A stretch of 64,000 nt of DNA. Source: Thelephora terrestris. Its lineage: Eukaryota > Basidiomycota > Agaricomycetes > Thelephorales > Thelephoraceae. Of the stretch, positions 1-64,000 are shown in pieces. The notes beneath the pieces were generated by a model that was not told the DNA's origin, ran no database searches, and worked only from the letters and a program-made list of their open reading frames with translations. A program made the position numbers and the translations under genes. The stretch is taken from NCBI GenBank assembly GCA_015956445.1, contig WIUZ02000020.1, forward strand, positions 372,001 through 436,000. The letters run 5' to 3'. Positions within the stretch are counted from its first letter, which is position 1. Each line of letters begins with the position of its first letter.

Positions 1-443
1 ATACCCAGTCCTTTACAGGAGTCATAATTCTACAAGGAACCAAACGTGTGTAAACATGGTCTGTGCGTACTTTAGGGTAGGTTGAATGAGTCGGGGAAAA
101 GGGACTTAGGGCGATGAACGGTAATGACTAATACTAAAAACAAATAGGAGGAGCGACTAGGGGGATGTCTTCTGATCGACGGGGATTTCTCTGGGTTTCG
201 GAAGTAGTAGAAGCGTGGCGGGGATTTCCCCTGATCGATGGGGATTTCTCTGGGTTTCGGGAGTAGTAGAAGTATGGAGGGGAAATCTTCTGATCGATGG
301 GGATTTCTCAGGTTTTGATGGGATCGCGATCTGGGGTTGAGGGTTTGTTTACCCTAATTGGGACTTTAATAGAAAATGATTATTGTTTTCCCCTTTTGGG
401 ATTCTGTTGAGTCAGGATGTATTTAAGTCAGGGGGTTTAATGA
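1..443. repeat. 59-base tandem repeat in AT-rich upstream region
   Basis: No gene is seen in this stretch. From about 161 to 314 a unit of 59 bases (GGGGAT, TTCTGATCGA, GGGGATTTCTCTGGGTTTCGG, AGTAGTAGAAG) is repeated about 2.6 times, with unit starts at 161, 220 and 279. A TATA-like GTATTTAAG lies near 419, just ahead of the next gene. The repeat may be part of that gene's promoter. Confidence 0.7.
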
Positions 444-515
444 TTGTTCCCTCCATCGTCTCTTTTCTACTCCCACCAAACCAACCACCACTCTTCTAAC
501 CAACCTTTGGATATT

Positions 516-1259
516 ATGTCTTCTTCCGTCGCCAACAACGCCGCACTCAACGCCGCTGCCACCCCTTTCGACTTTACTCCGCCCTTCGAGGCGAATGCTC
601 CTTACAATGTGGAGCAGCACCTATATGACTCCCCCGCCAACATCGCTCATGACAACCGCGTCGCCATCGACTTCCTCACCGCTCACAACGCTCCTGCTGA
701 GTTCTGGGAGCAGGCTGGGTACGAAGACCCCAGACTTCCCATGCCTCGGATGCAGGCTCAACACCCTGCGGCCTCTCGCTTGTTGGACGTTATGGAGAGG
801 GACAGGGAGGATAGAATCGCGAAGTTGGAGAAGCGCGTGGACCTCATGTACGTTATCATGAACAGTTTGAATGATGACTTCTCTCACTTTGCTTTGGAAC
901 ATTGGGGACCTTTCCAGGCATCTCTCTTCCGATATTTCGGACACCAATGCCATGGGGCCTATTGCACCGACCCCCCTTGCAAGTCCCCAGTCGTCCCTTC
1001 GCCACCGCCAGGATCAGGGTGTTCCTCTCCCTCCATCCCCTCCCTGGAGTCCTGCCCCAGTTCGCCAGATGGTGGAGAGGTCCCAGAAGAAGAAGACCTG
1101 CAAGAGTCCGATGACTCGTTCTGGTCAACGTTGTCGTCCCTCCGACAAGTCACGGCAGGTGAAGATGAAGTTGAAGGTGGAAGTGGCGGGTCTCCAAGAC
1201 CGCTATGGGTTCTCCTTAGTGAGCGGGGCCTTGCTGGACGTGCGACGAGAGATGTATGA
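516..1259 (+). CDS. Hypothetical protein, uncertain 3' end
   Basis: I do not recognise this protein. I chose the ATG at 516 (MSSSVANNAALN) because a TATA-like element lies about 97 bases upstream; an in-frame start at 444 would sit close to the expected transcription start. The product is about 247 residues with a short charged, possibly coiled-coil stretch (DREDRIAKLEKRVDLMY) and a Pro/Ser/Glu-rich C-terminal half. The second frame stays open to 1425 and reads into a cysteine/histidine-rich tail (CRECW, HHFAHRC, CSC). The true protein may therefore change frame through an unrecognised intron near 1170, or a frameshift may be present. It lies directly upstream of a Plavaka transposase gene that seems to lack its N-terminal part, so it could belong to the same element. 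Function unknown. Confidence 0.4.
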   Translation: MSSSVANNAALNAAATPFDFTPPFEANAPYNVEQHLYDSPANIAHDNRVAIDFLTAHNAPAEFWEQAGYEDPRLPMPRMQAQHPAASRLLDVMERDREDRIAKLEKRVDLMYVIMNSLNDDFSHFALEHWGPFQASLFRYFGHQCHGAYCTDPPCKSPVVPSPPPGSGCSSPSIPSLESCPSSPDGGEVPEEEDLQESDDSFWSTLSSLRQVTAGEDEVEGGSGGSPRPLWVLLSERGLAGRATRDV

Positions 1260-1511
1260 GAGTCTCTCTCATGATGTGTTGGGGTGTAGGGAATGTTGGC
1301 AGGATCCGGTGACGCGAGAGTGGTCTTATTGCCCTGAAAGTGTTTATAATCCTCACCACTTCGCTCACCGTTGCCCTCTTCCTCAGAACTGTTCATGCGA
1401 TGTCGACCCATTCGTTCTTGTTTGAGTCGATAGTCCTTCTTTTTTATCTTTGTACTATTACTACTGCGAATGAGACCAATGTCTTGAATTACTTGTGCGA
1501 TTTTGGCTACT

Positions 1512-4217
1512 ATGTCACGCGTTCGTGACAGTGACGGACTAACGTACGAGACCCAGTGCCGCCCGCTCTGGGATTGGATCCTCGACCATTTGGTCGATCC
1601 AGATCTTGTACGCCAGTTTGAGTGGGACGCGCGAAAGGTCTTCAGGTACAATAAAGAAAAGGATACGTACGTACAACTTTATACAGAGCCATGGACTGGA
1701 AAGCGCTTTTGGGACGTCCAGGTGAGATTTATTAATTCTTTTTAAATCTGGGGCTCGTGCTGAAAAGATTTGAAGTCGAACCTACCGGCAGACGCCAAAA
1801 TGCTCTGCCTCGAGTTGTACGCCGACAAAACAAAACTCTCGTCGTTTGGGACGCAGAAAGGTTACCCTGTAATGGCTAGGATCCTCAACCTTCCAGTGGG
1901 AATCCGAAATGGCGACGGCTTTGGGGGTGCTCGCGTTGTCGGATGGCTTCCTGTGGTATGTTTAAAATACTTTTAATTTGTACAGAATTAATTCTACATA
2001 AATATAGGTTGAGGATGACGCCAAGAACAAGGGTAGACCTGGCTGGGTTGACTTTAAACGGGTGGTCTGGCATGCCTCTTTTTACAAACTTCTTGAATCG
2101 ATCGAGGAGATCTCGGAGATCGGGCACTGGGTGAGATGTGGAGATGGGGTAGAACGTCATGTTTTTCCATTAATATTAATCCTCTCTGCGGATTACGAAG
2201 AACAGTAAGTGAATATCAGCCCACTGATCCACACTCAGATAACACGCTGAGTTCGACAACTCAGGTCTGTCATGGCTCTGATCCGCGGAGTTGGCAGCCT
2301 GTACCCATGCCCACGGTGCCTAGTTGCTGATGTAGATCTTGACAGCTTTCCCAATAGGTCCCGGGCCCGAACCGCCCAGCAGACAAAGGCAACGATCGAG
2401 GAAGCACGAGAGCAAGATCTCGTTGGGGAAAGCGAGGAGATACTGAAAAATTGTGGCCTTCGAGATATTGACGTACGTTCTCATTTTATTTTTAACTTGT
2501 TCTACTACTTACCCATAAATAATGCAATCGCAGAACATATTTTGGAAGATAAAAAACTCGGACCCACATGACACCTTATCTTTTGATCGGCTTCATACTT
2601 TCCCCGGTGGATTGTTTCGGCATCATCTCTGGGTCCACGCCAAAACACATGCCCAGGAACTTGGCAGAGCGGCGTGCACCACGATTGATGACATGTAAGT
2701 TTTTCAATCCGTGCCCCAATCTGATGAACGTCTCACCCAAAACTCATGACAGGGCAAATACTATGCCTCGTTGGAGGGATTTCAACCACTTCTCGGCATA
2801 TCTCTCAGTCGATTTCACAGATGGATCTAAATGGGAAGATATGTCAAAGGTATGTCACAAATCAATTCATTAACGTGCACTAATATTGATTGATCTTACG
2901 CGATGTCAGATATGCGTCCCAGTGATGCGAAGCACGCTCGGAGAGGATGCGAGTGGCCGACGCCTCCTCTCCTGCATCCGAGCATATGTTGAGCTCGACG
3001 TCCTGTCGTCTCTCGACCTCCACACCGACACAACAATCAAGTACGGTAGGAAAATGGAGGAAAAGTTTTTCAAGCTGGCGCATGTAGGTCGTCTATTTTT
3101 TCACTCGGAAAGATGAAACTACTAATATATTTTAAATTACTCGACAGGCGTACAACAAGGGGGGTTGGAAATTCCCGAAGATGCACCTCACCACGCATCT
3201 TTTTGATGACATTGAGTCAAAGGGCGCCACCCGAAACTACACAAGCAAGACTTTCGAAAAGCTGCATGGCCCTTTAGGGGAGACTTACGAAAGGCGCACA
3301 AATTTCAAGGACATCGCGAATCAGGTGAGTAATTATTACACAACCTGCCGACATAACAGTGACTAATTCTATTGCCAGATTCTCAGAGTCGAGCATCACG
3401 ACCTGGTCCTCGATTACATCCGATCTCGAGTCGACCGGCTCGACGCCTTTCATGAGAAAGCACGCCGAGATGCTGCAGACGCCGTTGATCCCACAACCAC
3501 AAGCAGGGATCAAATCAGCTGCGTGGGGGAATCGTATCAGATATCATCTGGTACAAACCACTTGACCGCATTGGGATCAAAGTTGGAGACCAAGACAATT
3601 GATGCCTTCCTTGAGAGTGAGACCAAGAAGGACGACCTCGCGTTCAACGCCTTGCGTTCTCGCATCACACAAGTGATTCGGGCGCTGAGTGGACAATCGG
3701 ACCTAGTTGTCACTGGCCTGCACGACGTACGTTCATTTATGTCATGATCTTTCGATCCAGATCTGACAGATTTAATTACATACAGATCACTGAATACATG
3801 TTCGTCAAAGTGGGGTACGAATCCATTGTCAATTGGGAGATCAAGACAGATTACCTGCGTTGCAACCCGAAATTCCACGGAAAATCACGGTATGATTTTG
3901 TGATTGTAGATCTCCCGCATGGGTGTGTGTTTGCACAGCTTGCGTGCATCTTTGTTTGCCGGGTTGGCAGGCACGACTATCGCCTTGCCCTCATTCAAGC
4001 GCTGGACAAGAGCACCCGGCAGAACGCAAAGGCCGTCGACAAGGAACTGTCAATCCTCAGGTGGCACATCCAGGCTCGGAGTAGGTGTGAGGTGATTCCC
4101 TTGGATTCTATTGTGCGTGGGGCGGTGTTGCTGGAAGACATAAAAAACCGTGGGGATTATTTTGTCATTGACACGCTTGATGGGGACATGTTCTTACGAC
4201 TAAAGCAGAAGTTTTGA
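1512..4217 (+). CDS. Plavaka-family DNA transposase (copy A), N-terminally short
   Basis: Transposase of the Plavaka lineage, a fungal cut-and-paste group placed near CACTA/KDZ elements. Ten exons join in frame to about 727 residues: 1512-1721, 1776-1955, 2008-2204, 2265-2472, 2534-2694, 2753-2849, 2910-3083, 3148-3324, 3379-3726, 3786-4217. Recognisable family blocks in order are PLWDWILDHLV, EPWTGKRFWDVQ, LYADKTKLSSFGTQKGYPV, LILILSADYEEQ, NIFWKIKNSDPHDTLSFDRLH, PRWRDFNHF, FTDGSKWEDMSK, WKFPKMHLTTHLFDDIE, and the C-terminal FAQLACIFVCRVG and VIDTLDGDMFLR blocks. The first exon opens late in the family alignment, so an N-terminal region present in relatives is missing or lies in unrecognised sequence. 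The reading frame is otherwise intact. A second gene of probable transposon origin follows 187 bases downstream. Family assignment is from recalled sequence patterns. Confidence 0.75.
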
Positions 4218-4403
4218 TAGCGTAGACGTTTCAGTATTTGACATGCAGTGCAGCACGCCGGAATCAATCATATGTCTGTTTTTTTAGTAATCGCGAGTCG
4301 GCAACGCGTGGATCATTATGTGAGTGATGTACGTTGATCGCCTCTTAACCACATCCAGCTTGCGTAGGTATATAACCCACCCTCCACAACAGAGGTTGGG
4401 ACC

Positions 4404-6180
4404 ATGGAGGCCTTCTCTCTCTCCGATATATCTGACTCAGAGGACCCTGGGGTCGTTAGCACTCGGCCCATTGTCCAGGTACCGATATTTTTTGTGGCAA
4501 AATTCTGACGTCACTCTCATGGCGTTGACAGCCTGGTTTGGACGAGCGTCAGAGGGTAGCTGTCACCTCCACTCAGACGAATCGTTCCACCGCTGAACCC
4601 GTTAGCGTCCACACGCTTGAGGCAGTAAGTTCGAAATTTTCATGTTTCCACTGATACTGATCTGATGTTTGATAGGCTCTCCGTCGTGCGCAGCTGTCCG
4701 TAGGTGACGCCCATGTTCAATCGCAGCAAGACGTACGCAACGGATCATCCGTGTCCTCTGGGACAGGCCCCTCAAAGAAACAGCCACTTGACCCTGCTGA
4801 CGCTGACGCGATTCGGGATGCTGGCGCCAAGATTTTTGCGTTGTGTACTCCATGGCCAGAGTGGACGGTTGCCCGTGGCTTCCTCATAGGTTCGTCGGCC
4901 AAAGTTGACCCCAGTACTATCAAAGCCAGCGATCACGATGGAGAAGAGATTTTGTCCTACATACCCCCCTCATCTGTAAGGGCTTTCTTGTCGAGGACCG
5001 GCCAATCAGTGGTAAGTGATTGCATCTTATCTATTTTACTCGTGTCTAAAATGATTATAGATGACCTGGAGGTTGACAGGCCTCCGAGGCACTCATATCA
5101 GCAACATCCGACAATGCGGACGGCTAATCTTCGGAGCTCAATTCCAGCCGGAGTGGTTTCCGTCGAAATTCAAGGATAGAGGGAGCATCAAGATGCTCCA
5201 ACAACTTGTAGGTGCAGATGGGGAAGGTGATGTGAAGACGTATCGCCTCTTCCCACCAATCCTTTTTCCGGAGGGGTCCACTAGGATGCGAGACGTCTTC
5301 CTGAACCCGGCATTGATCACGTAAGTGATCCCCTTTCATTGAAGGACCTAGTTTCGAGGATACTGATCAGCCATAGGTTTTGAAAGTCATATTTTTCGGT
5401 CGCTCGTCACTCGAGGGCAATGGTAAATCCTCTGGCCCCACTCCCTCAGGGGTGAAATGGGGGTTGAGTGAGGTTACCCCGGGGACAATCGCTCTTGCAG
5501 CCGTTATTGTAAGTCCCACTGATCATAGATATCGTACGGAAAATTAATTTAACTCGCAGGTTCGGGCAATATTGTCACCCGATACAGATTTTGCACCGAG
5601 AGGCAACGTCACCGGGATCAACTACTTGGAATCATTCCGGGAGTACAAGAAGATCTTATCTTCAGATCCTCTGGACCCCACCTACCAGAGGATCTTTACG
5701 ATCTTCAACACTTCTCTCTTTGGCGTTACGGCAACTCCCAGAGCCGAATTTGTCCTCGATACCGGTGACTACGATGCAGAGCTCAGGGAGTTTAATGAGC
5801 GGTTGGCTGCCGAAAAAAGTGGAGATAACGAGACCACCGACCTGCCCCCACCTTCGCCTCCAGCACCCTCCAGTCCCCCCAGATCCCAAATCTCCGTTTC
5901 CGTCACATCTAATGTCTCGCTCGTGACAACGGCCGTAAATGTTGTCACCAGCAATATCGCCCTTGTTCCAACTGACGAAACTGCCGTCGAGACTCTTCCC
6001 CCAGCCCCGAAGGTCACCAAGCCCCCCACCAAGAAGAAGGCCGCCCGGGGTTCATCCACAATTACAGGTCCTCCCGGCCACGACGCTGAGCCAGTTGCCC
6101 CCACCAAGAAGAATCCCGCCAGAAAGGCAAAGACCACGTCCACGGAGCCCCCCACTAGATCTACTAGGAGCCGTTCGTAG
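4404..6180 (+). pseudogene. Probable Plavaka-associated accessory gene with one-base splice-site frameshift
   Basis: Six exons can be traced: 4404-4478, 4532-4624, 4676-5011, 5061-5320, 5377-5508, 5560-6180. I do not know a function. Visible features are an acidic N-terminus (MEAFSLSDISDSEDPG), a central conserved-looking block (MTWRLTGLRGTHISNIRQ), a block beginning LKVIFFGRSSL, the stretch AILSPDTDFAPRGNVTGINY, and a basic Pro/Lys-rich tail (KVTKPPTKKKAARG, ending RSTRSRS). From memory, this last block resembles uncharacterised agaricomycete proteins often found beside transposases. Exon lengths sum to 1517, one short of a multiple of three. The fault falls at the junction of exons 4 and 5: joining ATCAC to GTTTTGAAAG gives TTT TGA, while one more G before the GTAAGT at 5321 would keep the frame. 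The gene is probably inactivated, unless another splice site is used. TATA-like GTATATAAC lies near 4367. Confidence 0.5.
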
Positions 6181-6333
6181 CTAGCTGTAATATCACACAT
6201 GTTATTTTTTACAATTACAGCGCAATCAATTTTTGTTCCCCACTCTTGAGGCAAGGGACGCCAGGGATACCATGGGTAAATTCCAAACCCGCCACTGGAA
6301 AACAATTTGTTTCTATGTTCATGGCCTTCTTCT

Positions 6334-7286
6334 CACTGGGGGCAAGGGGTCAAATACCCAGTGGGTACATGCTGAATACATTGTGATCACAGTCAACAAG
6401 TGATCACAATGTGCCCAGTGGGGAAAATTTGAATGCATTCAAAATGTGCCCAGCCATGTGAATCCAATGTGCCCAGCGGGCACATTTTGATTGTGATCAC
6501 AATGTACCCATCAATGTGATCTCAATGTACCCACTGGGGACATTTTGATTGTGATCAGAATGTGCCCATCAATGTGATCTCAATGTGCCCAGTGGGGACA
6601 TTTTGATTGCAATCACAATGTACCCATCAATGTGTTCACAATGTGCCCAGCTCATTACATAATGGTTTCTTTCACAATGTTTTCCACAATGTGTCCAGCA
6701 TGTGGCTGAGCCACTCATTCAAACTTCTTTCACAAAGTATCCAGTAATGTGTCCATAATGTCCCCAGGGGGTTCTTTTTGAAGTAATCACAATGTAATCA
6801 CAATATTGTTCAATTTCACCATGTATTCTCAAAGAAATCACTATGTGTATGGCTGTACACATTCTAGACACATCACTGGATACTTTGTGAAAGAAGTTTG
6901 AATGAGTGGCTCAGCCACATGCTGGACACATTGTGGACAACATTGTGAAAGAAACTATTATATAATGAGCTGGGCACATTGTGAACACATTGATGGGTAC
7001 ATTTTGATTGTAATCAAAATGTCCCCACTGGGCACATTGAGATCACATTGATGGGCACATTCTGATCACAATCAAAATGTCCCCAGTGGGTACATTGAGA
7101 TCACATTGATGGGTACATTGTGATCACAATCAAAATGTGCCCGCTGGGCACATTGGATTCACATGGCTGGGCACATTTTGAATGCATTCAAATTTTCCCC
7201 ACTGGGCACATTGTGATCACTTGTTGACTGTGATCACAATGTATTCAGCATGTACCCACTGGGTATTTGACCCCTTGCCCCCAGTG
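6334..7286. mobile_element. Non-autonomous CACTA-like foldback element (953-base palindrome)
   Basis: Arms of about 420 bases (6334-6753 and 6867-7286) are inverted copies with only a handful of mismatches, separated by a spacer of about 113 bases. The ends read CACTGGGGGCAAGGGG and its exact complement. TCT flanks both sides (6331-6333 and 7287-7289), a 3-base target duplication. CACTR ends plus a 3-base duplication are the signature of the CACTA/EnSpm superfamily. The arms contain imperfect repeats of a module with AATGTGCCCAGTGGGGACA and TTGATTGTGATCACAATG. There is no coding capacity, so it would need a transposase in trans; whether the neighbouring Plavaka enzymes act on it is unknown. 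A hairpin this long is expected to be hard to replicate and to amplify. Confidence 0.85.
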
Positions 7287-9243
7287 TCTTTAATTGTCAG
7301 AGAATGTAAGGAACTCTGAGCCCCAGTAAGTGATTCCCTTGCAAACCATTCACACCTCTCACTAACTTCACTGATAAGAACGTGATTACCGATTGTTAAC
7401 GTACGATGCACGTGATCATTGATTGTCAACATGTGATATTCCTCAAATCTAATCAAAATCTAAGGTACGTCGAGTATATCAGCACAGCTGATAAGAATTT
7501 TTGACTTTCTTCAGCAACGGTCCCAGGTGATGGTTATCACTTAAACAACGCCATTGTTATTATATGATGAGATTGTTATTATGTGAAGAAAATAATCACT
7601 TCCTTTACCAACTGAGATGTTGCCCACGTAATTATACTCATAAGAATCAGACTCTCTCTTAATAATTAACCCGGAAATTTGTCATATTATTATGCGTGGT
7701 AATGATGTGAGGATTTTTCCGACAGGACCAAGAGCCGGAAAGAGGAACCCCGCTCTACCCTGTGGAGTTGTTAGTCGAGTTCATTGACTAATCAACCAGC
7801 CTGCTTGGTTTCTATACTCTAGTCTCTAAGCAAACCAAAGGGTGTTAGTTATCTTCTGTATAGAAAATAACACTACACTACCCACAAACCCGACAGCGGT
7901 CAAGGCCAAAAACAGGTGAACATATGATCAACGATGTCAAAAATAACATAAGATAAAATCAAATGTAGGAAGGCTGTTGCAGGAGCCTCAGCGGCAGCAC
8001 AACGCCAGACAACGCCCCAGCGAGTTTTTGGATGTCAATTTTTGGCAATGCTAAGCGGAATACCGAGGAATTGATCGGATCACGGGTCTTGGAAAGTTCC
8101 GAGGCCGTTCCGAAGGTCAGAAAAATTTCCTTGCTTGCAAGGTTTCTTCGACCCCCCTAAATTATAAGTGCCACCTCTGTATTACTGAGCAATTTGACCG
8201 TTGAGATGGTAACATGTATTCAGGTCCGATCACCAACCGGTCCGATGGGTACTAGGCACATGAGCGACTGGCCAAACCAGTGACTCTGAGCCGCTCTGAG
8301 CGGCACCGACGCACCACCAGTGGGTGATTAACTTGGAGGGCCTCGAGAGATAAGAATTTAATGGGTTGGGCCGCCTGGAAACATAGACTATCGATATGCG
8401 TGTATACAATTACCTTGCTTGCGGGGTTTCTGTGACCCCCCAAATTATAAGCGCCGTGTCACCCAAAATCCCAAGGTTTGACGGTACGAATGTCACTTGG
8501 CAGTCGTCGGTGCATGAGCTGGCTTGTTTCAGCATAAATATACCCGGCCTGGGGTGTTCATTCAACCGGGTGGTTCCTCAGGCTCGACAATGCCAACGGT
8601 TGGTGTTATATTTCTTTTTCACACTTTCTATGGCAAGCATTTGTGTTTTTGCGGCACATTTTGACTACTACTGACCTTCTCAACAGTCGTATACGTAACT
8701 GGTCTACCAAGCAAGGTTTCGGCCGACGCAAAGGCGGCATTTTTCTAGTCATCAGCAACATGGCAAATTCCTTTTTCAGCGCTTTAATCATTCTTATTTG
8801 AAAAAAAAGCAGAAAATAATAAATAAGCCCCAAGTTGTCTAAGCCATGTCATTGACTTATGCAAGTCGTGAGACGGAGACCGCAAACCAAAAGACAAGCC
8901 CAAGAAAAGTGTCAAAATAAGTTTAATTTGAGTAATGACCGTGACATGACACAAGAGTTTAGGTAAGTGACTAAGAAGCGTGTAAGGTACGAGAGTTCAT
9001 GATAATGGTGAGCGAGTGAGCCTAAGTGAATACGAGAGTTCTGTGATTATGGTGGATACGAGCGAGAGCCGACGTGATCATGGTTGATACGAGCGAGAGC
9101 CGAAGTGATTACGGGTCAATACGAGCAGGAGATGGATGCGAGTGAGTGTCGAGGAAGGGGAGATTGGTAAACGGATTCAAGTGAGCGTTGCAATGAAAAC
9201 AGAGAGGGTAAATCAACATTGGATGTAAAAGATTGCAATACTA
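7287..9243. other. AT-rich gene-poor interval with short repeats
   Basis: I see no convincing gene. A 43-44 base segment (CCTTGCTTGC, then TTTCT, CCCCC, AAATTATAAG) occurs at 8129-8172 and again at 8413-8455 in direct orientation. A unit of roughly 30-35 bases containing GATACGAGCGAGAGCCG is repeated about three times between 9053 and 9130. The interval separates the foldback element from the DUF6532-like gene. Confidence 0.5.
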
Positions 9244-10463
9244 TCAACAAACACGATCGGCAGCGGGAGAAGGAGGGTCAGAAGGGGGGAGCGGCACACG
9301 TTCTTCCTCCTCTTCAGGGACGTTGTTGTAGATGGCTTCCTCCCTTGAGACCTTCGCAGAGAATGAGGAAAGGGCGCTAAAGATCGAATTCCAGTGGTGC
9401 TCGTTGAGGTCGTTGGCAAGGTAGTCCATAAACTTCACAGTTGTGGGGCCCCAAAACTCGGTGTTGAACTGTTGGCCAGAGGTGATGAAATCACCCGTGG
9501 CATGCATCTTGTAAGCACGTTCGACCTGATAAACACCCGGGTCAGTGATAGGAACAAATGCCGTGAAAAGGGGATGACATACAGCGGCAGTCGCAAGGGC
9601 AAGAACTCCGATCGGTCGGTCTCCAACTCCCGGGTCTTCGCAAGTTGGTGCTTCCATTATGCCTGATGAGGAATAGTAACTGAGGAGTGTTTCAAGGATG
9701 GGATCCGATTGAAAAACCCCGCGCCTCGTCTACATAGAAAGTCAGAAGAGAGTAGGGGAACAATACAAAAAAAAGACGTGCCGTTTTGTATCCACCAACT
9801 CCGGGGTGATTCGGAATGTCGCCCACGACGTATTCGCGCCAGATTATCGGATGGTCCCCATCAGACTTGAAAAGCTGTGTGATGTAGTCAGCCCTTGCAT
9901 GGATGGTGTCGAGCCTCTTCCTGCGGAATGTGTTGGTGAGGTGTCGTTGAACGGCCGTGATAGCAGCAGAAGCGAGGTGGTTGCGAAGGACCCCAAGCGA
10001 GGAGATGGTCTTGTGAAGAGATAAGCATTTGAAAGAGTGCGAGCGAGAGATGCTTACTGGGTGATATACGGCGTCACTGTGCCGGATCCGTGCAGGGAAG
10101 ATGGGATAAACGATGTCATATGATGCTTGGATGGAATCCAGGTCTGTCAGGAACATGGTATTTTTAAACTTTTTATAACACGCTCTTTCTTCGAATTCTT
10201 CTTATCACTTCTTATGTTTGAATGCTTCACATTCCTTATCCTTCACACCATTCATTCAAAACACACACACACGAGCGTACTATTCCAGCGAAGCCACAAC
10301 GAGCTATACAAGTGCTATCTTAGTCCATCAAAAGTCGACTCTATCTACGGCAGGCCTGAAGGTCACCAAACGTCCATCTCGGAGATCGTAGTGCTGGCCC
10401 CTCCTCGCTAGGACCTCCCCAAACATGGCGTCACCATCTTCGGCACTCAGCTGAACAACTAGT

Positions 10464-12067
10464 TCAAGCCGATAGGAAGAGACTCCTTCGAGCGGACCGA
10501 TCAGCCTCCCAGATGTCACCGAACTGCTGAACACCTGATCCCACATCGCCATCACCGGGTGACTGCTCGACAGTACTGTCGACGTAGTCGGCAAGCGACC
10601 CTCCGTCTCCCTCATCGGACCCCTGGGTGGGATCCTGTCTTGCGAGGCGAAGCTGGTGTCGGAGTTGGATCTCGGACTCGACCTGTCGGTAAGGACGGTT
10701 GACCCGATAGCGGAACTCTCGTCCCCCACCTCGACCAGACTGGTCACCATCCGACTCAACTGGTCGAGGGTAAGGATTAGCCGATGGAGCCATGCGATGA
10801 GCAGGACGGCGTCGAGAGCGTTTGCAACGTTGCCCCTTAGTCACCGGACGTACCTCGGCGACCCTCGGAGCATCTTCGGCTCGGTCAACCTCCATGACCT
10901 CATCCTCGATCTTCACCAACTGATGGATCGGCTGCAAGACGCAGCGCCCACAGTTCTCCTTGTCGGAAGCAGCCAAGGTGGAAGCCGGACCTGGAGTCGG
11001 AACGGGAACCGCGTTCTCGATCGGAGGCGTCGCATAGGACGACGGGTTAGGCGATGGGAGTACCACTTCGTCGGCGTACTCCAACTCGAACGGAACATCG
11101 GCGGTCCCCTGACCAACCAACTTGGGACCCTCCTTACAGTTGCAGGTCTTGTCCTGCAAGGACTCGACTTGCGCTGTCAACACAGCCACCACGTTCTCGA
11201 GTTCTTCGGTCTAGGAAATGTCAGCTTCCATCATTCTAAGCAATGATGAAAGCGGCATTACCTTTTCATCCCTCCTGGCCAACGCCCCCTTAATGTTGTT
11301 ATCCCTAACCTTCAACCCGGCGATCAACTCTTGATGGTTGGCGACCATAGCCTCCAACGCCTCGTTTGTCCCCTGCTGGAAGGCCGCCAAGGTCTCCTTC
11401 ATCTGAAGACCCTCCGCCGACAAACGAAGAACGTCTGCCTTCGCCTCCTTCACCTCGCGCTCCAAACGTTCAACCTAGGCAGTTTGATTAGTCGAGAGTC
11501 ATACTCGAATATTCAAACAGAGAACCTACTTTGCTCTCCCCCTCCCGAACGAGCGACCACAATAACGACGTGGCAGCAGTGGCATGGCGGACAGCCCGAG
11601 GAACAGTCGCTCCGTGCTCCAACAGGTCCTGATCATAGATTCCCCTTTGCAGGGTGTACCAGAGCTCCTTCTTGATTGGATGCTCCAACTCTCCGAACCT
11701 ACCCCTCATCTGGAAGGCCACCTTCTCGGCTATGATCGTGCGGACCCAGAGCTCATCATCCCAGGTTAACCCCATCAAATGAGGCATCGTCTCCCTGAGA
11801 CGTTCGGCGTCCACCTCCGTGATGACCTCCAAGATCTAGAAGCCGTTAGCTGGACATCAACGCCCAAAAGAACGTAACCTCTACCTAGAGGAAGGCGTTA
11901 GTGCTAGCACACAAAGCTCTAAGTCTCCCCCATACCTGGTCATCTGTGGTATAGGGAGTCCCCGCCGCACAGGCATAGGTCTTACGGGCGGTGGCACGAC
12001 GGTCGATACGGGAGATGGTGGAGATACCATTGGCAACTTTGTAGGTGTGGTTGTTGGGGAAGGACAT
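10464..12067 (-). CDS. Transposable-element-carried coiled-coil protein, function unknown
   Basis: Four exons with phase-0 introns: 12067-11936, 11835-11530, 11474-11262, 11210-10464, giving 465 residues. The first 150 residues form an apparently globular region (TTDDQ, MPHLMGLTWDDELWVRTII, KKELWYTLQRGIYDQDLLE). Next comes a long heptad-like helix of about 110 residues (VERLEREVKEAKADVLRL, TEELENVVAVLTAQVESL), then a Cys-containing hinge (KTCNCKEG). The remainder is a polar disordered tail with a basic patch (KGQRCKRSRRRPAHR) and an Arg-rich stretch. A TATA box GGCTATAAG (minus strand, 12135-12143) lies about 70 bases upstream of the ATG. The globular-plus-coiled-coil layout loosely recalls retroelement Gag proteins, but there is no zinc knuckle, protease or polymerase. 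It is the only gene of the 3.3-kb element. Confidence 0.7.
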
Positions 12068-12134
12068 GTTTTGGTAAGATGATGGGGAAGTTGCTGGTGT
12101 TGCTGATCAAGGATGGCTCCAAGAAGACGTCCTT

Positions 12135-12143
12135 CTTATAGCC
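12135..12143 (-). promoter_or_regulatory. TATA box of the element-carried gene
   Basis: GGCTATAAG on the minus strand, about 70 bases ahead of the ATG at 12067. It indicates that the element supplies its own RNA polymerase II promoter. Confidence 0.5.
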
Positions 12144-14369
12144 TAGATCGGTGATCCTTCACGTGACCTACCTCGACGAACCTCATTGGTCCGGGTCACA
12201 TCAACTTCCGCCCCTGTACCATCATCGTTGGCTTACTACATCAAGCTGACACCTCGGCCCGCGGGACGGCCTTGGAAGAACTTCGTTCCGGAACGCCTAG
12301 AACACGCGCGCACTAAAAATAGGTCTCAAGACCCTGATGACCCCTTTATGACATCACGAACCCCTTTTTACGACCCCTCATGACTTTACGATTACGATCA
12401 ACCCTGGACCCTGGTCACGCACGTGGACAGTCACATCACAGTCTCCTAACTGGAGGAAGGACTCGCCGCTATTCGGAAGCATCGCCTTAGGATCCTTCTG
12501 GTTAGCCCAGCGCATGTGGAGTAGCCGTTAGCGTGAAACGCCGGCGAATCTGTAATCCCTCATGTCCCATGAGTCTAGGCCCGACCTCCTCATGTTTGGA
12601 CGTACGTTGAGGTTGCCACTTGTCCGTGATGCTGTTACCGCCTACAGACAACAAGGGATGTTGAATGTCTCTACTCCCGAATCCAGCTGGCAGAGGCCAT
12701 GTAAAGGGAGATTGACACCTGGCCCTTGGGTGAGATCCCCAGGTACGAACTTTCACGACCCCATGCCCCTTTTTCTTTTTGGACTAGTGTTATCTTTACC
12801 CCTATGTTTCATGCGGACATTTCTTATCTCTTATGCAATCCTTCACACACTAGTAAGGCCCTTTGTCCTTTATTCTCCCACGCGTCATAATTGTTCGCTT
12901 CCCTTACTTAGTGTTCACACGCTCCTTATCTCCCTTTGTTCTGGCTTGATAAGGGTATATTAGGGTATTGACGTCATGGCCACTCCTTTAGTATAAGTAG
13001 CAACTGTGGCTGTATCGTAGTACCTTAGTTTTGTTACCTCAGGAAATCCTCTGCCCTTCTCAGCCCAGTTGCAGTTAAGGCCAAGTCAGAGTTTCTTGTT
13101 TGATCCAAGACATCCCCCATCTGCTCTCCCTCCCGCTCTGCGCGTCAACTGCGCCTCGTAACTATAGACTCTCAGCAGTCATATTAGAACACCTCGAGCG
13201 TCCAGTCGATCAACTGGTGGAGTCATCAATCCTGTTGTAGGGATCAACCCTTGTTTGTTAAACCGAACGAAGTACGGTTTAGGTTGGGTTTCTCTTTAGG
13301 ATTTCGACCTGACTTGCAGTGACCTCGGACAACCTACCGGAAGAATAGAGACGTGATCGTTCTCTCACAAGCTAGTTGGACTAGTGAGTACTCTGCGGAG
13401 TCGGCTCAGTGCACTGGTAGTTGTTGGGGTAGAGTGGCCCTGACAAGGTCTGGGTTAGTCCAGGGTGCCTCCGAATTGGCAACCTGCTTCATCACATAGC
13501 GGATGAATTCGTTACGGAAGCCGGCACGAAGATGTGCTGGGAGGTCTTTGATGCCAGGATACACTCTCGTCCCCTTCTGGACCCTTGCAAGGGTGAAAGT
13601 CGGGAGAGGGTTGTCCTCAAACTAGAGAAAGGGCGTTAACGAGTAAAAGAAGTGAGGGTTGGGCGATAAAGTAGCTTACACTTGCTGTGCTTGAAAACGA
13701 GCGAGGAATCATTGGAGCTGAGGCCGATCGTGGCAACCCGCTGCGGTCCAGAGTTCGAACCGAGGCTGAGGCTGAGCGTGGCAACTTGCTGCGGTTTGGG
13801 GTTCGAGCTGAGGCCGAGCGTGGCACTTCTTCATGGTCCGGAGTTCGTAGGTTGAGGGTCACAGATCGGGGCTGTAAGGTGCCATAGGGCGACTGGATCA
13901 TGGTTCTCCAGTCGTCGACAAGCCCCGTGGCAGAAGGTTGTGCCATTGATGAGGACTCAAATGGGTCGATTGCCCGTGATCGCTTCAACCTAAAAGTGTG
14001 CCATCAGTAGGTACGGGGGAGGTTGGAAAGTTGAGGGAACAGAACGGACTTGGATGTTGTATGAGAGCTCGATTTCTTCCGTTTGGTACCGACCGGTGGC
14101 GTCTCGTCAACGTCGGTTGTGGGTTCGGTATCACCACCGGCATCGAGCGAAGCTTGTGTGAGATTGTCACCCGATGAAGATTCGTTGGAACGGCTCTGAG
14201 AAAAATTGAGTGCTCTAATGAGGAAGGGGGCGGAGAATCAGCTTACATAGATAGCTTCCTGGGCAGCACGGAGCTCGGCCTTCAAAGCGGCAATCTCCTT
14301 AGCCATTGTCATCTTCACTGGCTTTGCTGGGCGAGAGAGGCCGACGGATGCGAGTTGTGAAGGTGTCAT

Positions 14370-15110
14370 ATCCGGGGCCCCAGGGTGTGCACTCTTGTTT
14401 TTGAGCGAGTAGCTGGTGGAGGCATTGAGAGAGTTGTTGGTAGTGGGAGGGAAATAAGTATAGAATGAGACTGGGGTAACTTGGGAGAAAGGTGGGCTGT
14501 ATTTATACGCCGAGAGAAACAGAGTGGGGTCCATGTCGGCTGGTGAGACGTCTTTGAGGCACAAGATGCTGCAGGTCGGCAACGAGCACGGTGGTGCATG
14601 ATGGGGGTTTGAAAAGGCGAGGCCGTACGTTGAATAAGTCGAGGTTGCGTGTCGGACGAGTCGAGGCTGCACATCGGACAGGTCGAGGCTGCGCGTCGGA
14701 CAAGTTGAGGCTGCACTTTGGGTAAGTTGAGGCCGCGTGTCGAGCGGTTCACACCCGTCACGCGGCTTCGGCTCATCGCGCACAAGTCCCTTCTTCCCAT
14801 TCTACGTGGCATTGATAAGCCACGCCGTCTCAACATTCCATTGATAAGCCGCAACTCCTATCTTCGCCGCAACTCCTATCTTCGCCGCAACTCCTATCTT
14901 CGCCGCAACTCCTATCTTCGCCGCAACTCCTATCTTCGCCGCAACTCCTATCTTCGCCGCAACTCCTATCTTCGCCGCAACTCCTATCTTCATCACGTCA
15001 AGTTGAAGAAAAGCTGCGGAACCTCAGCGTGGCATTGATAAGCCCACGGCGTTCCCTTCAAAAACTCCCTCTCCGACGACCTCTCTCAGCCTCCAACCCT
15101 CTCTTTGAGG
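14370..15110. other. Intergenic region with divergent promoters
   Basis: The left part holds the minus-strand TATA box at 14499-14508. The middle has scattered copies of GTCGAGGCTGC-like motifs and three copies of CATTGATAAGCC near 14809, 14839 and 15031. The 18-base repeat array is annotated separately. No gene is supported here. Confidence 0.5.
14848..14991. repeat. 18-base tandem repeat, eight copies
   Basis: GCCGCAACTCCTATCTTC is repeated eight times with essentially no divergence just upstream of the second Plavaka transposase gene. Both strands are open through it (Asn-Ser-Tyr-Leu units on plus, Lys-Ile-Gly-Val-Ala-Ala on minus), but neither frame shows other coding evidence. It may be a recently expanded minisatellite or a subterminal repeat of the element. 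Confidence 0.9.
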
Positions 15111-16149
15111 ATGCTATTTCCATGCAATCAGTGTTCGCAGAGGTGTAAGAACCTCAGCGGGCTCAAACGGCATCAAAACTCGGCCCACCAAGATCACCCC
15201 AGGCTCAGTATCCTCATAACCGAACTACGCAGGACTTATCACCCGAGTCTGAGTGGTACGTATAGCGTCCTCGCTCCATTACGCTCCCCTCATTCTTCAC
15301 AGGCCTGCGGTGTGATAGGCATGGAGAATTTGTCCTACCAAGTGTTCCACCAGAAGCCCCAACCACCAAACTCGACAGCGACTGGACCCCTTTTTCATCC
15401 CGCGCCGGGTTTGAACTTGCCGAGTTTATGTTCACCGACGCCGAACTTTCGCGAAGAAAGATCAACAATCTCCTCGACTTATGGGCTGCCACGCTCGTCC
15501 CCCATGGCGACTCACCACCCATCGCCAACCACCGAGATCTCCATTGCCAGATCGATGCAATCAAGGTGGGCGACGTCCAGTGGGAGAACGTTCGCTTGAA
15601 GTATGACGGACCCCTCCCCGAAACGACCCGTCCTCCAGAGTGGAAGACCACAGACTATGATGTCTGGTATCGGAATCCTCGCGAGGTTGTCAAGAACCTC
15701 CTCGCTCGTCAGGATCTCGAAGGCCACATCGACTATGCAGCATATCGAGAGTTCAACGGCGAGCAGCGTCAGTACGGCGATATGATGTCCGGTAACTGGT
15801 CTTGGGAACAGTCCGTATGTTTGGACCTCCTTATTTCATCACAGAAACAGAGATCTCTTGAGAGAGCTTTTGAGTGATTGAAAGTCCCAAAATGCTCAAA
15901 GTTTCATGCCGCTTTTGGAGCAATTTGAAGGAGGGGGTCTGATTTGAAAGTGCTTCAAAGACAGCTAAAGCGACCACAATTCGCTGCCCACTTTCGACCC
16001 TTTGGTCGCTTCGAGTCATTTTCATTCCAGAAGAATAATCAGATATATTGTCCACATGCTATACCAGTACTACAAATGGTAGCTAGATCTACTACAGAAC
16101 AGATGCGACAAGTGACCAACCACGTCCACCCAAACCTACCTCCATCCCT

Positions 16150-16914
16150 TCCACCCTCCAAACCTGGGAGGCTCATAGGTACCGTGCCTCCTTGTGTACC
16201 ATGGGGAACATGAACAAGACCAAGAGTGAGACCAAGAACGCGTACGCAACCGAGAACGAACACACACGCGACCGAGAACGTGAGCGTGTACACGTTCGTG
16301 ACTCGGGACATGAGCGCAAACACCTACGTGACCGGGGACATGAGCGCGAACACCTACACAACCGCGAACGTGAGCGTGAACACCTACGCGACCGCGAACG
16401 TGAGCACGAACGCACATCCTGGCTTGCTCTACCATCACCACCACGCCCATTGCATATGCGAGGAAGGGGTGAACAGGACACGCGTTGAGGATGGATTGGG
16501 AGGTCAGAGAGCTCGACCTTGAGCGTTGCACCGTCAAGTTGACCGCCGTTCGTGTGGGAGAAGGCTTTTTGAGCAGCTAGAATAATTGCGTGAGTCCCAA
16601 AACAATGTTTGCATGGAAAAGGTGGAAGCTCGGATGCACGTTTTCCAAACAACAGTAAATTGAGCCTGACAAACTCACCATAAAATCCAAATATCATTTG
16701 AAGGTGTTCCTGAGCGACGCTCCTCGTCAAGTTGGTAACAACCACAACTTTTGAGCCTGGCTTGTTGAGCTTGTTCGAATGTTGCCTTTTCCATGGTTGG
16801 ATGACGCACCCATTTTGACGTCTTTATCGCAGAGAGTGTGGGGAGGTCGAGCGGTCGCGGACGGACATGGCGGGTGATGGTCAAGGCCAAGGAATGACCT
16901 CGATCATTCTGCAC
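16150..16914 (-). pseudogene. RNPS1-like SR protein fragment (RRM plus RS region) in a transposase intron
   Basis: On the minus strand, inside intron 2 of the second Plavaka gene, sequence reads as the start of an RNA-recognition motif (VVVTNLTRSVAQEH, then MIFGFYG). After a probable intron it continues AQKAFSHTNGGQLDGATLKV, and then an Arg/Ser region (RSCSRSRSRRCSRSRSR). RNPS1, the exon-junction-complex SR protein, has this order of RRM followed by an RS-type tail, and the LTRNV and GGQLDG type blocks fit it. The RS region is built of 30-base repeats at 16258-16407. Toward the 3' end the frame changes: another frame reads YTRRHGTYEPPRFGGWKGWR, which looks like a natural tail. The first part of the RRM gene and its start are missing. 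I read this as a captured, decayed host gene fragment. Confidence 0.55.
16258..16407. repeat. 30-base tandem repeat encoding the RS region
   Basis: Five 30-base units (consensus GAACACCTACGCGACCGCGA then ACGTGAGCGT). On the minus strand each unit reads as ten residues of the type CSRSRSRR. The repeat period keeps the frame, as in genuine RS domains. Confidence 0.75.
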
Positions 16915-19720
16915 ACTGGGCTAATGCTTCTACGCCGCTTTCTCCAGATGACGGCGGGCTTGTCCAAGGTAACGGCAGCCCGGACTGGGTAGAAAGCCTT
17001 GTTGCGTCTCCAATGTGATGTGGAAGAAAGGGAACGAGGAAGACTCACTTTGTATGACTACTATACTCAGAATTTCCCCACGCACGGACGTCGGCTTCAA
17101 TGGTCGAATGGGAAATCCGTGCAGAGTCCAAGTCCTGAGCGCGCGCCATGCGTGGTTTGCTTTTTTACTTTGTCGACTTTGGCGCCTTCATCCACTTTCG
17201 CGGTTTTCCAGGGACTTTTTGGTGGCTTTTTTCACTTTGATCGACTTTCGCACTTTGCAAAAAAACTGTTTTTGTGATGTTCGCTCACTCTTTTTCTAAC
17301 CCTTTCGACAGGACTCCATCGCAGAGGACCCATCAACTCACGGTTGTATGTTCGTCCCAATCATATTAGGCTCTGACAAAACAACAGTTTCCGTCGCTAC
17401 AGGCCAAAATGACTTCCACCCCCTATATCTTTCGATCGGTAACGTTAAGAATCATATTCGTCGTGCGCACAAGAATGCACTTGTTTTGATTGGTTTCCTT
17501 CCAATCCCGAAAGGTCTTCGATAAATATTTTATGTTATTAAAATATTCTAACATTCTACGATAGGCGCGAAGAAAGACACCGACAACGAGGAGTTTCGAT
17601 CATTCAAGAGGGGCCTAACCCATCGATCAATTGCCACAATCCTGCTGCCGCTGAAACCCTACATGACCACCCCCGATATCATCATGTGCCCCGACCGTTA
17701 CTTTCGCCGTGTCCTCTACGGCCCCAGACCACATATCGCCGACTATCCTGAGCAGTCGATCCTTGCATGGATCCTCTACGGATGGTGCCCAACATGCTTT
17801 GGTCTCCCAGATTCCCTCGACACGCCATGCCGCCACCGGTGTGCAGCCCACACTGAGGTTTTGCTGGGACTGCATGATGAGGAAACTTTGCGAAAGTCGT
17901 ACGGGATTGCACCCAGTGCCATGGTAAGTATGGATTTCCTTGCAAACAACATTCTATTGATTATACCCAGCCCTACACATCATACTTTCCAAGGGGTGAC
18001 ATCCACAAGGTGATCACCGTTGATCTACTGCATCAAGTGATCAAAGGTGTCTTCAAGGATCACCTCGTTGAGTGGGTCGGGAAGTATCTCGAGCATAGCC
18101 ATGGAGCAGCAGCTGGCGCCCGAGTGACTGATGAAATTGACCGCCGGTGAGCGGCTATGTATTTACTGCCGGCGTTGTCCCCTGTCTCAACAGCGTTGAA
18201 ATAGAATTGCGCTCGCACCTCCTTTTCCTGGTTTGCGAAGGTTCAAACAAGGCCGAAACTTTGCACAGTGGACTGGTGATGATTCGAAAGCCTTGATGAA
18301 GGTATATTTAATTAATTCTCAGAACTTCGCCGCCGCCGCTCACACATTTAATCATAGGTTTACATGAATGCGATCCAGGCTTTTGTCCCCTCCCAGGTTG
18401 TCCAAACCTTCGCCGCATTCCTGGAGTTTTGCTACATCGCACGCCGCAATGTCATCACTGAAGATTCCCTCAAACAGCTTGATGTTGCGCTCCACCGGTT
18501 TCACGAAGCGCGCCAAGACTTTGCAGGAACGGTTCGGGCAGACGATGCTTCGGCATTTTCTCTCCCCCGACAACACGCCATGGTCCACTATCATGCTCAC
18601 ATCGAGAACTTCGGCTCTCCCAATGGCCTCTGCTCGTCGATTACAGAATCGAAGCACATCACCGCGGTGAAGCGCCCTTGGCGCCGGTCAAATAAACACA
18701 AGGCTCTCCCGCAGATGCTCAAATCCAACGAGCGCCTTGACAAGCTTGCTGCCGCACGAGCTGATTTTACGGCGCGTGGTATGTTGGCTGACTCGTGCCT
18801 GCTGCAAGCTATCAAGGGGGCTGTCATGGACTGCGACAGCGAAGGTTCCTCAGATGAGGTCGAGAGCGGCGCCGATGACACTGGCAGTGACACTTCTGAC
18901 GAGATCTGGCATTTTGACACAGACTCCTCCAGCGTTCAAGATCTTGGTGCAGTTATCCTCAACAACGCTGAACGCCCTTCCAATATCGATGACGACTACC
19001 CTCCCTCACCCCATCCGCCTTCGCCAATCCTGTTGGACGATGAAGATGACAACGACTACCCTCCCTCACCCCATCCACCTTGGCCAATCTCGTTGGAAGA
19101 CGAAGACAACGACAACGACTGTGGGCCTGTTGAATCGGGACCCCTCATGAATGAGGTTCGTCTCATGAGTAAGAAAGGTCAGTGTCTACTACCCTGCAGG
19201 TAATTTACAGGCCGTTAATTCATACACAGCACCAACACGAAAATACCCCACATCATTCAGCGCGCTTGGTATAAAAATTGGCCAACAGAATATCCTCCAG
19301 CTTGCACGCCGTTTCTTGTTCTACCAACTTAACCCAACGTCGACCATCGAACCCGACGATCTGACTCTCTCTCTATGTCCGGCGATCTGGGATTCCAAAG
19401 TGTCTGTTTACCACTCAGCCACAGCCACATTCCGTGCCCCAAGTAACCCATCTGGTCCCGGCGGAATGTACCGAGAAGTAATCCGCTCGACTCCGTTCTG
19501 GCCAAGGGGTGATATCCCGGGCCCACGTCGGGACTGCATCTTCGTTGATATGGGAGATTCGGATAATGGGATGAAGGGGCTCCTCGTTGCCCGTGTCTAC
19601 CTTTTTTTTAGATTTTCGTACGGCGGAATCAGCTACCCGTGTGCCCTCGTGCACTGGTATACAACCAGCGACAACCCCGACCCCGATACTGGCCTATGGA
19701 TCGTGCAGCCGGAATCTGCT

Positions 19721-20073
19721 TGTTGAGCAGGTAGGCAGTATATTCTATACTACTACATGGCATACTCTAGTTCTTACCTGAGAGGGGAGGATATAATAGT
19801 GCAAGTGGGAGAGAGAGAGAAGCGATTGATTGATCTATGGACACATGAGGGGTATATATACTATCTACTCTATTACCGTCACATCTATACAGTGTGACTG
19901 ATACATGGTCCGTGCGGCGGCTTAAGGCACGCGCGCGTTATACCGATCGATCGGGTCACTGATGTGACTCCGTCCCTTCGGGTCGCTTTATTCAGCGCTC
20001 TCCGGCATCGGTTCTCGCTTAAAGCGGTAGAGCCGGTTGACCCGTTTGCCGGGCACAGACCTTCGGTTCAACA
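19721..20073 (-). repeat. 3' LTR of the Copia element
   Basis: 353 bases. In the element's own direction this copy is the 3' LTR. It contains GGTATATATACTATC, an alternating purine/pyrimidine stretch (GCACGCGCGCGTTATACC), and GAGAGAGAGAGAAG. Confidence 0.97.
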
Positions 20074-20082
20074 CTCCCCCTT
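20074..20082 (-). other. Polypurine tract of the Copia element
   Basis: AAGGGGGAG on the minus strand directly precedes the 3' LTR, the expected place and composition for the plus-strand primer of reverse transcription. Confidence 0.7.
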
Positions 20083-20149
20083 ACTAAGTACAGCTCCCTG
20101 TATAACTTCATTGGTGGGAACTGGACTGTAGTAAGTTGAAGGTGTGTGC

Positions 20150-23100
20150 TCAGAAGAATTCAAGGCCTAAGGCATCTCTAAATTTTCTGAGTTTGACGAC
20201 TCCAAGGTTCTTCGTCAGGAGATCCGCGGGATTGTCATCTCCGGGAATGAAATACACTACCACGCGTCCATCATTGATGACTTCGCGAATATAATGATAG
20301 CGTATGTCGATGTGTTTCGACCTCTTTTCAGTGACCGGGTTTGAGGCGATAAAGATCGAGCCTTGGTTATCTCCGCAGATTGGGATGGCTTTAAGGTCAT
20401 AGCCGAGCTCCCCCAGAAGGGTATGCATCCAGACTACTTGGCGGCTACAATCGGAGAGCGCCATGTATTCAGCCTCAGTGGACGATAGCGCAATGGTTTT
20501 CTGCGCTCTTGAGGTCCATGAGATGAGCCCCTTTGCCATTCGGACAAAGTATCCACTTTGGGATCGTCTCTGAGTGGGGTCTGAAGCCCAGTCTGAGTCG
20601 GTACAGGCTGAGATACCTTCCCGTGAATCTCCGTCGTAGGTTAATCAATATTTGGAAGTCCCGATTAAATAGCGGCAGATATACAGCGCTTTCTCGACGT
20701 GCTCTTTTGATGGGTTTGCAGCATATTGCGCAAGTTTGGTAACCGCAAAGGCAATATCTGGTCGGGTACCCAGCATGAGGTATAGTAAGGAACCAATTAT
20801 GGTTTGGAACCTGCTTCGTCTTTCCGGGCATGTTACCTCTGTCGACGGAGTCGGCACATACCCGGCCGGGAGAGGGGTTGCTGCGACTTTAGCGTTTTGC
20901 ATCCCACATCGCTCAAGGACCGTTTGAAGGTAGGCGCATTGATCTATGGAGATTTTGCTGCCATGTCGGGTGATCCTCATGCGGAGGAAATCGGTTAGGT
21001 CCCCTAAATCCCTGGTTTCCCATATCTTCATAAACTCCCCCTTGAGCTGCTCCGTAAGCGCTGTGTGGGGTCCGGTAAAGATGGCATCGTCTACGTAGAT
21101 TAAAGCAATTACAAATCTTCCATCTTTATCCTGGTAGATGAAGATCCCAGCATCTGAGCTTAAGGATTTGAATCCGAGCTTTTCCATGGACCGTTTCAGG
21201 GCTCGCCACCATGCGAGCCCGGCTTGTTTCAGTCCGTAGAGGGCACGCTTTAAGCGGAGAACATGAGTCTCTTTTCCTGGAGCTACGAATCCCTCTGGTT
21301 GTTCCATGTATATTTCCTCGTCGAGTTCGCCGTATAGGTACGCGTTCCGAACATCAAGTCCTTTGAGGACCCATCCTTCGAGGGCGGCCATTGCAAATAT
21401 TAGGCGCACTGTCTCGAATCGGACAACGGGGGAGAACACAGCATCGTAGTCCATTCCCTCAACCTGTGAGAAGCCTTTTGCTACTAAGCGGGCTTTCTTT
21501 CGACCATCTGGTTTCTGGTCGAATACCCAGCGGTTTTTGATAACTTTGCGGCCTCGAGGGCGCTCTACCAGGTCGTATACTTTGCGCCTGCGAAGAGCTT
21601 CCAACTCTTCGTTGCAGGCTGTCCTCCATTCCTCGAGCTCTGCCTGTGGTAGTGTGGCGATGTCTCGGTATTTCCATTCTTTTGGAGTTTTTTCGTTGGC
21701 GGTTGGTGAGACGGCTTTCGAAATTAAGAGGTTTTGGAGTTCTACTCCCCCTTCCCGGCATAGCCTAGCTAGAAGGGCGTCAGTGTCCTCCTCAGGGGTG
21801 GTGAATCCGGATGGTTCAACGGACTTCTCAACCTCATCTTCGGATTCTGACGCCGCTTCAGTCCCTTCCTCAGCGGAGGATTCTCTCTCAGGAAGTGGCT
21901 GCGTGCTAGGTCCGGGAACTGCTCCTGAACTTCGCCCGCGCCTAGGTGCTACGGAAAAATCTCCGACAACCTTCTTCCAATCCTTCATACGCCGGGTAGA
22001 CTTAATTATCTCTACCGGATGCTTACTACCGTAAACATTGCCGGGCTTGGCCGGTACTTTCCGCTCACGCTGGGGCCTCCGAGTTTTAACAGGTGACGGA
22101 GGCATAATCGTCGGCGGGGCGGGTGGTGCATCCTCAGGGCCGGAATCAGAGCTAGAGCTGGGCGTAGGCGATCTCGGCGGCTCCGAACTGGGCGCTCGAG
22201 ATTGCACCGGCGTTTGTGGCCGTGGTGCGGGCTCAATGGCACGTTCCTTGCCTTTTGAGGAAGGCTTGGGGGTAGGTTTGGGACGCGCCGAGGGTGCTGC
22301 GTCATCTTCCTCTTGTCCTCCCGGAAGGGGACACTGGCAGTCACCGTCTTCATGACAGTGATGACTGGGTAGGGGTGGCACAGTAGATTGCAGCCGTGTG
22401 TTTCGCCGTACACTGGCAGTTGGGCACTTTGGAAAGTGCAACTCATCGAAGGTGGCCTGAGCAGCGGAGAAAACGATATTGCCAGGTCCGCGCATAAAGA
22501 TCCATCCTTTTCCTCCTGGGTGAGTACCCAGGTAGGTCATCAATTCTGATCGGGGCGCGAGCTTGTTTATCCGTACTTCTTCTGGGATGAAGACGTAGGC
22601 TCCGCAGCCGAAGACCCGAAGGTGATCAATCGAAGGCTTGCTTCCATTTAACAGTTGGAATGGAGTCTGCCAGTTTAGGCGACGGTTCGGCGTTCGATTG
22701 TAAACGTGAGTTGCGTGGTCAAGGGCGAATTCCCACCAAGATTGAGGGAGGCAAGCCTGTAACCTCATGGATTCCGCCTTATCCATCAATGTTCGAATGA
22801 TCCTTTCCGCGCGACCATTTTGTTGGTGTGCATGCGGGATAGACTGGAGGATCTCAATCCCTTTTTCCTTGAGCATTGTTGTAAAAGCCAGGGACGTGTA
22901 CTCCCCTCCGGCATCGGACATCCATCGGCGTACTCTCTTCTGGTACTTGGTTTCAACCATAGCCAGGAAGTGTCTGGTAGCCACAAGTGCAGCATCTTTA
23001 GTGCGCAAGTTCATGGTCCAGGCGTGTGAGGTGTAGTCGTCATAAAAAACAATTGAGTACTTGTATTTGCGATAGGATTCGATGGGAAAGGTCTTTAGGT

Positions 23101-25090
23101 CCGAATGGATCAGCTCAAAAGGGGCGCTTGCTCTGGTGTTGGATGGGGGAAAGGGTTTATTTGTCATCTTTCCTTGCGCACATCCAGTGCAGAGGTGCTC
23201 TTTCGGGACTTCAACATGAGGAAAGTCTTTGACATGTTTCCCAGCCTTTTGGATCACCTCTTTTGAGGGGTGAGCCAGTCGGCGGTGCATGATTTCAAAA
23301 CCAGCACTATAAATGGTTTTCATTGTGGCAGCAGTGAGTTGCGCTCCGAGGAAAGTTCTGATGACATAAATACTGTCATCCTCGGTTCGAGGGTGGAAGG
23401 TAAGAAACTCTGTTTCTTCCTCATAGAGTGAGATTTCGCGAGCACTCCCCCTCGAGAAGAGTCCGCTTTTGAGGAACTGACCAAGGGATAGCAGTCTATG
23501 GGAGATGGTTGGGACATGATAGACAGGACTTAGTCGAACGGCCTTTTCGCTTATGTAGAGGATCACTGTCCCTTTACCAATAATCGTCGTGAAGCTGGTC
23601 GCTGTTCTCAAAGGAATGGACTCAATAGCCTCGTACTCCACGAAGTCGTTTATGTCAAAAGTAAAGTGCCGGGATGCCCCAGAATCGAGCATCCACACAG
23701 CTTCAGTTTCACTCGGGGCAGACAAGGTAAAACAAATATATTCGGAAGCAACTACTGAAGAATTATGTACATCTTCAGGTGCTGTGGAGTCGTTAGTTTC
23801 GTCACTCAACACTAAATTTGTTTCATACCTTCCGCCAAGGCCAGACGGTCCGGCAACCGACGCAGGGGAGACAACATCCATCTCATCATCCGACCATCCC
23901 AGGCTCACTTCATCCTCGCCCGGCGGGGTACGCGCCTTTTTGCGGGGGCGAGGATCAACGGTCTGCTCGTAAGAGCGCTCCAGCCTTTTGAGGGTCTCAA
24001 TCGAAGGCTTTACGCTTATGCGTGCTGCGAGGTCCCTAGCCTCCTGTACGGAGGGGTAGAAGGAAGGGGCCCCTGCGCCTTGTCGATGGACGGGGGAATG
24101 TCGTATGGGAAAAGCCGCCATGGAGGCAAAACCGTAATCCGAGACCGAGATGTTAGAGCCGGAGGGAATCGGAGGCTGTGGAGGAGGTGGCGCCTTAGAC
24201 TCATCAGTTTGCTGAGCCTGCTGCTGGAATCTTCCTCGACCTCCCCTTTGTCCTCGACGATTTCGTCCTCGGCCTTGGCCCTGGGGTTGGCTCCCGTCGT
24301 GCTGCTGTTGCTGCTGGAAATTTGGGTTTCCAGGGGCGCGCTGTACATTGGACAACTTTTGTGCTTGTTGTCCGGAGCGACGGGAGCTGGATTTCTGTTC
24401 CCAGGCCAGTTTGACCATTTTCCTTAGCTCATCGATCTGGACTTTACCGATATCGTCGGCTTGGCAGAGGATCTGGGCAAGGTAATCGTAGGCAGGGGGC
24501 ATCCGGGAGAGTATCATCATGGCTTTGATGAAATCTGGGACTGCTGCATTTGCTTCAGCAAGTCGACCAAAGTGGGCCATGATTTTGTCTATCGCCGGGA
24601 TGGGGTCCGCATTTCCGGGGATCTGTACGTCTAGAGCGCTTTTGAACTCTGAGTAGATACCCATTACGCCGGGTTTCCCATATTCCGCATCGATTGCCTG
24701 GTATAAGGCCCAAGCGTCCTCTTCGGACTTGTGTTTTGCCTGGATGTCAGGGCTTAGCCTTAGGAATATGTTTCCGAGGGCTTTGGAGTTGTTTTCCTCC
24801 CACGCTTCGAGCGCGTCTTCGTCAATGTCCTCACCGCCCTCCTGTGCCGGAATTTCTTCAGCATCATCGGTGGCAGGGACGGCCGCTATATATGGTCGTA
24901 CCGTTTTGGTGGGCTTTCCCTTCTTCATCAGTCTCCACTGTCCTTGTGCCATCAAGAAGCTTCTGACGGCAGGGGCCCATCGTTGATAGTTGGGGCCTTT
25001 GAGGACGGGGACGAGAGAGGTAAGCTGGGACGACATTTTTTTCTTTGGTTTTTGGGGGGTGGAAGTGCCTACGCCCAAAATAAGAGTCAT
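20150..25090 (-). pseudogene. Copia Gag-Pol polyprotein with one in-frame TGA
   Basis: A single frame of 1,647 codons, open except for one TGA at 20645-20647, between reverse transcriptase and RNase H. The probable start is MSSQLTSLVP; an in-frame ATG lies 18 codons upstream (25090). Gag-like region: residues 1-330, with a Gln/Gly/Arg-rich stretch (GQGRGRNRRGQRGGRGRF) but no CCHC zinc knuckle. Protease: WMLDSGASRHFT. Integrase: zinc-binding HRRLAHPSKE and CTGCAQGK, then Asp in HSDLKTF, Asp in MSDAGGEY and Glu in NGRAERI. Reverse transcriptase: NRWVFDQKPDGRKKARLVAK, DVRNAYLYGELDEEIYMEQP, and the catalytic YVDD. RNase H: ACTDSDWASD and the signature SSTEAEYMAL. The TGA would yield a 1,481-residue product lacking RNase H. 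This is probably a new nonsense mutation; readthrough cannot be excluded. Confidence 0.92.
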
Positions 25091-25730
25091 CAGTTAATGA
25101 ATGCTTCTATGCCAAAATGCAATGAAAGAGGGAAGAATTTAGTCTTTTTCCCCTTTTTTAAGGATTTCTTTAGTGAGAGGTTTATTGCGTGTTGCCTCAG
25201 TCCACACCGTCGGCAGATGTTAATCGACTACCCTCCCCTTATGGGGTCTACGAATGTGTGTTGTGCTCAGCTTAGCCAATCACTGTTTCATCCCTTTTTG
25301 GGTTTTTGACTTTTTGTTCTAAGTCCCCTTCCTGCGCAGTGGATAGGCGAAGGTTTATTGACATGTCTAAAAGAAGTACTGCTTAGGGACGCGACGTATG
25401 ACTCGTCGTGGTCCGCCTTCTTGGGCGCGCTTTGTCATCTCCTTTAGTACGTATCTAATACGCATCCTGAGGTTATCCCCTTTTCCCAAGTCCAGCGCTC
25501 TAAGCTCCTTTGGAGGTGGCGTTTGGTCGATGAGGGTAGGTTCGTTTTCCATATTCTTTTGATGAGGGGTAAGCCTACAAATCAAAAAGAACGTGGTGAA
25601 TAGCGCTTTCTAAGCAGGTAGACAGTCAAGCCTGGATAGCGCAGTGGCAGCCACAGAGGGCGCACTAAGGTAAGATTAGAGCCTGTTCACAGCGCAGCCA
25701 TAGAGGCGCAGCTTGGAACACAGGGCGTAG

Positions 25731-25745
25731 CCCGGGCTCATAACC
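25731..25745 (-). other. Primer binding site matching the initiator tRNA-Met anticodon region
   Basis: Directly after the 5' LTR the minus strand reads GGTTATGAGCCCGGG. Its complement, CCCGGGCTCATAACC, resembles the anticodon stem-loop (CAT anticodon) of initiator tRNA-Met rather than a tRNA 3' end. Drosophila copia and some fungal elements are known to prime from a cleaved initiator tRNA half. Confidence 0.6.
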
Positions 25746-26098
25746 TGTTGAGCAGGTAGGCAGTATATTCTATACTACTACATGGCATACTCTAGTTCTT
25801 ACCTGAGAGGGGAGGATATAATAGTGCAAGTGGGAGAGAGAGAGAAGCGATTGATTGATCTATGGACACATGAGGGGTATATATACTATCTACTCTATTA
25901 CCGTCACATCTATACAGTGTGACTGATACATGGTCCGTGCGGCGGCTTAAGGCACGCGCGCGTTATACCGATCGATCGGGTCACTGATGTGACTCCGTCC
26001 CTTCGGGTCGCTTTATTCAGCGCTCTCCGGCATCGGTTCTCGCTTAAAGCGGTAGAGCCGGTTGACCCGTTTGCCGGGCACAGACCTTCGGTTCAACA
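25746..26098 (-). repeat. 5' LTR of the Copia element
   Basis: 353 bases, identical by eye to the copy at 19721-20073. It serves as the 5' LTR and promoter in the minus direction. Confidence 0.97.
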
Positions 26099-26292
26099 CT
26101 GCTCACCAGGGAAGGCGTCATATGAGCATTATCCACGTCGACTCTATCATTCGCGGCGCACACCTTCTTCCAAAGTTTCTATCGGATGCGCCGGTCTACC
26201 GAGAAATTAATTATATGAATGTTCTCGATCTCTACTCTTCTTTCTACGTGAACAAGTTCATTGATCATCACGCGTTTGAAATAGCCTTTTGA

Positions 26293-27337
26293 TGTACTTC
26301 TCTGTCACCTCGTTACTCGTCGCTAATATAAGTCGGAGAAAACTTGCATTGTTTGATTGCGAACAAAGTTCAAACTAAGGTAAGAAAAGTGAAAAAGTAC
26401 AAATAATCTCTTTGCTGTGTTGCTGATGGTGGGAATACCGCCCCGAAACTGCCTCTATATAGGGCACAAACCGACGGAGCAGACTGCCTACCTTCGGATC
26501 TATTCGGAAAAAGGTAGGAATCCCCCTCAGGAGGAGTCTGGGTGTTTGTGCGACATGGGGGACAACACGTGCGAGGTGAGCAACAAGTTTCGTGCGAGAT
26601 GATTGGGGAGTTTCGTGCGGGGTGACAGGTTTCGCGCGATGTGATTGCATCGCGCGCGTGAGAATGTTTTTTGTGCACTTCGACCGCCATAGAGCCCGGG
26701 ACGTTTCGCGATGGTCTCGACTCTCACCCCTCCATGAAGCCAGATAACATCTCTGGGCATATATTTTGACGGAAATGCGATGGATTCTGCACATATAATA
26801 CAAAATTGTTCACTACAGAAAAAGGACCACCTGTACCACGATGTGTTGCATGTTTCCAAGATAGCAATATACCCTCGAAGACGTTGGGCTCGTTCTCAAG
26901 CCTCCGCCATTTGATGCAAGCTCATAGCTCAAGCATGGGCTGTCACCACGCGTGATTAGAGGTTTGAGCGAAGGCGAAGGTGATGAACACGAGGGCCGTG
27001 TTGGTGATGAGTGCGAAGGTTTGGTTTGGGGGTGTCGGGCACACGTGGCGTAGGATAGGCAACGGTGAATAGCGCGGGACGATAGTACCTGGCAGAGCAA
27101 CGCTAAAGACTCAAGAGGTCGCTGTGACCAAAATGTGACCTGTGACGACTTGCAGAGAAATCGAGTTTTTGGCAGTGGCGCTTAAAAATAGTTCTCCAAG
27201 ACCCGGTACTTACGTCCCGGGAATAGGAAGAAAAACATTTATTAGATTGTACAGGGCAGGATGAGGAATATCATGAAATTAAGGACAGGAAAAGAAAAAC
27301 GGTTTGGATGAGAGGCGGTCCGTCAGAGTGTTCGGAT
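26293..27337. other. Intergenic interval after the Plavaka gene
   Basis: No gene is supported. It should contain the right terminus of the second Plavaka element, but I could not identify paired terminal repeats. A series of TTTCGTGCGNGGTGA-like segments lies near 26587-26650. Confidence 0.4.
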
Positions 27338-28326
27338 TTACCATTCGATGGTCAGTTTTGTCTGACCAACAGCGTCAACATCCAACGCGCTTTGGATAAT
27401 CAGGACCAGCTGCTTACCTGAGAGATAGCATTTTCCATCGACTTGGAGAGAGCCTTCGCGTACGCCGGCATCTCTAAAGTGGAAGTCTCGAAACACTGTA
27501 AACATATTTCCCCAGCGGTTTTATCTCTTTCCAACAAGTCGCGCCAAAGGCTTGCGTCTTCGACGGCATCCGCCCGTAGATCTTGACAAAACTTTGCATT
27601 CGCCCTCGTACGGAAGTCCACGAACCACCGAGGGACTGAGTGAGTGCCGTTCACCAACTTGACCGCCCCCGATCGTGCGCAATGACGTGTGAATCAGCGC
27701 CAGCTCGTCCCAGCCTCCATCAATATTTGCTGGGCCTTTGCCTCTGAGATCGCATCCTTGCATTTTAAGTGATATGCTAGGACCCGATCGTAGTCTGCGG
27801 CGGTGATCATGGAGGCTTCTTTCCAGGGTCGGATGACTTCCCGACCAACGGTCTCCCGCGCAGCCATCCGAATCTCCTCCTCGAGATTGTAGTTGCATCC
27901 CTTCCGACCCAAAGCCAAAAGGATGGCATACATAGCCCAAGGATTCACCCGGACGAGCTTTTCCACCGTCATCCGAATCCACCACCCACATCGACCCTCA
28001 GCCTGGAGCTTCACGATCGCTTTGAAGATGAGGGTCATGGAACACAAGTCTTTGACGATGGGAGGTTCGATAGGGTAGGATAACCGAAGCAGGGCTTCGA
28101 TCACCGCGGCGGTTTCATCCATTTGCACGACTTGTCGGGCGGAAGGCTCTAGGGGAGTGGATCCAGGATCGGGAAGGGTAAACATATCAGAAAAGACTGG
28201 ATAAAGGCGTTGGAGTGGCCAGCGGAAGACGCGAAACTCTACTTGGTCTGTGGAGCGAAGGATGATGTCGCAGTTTGGATCATTCAGCTCTTCGGGGACG
28301 TTGTATGGTTGGCTTGGGACAGGCAT
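27338..28326 (-). pseudogene. BTB/POZ domain protein with one in-frame TGA
   Basis: Two exons, 28326-27418 and 27361-27338, coding for about 310 residues if the TGA at 27694-27696 is ignored. The start is the ATG of MPVPSQPYN; TATA-like GGTATAAAC lies about 50 bases upstream (28377-28385, minus). The N-terminal half is a fungal BTB domain (DCDIILRSTDQVEFRVFRW, LYPVFSDMFTLP, VIEALLRLSYP) and a helical region follows. The coding line continues past the stop in the same frame (FTRHCARSGAVKLVNGTHSV) and into a last exon ending TKLTIEW, which is how agaricomycete BTB proteins of this type end. The stop follows SWR, where a Trp (TGG) would fit. BTB proteins often act as dimeric adaptors, for example to Cullin-3 ligases. 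Stopped early, the product keeps the BTB domain (about 210 residues). Confidence 0.65.
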
Positions 28327-28770
28327 TGCGAAGCGGGGCGTCAAAGAGTGGTACCATAGCTAGCGAGAGACGGCGCGTTTATACCTAGGAGTCCCAAGGA
28401 TAGATCAGGGGAGAGGCCTCCCCCCCTAGGTATCATCCCGGCCACCCCGCCTCCGAATTTGAGGGTGGATTCCAGCCTAGATCAGGGGCGGTAGGAATGG
28501 CCTTGTAATCGTCGGAAGCGATGTTGATGATCCGAATCGATTTAAGGTATCTCCGAGGCGCGGGAGCATATTCAGGGGAACAGCAACGTTGAAGACCATA
28601 TTGGGAGGGTCGTTCCAGGTTTGCTACGTATCAGTATGGTACAGGTTATAAGAAAGGATGCCCATGCGGTGAAGAAATAACGCTCTGTGCGCCAAGATAT
28701 CATGTCTTTGCACGCAGAAGTGACGTCCGTCTGTGTCAAGAACGCTTGAAAACTGCCCAAGTACCAAAAA

Positions 28771-29789
28771 TCATGCTCCCCACTGTCGGAAAGTAAACCC
28801 AGAAGCGCGGGCGAATTTGAGAAGATGTAAGCGCACCTTGACCATTATCCATTCGATATGCCCATCTGCTTCCTCCTGTCCCTTCGCCTTTATTCCCTGA
28901 GAGGTCACCTCCCCAACTCCAAAGCGACATTCAGTTTCGACCTGTGCTATCATTGCTCAATTATCCGGTTTCTAGGGGAGATTGTACTCACGACGAATCC
29001 GAGGCGGAAGTAGATGTCCCGGGATTTGGCAGAGGTCGCTTCCAGATGTATCGGCATGGATGATGCACGCTGGAACCCATACCTCATCAACAAGGATCCA
29101 TAGCCTGCGGGGGTTGGAAATTAGGTCACGACCAGCCATGAAATTTACAGCAGACCTTTTCCGGTAGATTCTGGGTCGATCCCGATGCGATACAGATACC
29201 AGGAATCCGACTGGTCGCGGCAATGGGCACGAAACACGGCTTCCGTGGCCCGGCCGAGCTTTGACCCGTAATCCTTTAGTTCCCTCTGGGAGCGTTGAGC
29301 GGTGACGGCGTTATTGGGTCAAGGTCCCTACATGGCAGGATTTGACCATACCTTAAGACCACTCGGTCCAAGAGAGCGCAGGAGATTTACGAGGACCCGA
29401 GCCGTCCCAGGGAAAAGAGCGTTCAATACTAGCGGATCTCTTGTCCCCCCAGGTTTCAGCCATGCTGCGGCCCCGACGATGCACTCAGGCCCGTCATCTT
29501 CTCCGGGGACGACGACGACATCAATCTCACCGCCACTCCTACGAATCGTACTCAGTAAAGTGCGATTATATCGTCGAGTTCTGCGTAGCAGGCGGAGGCC
29601 ATCAGGATCACTTATGTTTCCGACGTTGGGCGGTGGACGCTCTAGACCGAAGACGTAAGCAGTACTTGAGTCGTGGAAGAAGGCCTTGGCGAAAACGTTT
29701 GCGACCGCCTCTAGTTCGGCATCTTGCATAGTGCGAATCACTGGGGTGGGCTCCGGGATTGTGGACTCTGAATCTGATGGAACCAGCAT
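28771..29789 (-). CDS. GNAT-family N-acetyltransferase
   Basis: Five exons: 29789-29352, 29273-29156, 29104-28992, 28941-28837, 28782-28771; 786 bases, 261 residues. The start is the ATG of MLVPSDSES. The N-terminus has a typical GNAT opening (TPVIRTMQDAELEAVANVF). A central beta strand IVGAAAWLKPGG is followed by the acetyl-CoA binding region: SWYLYRIGIDPESTGKG continues into GYGSLLMRYG, which fits the R/Q-x-x-G-x-G/A pyrophosphate loop in relaxed form. The C-terminus has the strand-helix DIYFRLGF typical of GNAT motif B. Such fungal proteins acetylate small amines or protein ends; the substrate here cannot be told. The first intron acceptor was chosen because only AAAG/GATTAC keeps the frame. 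Confidence 0.7.
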
Positions 29790-30549
29790 CTCGATCGCGG
29801 AAATAGAATGAAGCACCAGTGGCTGTTTACAAAAGAGGTCAAAATTCCCGAGGTCTCAAGCTAACGGGGATCTTACCTTGGGACAATTATGAAATCGAGA
29901 CGAGATGGACCAGGGTGCCACGTCGACGCCCAGGGAGAGGCACTGGTTGTGGGAAATAGATATTCTCCGAGAAACACGTCCAGTGTGGAATGTACATCCC
30001 TTCCCGCACACGTGCAGCCGGGGAGTGGGTTTTGCCCACAATACAGACCTTTCCGATGGGGTAGGCGCGGGGTTTACCGTCCAAGGGGAGAAGGACCGCC
30101 GGTGGAGCGGCGCTCAATGCAGAAGTCCTCTGTTCGCATCCGCGCAAGCTCCATGAGGGCAAGCTCCATGTAGGCAAGGTCTGTGACTGCTGCGGTGGAA
30201 CAGCGTATGTCTTCAGCTGATGCCTCACGTTATGTATGGCCCAGAGTCGCGAACGAATGAGATCGGTATGCGCAATCGATGGTGAAAATTTCCTCACATG
30301 AATGCACAGCGGAGGAACGTGGGATGGCACATGATCTCGTCTTATTCGCGATCTCTCCATCGGAGTCCATGATCTTCTCGAGCTAACCCGAAGGGATTTC
30401 GGTGAGCTACATAGATGTCCCTGAAGACGCTTTTGGTCATCCTGAAGTGATCAGGACCAGGCTCTTCTCGAGCCTGGGGTGCCCATCTGATTCGTATATA
30501 AACCCCTGCTCAGATTCTCATCTCCCCCATCCTCGCACTCAGCATCACA
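29790..30549. promoter_or_regulatory. Divergent intergenic region with lectin TATA box
   Basis: It separates the minus-strand acetyltransferase from the plus-strand lectin. GTATATAAAC at 30494-30503 is a clear TATA box about 47 bases ahead of the lectin ATG. No further gene is visible. Confidence 0.55.
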
Positions 30550-31111
30550 ATGCCAGACTCAGGAAGAGCCTACTTCGTTATCAACCAGAAATCGGGAACT
30601 GCCCTGGACCTCTCCGGTCAGGACCACAGGTCCGTTATCGGCTTCCATTTGCAGAGGAGCGAAAACCAGAAGGTCCGAATCGTCCAAAATGACCCGTCGA
30701 TCCCCCCCCCTCCGCCGTTGATCTAACTTCGATCTCTAGTGGAGATTTGACCAACACCAAGACGGTTGGACTATCCAGAACCTCTATGACGGGAAATTCC
30801 TCGATGTCAATGTCCCGAACGTAGAGGGTGACGGCGTTAGCATCGTTGCCGTCAGTACCAACAACCCGAGGAAGTGGGAGGTTCGCTACGATGACCAGTT
30901 CGGCGGCTGGCGGTAAGCAAAGCTGCGCTCAGCTATCGCCAACATCTACTGATGGACATATCACAGCTTCTTCTATCGTGAACAGGATGGTCAAATCAGT
31001 AACCAGAACATTGACTTGTCCGACCACGGCAACCCTGCCAATAACACCCCTGTCACTCTCTGGGGCACATGGCCGGGCCAGAACCAAGTCTGGAGGCTCG
31101 AGGATGCCTGA
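30550..31111 (+). CDS. Beta-trefoil (ricin-B-lectin-like) protein, copy 1
   Basis: Three exons, 30550-30672, 30740-30912 and 30967-31111; 146 residues, the usual size of one beta-trefoil domain. It opens YFVINQKSGTALDLSG, the first trefoil repeat. The second repeat is DGWTIQNLYDGKFLDV and the third ends NQVWRLEDA; the Q-x-W type core positions mark this fold. There is no signal peptide, as is usual for cytosolic mushroom lectins. Related mushroom proteins bind glycans or inhibit proteases and can act in defence against grazers; the ligand here is unknown. A second copy lies 340 bases downstream on the same strand with the same exon pattern. Confidence 0.75.
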
Positions 31112-31392
31112 GTGTTTATATAAACCGATCGTAGCGACGTGTGAAGTATTCTGGCCAATGACAAATGTACAATTGCTTTTTGATACTGATTGGCAGAGTT
31201 CCGAATGAGTCTCCGCGTCCGCGCTCTGCAGGGGTCCGAGAGCCTTGTTAAAACCTTCGTCCCCTCACGGATCCCAAAGGTGATCCCGACTCTCCTGATG
31301 AATCCCCCCCTGAGCCCCTCTCCTTGAGCATCGGTGACGGTTCCAGAGCCGTCATCGCTCGGTCATCGCAGTCCCCTGAGGGAACGATGTGA

Positions 31393-31400
31393 ATATAAAA
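31393..31400 (+). promoter_or_regulatory. TATA box of lectin copy 2
   Basis: ATATAAAA, about 50 bases ahead of the ATG at 31452, matching the spacing in copy 1. Confidence 0.6.
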
Positions 31401-31451
31401 CCAGCTTGCGGATGGGCACTCGCTAGCTCAACCGCGCAATCGTCAAGCATC

Positions 31452-31994
31452 ATGGTCTCTTCCGGACAGACTTACTTCCTCACCAACAAAAAGTCCCAGA
31501 CCGTCTGTGACCTCTCGGGCGATGATCAGACGTCCGTCATAGGCTTTACTGCTCAGGGGAGCGACAACCAGAAGGCTCGTTCCTTACTCGATTCTCCAGA
31601 AGGACTTTCTTGACATTTCCGTTTAGTGGAAGGTTCAGGACACCGGCAATGGTTGGACTCTCCAGAACATTTTCAACAAAAAGTACCTCGACTTCGACAA
31701 AAGCCAGGGCACCTCGCCCGGAAACGGAACCAAGGTCGTAGCGGTCGAAACCAACAGCCCCTGCACTTGGGACATCCGCCCTGATCAAAATGACAGCAAT
31801 GCTTATCGGTAAGTTTAAGAAGGTGATTGCAGGTAACCTCATACCCACCAGCCTTTCTCTTCAGCATCTTCGTCCGCGGCTCCAACTTCAACGTCGACCT
31901 TTCCGACCACGGCAATCCCAACCCGAACACCCCCGTGACCCTCTGGGAGAAATGGGAAGGTGAAAATCAGGTCTGGAGTTTCAAGGAAGCTTGA
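31452..31994 (+). CDS. Beta-trefoil (ricin-B-lectin-like) protein, copy 2
   Basis: Exons 31452-31574, 31627-31808 and 31865-31994 give 144 residues. Exon 1 has exactly the length of copy 1's, and the splice positions match. It opens YFLTNKKSQTVCDLSG, continues NGWTLQNIFNKKYLDF, and ends LWEKWEGENQVWSF. The first intron starts GCTCGT where copy 1 has GTCCGA, so the donor is GC instead of GT. GC-AG introns exist but normally continue GCAAG, so splicing may be weak. The rest is intact. Role as for copy 1. Confidence 0.7.
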
Positions 31995-32933
31995 ACCCGA
32001 CGTGAACGTGCTCCAGTTTAGTCCAAGTGTTCTTTGTACTATTACTTCGTCGTCTGAAATTGTAACATCACCTGGCTTCCAACTCTCCTGCATTCTTTCT
32101 CATAATTCGCGCGAGGCTCTACTGACTACTCTGCTGAAACCGATGTTCCGAATGCAGGATCGAGGGATCATTTGAAGCATCGGTCTCCGACGCAGGGCGG
32201 TTGCGGGGCGGTCCGGTTAAGCTTTAATTGCGACTTGAAAAAAGCTGATCGAGACCAATCTCGTGGGGACCGGCAACCCGCCTTGGGCGCGCGTTCTGAT
32301 GTGAAATTCATTTTTAGTGAAGAGCACCATGGCCTGTTTTCCAGCACACCAAAGGTGACCACGTCGGACTAGATACGCGGAAACAATACATGGCGTCATT
32401 GTGCACCTATCGGTGACGGGAATTTATTTAGTATGAAATACCCAGCATAAAATGTTTGTTCCGGTAGTTGTAAAAGGAGTAACCTTGCTCAGCAGTCGGG
32501 GTGTTACAATCCTCGAGTTTTGCCGCATTCTGGTTCGTTTGGTGTTACACTTGACACTGTGTTTACCAACATATGGTGCATCTCACGCCAGGCCCAAGGG
32601 ACAGGCTTTCTATCCCCATGGTCCCTTATATCCGGGTTACAGCCGTTGCGTTCAAGGGAGAGCTGTGGCGCAGACCCTGTCCTGTGGAGCTGCTTCACCC
32701 GGTTCGATCGCTGAGATTTTGGGAAAAACCTCAAATTCTGCCGTTCGAGAAACTTTCACAGAAAATACTGTCACCAAATCAAAGTTTAAGGTATCCCCTT
32801 ACGCTACATATTTTTTAATTGAGTGTGGTATGCAACAGTCCAGAGCAAACTGGTTTCGAAAAATGCGGGCAGAGCTGAGTGTGTGGGAATTCCGCGTGGA
32901 GCCAAAATTTGGCAGAGGGCGTCACTTTGTCCG
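31995..32933. other. Intergenic interval
   Basis: No gene supported. A plus-strand frame at 32452-32937 is open but has no recognisable motif. Confidence 0.4.
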
Positions 32934-34488
32934 ATGAACACCTCGCCCGCATCGCGCCCGTCGTTGGATACACTCGGCTTTGATATCCTCATTATCATCT
33001 TCAAGGGGCTGGATGCCCTCGATGTCGTTCGAGTTGGAATGGTGAGCAACATCCCTGGCGGTTTCTGGCATCGCCTCACCGGCCCGGATTAGACCAACGG
33101 GGCTCTCCATGAGCTAACGAAAGAACATCGAATCTGGTGGGACCAAACTCGGAACTGGTTCAAGAAAAACCCTGTGCTCAAGCTCGCCGCATCTCAGCTG
33201 AATTTGTCACATGTTGACGACCTGAGGAATTTCGCTGTACGACAGTCCAGGATGCGTTTGCGCTGGGGTCAGGGTGACTATGAGCCGGTCGAGCGTTATA
33301 TTTCTTGCGAGGGGTTACCGGATCGCGCTCGCGCATGGCTAATGCCCGGAGGGAATTCCATTCTCTGCGCATCGTACAAGGGAGACCTGACACTTCATCG
33401 GATTTCACCCGGACCTCACCCCTCTGTCGAACCGGTTCCGTTCGTCAGCTATTCGGTGGGGGCCGCCCAGGCTTATCACGATTGGATGGCATTGCTTCGA
33501 ACGACCTCGCCTTATCCTATCTTTGCATATGCAAGTGGAAGCAGGTATACTCCTCGTTATATCTTCTGTAAAAACTCATTCACACATGTGCCTATAGGCT
33601 TCATCTCATTTCTATTGACCACGGGAATGGGAGAATATTTCCAGAACAAGTTGTTTCGCCCTTTATAAAACTCCGCAATCCACTTGTGCGGGGTCATAGC
33701 CGTGTGCTCATCTATATGTCTACCCACCCATTGGACACCGTTGCGGGTAAGACAATTGTGGTCATCCACCTCGATTACCCGGGGACAACACTCGAAATTC
33801 TACTCCCTCCTGCACAGGGTAGCGAGATTACATCAGTATGTTTTCCCTAGTCCGCGTCAACCACCACTCCCAGTTAACCTTGGCAAAGTATGACATATCC
33901 CTCCCAAGCCCGAGTGTTGTAGTCGCCCTTTTCCGTCGGGAAGATTCGTCGCGGTTGTACGAACTTCCGGATTTCTCAACATTGAAGCGGGGAGTGAATA
34001 CCCTTCGAGAACCACCTCGCATCATAGCCCTCCCGGCTCCTTCAATCGGCGGATATCGACTAAATAATGCTTACCTCGGGGGCGATATCCACGACCAGAG
34101 CTCAAATCCCCCCATTCACCTCCACATCAACCATGACTGGGACCATGATGCTGCCCCCAGGTTGCTAACTTTGAGGGTAGATCCCTCAGCGCCCGGCCTC
34201 CCCGTTACAGAAGTGTTGCAACTTATCACATCCCGGCGCCCCATTATTGTAGCGATGGAAGAAGGTGTAATATTTTTCCGGGGCGGGACAGTGAGTGATC
34301 CTTGGATATACCTTGTTGTACCTGTTGGTGAACCGGAGTGGGATCGGATGAGCATACTGAAGCTTCGCATACCCGCGGGATTATCTAGGTCCAGGGTAGA
34401 CGCGTTGACGCCGAGTTTTGACCTCGCCTCTGGGAGGATGTTGTTCATAAACTTTGGCAACCGGATTGCCATGATAGAAATACTGTAA
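32934..34488 (+). CDS. F-box domain protein
   Basis: Four exons, 32934-33041, 33093-33544, 33598-33835 and 33874-34488; 470 residues. The N-terminus is an F-box (LDTLGFDILIIIFKGLDALD, then VVRVGM and HELTKEHRIWWD), the Skp1-binding part of SCF ubiquitin ligases. The long remainder resembles the loose beta-rich region of agaricomycete F-box proteins (ARAWLMPGGNSILCASYKG, LLTLRVDPSAPG, GVIFFRGG), which may form a propeller that selects substrates. The F-box is split by the first intron, as is common in these genes. It lies between the lectin pair and the 583-residue protein gene, all on the plus strand. Confidence 0.7.
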
Positions 34489-34962
34489 ATCATTGGTGTA
34501 ATCGATATCCCTTGGCTGTTGGTAGAATTATGGTCGTACTCTGCAATGACTTCTCCGTCCATTCTTTGAAGTCGCGAACCACATGAATGGCTATAGCCAG
34601 AGCCGAAAGAAAATGAGTGGCCGTGAGAAGCCGTGAGACCGGGCCGGTAATTTCTGAACCGGGTGGGACGGGCGTCTGTCCCAATCAGGATGTCAATGGA
34701 CGACGTGGACAATGCTCATCCTCCCCGTCGCTCAAGCGCTCATGTCCGACTTTGTTCTGCAATAGATATAAGCCAGGAGCTTTCGACTGAGACATCCACA
34801 TCACCAAGCTAGCCTTGTGATACCCTCTTGCGCAACTGCGACGATCCCTTCTACGCTTTGCTTACAGCGGCTCAGATATTTACCCAGGTGCGTTCCAATA
34901 GTCTTGTGCGCCTCGGTCCTAAGACTCAAACAAAGTTCAGCCCTACTTGAACGACCTGCGCG
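34489..34962. promoter_or_regulatory. Upstream region of the 583-residue protein gene
   Basis: TATA-like GATATAAGCC near 34765 precedes the ATG at 34963 by nearly 200 bases. No gene is seen. Confidence 0.4.
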
Positions 34963-36714
34963 ATGTCCCCCGTTATTCTTGAGGTTGATACTTCGCCAGT
35001 GTTCACCTTCCTCGCACCCCCATCTCCTCCCAAAAAGAAACGGGCCTCGGTCAACGACACGTTCCGCACCCCCACTTCGTATGTACAGCCCTCTCGTGCC
35101 ATCCTGGCCTGGGTCAGCGACGTTCATCCCGGATCGCCCGCACCGATTACTCCCACGTCCGGAGTTCCTGTCCCTCGTAGCACCTCATTCGTCCATTCTC
35201 CCCTCCTCCATGCTTTCCGCCACTCTTCCCTCGACTGTGCGAATTCCTGTAGTCAGTCCGTCGGTTCCATCAGAAAAAGAATCACGTCCGCCTCTTTTCT
35301 CCGCCTGGTCGATCCCCCCCGAACTCCCGCTCATCCCGTCCCCGCGACCCCATTCCTTGACGATGCCAAGGTCGACCTGAAGGCTTTCGGATACGCGTCA
35401 GCTTTTGTTGACATACCTGTCTCCACTCCAATCACCCCGGAAATTTACAAGCCGAAGCTGATGACACGCATTCCCAGTCGTCACGAGATTATTGGGTCTT
35501 CTCTCCCTACCACACCCCCTCCCAAGTCCAAGGCGCCCGGCATGTTCAAGCGCTTACTCAGCACCAGGTTCAAACCAAAATCCCAGGGCCAAACCAATAG
35601 AGCAGCTGAGAATGAAGATGCAGGCAACTCTGATTCTGCATCCGATTTGCGCAGTGCACACCGAACATACGCCGAAGGCTCTTTTATTGTAGTTGAGAAG
35701 CAGAAACGAGAGTTATATGCGGGTGTTTTACCTTCTATTGCGAAGCAGGAAGCCCAGATACGTCAAAGAGTACACCCCGAGTTTGACGTCCAAAGAATTG
35801 TGGAGGGAAAGGCCATGCAGGAGGAGCATGCTATCAGGATCAACGTGGTAGATGAGAAGAATGGCGTTGAGGGCATCGGGATCGCTTGCCGAGGTAATCT
35901 GGTGGGGAATTGGTGGAACCAGGAGGAGGAATGGGAATTCGCTCATTTTCTGCCCCCCACTAATGTTCCGCTCAGCGCCCAGTATCCCGATGCAGAGGGT
36001 TGGATTACATATAACCACCTCAAAGAACTCGAAAGAGACGGCTCCTCAGAATTCTACTCCCTCCCCTCAAGCGACCATACGGATTCGTACCACTCTCGTC
36101 CTTTGTTGGTTACAGATGAGGCTGAACAGCTTGCTCGCGGTTGTGCCATGAGGTGCTCGTCGGTTGCCGGCTCCATCGTCCTTCCCTCTCCATCTGCGAA
36201 ACCTTCCAACATCCTATTGGCCGTCCCTTCGCGACCAAAACGAGGCAGGCACCTCAAGCCCGGTTTTCTCAAGGATGTGCTTGCGGTTCCTCCGACACCC
36301 ATCACCCCCTCCGCCTATTCTCAGATATCCCGCCCCCCTCGTAGTCCAGCTTGTGCAACGCGATTCATCGTCAATACCTCCGCGAATCCAGACTCCGTCC
36401 GGCCTAAGAAAATTAGCCTTCGTCGAAGGCAACGGAAACCTGTTCCACCCCCATTGGAGATCATTCCCATCTGTTCTGTGAACAAGTTGGCCGTGAACTC
36501 TTATCCTGAGGAAGACCATAGCAAGATGTTTCTGGGAAACTCCTCTTCCGAACTGGAACCCTATGTGATGACCTCTCGGTGGTCGAGAGACACCACTGCT
36601 CTAGAGTTGCCACGAGGCGTGGCTAAAAAAGCGAACGGCTTCGCTTCGGTGGATGGTCCGAAGAAGTCGAGACGCTTGGGGGGGTTCTTCAAAAAAGGGG
36701 AGAAAGTTTTCTGA
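34963..36714 (+). CDS. Serine/proline-rich hypothetical protein, paralogue 1
   Basis: Single exon, 583 residues. No known domain is recognised. The N-terminus has SPVILEVDTSPVFTFLAPP then PPKKKRASV, a likely nuclear-localisation-type basic patch. Many S/T-P sites follow (RTPAHPVPATPF, VSTPITPEIYKP). A central, better ordered acidic region contains GNWWNQEEEWEFAHFL. The tail is basic (KISLRRRQRKPVPPP) and ends KKSRRLGGFFKKGEKVF. The paralogue at 59230-60978 shares all of these blocks in the same order, so they are conserved and not random low complexity. The S/T-P density suggests regulation by CDK/MAPK-type kinases. Function unknown. Confidence 0.75.
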   Translation: MSPVILEVDTSPVFTFLAPPSPPKKKRASVNDTFRTPTSYVQPSRAILAWVSDVHPGSPAPITPTSGVPVPRSTSFVHSPLLHAFRHSSLDCANSCSQSVGSIRKRITSASFLRLVDPPRTPAHPVPATPFLDDAKVDLKAFGYASAFVDIPVSTPITPEIYKPKLMTRIPSRHEIIGSSLPTTPPPKSKAPGMFKRLLSTRFKPKSQGQTNRAAENEDAGNSDSASDLRSAHRTYAEGSFIVVEKQKRELYAGVLPSIAKQEAQIRQRVHPEFDVQRIVEGKAMQEEHAIRINVVDEKNGVEGIGIACRGNLVGNWWNQEEEWEFAHFLPPTNVPLSAQYPDAEGWITYNHLKELERDGSSEFYSLPSSDHTDSYHSRPLLVTDEAEQLARGCAMRCSSVAGSIVLPSPSAKPSNILLAVPSRPKRGRHLKPGFLKDVLAVPPTPITPSAYSQISRPPRSPACATRFIVNTSANPDSVRPKKISLRRRQRKPVPPPLEIIPICSVNKLAVNSYPEEDHSKMFLGNSSSELEPYVMTSRWSRDTTALELPRGVAKKANGFASVDGPKKSRRLGGFFKKGEKVF

Positions 36715-38799
36715 CTGCGGTGAACATGCGAGACAGGTTCTCCTTTGCGTGTATTTTCAAAACCACATTTATATTTCATTTTCACTTGTCACGCTTCGGT
36801 CGCCCTCATTGTTTATATTCTAGTCACGACGTTCTACGACCCTCGACGTTTCGGTACGACGGGCCACGCTATGAGTGTTTTTCACCCCAGTCGATCCTGT
36901 ATCATTACTGTAAAACTTGCATTTCCTGATCGCTCCAACCTGCCGTTGTATCTTTTAGTTCTCCACGGCTTGCCTGGTGATTATTTGATTAATTACCGGT
37001 GTGGTCGTCCGCTGTGCGAAACGAGTTGCCCCGTAAGCGAAACCCTGGTGAATACCTCCCCCGTTGAAGGTGATCCTGACCACTTCTGGTACGTCGAACT
37101 CACCTCAGGCTAGCTACCTTCACTCACGATCAGGAGAAGCGGTACTGGGAACGTCCCTGGAAAGTCCAGATCGTTCCCGCCAGCGCGAGGGCTGAGAAGA
37201 ACCCCCACGGCACCAAGGGTAATCGCCTCAAATTCAGCCACATCCCAGCCTTGTTCTCACCCACTCGCTCACGGTCATCATTCACGCTAGTTACAGTCCG
37301 CTGGCGCACGGCACTACACGTTACCCCGACACAGTCATTGTGGCTTCACAGATCGTTCTGTATATATATATGATACGTGGGTGTGTCCCCGCTCGGTGGC
37401 CCAAGGCACTCGGCGTTCTCCCAGATTTTTGCACGAGGTATACGGGAAGGGCAGGGGCAGGCAGCGCTACCGTTTCCGGGTTTCCCTGCACGAAACCCAG
37501 GCTTGACTGGTGCGATCTTCAAGGTCCACGATGACTTTGAGAGTCGACAATTTCTGGTGATCCAGTGGCGGTCATAAAAACCAAGTCTCGGGGTTCCAAT
37601 TAGCTTCACCATAGAATTAATGTCATGGGTTATTCAAAAATTTAAATGTCAGGGGCTGCAGCGTCTGCTGACCTGCAAGTACAGGTTGAGCGACAGACCT
37701 AGTACTCATTTGACCCCCGTTCGCGCCTCTCCTTGACTCGTTATTAGCACGTTCGATTCACCAAGTGTTATGTAGGCATCCCCGCCTCAGACTAGATTAC
37801 GGGGTGCTAGCCGATGGCAGGTACATCACGGTTAGAGTCACTGAAGCCTCATCACTGGGTCGTGGCTTACGAGGAAATTTTGTCGCCGAGTCTACAACCC
37901 CAGCAAATCGGAAATTGGGACTCGGCATCCTAGGATTACGGATGATGCCGGCGCCGGGTCTCCCAGCACGACTCACTTCCGTTACATATCAAACCGATCC
38001 CCGGAAACAACACGGCGCATCCCTGGCGGTAATCTCGGGTCCCCTACAGCCCAGAAGACCCTGAGTATATGAATTCTTCACCTGCTAAGAAGCCAATGTG
38101 CAAAAACGGCCGATGTCACAATGCCGAAGTGCCACGTCCTACGGCCATCGAAACAAGATTTTGGGTCCGAAAAAGGCCTGTCGGAACGCAAAGAGTTGTA
38201 CAACGTTGTAGGGCTCTGTGGACGGACATCGATGCGTACTGGCGAGAATACGAGTTCTCGAAGACCCGCGGGAGATTTTATAATGCCAACTTACTACGGA
38301 CCAACAGATCGATTCCCCTCACACATTGTTCACCGATGCTTCCAAGCTCAGACATATGCATAAGGCCTTAAGGTCAGAGGACACCTCTCAGACAACGCGC
38401 GGACAGCCCCCTATTCCCGGACCGATCCGGTATGACCTTCCTTTGTGATCAGTGAAGCATTTTTGGGTTGCCTGCCTGTCTTCCGAGGTTGCGAAATTCA
38501 TGAACGCCTTAATTAACCGCATTGGATTCAGCGCTCCGGCATAGCCTGGCGGGTTTCCGCTCTGCTGATCTGCCTGGACCGGGAACCGAGCGGTTATGCC
38601 GCCGCGTGATGGCCTCGCAAATTCGTGTACAAGGACTAGGGCGGCATCTCTCGACTCTGTGGCTGTGAGCAGTTGCTCTGGATCTGAACCATAATATCTC
38701 GGCGGTTCTTTCTTCACGTGCCCATCCTGCCACACAGACACGATTCGTTATAAGCATAGTACTGGTTCATGGAATCCGAGCCACAACCTCACCGCACAC
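36715..38799. other. 2-kb gene-free interval
   Basis: Short open frames on both strands (for example 36745-37113) carry no motif and no splice-supported extension. The last 60 bases are the promoter of the first AAA gene: CGTTATAAGC at 38747-38756. Confidence 0.4.
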
Positions 38800-40601
38800 A
38801 TGTCTACTCAGACCGAACACCCCCCCTCTGTCGCGACCGCCGACCAAGATGCCCATCCTTCCCCTTCCAGTTTCGCAACGCTGATGATCACCTCCCTGCT
38901 CACGTCATCCGGCCCAACTTGGGACTTACTCAGGTTCTTTATCATCGGAGGCATCGCAGAAGTTATCCGAAGATGTTTCATGTTCATTTGGAGGAGACTG
39001 GGGGACCAGCTCTGGATCTCTGTCACGTTAGAGGAATGGGACGATAGTTACAGTGAGTCCCGCCTTGCGCTATCTCGTCCCTATACGAGCTTCACGGATG
39101 ACCATCAGATTGGTTGATGTTGTGGTTGTCGAAGAAACCTGAATGGACGCGGGCCAAGGATTTATCACTCAGCACTCACTCATTCGGAATCGGGGCCATC
39201 GCTGCATTAGTTGAGGGAGAGAAGGACGGTAACGATCAGAACAAGATCAGGTTCTTACCATCTTATGACCGGACGGCTTCTTTGTGGTACCGGGGCCACT
39301 ACGTCCGCCTGTCGAGAAGCAGGGTCTCCGAGGGGATGTGGATGAAGCAGGTTCTCACCGTGAAGTAGGTGTCCCTTCTTCTCAACACCTCTCGTCTGTG
39401 ATGATAAGTTTGGACGCCAGGATCCTTGCTCGTGACCACGAGATAGTCAACCAATTGCTGCTCGACGCGAAGAGCGCCTGGAAAATCGCAAAAGCGGAGT
39501 CGATCTTCATATACGCATACGATGCCAGGAATGAGTGGCGGCTTGTCGCTTCCCGCCCGAAGCGACCTCTCAGTTCAATCATTCTCGACACCGGAATCAA
39601 GGAGAAGGTACTTGACGACGCCAAGGATTTCTTGGATAGCAAGCAATGGTACGCGGAACGTGGCATTCCGTTTCGGAGGGGGTATCTGCTGGTGAGCGTT
39701 CCCTACAGTCACGCAAATTCGCCACGATGCCTAAACCCACGCAATGCAGTACGGGGCTCCTGGCACCGGCAAAACCTCAATAATCCACAGTCTAGCAGGG
39801 GAGCTCGGTCTCGACGTCTACATCATCTCCCTTTCCCGTTCCAACCTCGACGACAACGTACTTCAACAGCTCATCTCTGACCTTCCCGAGAAGTGTATCG
39901 CGTTGATGGAAGACATCGACGCTGCCTTCCACCATTCTCTCAACCGGGAAACGGAAAAGCCGGAAGGGACAGCTGCCGCTGAGAACAAGGAAGAAGGGTC
40001 TAAGATCACGCTGAGCGGGCTGCTCAACGCTTTGGACGGCGTTGGAGCTCAAGAGGGTCGATTACTATTTGCGACTACGAACCGGTACGAGGCCCTGGAC
40101 CATGCGTTGAGGCGGCCGGGAAGGATGGATGTCCACGTCGAGTTCAAACTCGCAAGTCAGTATCAAGCCGGCGAGTTGTTCAAGCGGTTCTATAAGCCCG
40201 AGAAAGCTGGCCCCAGAAAGGCAGAGGCGGCTGCTAACGGCGGAGAGAGTGGCAGGGATTCTGGGTATTGTACTCCTCTCCAGGGTAAGCTGGTGGAGAA
40301 CGAGGTCCCGGAGAAACCTCTCTGTTCTCGCAAGAAGGGACCAGACGCCGCGGACCTCGTGCGTCTGGGTGAGAAGTTCAAGGATCATATTCCCGACAGG
40401 GAGATCTCTATGGCTGCGCTTCAAGGATATTTGATGACGCACAAGGGTCGACCGTGCGATGCTATGGAGGGCGTTGAAGCGTGGGTACAGAATGAGATGG
40501 AGAAGCGGGAGAAGGAGGTCAAGAGCGCTGGAGAAAGTTGTACTTCACATCAGCAAGAAGGTAAAATTCATCTCTCTCGTTTTGCTCGACTCTTCATGTA
40601 A
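38800..40601 (+). CDS. BCS1-like AAA ATPase, copy 1
   Basis: Exons 38800-39052, 39109-39364, 39421-39691 and 39750-40601; 543 residues. A polar N-terminus is followed by one membrane segment (LLRFFIIGGIAEVIRR). A BCS1-type N domain comes next (WLMLWLSKKPEW, ASLWYRGHYVRLSR, ERGIPFRRGYLL), then the AAA module with Walker A GAPGTGKTS and Walker B CIALMEDIDAAF; sensor and arginine-finger region is TTNRYEALDHALRRPGRMD. A variable acidic insert (DSGYCTP) and a C-terminal helix (AALQGYLMTHKG) follow. BCS1 moves the folded Rieske protein across the inner mitochondrial membrane; fungal paralogues are numerous and mostly unassigned. The C-terminal 15 residues differ from copy 2. An alternative splice from about 40560 to 40699 would give a tail resembling that of copy 2 (TRQCTQ), so the 3' end is uncertain. 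Confidence 0.85.
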
Positions 40602-41970
40602 GTTATGTCATGAACGCCCTTGCAATCCTATTGTAACCACAAGATTTGTCCCGTCAGACCGCTGGAAATAATGACTCAATTTCGCTGATGTGATGTAGAT
40701 GCGACGCGGCAGTGCACCCAGGCACCCAGCCCTCAAAACCCTGGTGAGCGGAAAGTACTCCTCACGGCGTGTGACAATGAGAGTTGGTCCTGACTGGCCA
40801 GGCTGTGCCGTCGTGTATGCACCGGTGATGACTGATCTGACCTAATCCCGGTCGTGGTACCTGGGATGTTGCAGAACACGTTCATTACAAGACTTTAAAT
40901 ACTCCTGATGCATTGCATTCGCATCAAGGTCGATGGGGTGCCACCGAGAGAATGAATGAGTCCCAGACCGCCTGTTGGCGTTGCAGCCGACGAGTCAAAG
41001 AATACGAGAAAACATACAGAAGACAAGCTCGAGAGAACGGACTGGCAGTATCTTCCAGAGCGATGAAAGTACTGCAGGCTCGCTTACACGCTGAATGAAC
41101 CCAAGACGAAGGCGAATCTTGCGTCATGAGGGCCGGGGAAATGAGAGGAGAATGGTAAACTTAAACAAGCGGAAGATTCGAAGTCACAGGAGGTCAAATC
41201 AGTAGGGGGACACGGCGGAAAACCGACTGGACAGTGGCACTGGAAGCGCGTTGGGCGGGCCATGTGAGGAAATGGCACGTGCTTTGATCGGGGTGGCCGC
41301 TGGTCTGAATTGGGTTTGATGTCACCCAAGTTCTTGAAGACCCGTGGCTAATTTCTACACGCGACCGACCAACACCGATTCGCCCCAGTCACCTGCTGTG
41401 TGCTGCTGCTTCGAAGGTTAGACTGTAGACATGACGCTTCGGACAGCCCGCCAATGCCCCATCCTCCCGGGGCAGACTCACAGTGCCACGACGAGTCGAG
41501 ACAATCGTCACCACTCCTAGATCTCCCTCCGCCGCCCTGTTAAATTTTCACAAGCTAAACATACACAGCAAAAGGGCCAGCGTCTTCCACGGCAATGTCC
41601 GTCTCCACGGAGCCATTTCACTTCGAGATATATGGTACGAATGACTCAGCATCCCTTGATGGTCGGTGAGGCTTATCTTGATCTTACGGGATGCGGAACC
41701 CATGCAGCGGGAGTCAGATTCTGCCGGGCATTGCTGTACGATGATGGTGTCTCTTGATTCTGTGACTTTGAGCAATTTATCTTGAGCGTCGCATCACAGT
41801 TGATTTTTCCTCAAGTGGAGTCAGCAAAATCGTTGCTGCTGTGCTGGTACGAGCGTTCAATAGTGCCGTGCGATCGCCACAGATGCCCACAGTGCCCCTT
41901 TGCGCCACACAGACGCCAGCCATTATAAGCATGCTGGACCTTGGGATCCGGGCGGTATCTCACCGCGCCC
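40602..41970. other. Intergenic interval between AAA copies 1 and 2
   Basis: It may hold a remnant or alternative last exon of copy 1 (from 40699). The promoter of copy 2 is at its end: CATTATAAGC at 41921-41930, about 40 bases ahead of the ATG. Nothing else is supported. Confidence 0.4.
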
Positions 41971-43814
41971 ATGTCTACTCATACCGAAGATCCCCCCTCT
42001 GTCGCGACCGCCGACCAAGATGTTAGATTTTCACCATACAACTTCGCAATGTCGGTGATGACCTCCGTGCTCACGTCCTACGGCCCAACTTGGGACGTAT
42101 TGAGGTTCCTGGTACTCGGAAGCATTGCAGAACTTACCCGAAGGCTATTCATGCACCTTCTGAAGAAGCTGGAAAACCAGTTTTGGATGACCGTTACGTT
42201 TGAGGACGATGATGATAGTTATCGTGGGTCCCACCTTTCATTACCACTCCTCTATCAGCTTCATGGATCTTCATATAGGTTGGATGATGTTGTGGTTGTC
42301 AAAGAGACCCGAATGGGCGGATGCCAAGGAGTTACTAGTCAGCACCCATTCGTTCGGAGTCGGGGATCTCCCTTCACTGGTTGAGGCAGGGGAGGACGGC
42401 GACTCTCAGAACAAGATCAGGTTCTTACCAACTCACGATCGAACGGCTTCCTTGTGGTACCGGAGTCACTACGTCCGTCTGTCGAGGAGCCTGATACAGG
42501 AAGGGGTATACGTGAAAGAAACTCTCACAGTGAAGTAGGTGTTCTATTGCTTCCTGCGCCCCTCGTCCCCGCTGACAAGTTTTGACGCCAGGATCCTCGC
42601 TCGTGACAAGAAGATAGTTGGCCAACTATTGCTCGAGGCCAAGGGAGTTTGGAAACTCGCCAAAGCGGAAGCGATCTTTATATACGCATCTGATACGAGG
42701 AACGAGTGGCGGTTTGTCGCTTCGCGCCCCCAGAGACCTCTGTCTTCGATCATTCTTGACGTCGGAATCAAGGAGAAGATACTCGTCGACGCCAAGGATT
42801 TCTTAAGCAGCAAGAAATGGTATGCGGAACGAGGCATCCCATTCCGAAGGGGGTATCTGTTGGTGAGCCTTTCCAAGAGCCCAAAATCCTCCGCAGAACC
42901 TAACGCATGTAATGCAGTACGGGGCTCCTGGCACTGGGAAAACCTCAATAATCACCAGTCTAGCAGCGGAGCTCGGTCTTGATATTTTCACCGTTTCCCT
43001 CTCCCGCTCCAACCTCGACGATAACGTGCTTCAGCAACTCATCATGGATCTACCCGAGAAGTGCATTGCGTTGATGGAAGATATCGACGCTGCCTTCCAC
43101 CACTCTATCAATCGGGAAACGGATAAATCGGAGAAGACGGCCACCGGCGATAACAAGGAAGAAGGATCTAAGATCACCCTGAGCGGGCTGCTCAACGCTT
43201 TGGACGGCGTTGGTGCTCAAGAGGGACGATTACTCTTCGCTACTACGAACCGATACGAGGCCCTGGACCCTGCGTTGAGGCGGCCGGGAAGGATGGATGT
43301 CCACGTCGAGTTCAAACTCGCAAGTCAGTATCAAGCCGGCGAGTTCTTCAAGCTGTTCTATCATCCCGAGAAAGCTGCCCCCAAACAGCTGGAGGCCGTT
43401 GCCGACGGCGGAGAAAGCAATAGGGATTCCGGATATTTCACCCCACCCAAGGAGAAGTTGGTGGACATCGAGCTGCCGGAGGGTGAGAAACTCCTCCCTT
43501 CTGACGAGAAGGAGCCAGACACCACGGAGCTTGTGCATCTGAGCGAGAAGTTCAGGGACCATATCCCCACCAGGGAGATCTCGATGGCTGCTATTCAAGG
43601 ATACTTGATGATGCACAAGGGTCGACCGCGCGATGCTGTTGAAGGCGTTGAAGCTTGGGTACAGAAGGAGATGGCGAAGAAGGAGAGGGAAGTCAAGAGC
43701 ACAGCAGAAAGTTGTACTTCGGTTGGGACGCGGCAGCGCACCCACGGACACGCAATGCCCAAAACCCCGACGAGACCTGGGAAGCGTTCTCCGAAACCCT
43801 TGAATTTTAGATAG
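41971..43814 (+). CDS. BCS1-like AAA ATPase, copy 2
   Basis: Exons 41971-42223, 42279-42534, 42592-42862 and 42918-43814; 558 residues, the longest of the four. Domain order is as in copy 1: membrane segment (LLRFL-like, VLRFLVLGSIAELTRR), N domain (WMMLWLSKRPEWADAKEL), Walker A GAPGTGKTS, Walker B CIALMEDIDAAF, arginine-finger region ALDPALRRPGRMD. The AAA core is complete, so ATPase activity is plausible. It carries a basic C-terminal extension (KTPTRPGKRSPKPLNFR) absent from copies 3 and 4. Exon borders are at homologous positions in all copies, showing descent by tandem duplication. Confidence 0.85.
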
Positions 43815-44714
43815 TTTCCCCGCCCCGACCCAATACCCCCGTATCTAGAGTAGCGGTAATGATAATGACGGCGAATGTATTATGTCCCCTCTCAGGCCGA
43901 AGGAAGTAGTGCAGGCAGAAAGGTCGCTTGTTGACTCCGAGTCCCACACCCCAATGTCTGCGGGAGACCAGGGTAGGATTTATGTGCGTGAGGCTGGTCA
44001 CCAGACTCGCGGGATCGCCATGCGTGAGCAACGACCAGTACCAGTGTACATTTCGCCGTGTATATTATGACACGGCTCCGCCAAGTCACTCCGGGTGGGT
44101 TGACGTTCGAAGCATCCGTCGGACGGTATGAGCCATCATCATGGACAGAGACGAGCGGACCTGTAAGCGCGATCCAGAGTCGATGACGGAATTTGCGACG
44201 ACGGTCCGGCGGACCGGTTTAGCCGTGTGTTGAACGAATCAAATCCCCTGAGGTTTCCCTCGGGCCTGGTCACCACATGCACGGTGAAAAACCCGCCATC
44301 TTTCCACAATGACGCTGGTCCCGCCCAGCAACACGAAAAACGGTTATTCAGAGATTTCTTTTTAGTCAGTGAGGTATTTTTCGATTTCCTACTAATCTTC
44401 CTGGGCTGCGGACTTCCCTCAATTCCATCGCATTCAGCGTTCTGGCATACTTTAGCAGGATTTTCTTCGTCAATCCACTCTGGATTGTGAACCGCGCAGC
44501 CGTCTAATTGCGAGGCCACTGTCACCATGAATTCCTGTTCACGGGCAATATATATATATATATCGGTTTTGCCTTTGGCCGTGAGTTATTGATCTTGAAC
44601 ACTGAATCAAACCCCACGCTCTTTCTTCACGTACTGGGCCCACGGCTTTCCGCCGCATGGCAAACGCCAGCTCGTTATAAGAATGCTGGACCGTAGGATA
44701 ACCTCAGCACACCC
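43815..44714. other. Intergenic interval between AAA copies 2 and 3
   Basis: No gene supported. It contains a (TA)n run near 44550 and the promoter of copy 3, CTCGTTATAA at 44671-44680, about 35 bases ahead of the ATG. Confidence 0.4.
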
Positions 44715-46482
44715 ATGCAGACTAATCAGCCCGAACAACTCCCCGCTGTTGCGACTCCCGGCCAAGCTGCCAGCTTTTCGCCACGCAACTTCGCAATGTT
44801 GATGCTCACCTCCTTGCTCACGTCCCCCGGCCCAACTTGGGACTTGCTCAGGTTCCTGATCATCGGAGGCTTCGCAGAACTTATCCGAAGGTTTCTCATG
44901 TTTGTTTGGAGCAAGCTGGAAAACCAATTCTGGATCACCGCGACATTAGAGGAGTGGGACCGCAGTTATTGTGAGTTCTTTCTTCCGCTATACCGTGCCA
45001 TAAGAGCCTCACGGACCACCGTATAGATTGGATGATGATGTGGTTATCGAAGAGACCGGAATGGACGAGGGCCAGGGAATTATCAATCAGCACCCAATCG
45101 TTCGGAGTTGGGGACATCGCTTCATTGGTTGAGGGAGAGGAAGACGGCAACGATCAGAACAAGATCAGGTTTTTACCGTCTCATGACCGGACGGCTTCGT
45201 TATGGTACCGTGGTCACTACGTACGCCTGTCGAGGAGCAGGGTCACCGAAGGGATGTGGACGAAGCAGGTTCTCACAATGAGGTAGGTTTTCCGTCCTTC
45301 TCACTGGCACCTCTTGTCCCACGCTAATAAATCTGGATGCCAGGATCCTCGCTCGTGACCACAAGATAATCAACCAACTACTGCTGGACGCCAAGGGCGC
45401 TTGGACGGTTGCAAAGGCAGAATCGATCTTCATATACGCGTCCGATACAAGGAACGAGCCTGAGTGGCACCTTGTCGCTTCCCGCCCGAAGCGACCTCTA
45501 AGCTCGATCATCCTCGACACCGGAATCAAGGAGAAGATACTCGACGATGCTAGAGATTTCTTGGACAGCAAGAAATGGTATACGGAACGCGGTATCCCAT
45601 TCCGAAGGGGGTATCTACTGGTGAGCCTTTCCTCCAGCCACTCGAATTGTCTGAGGTACCTAACCCAATGCCGTGTAGTACGGGGCTCCTGGCACTGGAA
45701 AAACCTCAATAATCCACAGTCTAGCAGGGGAGCTCGGTCTCGACGTCTACATCATCTCCCTTTCCCGTTCCAACCTGGATGACAGCGTACTTCAACAGCT
45801 CATCTCTGACCTTCCCGAGAAGTGTATCGCGTTGATGGAAGACATCGACGCTGCCTTCCACCATTCTCTCAACCGGGAAACGGAAAAGCCGGAAGGGACA
45901 GCTGCCGCTGAGAACAAGGAAGAAGGATCTAAGATCACGCTGAGCGGGCTGCTCAACGCTTTGGACGGCGTTGGAGCTCAAGAGGGTCGATTACTATTTG
46001 CGACTACGAACCGGTACGAGGCCCTGGACCATGCGTTGAGGCGGCCGGGAAGGATGGATGTCCACGTCGAGTTCAAACTCGCAAGTCAGTATCAAGCCGG
46101 TGAGTTGTTCAAGCGGTTCTACAAGCCCGAGAAGGCTTCCCCAAAGAAGCTGTTAGGAGCGGCTGTTGCCGATGGTGGAGAAAGTGGCAAGGATTCCGGG
46201 TATGTTACCCCTTCCGAGGAAAGGTTGGTGGACATCGAGCTGCCGGAGGATGAGAAACCCCTCCCTTCCCACGAGAAGAAGCCATACACCACGGAGCTGG
46301 TGCGTTTGAGCGAGGAGTTCAAAGCCCACATTCCCGACAGGGAGATCTCGATGGCTGCTCTCCAGGGATACTTGATGATGCACAAGGGCCGACCGGGGGA
46401 TGCGATCGATGGCGTTGAGGCATGGGTACAGAAGGAGAAGGCGAGGAGGGAGAAGGAAGTCAAGAGTACCGTAGAAAGCTGA
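44715..46482 (+). CDS. BCS1-like AAA ATPase, copy 3
   Basis: Exons 44715-44970, 45027-45282, 45344-45620 and 45679-46482; 530 residues. It has the same membrane segment (LLRFLIIGGFAELIRR), N domain (WMMMWLSKRPEWTRARELS), Walker A GAPGTGKTS and Walker B ALMEDIDAAF. Its first 455 bases of exon 4 differ from copy 1 at only about nine positions, while the upstream exons differ much more, pointing to gene conversion between copies 1 and 3. It ends at KSTVES. The 3' end converges on the F-box-like pseudogene. Confidence 0.85.
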
Positions 46483-46852
46483 ACTTGAGGTGAAACGCGA
46501 TAGCATACCAAGGGACGCGCGACCCTCGAAATCCCGATGAGACCCGGATAGTTTCCCTTCCAATACCTTCCATGTGTACAGTACTCAGCAAAGATGACGA
46601 TGACGAAGATCATTACCTATTGATTTACGAGGCGCGCCTACAATTTCAACCTGGCCCAGGATTATTATCAATGTATTGAATCTACTGGGCGGTCTACACC
46701 TATTCGTAATGGGATCGTACAATCTTCCTTCCGAGATGAACGAAAACATGTTCGGTCCCGGTGATGACATACCCTACCGCTTAACCCCTCTCGTCCCCAG
46801 TGACGTCTAACCCCTCTTTGTATAATCCGTACAGCATACCCCTCGCCGGCAA
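46483..46852. other. Convergent intergenic interval
   Basis: 3' flanks of AAA copy 3 and of the F-box-like copy A; no gene seen. Confidence 0.4.
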
Positions 46853-48469
46853 TTAGTAGAACCACCCGGGTGGATAGTCAGTATGAGGACAACCGTCGTA
46901 CTTGACTTTACAGTCTGGGACGACCAATTTTTCAACCAAACGCCGTATTTCGTCCACTACATCCCTACAGATATGTTTTGGTCCTTTAGAAAGAGTGACT
47001 GAGATCCGGTGGCCGTCAGAAGTTTGGTGGGCGAGATAGGATAACAGGGGGCCCCAGCCTGGGCCTGAGTGCCCATGGCTCAAATATACCTTCTGCAAGT
47101 GTAAGTGTTTCAACGCTGGGAAGAGCTTCTTCTCGGCGAGTGGTTCCTTAGGGTCCGACTGCAAGAACCTGTCGTCCAATAGTACATTCTTGAGGCGAAG
47201 TTCCTGGACTTTCGGCATCTTGGGAGCCATCTGCCTGATTTCCCCCATGTCCAGTCCCCCCTCTAAGTATACGATATGTTCCACTGGAGTGTATGCGACG
47301 AATTCGGTGCAGAGCCGAACCTGGTCGTGAGGAGGGTGATCCCCCCGAAGGAATACACCAAAATTCGCGAAAGTTTCCTCGATGTTTTTGGTGATGCCGG
47401 CCCGGATTGATATAATGCCCAGGAAGGAATAGACGAAGATCCCCAGCCCGTCCCGGAACCTCCCGTCACGCCGTATCCAGTCATGTGCAAAGGGTCCGAG
47501 GATTCCCAAAACGTCATCGACCGTTCCATGAACCAAACTCAGCGTGATTGTATCCAAAACTTCGGGGATGTCCAGTCAGTGTAGTAATCGAAAGACAGGA
47601 TGGAAGATTCCGCCAAGCAAAAGTTTCTTCAAGTGACGAAGTGGCACCGGAGCGGTTGATCTGCACCCGTCATCCTGAGGAATCGTGGATGCGTGGAGAG
47701 TGAGATTTTCAAGGCGGGGGTTTGCGGCGAGAAAGGAGAGTAATTGGGGCATAGTTGGAACAGGGATATCATTTTCGATTGTGAGAGATAGGGTCGTTAA
47801 TGCTCCGGTGTGTAACCCGAGGTGTTCCCAGGAGGATATTTGAACTTTCCTCGAGAGTTTGAGATGCCACAGTTTGGGGAAGCGGTAGCGAGCGAAGAAC
47901 TTGGAGACGTCCACATCTTCCAAGCTAATCGATTCGATGCTGCTGGACTCGACGCCTTCGCCACCGAGGGTCAGTGCAGAAAGGACGGAAGTAATGATGG
48001 CATCATCACGGTCCAAGAGTTGAACGGATCGTACGGCATCGCGTTTGGCGAGGCCCTGGAGCGCGTCCTGTGTGGGTTTGTCGAAAAAGTCCTTGTAGTA
48101 GCCCCTGACGGGTCCGTTTAGCACGAGGTCGACGGGGGTGCTCCTAGAACGCTTGTACCAAAGCGGCCACGCTGCCGTATCATTGCCCCAGTAGCTCCAA
48201 AGTTCCGGAGTGTGAGAGCCGATCTCAAACCAATGGTGACAAACGAGGAGAAAGGCGTGGGAGCCCTTCGGAGCTGCAACAGGGTGGGGGAGATGGGTGT
48301 CCGGAGTGATTCTCCAAAGGAAGATGTGTCCAAGAAGTTCGGGGGGTACGCGCATGGAGATGTTCAGCAACGAGTTGCGAGCCCTCTTGAGTTGAATTAT
48401 GTCCCCGAGGCCTTCCTCGATCTTCCTCTCTAACTCCCGTATCTGGCCTTCGTTAATCTCTCGACCCAT
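46853..48469 (-). pseudogene. F-box-like protein, copy A, with one in-frame TGA
   Basis: One exon of 539 codons, interrupted by TGA at 47576-47578 (after LLH, before LDIPEVLD). Copies B and C have Gln or Arg at that position, so a C-to-T change of CGA or CAA-like codon is likely. The N-terminus MGREINEGQIRELERKIEEG is a short coiled coil. The F-box-like part is RVPPELLGHIFLWR and FLLVCHHWFEIGSHTPELW, the agaricomycete F-box signature. The rest is a leucine-rich-like repeat region (FPKLWHLKLS, NPRLENLTLH, FPALKHLHLQKVYL). A 5' UTR intron ends just before the ATG (GGACAG/GATG), as in the paralogues. The truncated product would keep the F-box and half of the repeats. Confidence 0.75.
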
Positions 48470-49204
48470 CCTGTCCTCTCCCGTCAGTCGCCGCCAAATT
48501 CTCAGTGCGTGCGTGCTTACATAGAGAGTGACGCATTCTGGTCACTTGGGAGGCCTTGCATCAGATCGCTAAAGAGATGTGATGACAGACGGATCTTTGA
48601 GTCTGGGTTGGATTGTGGCAGTAGTAAGAGGAGAGTTGATGGTGGATTCCGTACGCGTCCACCCTGGCCCAGATCGAGTGGCACCAGCGGGCGGCCGGAT
48701 CACCTGACCGAACCGGCGCCTCGGCCGGGGCCCAAGCTTGACATCAAGTTCAACGAGATACTCATGGACTTGTGTAGGGGCTGCTGAGACCCTGCATCCT
48801 CTGTCGGGTCGGCTAAAATTGACCTTTCTGGGAGGCAAGGAGGCGTTCCTGCTCTTGGAGGCACCACCCACTCAACCTACGATTTTCATGAATCATGGAC
48901 TATATCTGAGTCGCGTGAGTGCTAATTCGTCTCACCCGAGAGGCGTACCATGACGTTGGATGATTTCCAGAGCGCGCACCGGGTGTGTATACAATTGAAC
49001 CACCACCAGACCCAACCCAAGGTTGCAGGCGGTGTGGTGGTGGCAAACCAAGCACGTGAGGCGGAGGATAAGCCGGTGCAAACGTTTTTATCAAGAATTC
49101 CAGTGGACTAAAGTACACATACATATGAACTACATAAAACTCGCATGGTCCAGGATCCGTAGACCAACCTCCAGCGGTGCTGAAACCGATCGATGTCACC
49201 GCTA
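48470..49204. other. Intergenic interval between F-box-like copies A and B
   Basis: It holds the 5' UTR and promoter of copy A (minus strand) and the 3' flank of copy B. No gene is seen. Confidence 0.4.
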
Positions 49205-50803
49205 CTAATAATTCTGCGCGCTTAAACAACGAGGGCAATCGTTGTCCGGTGAAAAATCGTACACAAGTTCTTCGACCAAAGACTCCACCGCCGCCACCAC
49301 ATCTTTACAGATATGTCTGGGTAAACCAGAAATGGCGAGTGAGATCCGCTGGCCACCAGAAGTTTGGTGGACGAGGTACGATAGCAGAGCACCCCAGCTT
49401 TCGTCGTCTCCGAAATTGGCATTTTCCAGATGCAAGCGTTGCAGCGATGGGAAAAGTTTTTCCTCGTCGAGCGGGCCTGCGGAGTTCGACTGCAGGAACC
49501 TGTCTGCTAACTGTGCCCCTACGAGGTGCAGTTCTTGGACTTGAGGCATCGTGGGGGCAATCCGCCTGATCTCATCCATGCTCAACTGCCCTCCGAAGTA
49601 TACGACGTAGTCCACTGGAGTGTGGGCAAAGAAATCGGAGCAGAACCGAACCCTGTTGCGGGGAGGACGATTTGCCCGGAAGTTCGCAGTAAAACTCGCG
49701 AAAGTTTCCCTTTGACCGTCGACGTCGTGGTCGGTGCTGGCCTGGATCGAGACCGAGGCGGGGAAAGATTCGACAAAAATCCCCAACCCTTCCGAGAACC
49801 TCCCGTCACGTAGGATGCAGTCCTGTAAATATGGCCCCAGAAACCCGACAAGGTCCTCGACCACGTCATGGGATACGGATAGCGTCATCTCAGCCATACT
49901 CCCAGGGTAATCCAGTTGTTGCAGCAATTGGGAGACGGGGTGTAAATAACCACCGACGGAGAACCTTGTCAATTGACACAATGATGCTGAGATGGTTGGC
50001 ATGCCCCCCATCATCATGAGGTTGGAGAGAGTCAAATCCCTAAGGCGTGGATTCGAGGAAAGAATTGAGAGTAATTGGGTTGTGGTTGGAACGCCTGTTT
50101 CGTGGTCAACTATGATGAACAGGGTAGTCAACGTTGTGATGTTTGATCCAAGGTCTTTCCAGGATGGTATTCGAACCCCTACTGAAAGGTGCAGATACCG
50201 TAGTTTGGGGAAGCGATGGCGAGCGAAAAAATTCGACACCTTCACGTGTCGCAAACTGACCGCCTCGACGCTGGTGTACCGAATGTCTTCGCCATCGGGG
50301 GTTAACGCGGAAAAAATAGAGGTCTGAAGGGAGCTTTTCAGGGTGGAGAGGTGAATAGACCGTATTGTATTGCGTTCAGCACGTTCCCGGAGTGCGTTTC
50401 GTAGGGTTCCGTGGAGAGGGACAAGGTCGTGGCCAAGTTGGAGTCCAATCAGCACAAGGTCGGTGACGGAAGGGGTTCCGGCGCGTTTGGATCGTCGCAG
50501 CCACTGCCCCAGAGTATTGCCCCAATAACTCCAAAGCTCCGGAGTGTGGAATGCAACCTCGAGCCAGTGGTGACAAACGAGGAGGAACTTGTAAGAGCCC
50601 TTTTGCGGTTCGGAAGGGCAGAAGTGGTCTGAGTTCGGAAAAGCTCTCCAACAAAAGATGTACCCAAGGATTTCGAGAGGAACGCGCGTGGATACGTTCA
50701 ACAACGAGTTTCGGGCTCTCTTCAGTTGAATCATATCTCCCGTGCCTTCCTCGATTTTCTTCTCCAGCTCAAGTATCCGATCTTCGTTAATCTCGCGGCC
50801 CAT
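49205..50803 (-). CDS. F-box-like protein, copy B
   Basis: One coding exon, 532 residues, intact. I chose the ATG of MGREINEDRILE at 50803 and not the upstream 50851. In all three paralogues the sequence before MGRE ends in a splice acceptor (GGCCAG or GACAG), with a donor after a CTCTCGAT-like motif, so the upstream stretch is a 5' UTR intron. The domain order is coiled coil, F-box-like (VPLEILGYIFCWR, LLVCHHWLEVAFHTPELW) and leucine-rich-like repeats (FPKLRYLHLS, NPRLRDLTLS, FPSLQRLHLENA). It probably recruits substrates to an SCF ubiquitin ligase; the targets are unknown. Confidence 0.75.
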   Translation of the reverse strand: MGREINEDRILELEKKIEEGTGDMIQLKRARNSLLNVSTRVPLEILGYIFCWRAFPNSDHFCPSEPQKGSYKFLLVCHHWLEVAFHTPELWSYWGNTLGQWLRRSKRAGTPSVTDLVLIGLQLGHDLVPLHGTLRNALRERAERNTIRSIHLSTLKSSLQTSIFSALTPDGEDIRYTSVEAVSLRHVKVSNFFARHRFPKLRYLHLSVGVRIPSWKDLGSNITTLTTLFIIVDHETGVPTTTQLLSILSSNPRLRDLTLSNLMMMGGMPTISASLCQLTRFSVGGYLHPVSQLLQQLDYPGSMAEMTLSVSHDVVEDLVGFLGPYLQDCILRDGRFSEGLGIFVESFPASVSIQASTDHDVDGQRETFASFTANFRANRPPRNRVRFCSDFFAHTPVDYVVYFGGQLSMDEIRRIAPTMPQVQELHLVGAQLADRFLQSNSAGPLDEEKLFPSLQRLHLENANFGDDESWGALLSYLVHQTSGGQRISLAISGLPRHICKDVVAAVESLVEELVYDFSPDNDCPRCLSAQNY

Positions 50804-51703
50804 GCTGGCCGACAAATATGAGCCCTGCCAAATTTCTCGGAACGCATCCACTCACATCGAGAGCGACGCATTTTCGTTGCTTGGGGAGTTTTGTGTCTGG
50901 TCCCTGCAGAGATGAGGTGACATCGATATGGATCGTGAGCGGTAGGAGAGGGTGATCGAGGACACGGGGCATCGCACAGGTCTCGGCGCCAGTCACTGAT
51001 CTTGCACTGATCAATGAAAATGAGGTGAGAATTATGCAACCTGAAATAACCCATTGCCACCGCAGCCTCGGCGCTCAGCGCTCAGCTGCCACCCTTCGCC
51101 GCTGCGGCTGTCGGATGTGATAGACTTACCTACAGATAAAATGGCTCGCATCGCTCATCCTTTGTGTGGTGATGCCGTGCCATTGATAGAATCGCCGCCC
51201 TCTTTCCCCCCGCCCCGATGGCTTTCCCGGCACCCGAGAAGAAAGGAGTACCTTATGTTACATATCCTTCGTCAAGATTACCACAAAAATACGCGAAAAA
51301 ATTGTCCTCGCGTTCCTTGCAGTGATCGATGGAGGTTCTCCCATGACATCTCCCTGGGCTCGGTGACTCCGCGTATCGCACTTGTGCGTTGCGGTGTTTT
51401 TCTCGTCGACTGACTCGGTTTATATTGTTAACCGCCGCAGAGCAGGCGGTGACCAGTGCCCGGTGACCAATTGATCCGTAGGCATCGATGAAGTGGCTGG
51501 GTAGCACTTGTCGGACTGGCGTACGTTATGTGCGCCAGTAGGATACCAATCTCTCGGATATACGACAGCGAGTGCGTCTACCTGAACTGACGCTCCTCGG
51601 GATAGTGACTCCTTCTGCACGTGAACCGTCCCGGCACAGACCCCCGGCGTGCTATAAAAACCTGCTGAATCCAAGGGATCCCAAGTAACCCATCGCCTGA
51701 CCT
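50804..51703. promoter_or_regulatory. Divergent promoter region between F-box-like copy B and AAA copy 4
   Basis: Contains the 5' UTR intron of copy B (about 50805-50853) and, at the right end, GCTATAAAAA at 51651-51660, about 45 bases ahead of the AAA copy 4 ATG. No gene seen. Confidence 0.5.
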
Positions 51704-53466
51704 ATGTCTTCTCAGACCGAAAATCCCGCCTGCACCACGACCGCCAGTCAAGATGCCAACCCTTCACCACACAACTTCGCAGTTTCGACGATCGTCTCCT
51801 TGTTCTCCTCCTCCGGTCAGTCTGGGGACTGGCTCAAGCTTTTCATAGTCGGAGGCATCCTGGAACTCCTGCGGAGGTGTCTCATGTACATTTGGAAGAC
51901 TCTGGTAAACCAGTTCTGGATCACCCTCGCATTGGAGGAATACAACGACAGTTATTGTGAGTCCCGGATTTTGTGTTTTACACCTAACTGCGAGCCTAAC
52001 GCTTCACGACGACATAGCTTGGATGATGGTCTGGTTATCTCAACAACCCAATTGGACGCAGGCAAAGGAGTTGTCGATCAACAGCCGCTCGTTTGGAGTC
52101 GGATGCCGAGGCTTACTCGTCGAGGGAGAAGCGGAAGATAACTCACAACAGAGGATCAAATTTATGCCCTGTATCGACTGTTCGGCTTCATTATGGTATC
52201 GGGGTCACTATATCCGCATATCGAGGAGTCAAGTCCCGGATGGCCCGTTCTATACGAAAGACGTCTTGACGATAAAGTAGGCCGTTCATCATTCCCTGCG
52301 TCTCTTGTCGATACTAATGATCTGGGAAACCAGGATCCTTGCTCGCGATCACAAGATAATCAACCAATTGCTACTTGACGCGAAGAACGTTTGGAAAGGC
52401 GTGAAGGAGGAACTGGTTTCCATATACTCATCCAACACCAAGAACGAGTGGAGGTTGATCACTTCTCGTCCCAAACGCCCTCTGAGCTCGATCGTGCTCG
52501 ATGTCGGAATCAAGGAAAAGATTCTCAACGACGCTAAGGAATTCTTGAACAGCAAGAGGTGGTACACCGAACGCGGCATTCCTTTCCGGAGGGGATACTT
52601 GTTGGTGAGTTCCTTTTGACGCGATGGCGCTTTCCGCATTGGCTAACAGTGTTCTATAATAGTATGGGGCTCCCGGCTCTGGGAAAACCTCGATAATTCA
52701 CAGTCTGGCAGGAGAGCTCGGGCTCGACATTTACATCATCTCCCTCTCTCGCACCGGGCTCGACGACAATGCCCTTCAAGAGCTCATTGCAGACCTGCCT
52801 GAGAAGTGCATCGCGTTGATGGAAGACATCGACGCCGCGTTCCACCATTCTATCAACAGGACTTCGGAGAAACCAGAGAAGAAGCTCATCACGGGTGACA
52901 AGGAACCGGGGCCCACGTCCAACGATACCCCAAAGATCTCTTTGAGCGGACTGCTTAACGCCTTGGACGGTGTCGGTGCGCAAGAGGGCAGATTGCTCTT
53001 TGCGACCACGAACCGATACGAAACCCTCGACGCTGCGCTGAGGCGACCTGGAAGGATGGACCTCCACGTCGAATTCAAACTTGCAAGCAAACACCAGGCT
53101 GGCGAATTGTTTAGGCGATTCTACGCACCCGACGATACCGCTGCGGATTTAGAAGACTCTGATGACGGAGAGAGCGACAAGGATTCTGGGTATTGCACGC
53201 CTCCCAAGGAGAAGCTGGTCGACGTCGAACTTCCAGAGGAAGAGAAACTTCTCACCCCGGACCGGAAAGAATCCGATCTCGTGCAGTTGGTGCTCGGGAG
53301 CGAGAAGTTCAAGGAGCTTATCCCCGATAGGGAGTTTTCGATGGCAGCTCTTCAGGGATACTTGATGATGCACAAGGGCCGACCGTACGATGCGATCGAG
53401 TGCGCTGAGGCGTGGGTGAAGGAGGAGGGGGCGAAGAAGGGGAAGGTGGTCGAGGACACTGTGTGA
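51704..53466 (+). CDS. BCS1-like AAA ATPase, copy 4
   Basis: Exons 51704-51956, 52018-52276, 52334-52604 and 52663-53466; 528 residues. It is the most diverged copy and is separated from the other three by two F-box-like genes. Features: membrane segment (WLKLFIVGGILELLRR), N domain (WMMVWLSQQPNWTQAKELS), Walker A GAPGSGKTS with Ser for Thr, Walker B CIALMEDIDAAF, TTNRYETLDAALRRPGRMD, and the C-terminal block AALQGYLMMHKG. All catalytic residues are present. As in the others, the linker after the AAA core is acidic and variable (DLEDSDDGESDKDSGYCTP). Confidence 0.85.
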
Positions 53467-54643
53467 TGTTAACGATTTCTACGACTTTTTATCCGTACAT
53501 AGCTTGTGTAATTTTTACCGGAGACTGTCATATAATATAAACTATTAGCACCGAATGACAACAAGAGATGTGAACAACGACTTCTGGGTTTCGCCATCGC
53601 TGCAATCATCCAACCTCGGCAGATGTTCGATGGTCGATGGTCTCCTGCTGCCTGTGCGGACCGAAGGCCACATGGGAGTGGGGATCCGGAGAACGAAGCC
53701 GAGATCCTGAGTCTAATAGCAACGTCCCCGTCACTTTGACCGAGCGGACGCAAACAAACAGACGGTGTGGGTTCGGATCGGATATCTGCCATTGAGCCTG
53801 GCGATAACGCTCCTTTCACCACAATCGTAAATGGTCACACTTGAAGGCAGGAGGTAAACTGGTGTAGTCAATTTGTGCGTCTACGATCTCAGACTCTCAC
53901 GGTGATCCAGTGCGACACCAGCGCGACAGACACTGTGATGTGGCAGTGCAGTTGCGCTTGGTCTTTGCGTTCGCTCTCGTACCTCCGTAGCAAAGGTAAG
54001 AAGAGTGATATTGGATTGAATACAGATGTTACAGAGTGGTGTGGCAAAGATGGCGAGTGCTGTACGAAGGCCCGAAGAACTTCCAGGCCGAGAGAGGTGA
54101 AGGTCAGGGATCAAAGACAGCTGCGTGGGAGGGTCCCACAAGCTGGTTCGTAGCCACCTCTCTATGGCCAAGCTGGTTTCGGCCAGGGAGATTTGGTGAT
54201 ACCCTCGTGGTAGGGAGGGTTTCTTCAAAATTAGAAGGTGAGGAGGGTGGGAAAGAAAAAAAAGGAAAGGCGGAGGACGACCGGATAGCGAGGAGGTGGA
54301 AGTGTCCTCGAGAGCGGGACACGTGCCGGATCACCTGCCGCTTCGCAAAGATGGCAAGCCTCTCTTTGCTTCGATCGTAATTACCTCACTCCGCCGAGGC
54401 CGATAATTCTCGGCTGCCACCTCCAAGGGTGAACCAATCATCCCCACCCATTTTACTGGACCAAATGGCCCCGGTCAGCATTTGTGCGTGGCAACAAACC
54501 GCAATTCACCAGAGAATACTGACAATGTTTACTCAGCGGACCGCATTCAGGCACTTGGACGAACGGTTGGATCATTCGTCGGGGTAGTAGCACGGCAACC
54601 TGTCGACATCGACTTGATTTCCGCCACGATCCATCGTGGCTGT
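53467..54643. other. Intergenic interval
   Basis: No gene supported. A purine-rich patch (GGAAAGAAAAAAAAGGAAAGG-like) lies near 54248. The in-frame sequence before 54644 lacks an ATG. Confidence 0.4.
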
Positions 54644-55942
54644 ATGGGTCTGCCCCAGGAACTCGTCGACCACGTCATCGACATGCTTCACGACGACCTT
54701 CCGGCGCTCAAATCGTGTTCGTTGACTTGCAAAGCAATGTTTGCTTCAACTCGACATCTCATCCACAAAACATTATGTCTGACTCCACGGAACAACAAGA
54801 GCGTTCTCACGCAAGAAGAGAAAAAGAGGTTCCGACGCCTGATTCATGCCCCCTGGTATCGGGACGTTCAACTCCGCTTCTTATCTTACATGGGTGAACG
54901 TGGGTTACTCCAGTACACTCGAAGGATCTACATCTACACCCCTCGGCCGGTTTACATCCCAGACCTCGGTGTGTTCACCCCAGATACCTTACTACCTCAC
55001 CTACACCACTTCCGATCCTTGAACAGAGTCCGCGCCCTGACAATCGAGAACTACGATGCTGACGCATGGAGACACCATTGCAAAAGCTACTTCGCCCATT
55101 TTTATCCCACTCTAACTTCGCTCACGCTCTGTCACCCTCTTGGTCACTATCAAAGTTATTTGCAATTCGCTCTACAGTTCCCCAATCTCGAATACTTGTG
55201 TCTCGATTGGCCGGATGAAGGTAATGAAGGCGTACGACCAACCAGACCGGCTCCGCCGTCCGTCTCCACAATTTTTGACCAACCGTCGCTTATTCATGGG
55301 CACCTCCGACTCGTCAATATGGACTATGCGGTTCGATTGCCAATGAACTTGGCTTATGACCTCCGAAACGGGTTCAAGCTTCGCTCCGTTGAACTGGAAG
55401 GCACTTCCTTGAATCTTGGCCAGCACGTGATAGATGCGAACGCAAATACCATTCAAGACCTCACTATCATATCAAGTGGTAAGCATTGACTACGGTTCCC
55501 ATGCCAGGCAAGTTTGACGAGCTTTCCCATCACAGGATGCAAGGCATTGAGATACATCAAACTCATGGGCATCAAGGATCTCCGTCGGTTGACGATGCAC
55601 CCACGAATCCTTACCTCCTCCGACATCGCATTTGAGTTCCTCCCGATCCACACCATCACTTCCAACACCCTACGCGAACTTGTGCTCGTGGTGTGTAGAC
55701 ATTGCTTTTGTTTCGATGGGCTGTATTGGAGCCGTTGGACGTATATTGATGGGTTTCTTTATGAGCGATTCGCCGAGCACGGGGACTTCAGACTCGTTAT
55801 CAAAGCAGGAAACCTTGATGGCCTGTGTGCTTTCCAGGGGCATGTGGAGGAAGGGTTTCCTTTGTTGGCGAGCATAGGACGTGTTCGTTTCGAATCGTTC
55901 GGCTTGGTCGATGGATGCTGGGATTGTTCGGCGCCATCGTGA
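54644..55942 (+). CDS. F-box/LRR-like protein
   Basis: Two exons, 54644-55478 and 55536-55942; 413 residues. It starts MGLPQELVDHVIDMLHDDLP followed by ALKSCSLTCKAMFASTRHL, a compact F-box typical of agaricomycetes. Leucine-rich-like segments follow (RVRALTIENYD, LTSLTLCHPLGHY, FPNLEYLCLDW, LRSVELEGTSL, TLRELVLVV). It is unrelated in detail to the three MGRE copies, and it has the opposite orientation to them. Likely an SCF substrate receptor. Confidence 0.7.
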
Positions 55943-56304
55943 TCGCTCCTGGGTGTGTACGATTCCGCTTTGTACGCCTACTTACTTACGCTAAGCATAT
56001 ACTCGACCCATTCCCAAACAGCCAAGCGATGTAGTACTTGTAAATGTTTTTATATCTGTAAACCTACCGGCATTATCAAGAGGGGGCAGGATCCGAGAGG
56101 AACATGGGCTCTGAGATCAATCTCCTTGGTAGTAAAGATGGGTGGGAAAGTAACGGCAAATCGCAAGCTGGGCATGTGAGCTGCCCAAAGCCCGGACGTA
56201 CATAGATGTTCAAGAAATGTGTGAGCTACGATATTCCACGAAATTCGTCAGAAGTAAAAACCCGTAAGCAAAAACCCCAAGTCACGCCCCCTATACCGTC
56301 TCCA
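55943..56304. other. Convergent intergenic interval
   Basis: 3' flanks of two converging genes; nothing else visible. Confidence 0.4.
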
Positions 56305-57930
56305 TCATCCATCCTCCTCCTCCCCTTCCTCACTCCTCTCACAATAATCAAAAGGACAATCGCTGTCCAAGTCCAAATCGATTACAAGCTCTTCGACAAA
56401 CCCTTTCAACTCCTTCATCACATCCTTACAGATGTGTTCGCGTGTACCAGAAATAGTGAGCGAAATTCGTTGGCCGCCAGACGTTTGGTGAGCGAGGTAC
56501 GGTAAAAGTAGTTGCCAGCTTTCGTCGTCGTAAATGACCTCTTCCAGATACAAACGTTCCAGCGACGGAAGAAGCTTCTTCTGTGAAAGGGGTCCCCTAG
56601 GGTCCTGCAGCAGGAACCCGTACTCCAATTGGGCATGGATGAGGTGGAGTTCCCGAATATTAGGCATGGTGGGGACGACCCTCTTGACGATATCCATGGT
56701 CAGATCCCCTCCGAAATAGACAATGTCTTCTGCCGGAGTGTATGCGACGAAGTCGGTGCACAGTTGGACATCGTTGCGACAAGGGGGATTGTGCCTCAAG
56801 TTTGCGGTGAACGTCGCGAAAGTGGTCCTCTGAGCCTGACCCCCGGTAGTCGTGATAGCGTTGGCTTGGATCGAGAGAGAGTCGGGGAAGCATTTTACGA
56901 AAATTCCTAGCCTGTCTCGAAGCCTCCCGTCGCGTTGAATGTGGTCGCGTACGAATGGTCCAAGGGTCCCCAAGATGTCTCCGGACGTGCACTTGCACAG
57001 GATAAGCGTCAACTCGTCCATCATTTCGGGGAAGTCCAGACGTTCCACCAACTGGAAGGTGGAGCGGGGGTCGCCGTCGATGGTAAGCTTCTTCAAGTGG
57101 TGCATCGGTACCGGAGTCGTCGATCTATCCACGTCGTCGCGAAGGGCCCTGAGCCTGATGAGGGTAATGTTTTGAAGGCGAGGATTCGAGGAAAAGATCG
57201 AGAGCAATTGAGCTGCCGTTGGAGGGTTTGCAAGTCCGTGAGTGTCGAATGTAAGAGTTAGGGTAGTCAATGCTGTGGTGTGTAACCCGAGGTGTTCCCA
57301 ACGCGAAATTTTAGTCCCAATCGAGAGACGAAGGTACGACAGTCTTGGGAAGCGGCAGCGAGCAAAGAACTCGGAAGCATCCACAAGGCGTAGGCTGATC
57401 GACTCAATGCTGGAGTACCGAATCTCTTCGTCGTCAGGGGTTAACGCGGAAAGGACAGAAGCCACGAGGGGCCCCCTTTCGCTCCACAGTTGGACGGATC
57501 GTATAGTGTCGTGTCTGGCACGTTCCCGGACTGCGTCTCGTAGGGGCCCGTTGAAATTGACGCCTGGACCTCCGATATGGTGCCCGTTCAATACGAGATC
57601 GACAGGGGTCGCTCCGGAACGCCTGTATAACCGTAGCCACTGCGTCAAGGTGTGACCCCAGAAGCTCCACAGCTCCGGGGTATGACAAGCGACCTCATAC
57701 CAACGGTGACAAACGAAGAGGAATTGGTAGGAGCTCTTCCGCAGTCTGTCGAGGTGGCCGCGATCTCGGGCCCTCCAAATAAAAATGCATCCGAGGATTT
57801 CAGGGGGTACGCGGGTGGAGATGTTCAGCACTGAGTTGCGGGCCCTTTTTAGTTGGGTTATATCCCCCGCGCCTTCCTCGATTTTCTTCTCCAGTTCCCG
57901 TATCTGGTCCTCGTTGGTCTCGCGGCCCAT
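56305..57930 (-). CDS. F-box-like protein, copy C
   Basis: One coding exon, 541 residues, starting MGRETNEDQIRELEKKIEEG. The F-box-like part is RVPPEILGCIFIWRA and FLFVCHRWYEVACHTPELW. Leucine-rich-like repeats follow (FPRLSYLRLS, NPRLQNITLI, LPSLERLYLEEV), and the tail is acidic (RSEEGEEEDG). The 5' UTR intron (GTAAGC to GGACAG, about 57932-57991) is conserved with copies A and B. It is intact, 6 kb from copy B, with the lone F-box/LRR gene and AAA copy 4 between. Confidence 0.75.
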   Translation of the reverse strand: MGRETNEDQIRELEKKIEEGAGDITQLKRARNSVLNISTRVPPEILGCIFIWRARDRGHLDRLRKSSYQFLFVCHRWYEVACHTPELWSFWGHTLTQWLRLYRRSGATPVDLVLNGHHIGGPGVNFNGPLRDAVRERARHDTIRSVQLWSERGPLVASVLSALTPDDEEIRYSSIESISLRLVDASEFFARCRFPRLSYLRLSIGTKISRWEHLGLHTTALTTLTLTFDTHGLANPPTAAQLLSIFSSNPRLQNITLIRLRALRDDVDRSTTPVPMHHLKKLTIDGDPRSTFQLVERLDFPEMMDELTLILCKCTSGDILGTLGPFVRDHIQRDGRLRDRLGIFVKCFPDSLSIQANAITTTGGQAQRTTFATFTANLRHNPPCRNDVQLCTDFVAYTPAEDIVYFGGDLTMDIVKRVVPTMPNIRELHLIHAQLEYGFLLQDPRGPLSQKKLLPSLERLYLEEVIYDDESWQLLLPYLAHQTSGGQRISLTISGTREHICKDVMKELKGFVEELVIDLDLDSDCPFDYCERSEEGEEEDG

Positions 57931-58294
57931 GCTGTCCGACCAAAATCAGTTCTCTGTCAGACGCCTTGGGGTGCGTTTGCTTACATCGAGAGCGGTAGGT
58001 TTTCATCGCTTGTGGAGGCTTGTGTCCGGTCATTAGGTGGATGGAGCGGCGGCTGCATCTTCTGGGTTTGAACGTGGTGGTAAGAGGGGAAGCGATTCGA
58101 GCCGGGAGGAATTGGGAGGAAAGGACGGCGGAGTTTAAGTACCCCTCGATCGACAAGCTAAGCTTCGGCACCGAAGCCTAGACTCCGCGGAATAATTGGA
58201 TTGGACATGCGTGTAACTTACAAAATGAATCGCTGCAGGCTTCCAAATCAGCAATCTCCAAGAACTGCATGCAATGATACACGTACGCGAGGAC

Positions 58295-58714
58295 CTAAGC
58301 TTCAGCCAACACATTCGCGACGGTGTACTCTCCATCGTGGCTAACAGAAACATGCAAGCTCACCTCCCCAAACTTCTCAAATGCGAGACCCGGTTTACCA
58401 CCGTTCCCAGACGCCTTGAAAACCGTAAGGTCCTTCCACGTCGGTTTGTAAAGCGGAAAGAGCGCCTTGTACGCCGCTTCTTTGACGGCCCATCGGACTG
58501 TGAGGAACCTGAACCATTTCTCAGCCATAAAGACGTCCAACTCTTTTCCAGTTTGGGGAAGTGGGAGGAGGGCGGGAGGGCATATCGTCTTCCATTCGCG
58601 AAGTTCGTTTGGGCTGAGGATCCGGGTTGCGAGTTTCTGAGGCGTCCGCCGAGCGACCAGGGACGCGATCCTGGGGGCATGGACGATGTCAATCCCGATG
58701 CCGATTATTCCCAT
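58295..58714 (-). CDS. PPT2: Holo-[acyl-carrier-protein] synthase (AcpS-type 4'-phosphopantetheinyl transferase)
   Basis: 139 residues from the ATG of MGIIGIGIDIVHAPRI; the longer upstream frame has no motif. It transfers 4'-phosphopantetheine from coenzyme A to a serine of an acyl carrier protein. In fungi the AcpS-type stand-alone enzyme (Ppt2 in yeast) serves the mitochondrial type II fatty-acid synthase. Signature motifs are complete: GIGIDIVHAPRI (Mg-binding Asp), RWAVKEAAYKAL (the W-x-x-K-E-A-x-x-K block), and HVSVSHDGEYTVA. A mitochondrial presequence is not obvious, and the gene symbol is by family analogy. It is a housekeeping gene at the edge of the accessory cluster. Confidence 0.8.
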   Translation of the reverse strand: MGIIGIGIDIVHAPRIASLVARRTPQKLATRILSPNELREWKTICPPALLPLPQTGKELDVFMAEKWFRFLTVRWAVKEAAYKALFPLYKPTWKDLTVFKASGNGGKPGLAFEKFGEVSLHVSVSHDGEYTVANVLAEA

Positions 58715-59229
58715 TACTGCCAGGTCCGAATGCTGTTGTACGATTCGACGCAGAAGCACTCTAGTGTAGCACACGACCGTCGTAGAGCGTCGACTTTTGA
58801 GGCACCAAGCGTGTTTAGAGGGTGCTTTGACGGGACGTGCTTGTTTATCCGAGTTTGTTCCGTTGGCGCCGAACCTCACGAGCGTGCGTAACCAAAACGA
58901 GAGCTTTTTAGCAGACTAGGAGATACAACAGTAGCTACCGTTAACTATGAGGTAGAATATTAGGAGGTTGATACAAGATGTGTACGACTAGTAATATATA
59001 CAGGACTATAAGAGGGTTTCAACGGGAAGAAGAAACGAGGAAACCAAACGTCGCACGTCAACGTGACCAAGGCTTCATAAAAGGGCATCAAGCATCGCAG
59101 GGGTATGAACACGAACCAAGGAAGGCGTGACAAGCGTAAGAGAGACAGAAAAGAAAGTAGGTCAGATTTACACTGGGAGGGGGGGCTGGGAGAAGACGAT
59201 CTACGTCACTCCGACAGACTTCTTGATCT
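58715..59229. other. Intergenic interval
   Basis: Promoter side of the phosphopantetheinyl transferase and 3' flank of the next minus-strand gene. A TA-rich patch lies near 58990. No gene seen. Confidence 0.4.
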
Positions 59230-60978
59230 TCACTTCCTCTCGCTCTTCTTAAAGAGGCCGCCGAGACCACGAGATTTTTTGGGGACGGAAACAAGAGCGA
59301 AGTTGTCGACCGAATTATCCGAGTCAGACTGCTTGGTCAGCGAAGGACGGGAGGCGGCACCAGCAGTGTCCTTGGACCATCGAGAGGCCGAGGTAATAGG
59401 ATCCGGCTTGTAGGAATCCTCCAAGAAAAGCTTCTTGCAATCGTCCTCAAGTTCCACATTCACGGCCAACTTGGTCGACGGACCGAGAGGAACGATCTTC
59501 AAGGGAGGGGGAGCGGCTTTCCTCTGCTTCCTGGTGACACTGCGGCTTCGGCTTCTCTGGCGTCTCGCTGACCCAGACGTGGAACTTCCGCCAACGACGA
59601 ACCGAGTAACGCGTCCAGGGCTACGAGGGTGGGAAGAAGCTTGAGAGTATGCGGAAGTGCTCGACGGGGTGGGTGGAACCGCCACTACATCCTTGATAAA
59701 ACCGGGTTGGAGGAGGTGCTTGGCCCTGGTTGGCCTAGATGGAATGGACAAGAGGATCTTTGGAGACTTGGGTGAGGGGAGGATGATCGAACCAACGATA
59801 GAAGAGCTCCTCTTCGTACGACCACGAACGAGCTGATCGGTCGAGTCATCCAAGACCAATAAGGGGCGGATGTGGTACAAATCCGTGCACTTGCTCGAAG
59901 GTAGGGAAGAGAGATCGGTGAAGTGATCCTGGTCGTCTTGGTTCTTTGACTTTAGGTTGTCGAAGGTGACCCAGCCCTCGGAATCGAGGCACCGAGCGCT
60001 CACTGGGATTCTGTTGGTGGCTAGGAGATGAGCGAACTCCCACTCCTCGTCCTGGTCCCACCAAATGCCTCCCCGAGCGTCTCGGTGAACAGTCTCGACC
60101 CCCTCGACGAGTTTGGCTCCCTCAATCGATTCGACCTTGACCGCGGTACCCTCTCGCTTAGCCTTTTCCTCCATAACCTTTCGAATGTTATATTCAAGAC
60201 TGCCACCTTCCATAGCCTGGCGCATTTGGGCCTCTTGTTTGACCGTAGGAGGGAGAGCGGCCGCATATACCTCGCGTTTCTTCTTCTCAACTCCGGAAGG
60301 TTGTTCGGAATATTTTGAGCGTTTCTTGCGCGAAACAGAGACATAATCCGAAACAACGGGGTTTGCCGGAGGCTTTTCCGCCCGACCCGGAGCTTTCGAT
60401 AGGGGTTTGGCCGGCTTTGGCTTGTTTCCGAGTAGACGTTTGAACATCCCGGTGGATTTAGTAACAGGGGTAGTAGGAGCAGAGGCTGTAGCGACGTCTT
60501 GACGACTCGGGAGGCGTGTCATCGGCTTCGGCTTGTAGATATCGGGGGTGATAGGAGTAGTGACGGATACATCGACGAAAACCGACGAATAACCAAAGGC
60601 TGTCAAATCGAATTTCGCGTCTGCGGGGAATGGTGTCGCAGGGATCGGATGGGAAGGGGTTCGAGGGGTATCAACAAATTGAAGGAACGAGGCAGATGGA
60701 ATTCTGCCGGCTGACGAACGGCGGAAGACTTGAATGCGCGGCGAGGATACCGAGGAAGCGCTACGGGGAAGAGAAACACCCGAGGCGGGTGTCATCGGCA
60801 CGGGAGACCCAGGGTGGACAGTCTCGGCCCAGGCCAGAATGGTCTTGGCGCGATTCACAGGAGACACAGGAGCGCGGAACGTGTTGTCGACCGCGGCGCG
60901 TTTCTTTTTGGGCGGAGGTGGAAGGGCCAGGAACGCGAACTTGGGAGCAGCGTCAACCTCAAGGATAACGGAAGGCAT
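59230..60978 (-). CDS. Serine/proline-rich hypothetical protein, paralogue 2
   Basis: Single exon, 582 residues, one residue shorter than its paralogue at 34963-36714 and in the opposite orientation. Shared blocks in the same order are MPSVILEVDAAPKFAFLALP, PPPKKKRAAVDNTFRAP, ILAWAETVHPGSPVPMTPAS, RTPSHPIPATPFPADAKFDL, GGIWWDQDEEWEFAHLL, GRVTRFVV, and the end KKSRGLGGLFKKSERK. The basic end and S/T-P sites are conserved. Function unknown; conservation of an ordered acidic block in the middle suggests a real domain not in my memory. Confidence 0.75.
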   Translation of the reverse strand: MPSVILEVDAAPKFAFLALPPPPKKKRAAVDNTFRAPVSPVNRAKTILAWAETVHPGSPVPMTPASGVSLPRSASSVSSPRIQVFRRSSAGRIPSASFLQFVDTPRTPSHPIPATPFPADAKFDLTAFGYSSVFVDVSVTTPITPDIYKPKPMTRLPSRQDVATASAPTTPVTKSTGMFKRLLGNKPKPAKPLSKAPGRAEKPPANPVVSDYVSVSRKKRSKYSEQPSGVEKKKREVYAAALPPTVKQEAQMRQAMEGGSLEYNIRKVMEEKAKREGTAVKVESIEGAKLVEGVETVHRDARGGIWWDQDEEWEFAHLLATNRIPVSARCLDSEGWVTFDNLKSKNQDDQDHFTDLSSLPSSKCTDLYHIRPLLVLDDSTDQLVRGRTKRSSSIVGSIILPSPKSPKILLSIPSRPTRAKHLLQPGFIKDVVAVPPTPSSTSAYSQASSHPRSPGRVTRFVVGGSSTSGSARRQRSRSRSVTRKQRKAAPPPLKIVPLGPSTKLAVNVELEDDCKKLFLEDSYKPDPITSASRWSKDTAGAASRPSLTKQSDSDNSVDNFALVSVPKKSRGLGGLFKKSERK

Positions 60979-62386
60979 TGTGTCGTGACTAGGTGGGCCT
61001 GGATGAGTAACGGAGCTGCGAGCAAACAGCCATGAAAAACAAACCTCGTAATTGGTTGTAAGTTGGGTAAACGTTAGCTGAGTGTGATCACAAGGCGAGT
61101 CTTCAATCGAGAATGAGCGCGATATTAGGTGTAGTTAGAGAGAACCCTTACCAAGAGATGACGAGAGGAATATAAGGATACAGATGGCAGATGGAATCAC
61201 AAGACTAGCTTGGTGATGAGGGAATCCAACCCTGAAGACCCTTGATTATATGCAGCAATAGAACAAAAGCACGGCAGGGGACAATAGGCGTCAGGTGACC
61301 CATGGGGAAGACGAACATTGTTCGCGTCGGACATTCGTGTCCAAAAAAGGAAATCACCCCGATTAGGAAGGTGTCTCCCTTGCCGATATCGATCCCGCCG
61401 GATGATCGATGATCCCGCGTCGTCGCTGGAGGATTTTCCCAACGTCCCGTCTTTAAATGCTGTAAGTCTCAGGTAGAGCGCTAGGTAACAATCCATCAAG
61501 TTAGCTTGGTTTTTCTCCGATGCTAAAGCGAACGCGAGGTGACACACGTGTAGACAAAGGCAGCGCAAGCACTGATGGGGATCAAACTACTTATCTCAAA
61601 AACTTGATCATCTGCCCGGCTAGTACATACTTGAAGATCCTAATCTTCGGTCTAGGCGAGTGCCTATTTCTGTAACAGCCCAGAATCTGAGCTTCAGGTA
61701 GACCAGGCATTGCTACTTTTGCGGTGTCAGATTGCGTGAGGTAGTGACAAGACTCCCCTTGCTGTTCATGAAGAGGGTCAAGTCGGTTCCGGGGTCGTCT
61801 CTAAGCATAAATGACCCCCATTCAAATTCTTCCAACTGAAAGAGTAGACCGGCAGAAAGACTTTGATGTTGCGTAGGAGAAGTTGGGCCTCGTCGACCTC
61901 GGATGTCTCCGAAGGCGATGGAAGAGTGAAAATCCCTCAAGTCATCATCAAGGGATCTACGGCGCAAACCTACGCTTATCACAGCAGGCGGCTCGACCAC
62001 CCTCCACTGTAGGAAAGTTTAGTACCGACGAATCGGTGAAAATTTTCAGTTGTTTCTGAGTCGCCCTCAGTACCTTCAGTACTGATGCATTTTAGCGCCT
62101 AAATTCCCGCATTTCAAAATTCGCCGTCGGCATTGCCTGAACTTTTTGACCTGATGATCAATATTGACCTTTCCAACAGTGCTCATGGAACAACGATCGG
62201 TGATGAATCTGCCAACTCCGTTCTGCCGCCAGGGTTCAAACGTTCATGCTTGTACCCAAATCCCCGGTGTCTGCTACCCATGATATAAAGCCCCTCGGAC
62301 CGGTAGAGGGTGACTATTTCTGCCGCTCTCCCCCTCCGACCCCCCGCTGCCGCTGAAGCTCTGAGCCTCTGTGCCCCACTTCCAAG
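60979..62386. other. Intergenic interval
   Basis: Frames at 61197-61568 and 61713-62000 (minus) have no motif and the latter no ATG start. TGATATAAAG at 62280-62289 is a likely TATA box for the 7-TM gene. Confidence 0.4.
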
Positions 62387-63922
62387 ATGTCGCCTGTCTC
62401 GTACCAGTTGGCGTACTTTCTTGGGATCATCTTTCAGACCTTTCTAGTCGGTACGCATTTCGTTGGCATAGGCAGACACGCTGAACTCATACCACACGAT
62501 AGGTTTATTCGTACCTCTCCTCATCGCTGCAAGCTATGCACAGTGGAATAAGGTATCGAAAGGGCAGAAGATCAACGCGGTCATGGCTTTCACAATAGTC
62601 TTCTTCGGGTTAGCTATTCCCGCCGTGAGCACACTCTCGTAACCGCACCATCCATTCGAGACCCTGAGTCTTTCCGACGTCGGACAAAAGCATTGGATCC
62701 TTGGCTTGCGCAGGGTGCTAGTCGCAGCTCTGTACCTACCAGCGGGTCAGACCTTAGAACAGTATTTCGAACCTCCCTATCCTGCAGATGAACTCGTTCG
62801 ATGGGGTATATTCCAGTTCCTACTCGTCGTCGGCGATTTTGTAATGGTCCGTCCCCGGCTCATCCGCTTCCCATCCTCCCGTCCGGACTCAACCTCCAAC
62901 TGCAGATTCACCGCCTGTATCACATCTACAGCAAGAGCCTCAGGGTTTGCATCATCCCTTTGATCACTACGACAGGGCTGATCGGTGATTCAACCTCGGT
63001 GACCCTTGTCTTCTGGTTTTTCTGATTGTCGTCTCTTAGCGATTGGCTTTGGTTTGACGTATCAACTTGGAAATCTCAATAGCCCAGCCGAAACCAAGGC
63101 CAGCAATGGCTGGACAATCGCTTGTTTCTGCGTTAGCCTCTTGTAAGCCCCAGATCACTCTCGACCCTGCAGGGCCTCTTGCTGAAGCGCCAAAACCCAG
63201 CAACAACGGCTCGATGTCCGGTACGTGGGAAAATCCCCTCCGCCCTTCAGCCCTCGGTAAGGTATCAATTGACTAAACTCTATAGCCGCCATCAGCTACC
63301 GTCTCTGGAGAGTACACAGAGCAACGGTTGCAGCCGGTGCAAGCGTGAATTCCGAATCGATCGTTCTGGTTTGTATTACCTGTGTTGACTGCGGGTTTTG
63401 ATGATGGCTGACGCCTTCCTCACCAGCGAGCAATGAGGGTTCTCGTAGAAAGTGCAGGACTGTGGATGTGAGTGCTCTAATTCATCCTCCACAGAATGGC
63501 ATCGTGCTGATGACCCGCCCCTCCCAGGACCCTCGTCTTAATGAACTTCTTTGCCTTCCTTGCAGGCAGTAACCTCTCCTACACTTTCCTCGATATGGTA
63601 CGCCGGTCCCCTTGCAACGACGCTCACTTCGACACCTAACGTCCTCGTACAGACTTGCCCTGCGGTCGGAATTTCTTTCTGTTTGATCATCGTCCGCCTC
63701 GGGTCCATCGCACCAGAGGTTCGCGTGGACAGTTGGGAAAGCTTCCAACGTAGCGGCAGTTCAAGGATCGCCTCCGACTCCCGGCACTCCAGATTACCCG
63801 TCGCACTTGATCGCGTGAAAGTGGAGCGAGACGTGTACGTGAGCGCGTCTGAGAGCGGCGATATCGAATTCCATATGATGAGCTCTGTGCCGCCCCACGA
63901 GAAGCAAACTCCCATCCATTGA
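62387..63922 (+). CDS. Fungal seven-transmembrane protein of unknown function
   Basis: Nine exons: 62387-62450, 62503-62624, 62691-62846, 62906-62984, 63040-63142, 63296-63368, 63427-63467, 63528-63597, 63653-63922; 978 bases, 325 residues. Hydrophobic segments are visible in order: LAYFLGIIFQTFLVGLFVPL, AVMAFTIVFFGLAIPA, LVRWGIFQFLLVVGDFVM, VCIIPLITTTGLI, WTIACFCVSLL, TLVLMNFFAFLAGSNLSY and VGISFCLIIVRLG. Conserved loop motifs are EPPYPADELVRW and RLYHIYSKS, typical of a large agaricomycete 7-TM family of unknown ligand, often with a cytosolic hydrophilic tail as here (about 70 residues). It may act as a receptor, but no G-protein motif is evident. The exon 6 acceptor (CATCAG/CTAC) was chosen because it alone keeps the frame. 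Confidence 0.7.
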
Positions 63923-64000
63923 ATTCGGATGGGCTCTTGCTCGGGTCCTTCCTTCGTTCTTGCCTTAATTTTATTATACAGATGATGATTTTGGCTGTAC

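Follow-up and report, generated by a model that had tools for sequence, protein, structure and literature searches.

Introduction

The additional genes of maize Grande (gene23), rice RIRE2, Silene Retand and Botrytis Boty (brtn) are antisense to gag-pol and are described as lying between pol and the 3' LTR and as being of unknown function (PMC7264820, PMC11963269). The hbz gene of HTLV-1 is also antisense and, as outlined in PMC10186651, has spliced and unspliced forms, uses a 3' LTR promoter and encodes a regulatory protein. In the open-access literature, we found no description of a fungal LTR that contains a spliced antisense gene. Only part of hbz lies in the LTR; MMTV sag, a superantigen gene, lies within U3 on the sense strand; and LARD elements have very long LTRs and lack internal coding. 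Solo LTRs are usually regarded as non-coding scars.

Here we describe a unit from a 64-kb stretch of Thelephora terrestris DNA (contig WIUZ02000020.1 of GCA_015956445.1, positions 372,001 to 436,000; called the window). With considerable confidence, we read it as a solo LTR that derives from a Ty3/gypsy chromovirus with 3-kb LTRs, and we take the U3 of these LTRs to contain, on the strand opposite to gag-pol, a predicted, intron-bearing accessory gene under purifying selection, which likely encodes a coiled-coil protein serving the element. The family shares very long LTRs with LARD elements but has gag-pol in its complete elements. Its gene shares a U3 location with sag but lies on the other strand, and the sag superantigen is unrelated. 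It resembles hbz in being antisense and, as predicted, in its splicing, its LTR promoter and a regulatory product, but lies inside the LTR. Like the genes of Grande, RIRE2, Retand and Boty, it is a conserved, multi-copy extra protein gene antisense to gag-pol; it sits inside the LTR, however, not between pol and the 3' LTR (PMC7264820, PMC11963269), and is therefore doubled in each element and retained in solo LTRs.

A solo LTR in an interrupted host gene

An earlier note on this DNA had described a 3,301-bp unit with termini TGTCAGG and CCTGACA, bordered on both sides by AGGTC, and these boundaries proved exact to the base (Table 1). It had also proposed that removing the unit restores a host reading frame. 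An empty site elsewhere in the same genome (G000:C12:2491001) bears this out, with 255 of 255 bases equal to the flanks joined with one AGGTC, and a 207-codon frame spans the junction once they are so joined. The DUF6532 label attached to the host gene was not confirmed: in a Pfam search with two pieces, introns left in, no hit to this family reached E ≤ 0.1, and the only two hits, both sub-threshold, were to other families.

Table 1. Features of the solo LTR and its surroundings (window coordinates)
Feature	Position	Strand	Basis or remark
Interrupted host gene region	9244..14400	-	Frame restored on joining flanks
Target-site duplication AGGTC, left copy	10140..10144	.	Sequence; single at empty site
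Solo LTR, 3301 bp, Ty3/gypsy chromovirus	10145..13445	+ (gag-pol sense in complete relatives)	Sequence comparison
Exon 5, frame B, 479-aa model	10328..10759	-	Open in 40/40 copies
Exon 4, frame A, 465 aa, intron 4 retained	10464..11210	-	Model of the earlier note
Possible intron 4, GTACGT...CAG	10760..10853	-	Spliced out in several public models
Exon 3, coiled coil	11262..11474	-	Predicted
Exon 2	11530..11835	-	Predicted; alternative AG acceptor 49 nt upstream
Exon 1, ATG at 12067	11936..12067	-	Predicted, copies compared
TATAAG box of antisense gene	12135..12140	-	CTATAAGA identical in 43/43 aligned copies
Sense TATAAG box, predicted gag-pol promoter	12992..12997	+	Sequence, aligned copies
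12-nt TAGTTTTGTTAC, predicted self-primer	13026..13037	+	Exact complement of internal-region bases 3-14
Target-site duplication AGGTC, right copy	13446..13450	.	Sequence; single at empty site

The window unit consists of one LTR between the two copies of its target-site duplication and lacks an internal region. It is a solo LTR, since in complete Ty3/gypsy chromoviruses two such LTRs surround gag-pol. We fetched three of these elements (C56, C1 and C12), in which two 3.3-kb LTRs flank about 6.0 kb of gag-pol. Their whole-element 5-bp duplications are CTGCC, TAATC and CCATC, and their LTR pairs differ by 0, 2 and 1 substitutions, respectively. In C56 and C1 we found matches to CCHC, protease, RT, RNase H, integrase and chromodomain; RT and RNase H precede integrase and the chromodomain follows it. 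From this domain content and order we assign the family to the Ty3/gypsy chromoviruses. The statement that there are no paired LTRs thus holds for the window copy but not for the family. The same note had offered two readings: the unit could be a giant solo LTR in which a gene is embedded, or it could belong to a new class of non-autonomous element. The repeated copies and the complete elements with paired LTRs uphold the former. The latter would fit a window copy that has neither polymerase nor second LTR, but complete elements bear the window sequence as their LTRs, which rules it out for practical purposes.

The 12-nt candidate self-primer starts at LTR position 2882, 34 bases past the start of the sense TATA box and near the predicted RNA start. 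The 16-mer around it is identical in 40 of 43 aligned copies, and a sister family, described below, has a corresponding match of 11 nt. Self-priming chromoviruses are of the Tf1/sushi type. The family resembles self-priming Ty3/gypsy chromoviruses in its domain order, with integrase followed by chromodomain, in its 5-bp duplications and in its candidate LTR-complementary primer site near the predicted RNA start; it is unlike them in having LTRs of 2.9 to 3.3 kb that are mostly U3 and bear a gene.

Copies of the LTR in the genome

We scored the best 40 of 637 candidate copies. In 34 places, the window's own included, the match spans query positions 1 to 3299 or 3301, and the other 33 are 93 to 96% identical to the window unit. 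As the earlier note had anticipated for a mobile family, the termini are the same while the target duplications vary between copies; as it had anticipated for a solo LTR, two copies of the sequence flank gag-pol in related elements. Counted on the flanks, 31 of the 34 sampled solo copies lie between perfect 5-bp duplications. The exceptions are L031, L041 and L042, the last two of which form an inverted pair whose flanks agree crosswise. Copy L030 ends in CCTGATA in place of CCTGACA.

Matches to the first 29 bases with at most three mismatches numbered 398 for the LTR 5' end and 0 for a reversed control. With hundreds of copies in the genome, the gene is not "private," as it had been called. 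There are 8 pol matches, at 98 to 100% identity.

To assess gene intactness, we used a sample of 40 copies, made up of the 34 full-length places and 6 with an inner deletion or replacement. This sample is the best-scoring portion of the family and excludes nested or truncated copies (e.g., C58:1761357, C1:544783 and small C58 pieces). When five copies were picked on the exactness of their 5' end alone, three proved full length and stop-free over the first 336 codons, one was broken up by inserts and one was a 244-bp fragment.

Predicted structure of the embedded antisense gene

The gene lies in U3, where it has a TATA box of its own. Its introns are predicted, and the four-exon, 465-residue frame with GT-AG introns that had been reported is present in the window unit. 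Public gene models differ at the exon 2 acceptor and also end the gene differently; there are two candidate frames for the C-terminus. Frame A is open in 38 of 40 copies, and possible intron 4 is codon-periodic in it; the periodicity of frame B is distinct only from about 10559 downwards. A splice near 10560 that would link the two frames was also sought; conserved GT..AG pairs are many, none of them convincing.

A homologous gene in a sister family

The pol of a second family is 61 to 62% identical to that of the window family, and their LTRs can be aligned in two short stretches only. The sister LTRs, of which 116 ends were counted, are 2932 bp long, with one mismatch within the pair examined and an AACTG duplication. 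This family has a homologous gene (tblastn, 8e-18; BLASTP, 3e-33, 29% over 462 columns) with three introns at matching aligned positions, all phase 0, and in all three complete sister copies gene matches flank pol on both sides, on the opposite strand. Since the sister family has a homologous antisense gene with the same intron places, we conclude from these comparisons that the accessory gene is old, resides in the LTR and is retained by solo LTRs, an arrangement old enough to be common to two diverged families. Host genes are captured by plant LTR elements (PMC7264820), but recent cargo from a host gene would be a very improbable origin here: the sister family has the gene in the same place and on the same strand, with the same introns, and in three protein searches no full-length copy bore the name of another organism. 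One ENA protein shares a 28-residue identical stretch (P0072).

Product and proposed mode of action

A coiled coil is predicted at residues 124 to 238, with pLDDT of 78 to 94 in blocks covering 121 to 230, in a structure model of low overall confidence (mean pLDDT, 52.7). A fold search with this model gave no match at E ≤ 0.001 and a Pfam search gave matches only under the curated cut-offs, none pointing to a function. The product is likely a coiled-coil regulator.

Splicing, promoter use and translation of the gene are predicted from sequence. We propose that the gene would be transcribed from its own TATA box, pointing away from the sense promoter, and that reverse transcription of the 3' U3 would place it in both LTRs at each new insertion. 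The genomic RNA is of the strand opposite to the gene, which would let the gene's introns persist. LTR-LTR recombination would delete gag-pol and leave one LTR with one gene copy. The protein may then act in trans, also from solo LTRs and most likely in the nucleus, on element transcription or silencing, which is the weakest step.

In yeast Ty1, a truncated Gag limits copy number. The U3 protein might similarly be a self-limiting repressor, with solo LTRs building up until their product shuts off gag-pol. The excess of LTR 5' ends over gag-pol copies (398 versus 8) and the intact gene in sampled full-length solo copies would suit this idea, which we nonetheless find doubtful: the three complete elements are young (0 to 2 LTR differences), so the family was active while many gene copies were probably already present. 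A tentative possibility is that in this lineage a gene for a trans-acting regulator was moved into the LTR, that loss of gag-pol by LTR recombination turns dead elements into stand-alone regulators and that the roughly 500 LTR ends in the two families belong to an anti-silencing or copy-control network operating from solo LTRs. The intact gene in sampled full-length solo LTRs makes it possible to test whether dead copies still work for live ones. The LTR gene also accounts for a large group of gene models that lack names in the T. terrestris genome, and such LTR-borne genes would mislead annotation and orphan-gene counts.

Constraint on the gene

Exon lengths are unchanged across the 40 copies, and in 34 copies 21, 11 and 59% of the sites at codon positions 1, 2 and 3, respectively, are variable. 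This codon phase and the unchanged exon lengths rule out a neutral open frame and indicate that the gene is under purifying selection. They also speak strongly against the antisense RNA, rather than a protein, being the useful product; function at the RNA level is possible for retroviral antisense transcripts (PMC10186651), but we regard this as highly unlikely here.

In the three pairwise comparisons among C56, C1 and C12, divergence at codon positions 1 and 2 was 0.018, 0.018 and 0.006 for the gene versus 0.009, 0.008 and 0.008 for pol, suggesting that constraint on the gene approaches that on pol. Four-fold site divergence was 0.165, 0.169 and 0.110 for the gene and 0.157, 0.128 and 0.094 for pol. 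The synonymous rate at first seemed odd beside introns and flanks, but exceptionally fast synonymous change can be dismissed, as the rate is near that of pol in the same elements. In a comparison that counted each of the three complete-element pairs by one LTR, introns and LTR flanks were about two to fifteen times less diverged than non-CpG four-fold sites, so they too may be constrained, or some process was missed.

In the same sample, rare variants were also depleted at codon position 2, a pattern that fits selection on the element and on the host alike. Domestication, in which host-level selection maintains the gene in solo LTRs, could draw on this and on the intact frame B of every sampled copy. 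We consider it unlikely, however: there are many near-equal copies rather than a single one, the near-identity of the LTR pairs examined makes it probable that the sampled copies are young, and the sister family retains its own version of the gene. At every distance, pairs of four-fold sites often violated the four-gamete condition, which we read as recurrent change or recombination.

A solo LTR of a Ty3/gypsy chromovirus family

The unit at window 10145-13445 is a solo LTR. The earlier note had placed TGTCAGG at its start, CCTGACA at its end and a copy of AGGTC on either side, all of which we could read in the sequence. The window spans G000:C13:372001-436000. The note had also named many copies with the same ends as a sign of a mobile family. 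A search of the 40.6-Mb, 60-contig genome of Thelephora terrestris, described as an ectomycorrhizal basidiomycete (PMC7550596), returned at least 33 further full-length matches to the 3,301-bp unit at 93 to 96% identity, and perfect 5-bp duplications, counted on the flanks, bordered 31 of the 34 solo LTR copies sampled (copy L031 had none). Two such units flanking gag-pol, which the note took as the mark of a solo LTR, were likewise found: three fetched elements each have two LTR copies in direct orientation enclosing ~6.0 kb. Whole-element duplications in these three were CTGCC, TAATC and CCATC, and their LTR partners differed by 0, 2 and 1 substitutions. The sequence between the LTRs codes for a Gag carrying a zinc knuckle and for protease, RT, RNase H, integrase and a chromodomain.

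The first 29 bases of the unit occurred 398 times in the genome at up to 3 mismatches, compared with 0 times for the reversed control. There were eight LTR-internal junctions and eight pol matches at 98 to 100%, one of these matches with a stop; for each complete element there are therefore more than 40 solo or truncated LTRs. If all 398 LTRs were full length they would make up ~3% of the genome, which is an upper bound. L041 and L042, the other two sampled solo LTRs without a perfect duplication, form an inverted pair at G000:C23:671349-680594, and their flanks match each other crosswise, as inversion between two LTRs via LTR recombination would leave them.

A tandem pair of gag-pol copies, 9.3 kb apart at G000:C23:1032739-1048058, probably has one LTR in common. 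In a subfamily (L012, L013, L047, L048 and L049), another sequence takes the place of LTR positions 2286 to 2491 or 2571, noncoding DNA that precedes the sense promoter in U3. Window 20001-26000 is part of a different high-copy element and matches 22 further long stretches, 17 at 95 to 97%; the 255 bp at 25746-26000 are repeated identically at 19721-19975 and are probably the LTR of this element.

A predicted antisense gene within U3

Bases 3 to 14 of the internal region are complementary to LTR positions 2882-2893 (window 13026-13037), 34 bases downstream of a TATAAG at 12992. This match predicts an RNA start near 13025 and self-priming, with a U3 of ~2.88 kb and an R-U5 of ~0.42 kb. Of 43 copies, 42 had an identical TATA octamer in this sense promoter and 40 shared the 16-mer that includes the primer match.

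Positions of the embedded gene and of its sister-family homologs
Feature	Position	Orientation	Basis or conservation
Embedded gene (predicted)	start 12067, end 10464 (frame A) or 10328 (frame B), within U3	antisense to gag-pol	sequence
TATAAG of embedded gene	12140-12135		identical in 43/43 copies
Sister gene copies	C12:1326958 and 1335721	opposite strand to pol	P0073 search
Sister gene copies	C5:1120378 and 1129177	opposite strand to pol	P0073 search
Sister gene copies	C23:1911096 and 1919854	opposite strand to pol	P0073 search

Judged by its pattern of variation, the embedded gene appears to be a real gene. Across 40 copies (34 full length and 6 with an inner deletion or replacement), exon lengths were unchanged and GT..AG was present at all four predicted introns. 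Among the 34 full-length copies, gapped columns numbered 0 in coding sequence versus 31 in the remaining LTR, and variable sites made up 21, 11 and 59% of codon positions 1, 2 and 3 and 31% of intron positions. In three pairwise element comparisons, divergence at four-fold sites was 0.165, 0.169 and 0.110 for the gene and 0.157, 0.128 and 0.094 for pol, and at positions 1 and 2 it was 0.018, 0.018 and 0.006 versus 0.009, 0.008 and 0.008. The gene therefore evolves in step with pol, under constraint approaching that of pol.

The 40 copies were the best scoring, and hence a biased sample. Of five copies picked from the listed zero-mismatch 5′ ends, three extended over the full LTR, had a 5-bp duplication apiece and were stop-free through the first 336 codons; one was broken up by inserts and one was a 244-bp fragment. 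Non-CpG pi was ~0.05 to 0.07 in introns and 0.01 to 0.06 in noncoding LTR parts, compared with 0.13 at four-fold sites, which suggests constraint beyond the codons or the effect of another process.

The earlier note had modeled four exons encoding 465 residues, a model (frame A) in which the supposed intron 4 is retained. This frame was open in 38 of 40 copies, and a five-exon, 479-residue frame B, with a different 3′ end, in 40 of 40. Among the public protein models, frame B is represented by P0055 and by P0007, P0009 and P0020 (each of these three with 31 to 40 members), and frame A by P0001 (8 members). Within the supposed intron 4, informative sites in frame A numbered 4, 0 and 12 at positions 1, 2 and 3, and codon phase favors frame A through this intron and on to ~10560 and frame B further down. 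The sister-family gene described below is partly similar to frame A, and 85 of 130 columns were alike in a hand alignment of frame A with P0087. The switch could reflect two isoforms or an unrecognized splice; no convincing splice accounting for it was found. Both overlapping frames are open in nearly all copies across window 10328-10853.

A homologous gene in a sister family

A second family, whose pol is 61 to 62% identical to that of the main family (three copies), carries a homologous antisense gene in its LTR (tblastn, 8e-18; BLASTP, 3e-33). Using the public sister protein P0073 as the query, we found that pol is flanked by this gene on either side in each of the three complete copies. 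In the one copy examined, the LTRs were 2,932 bp long with a single base difference between them; this copy also had an AACTG duplication and a predicted self-primer match of 11 nt. The family has 116 5′ ends in the genome. Apart from two short stretches, 27 and 36 bases long, LTR DNA of the two families could not be aligned. Three introns lie at the same aligned positions in both genes, all in phase 0, with exons of 132, 306 and 213 nt in the main gene and 135, 330 and 267 nt in the sister gene, and the public sister model splices at the same residues. Because so diverged a family shares the gene and its introns, the gene is old and came to both families by common descent.

In three protein searches, with the ~8,000 best candidates scored in each, relatives assigned to an organism came from T. 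terrestris only. These searches also gave nine further JGI relatives on short contigs, at 64 to 88% identity (P0076, P0078 to P0084 and P0087), and one short ENA match.

To the demonstrated architecture, codon constraint and shared descent we add a proposal for how the gene is maintained. It would be transcribed from its own promoter, directed away from the sense promoter, and its introns would survive retrotransposition because the reverse-transcribed RNA is the opposite strand. Strand transfer would place a copy of U3, with the gene inside it, in each LTR, and LTR recombination would yield solo copies that retain the gene. In a structure model of the protein, a helical N terminus and a coiled coil of 115 residues are followed by a tail that is modeled at low confidence and contains a basic stretch; an oligomeric nuclear regulator would fit. 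Our first choice is a helper or anti-silencing role, followed by control of copy number by the gene product.

Antisense additional genes are already known, placed between pol and the 3′ LTR in the accounts of Grande, RIRE2, Retand and Boty (PMC7264820, PMC11963269), and the HTLV-1 hbz promoter is described in the 3′ LTR (PMC10186651). Here, in contrast, an entire spliced gene (predicted) lies within the LTR, an arrangement for which we found no report in the open-access literature searched.

The interrupted locus

Sequence matching the joined flanks with a single AGGTC (255 of 255 bases) occurs from G000:C12:2491001 onwards, in a near-identical duplicate or allele lacking the LTR. Joining the flanks with one AGGTC gave a 207-codon frame open across the junction, in agreement with the in-frame healing noted earlier; the DUF6532 label proposed for this gene found no Pfam confirmation in the two pieces tested. 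The interrupted gene region, window 9270-14340, is duplicated on C12 at 99 to 100% identity, and this locus may therefore be a haplotype left uncollapsed or the product of recent segmental duplication. The C12 allele carries a 501-bp palindromic MITE-like insert (L063 46-546; G000:C12:2491605-2492105) with the ends CACTGGGGGCA/TGCCCCCAGTG; the 40 copies scored were all at least 95%, and its end sequence also breaks up some LTR copies (L052, L053 and L057). A short tandem array of CCGCAACTCCTATCTTCG units adjoins the interrupted gene at window ~14850-14990.
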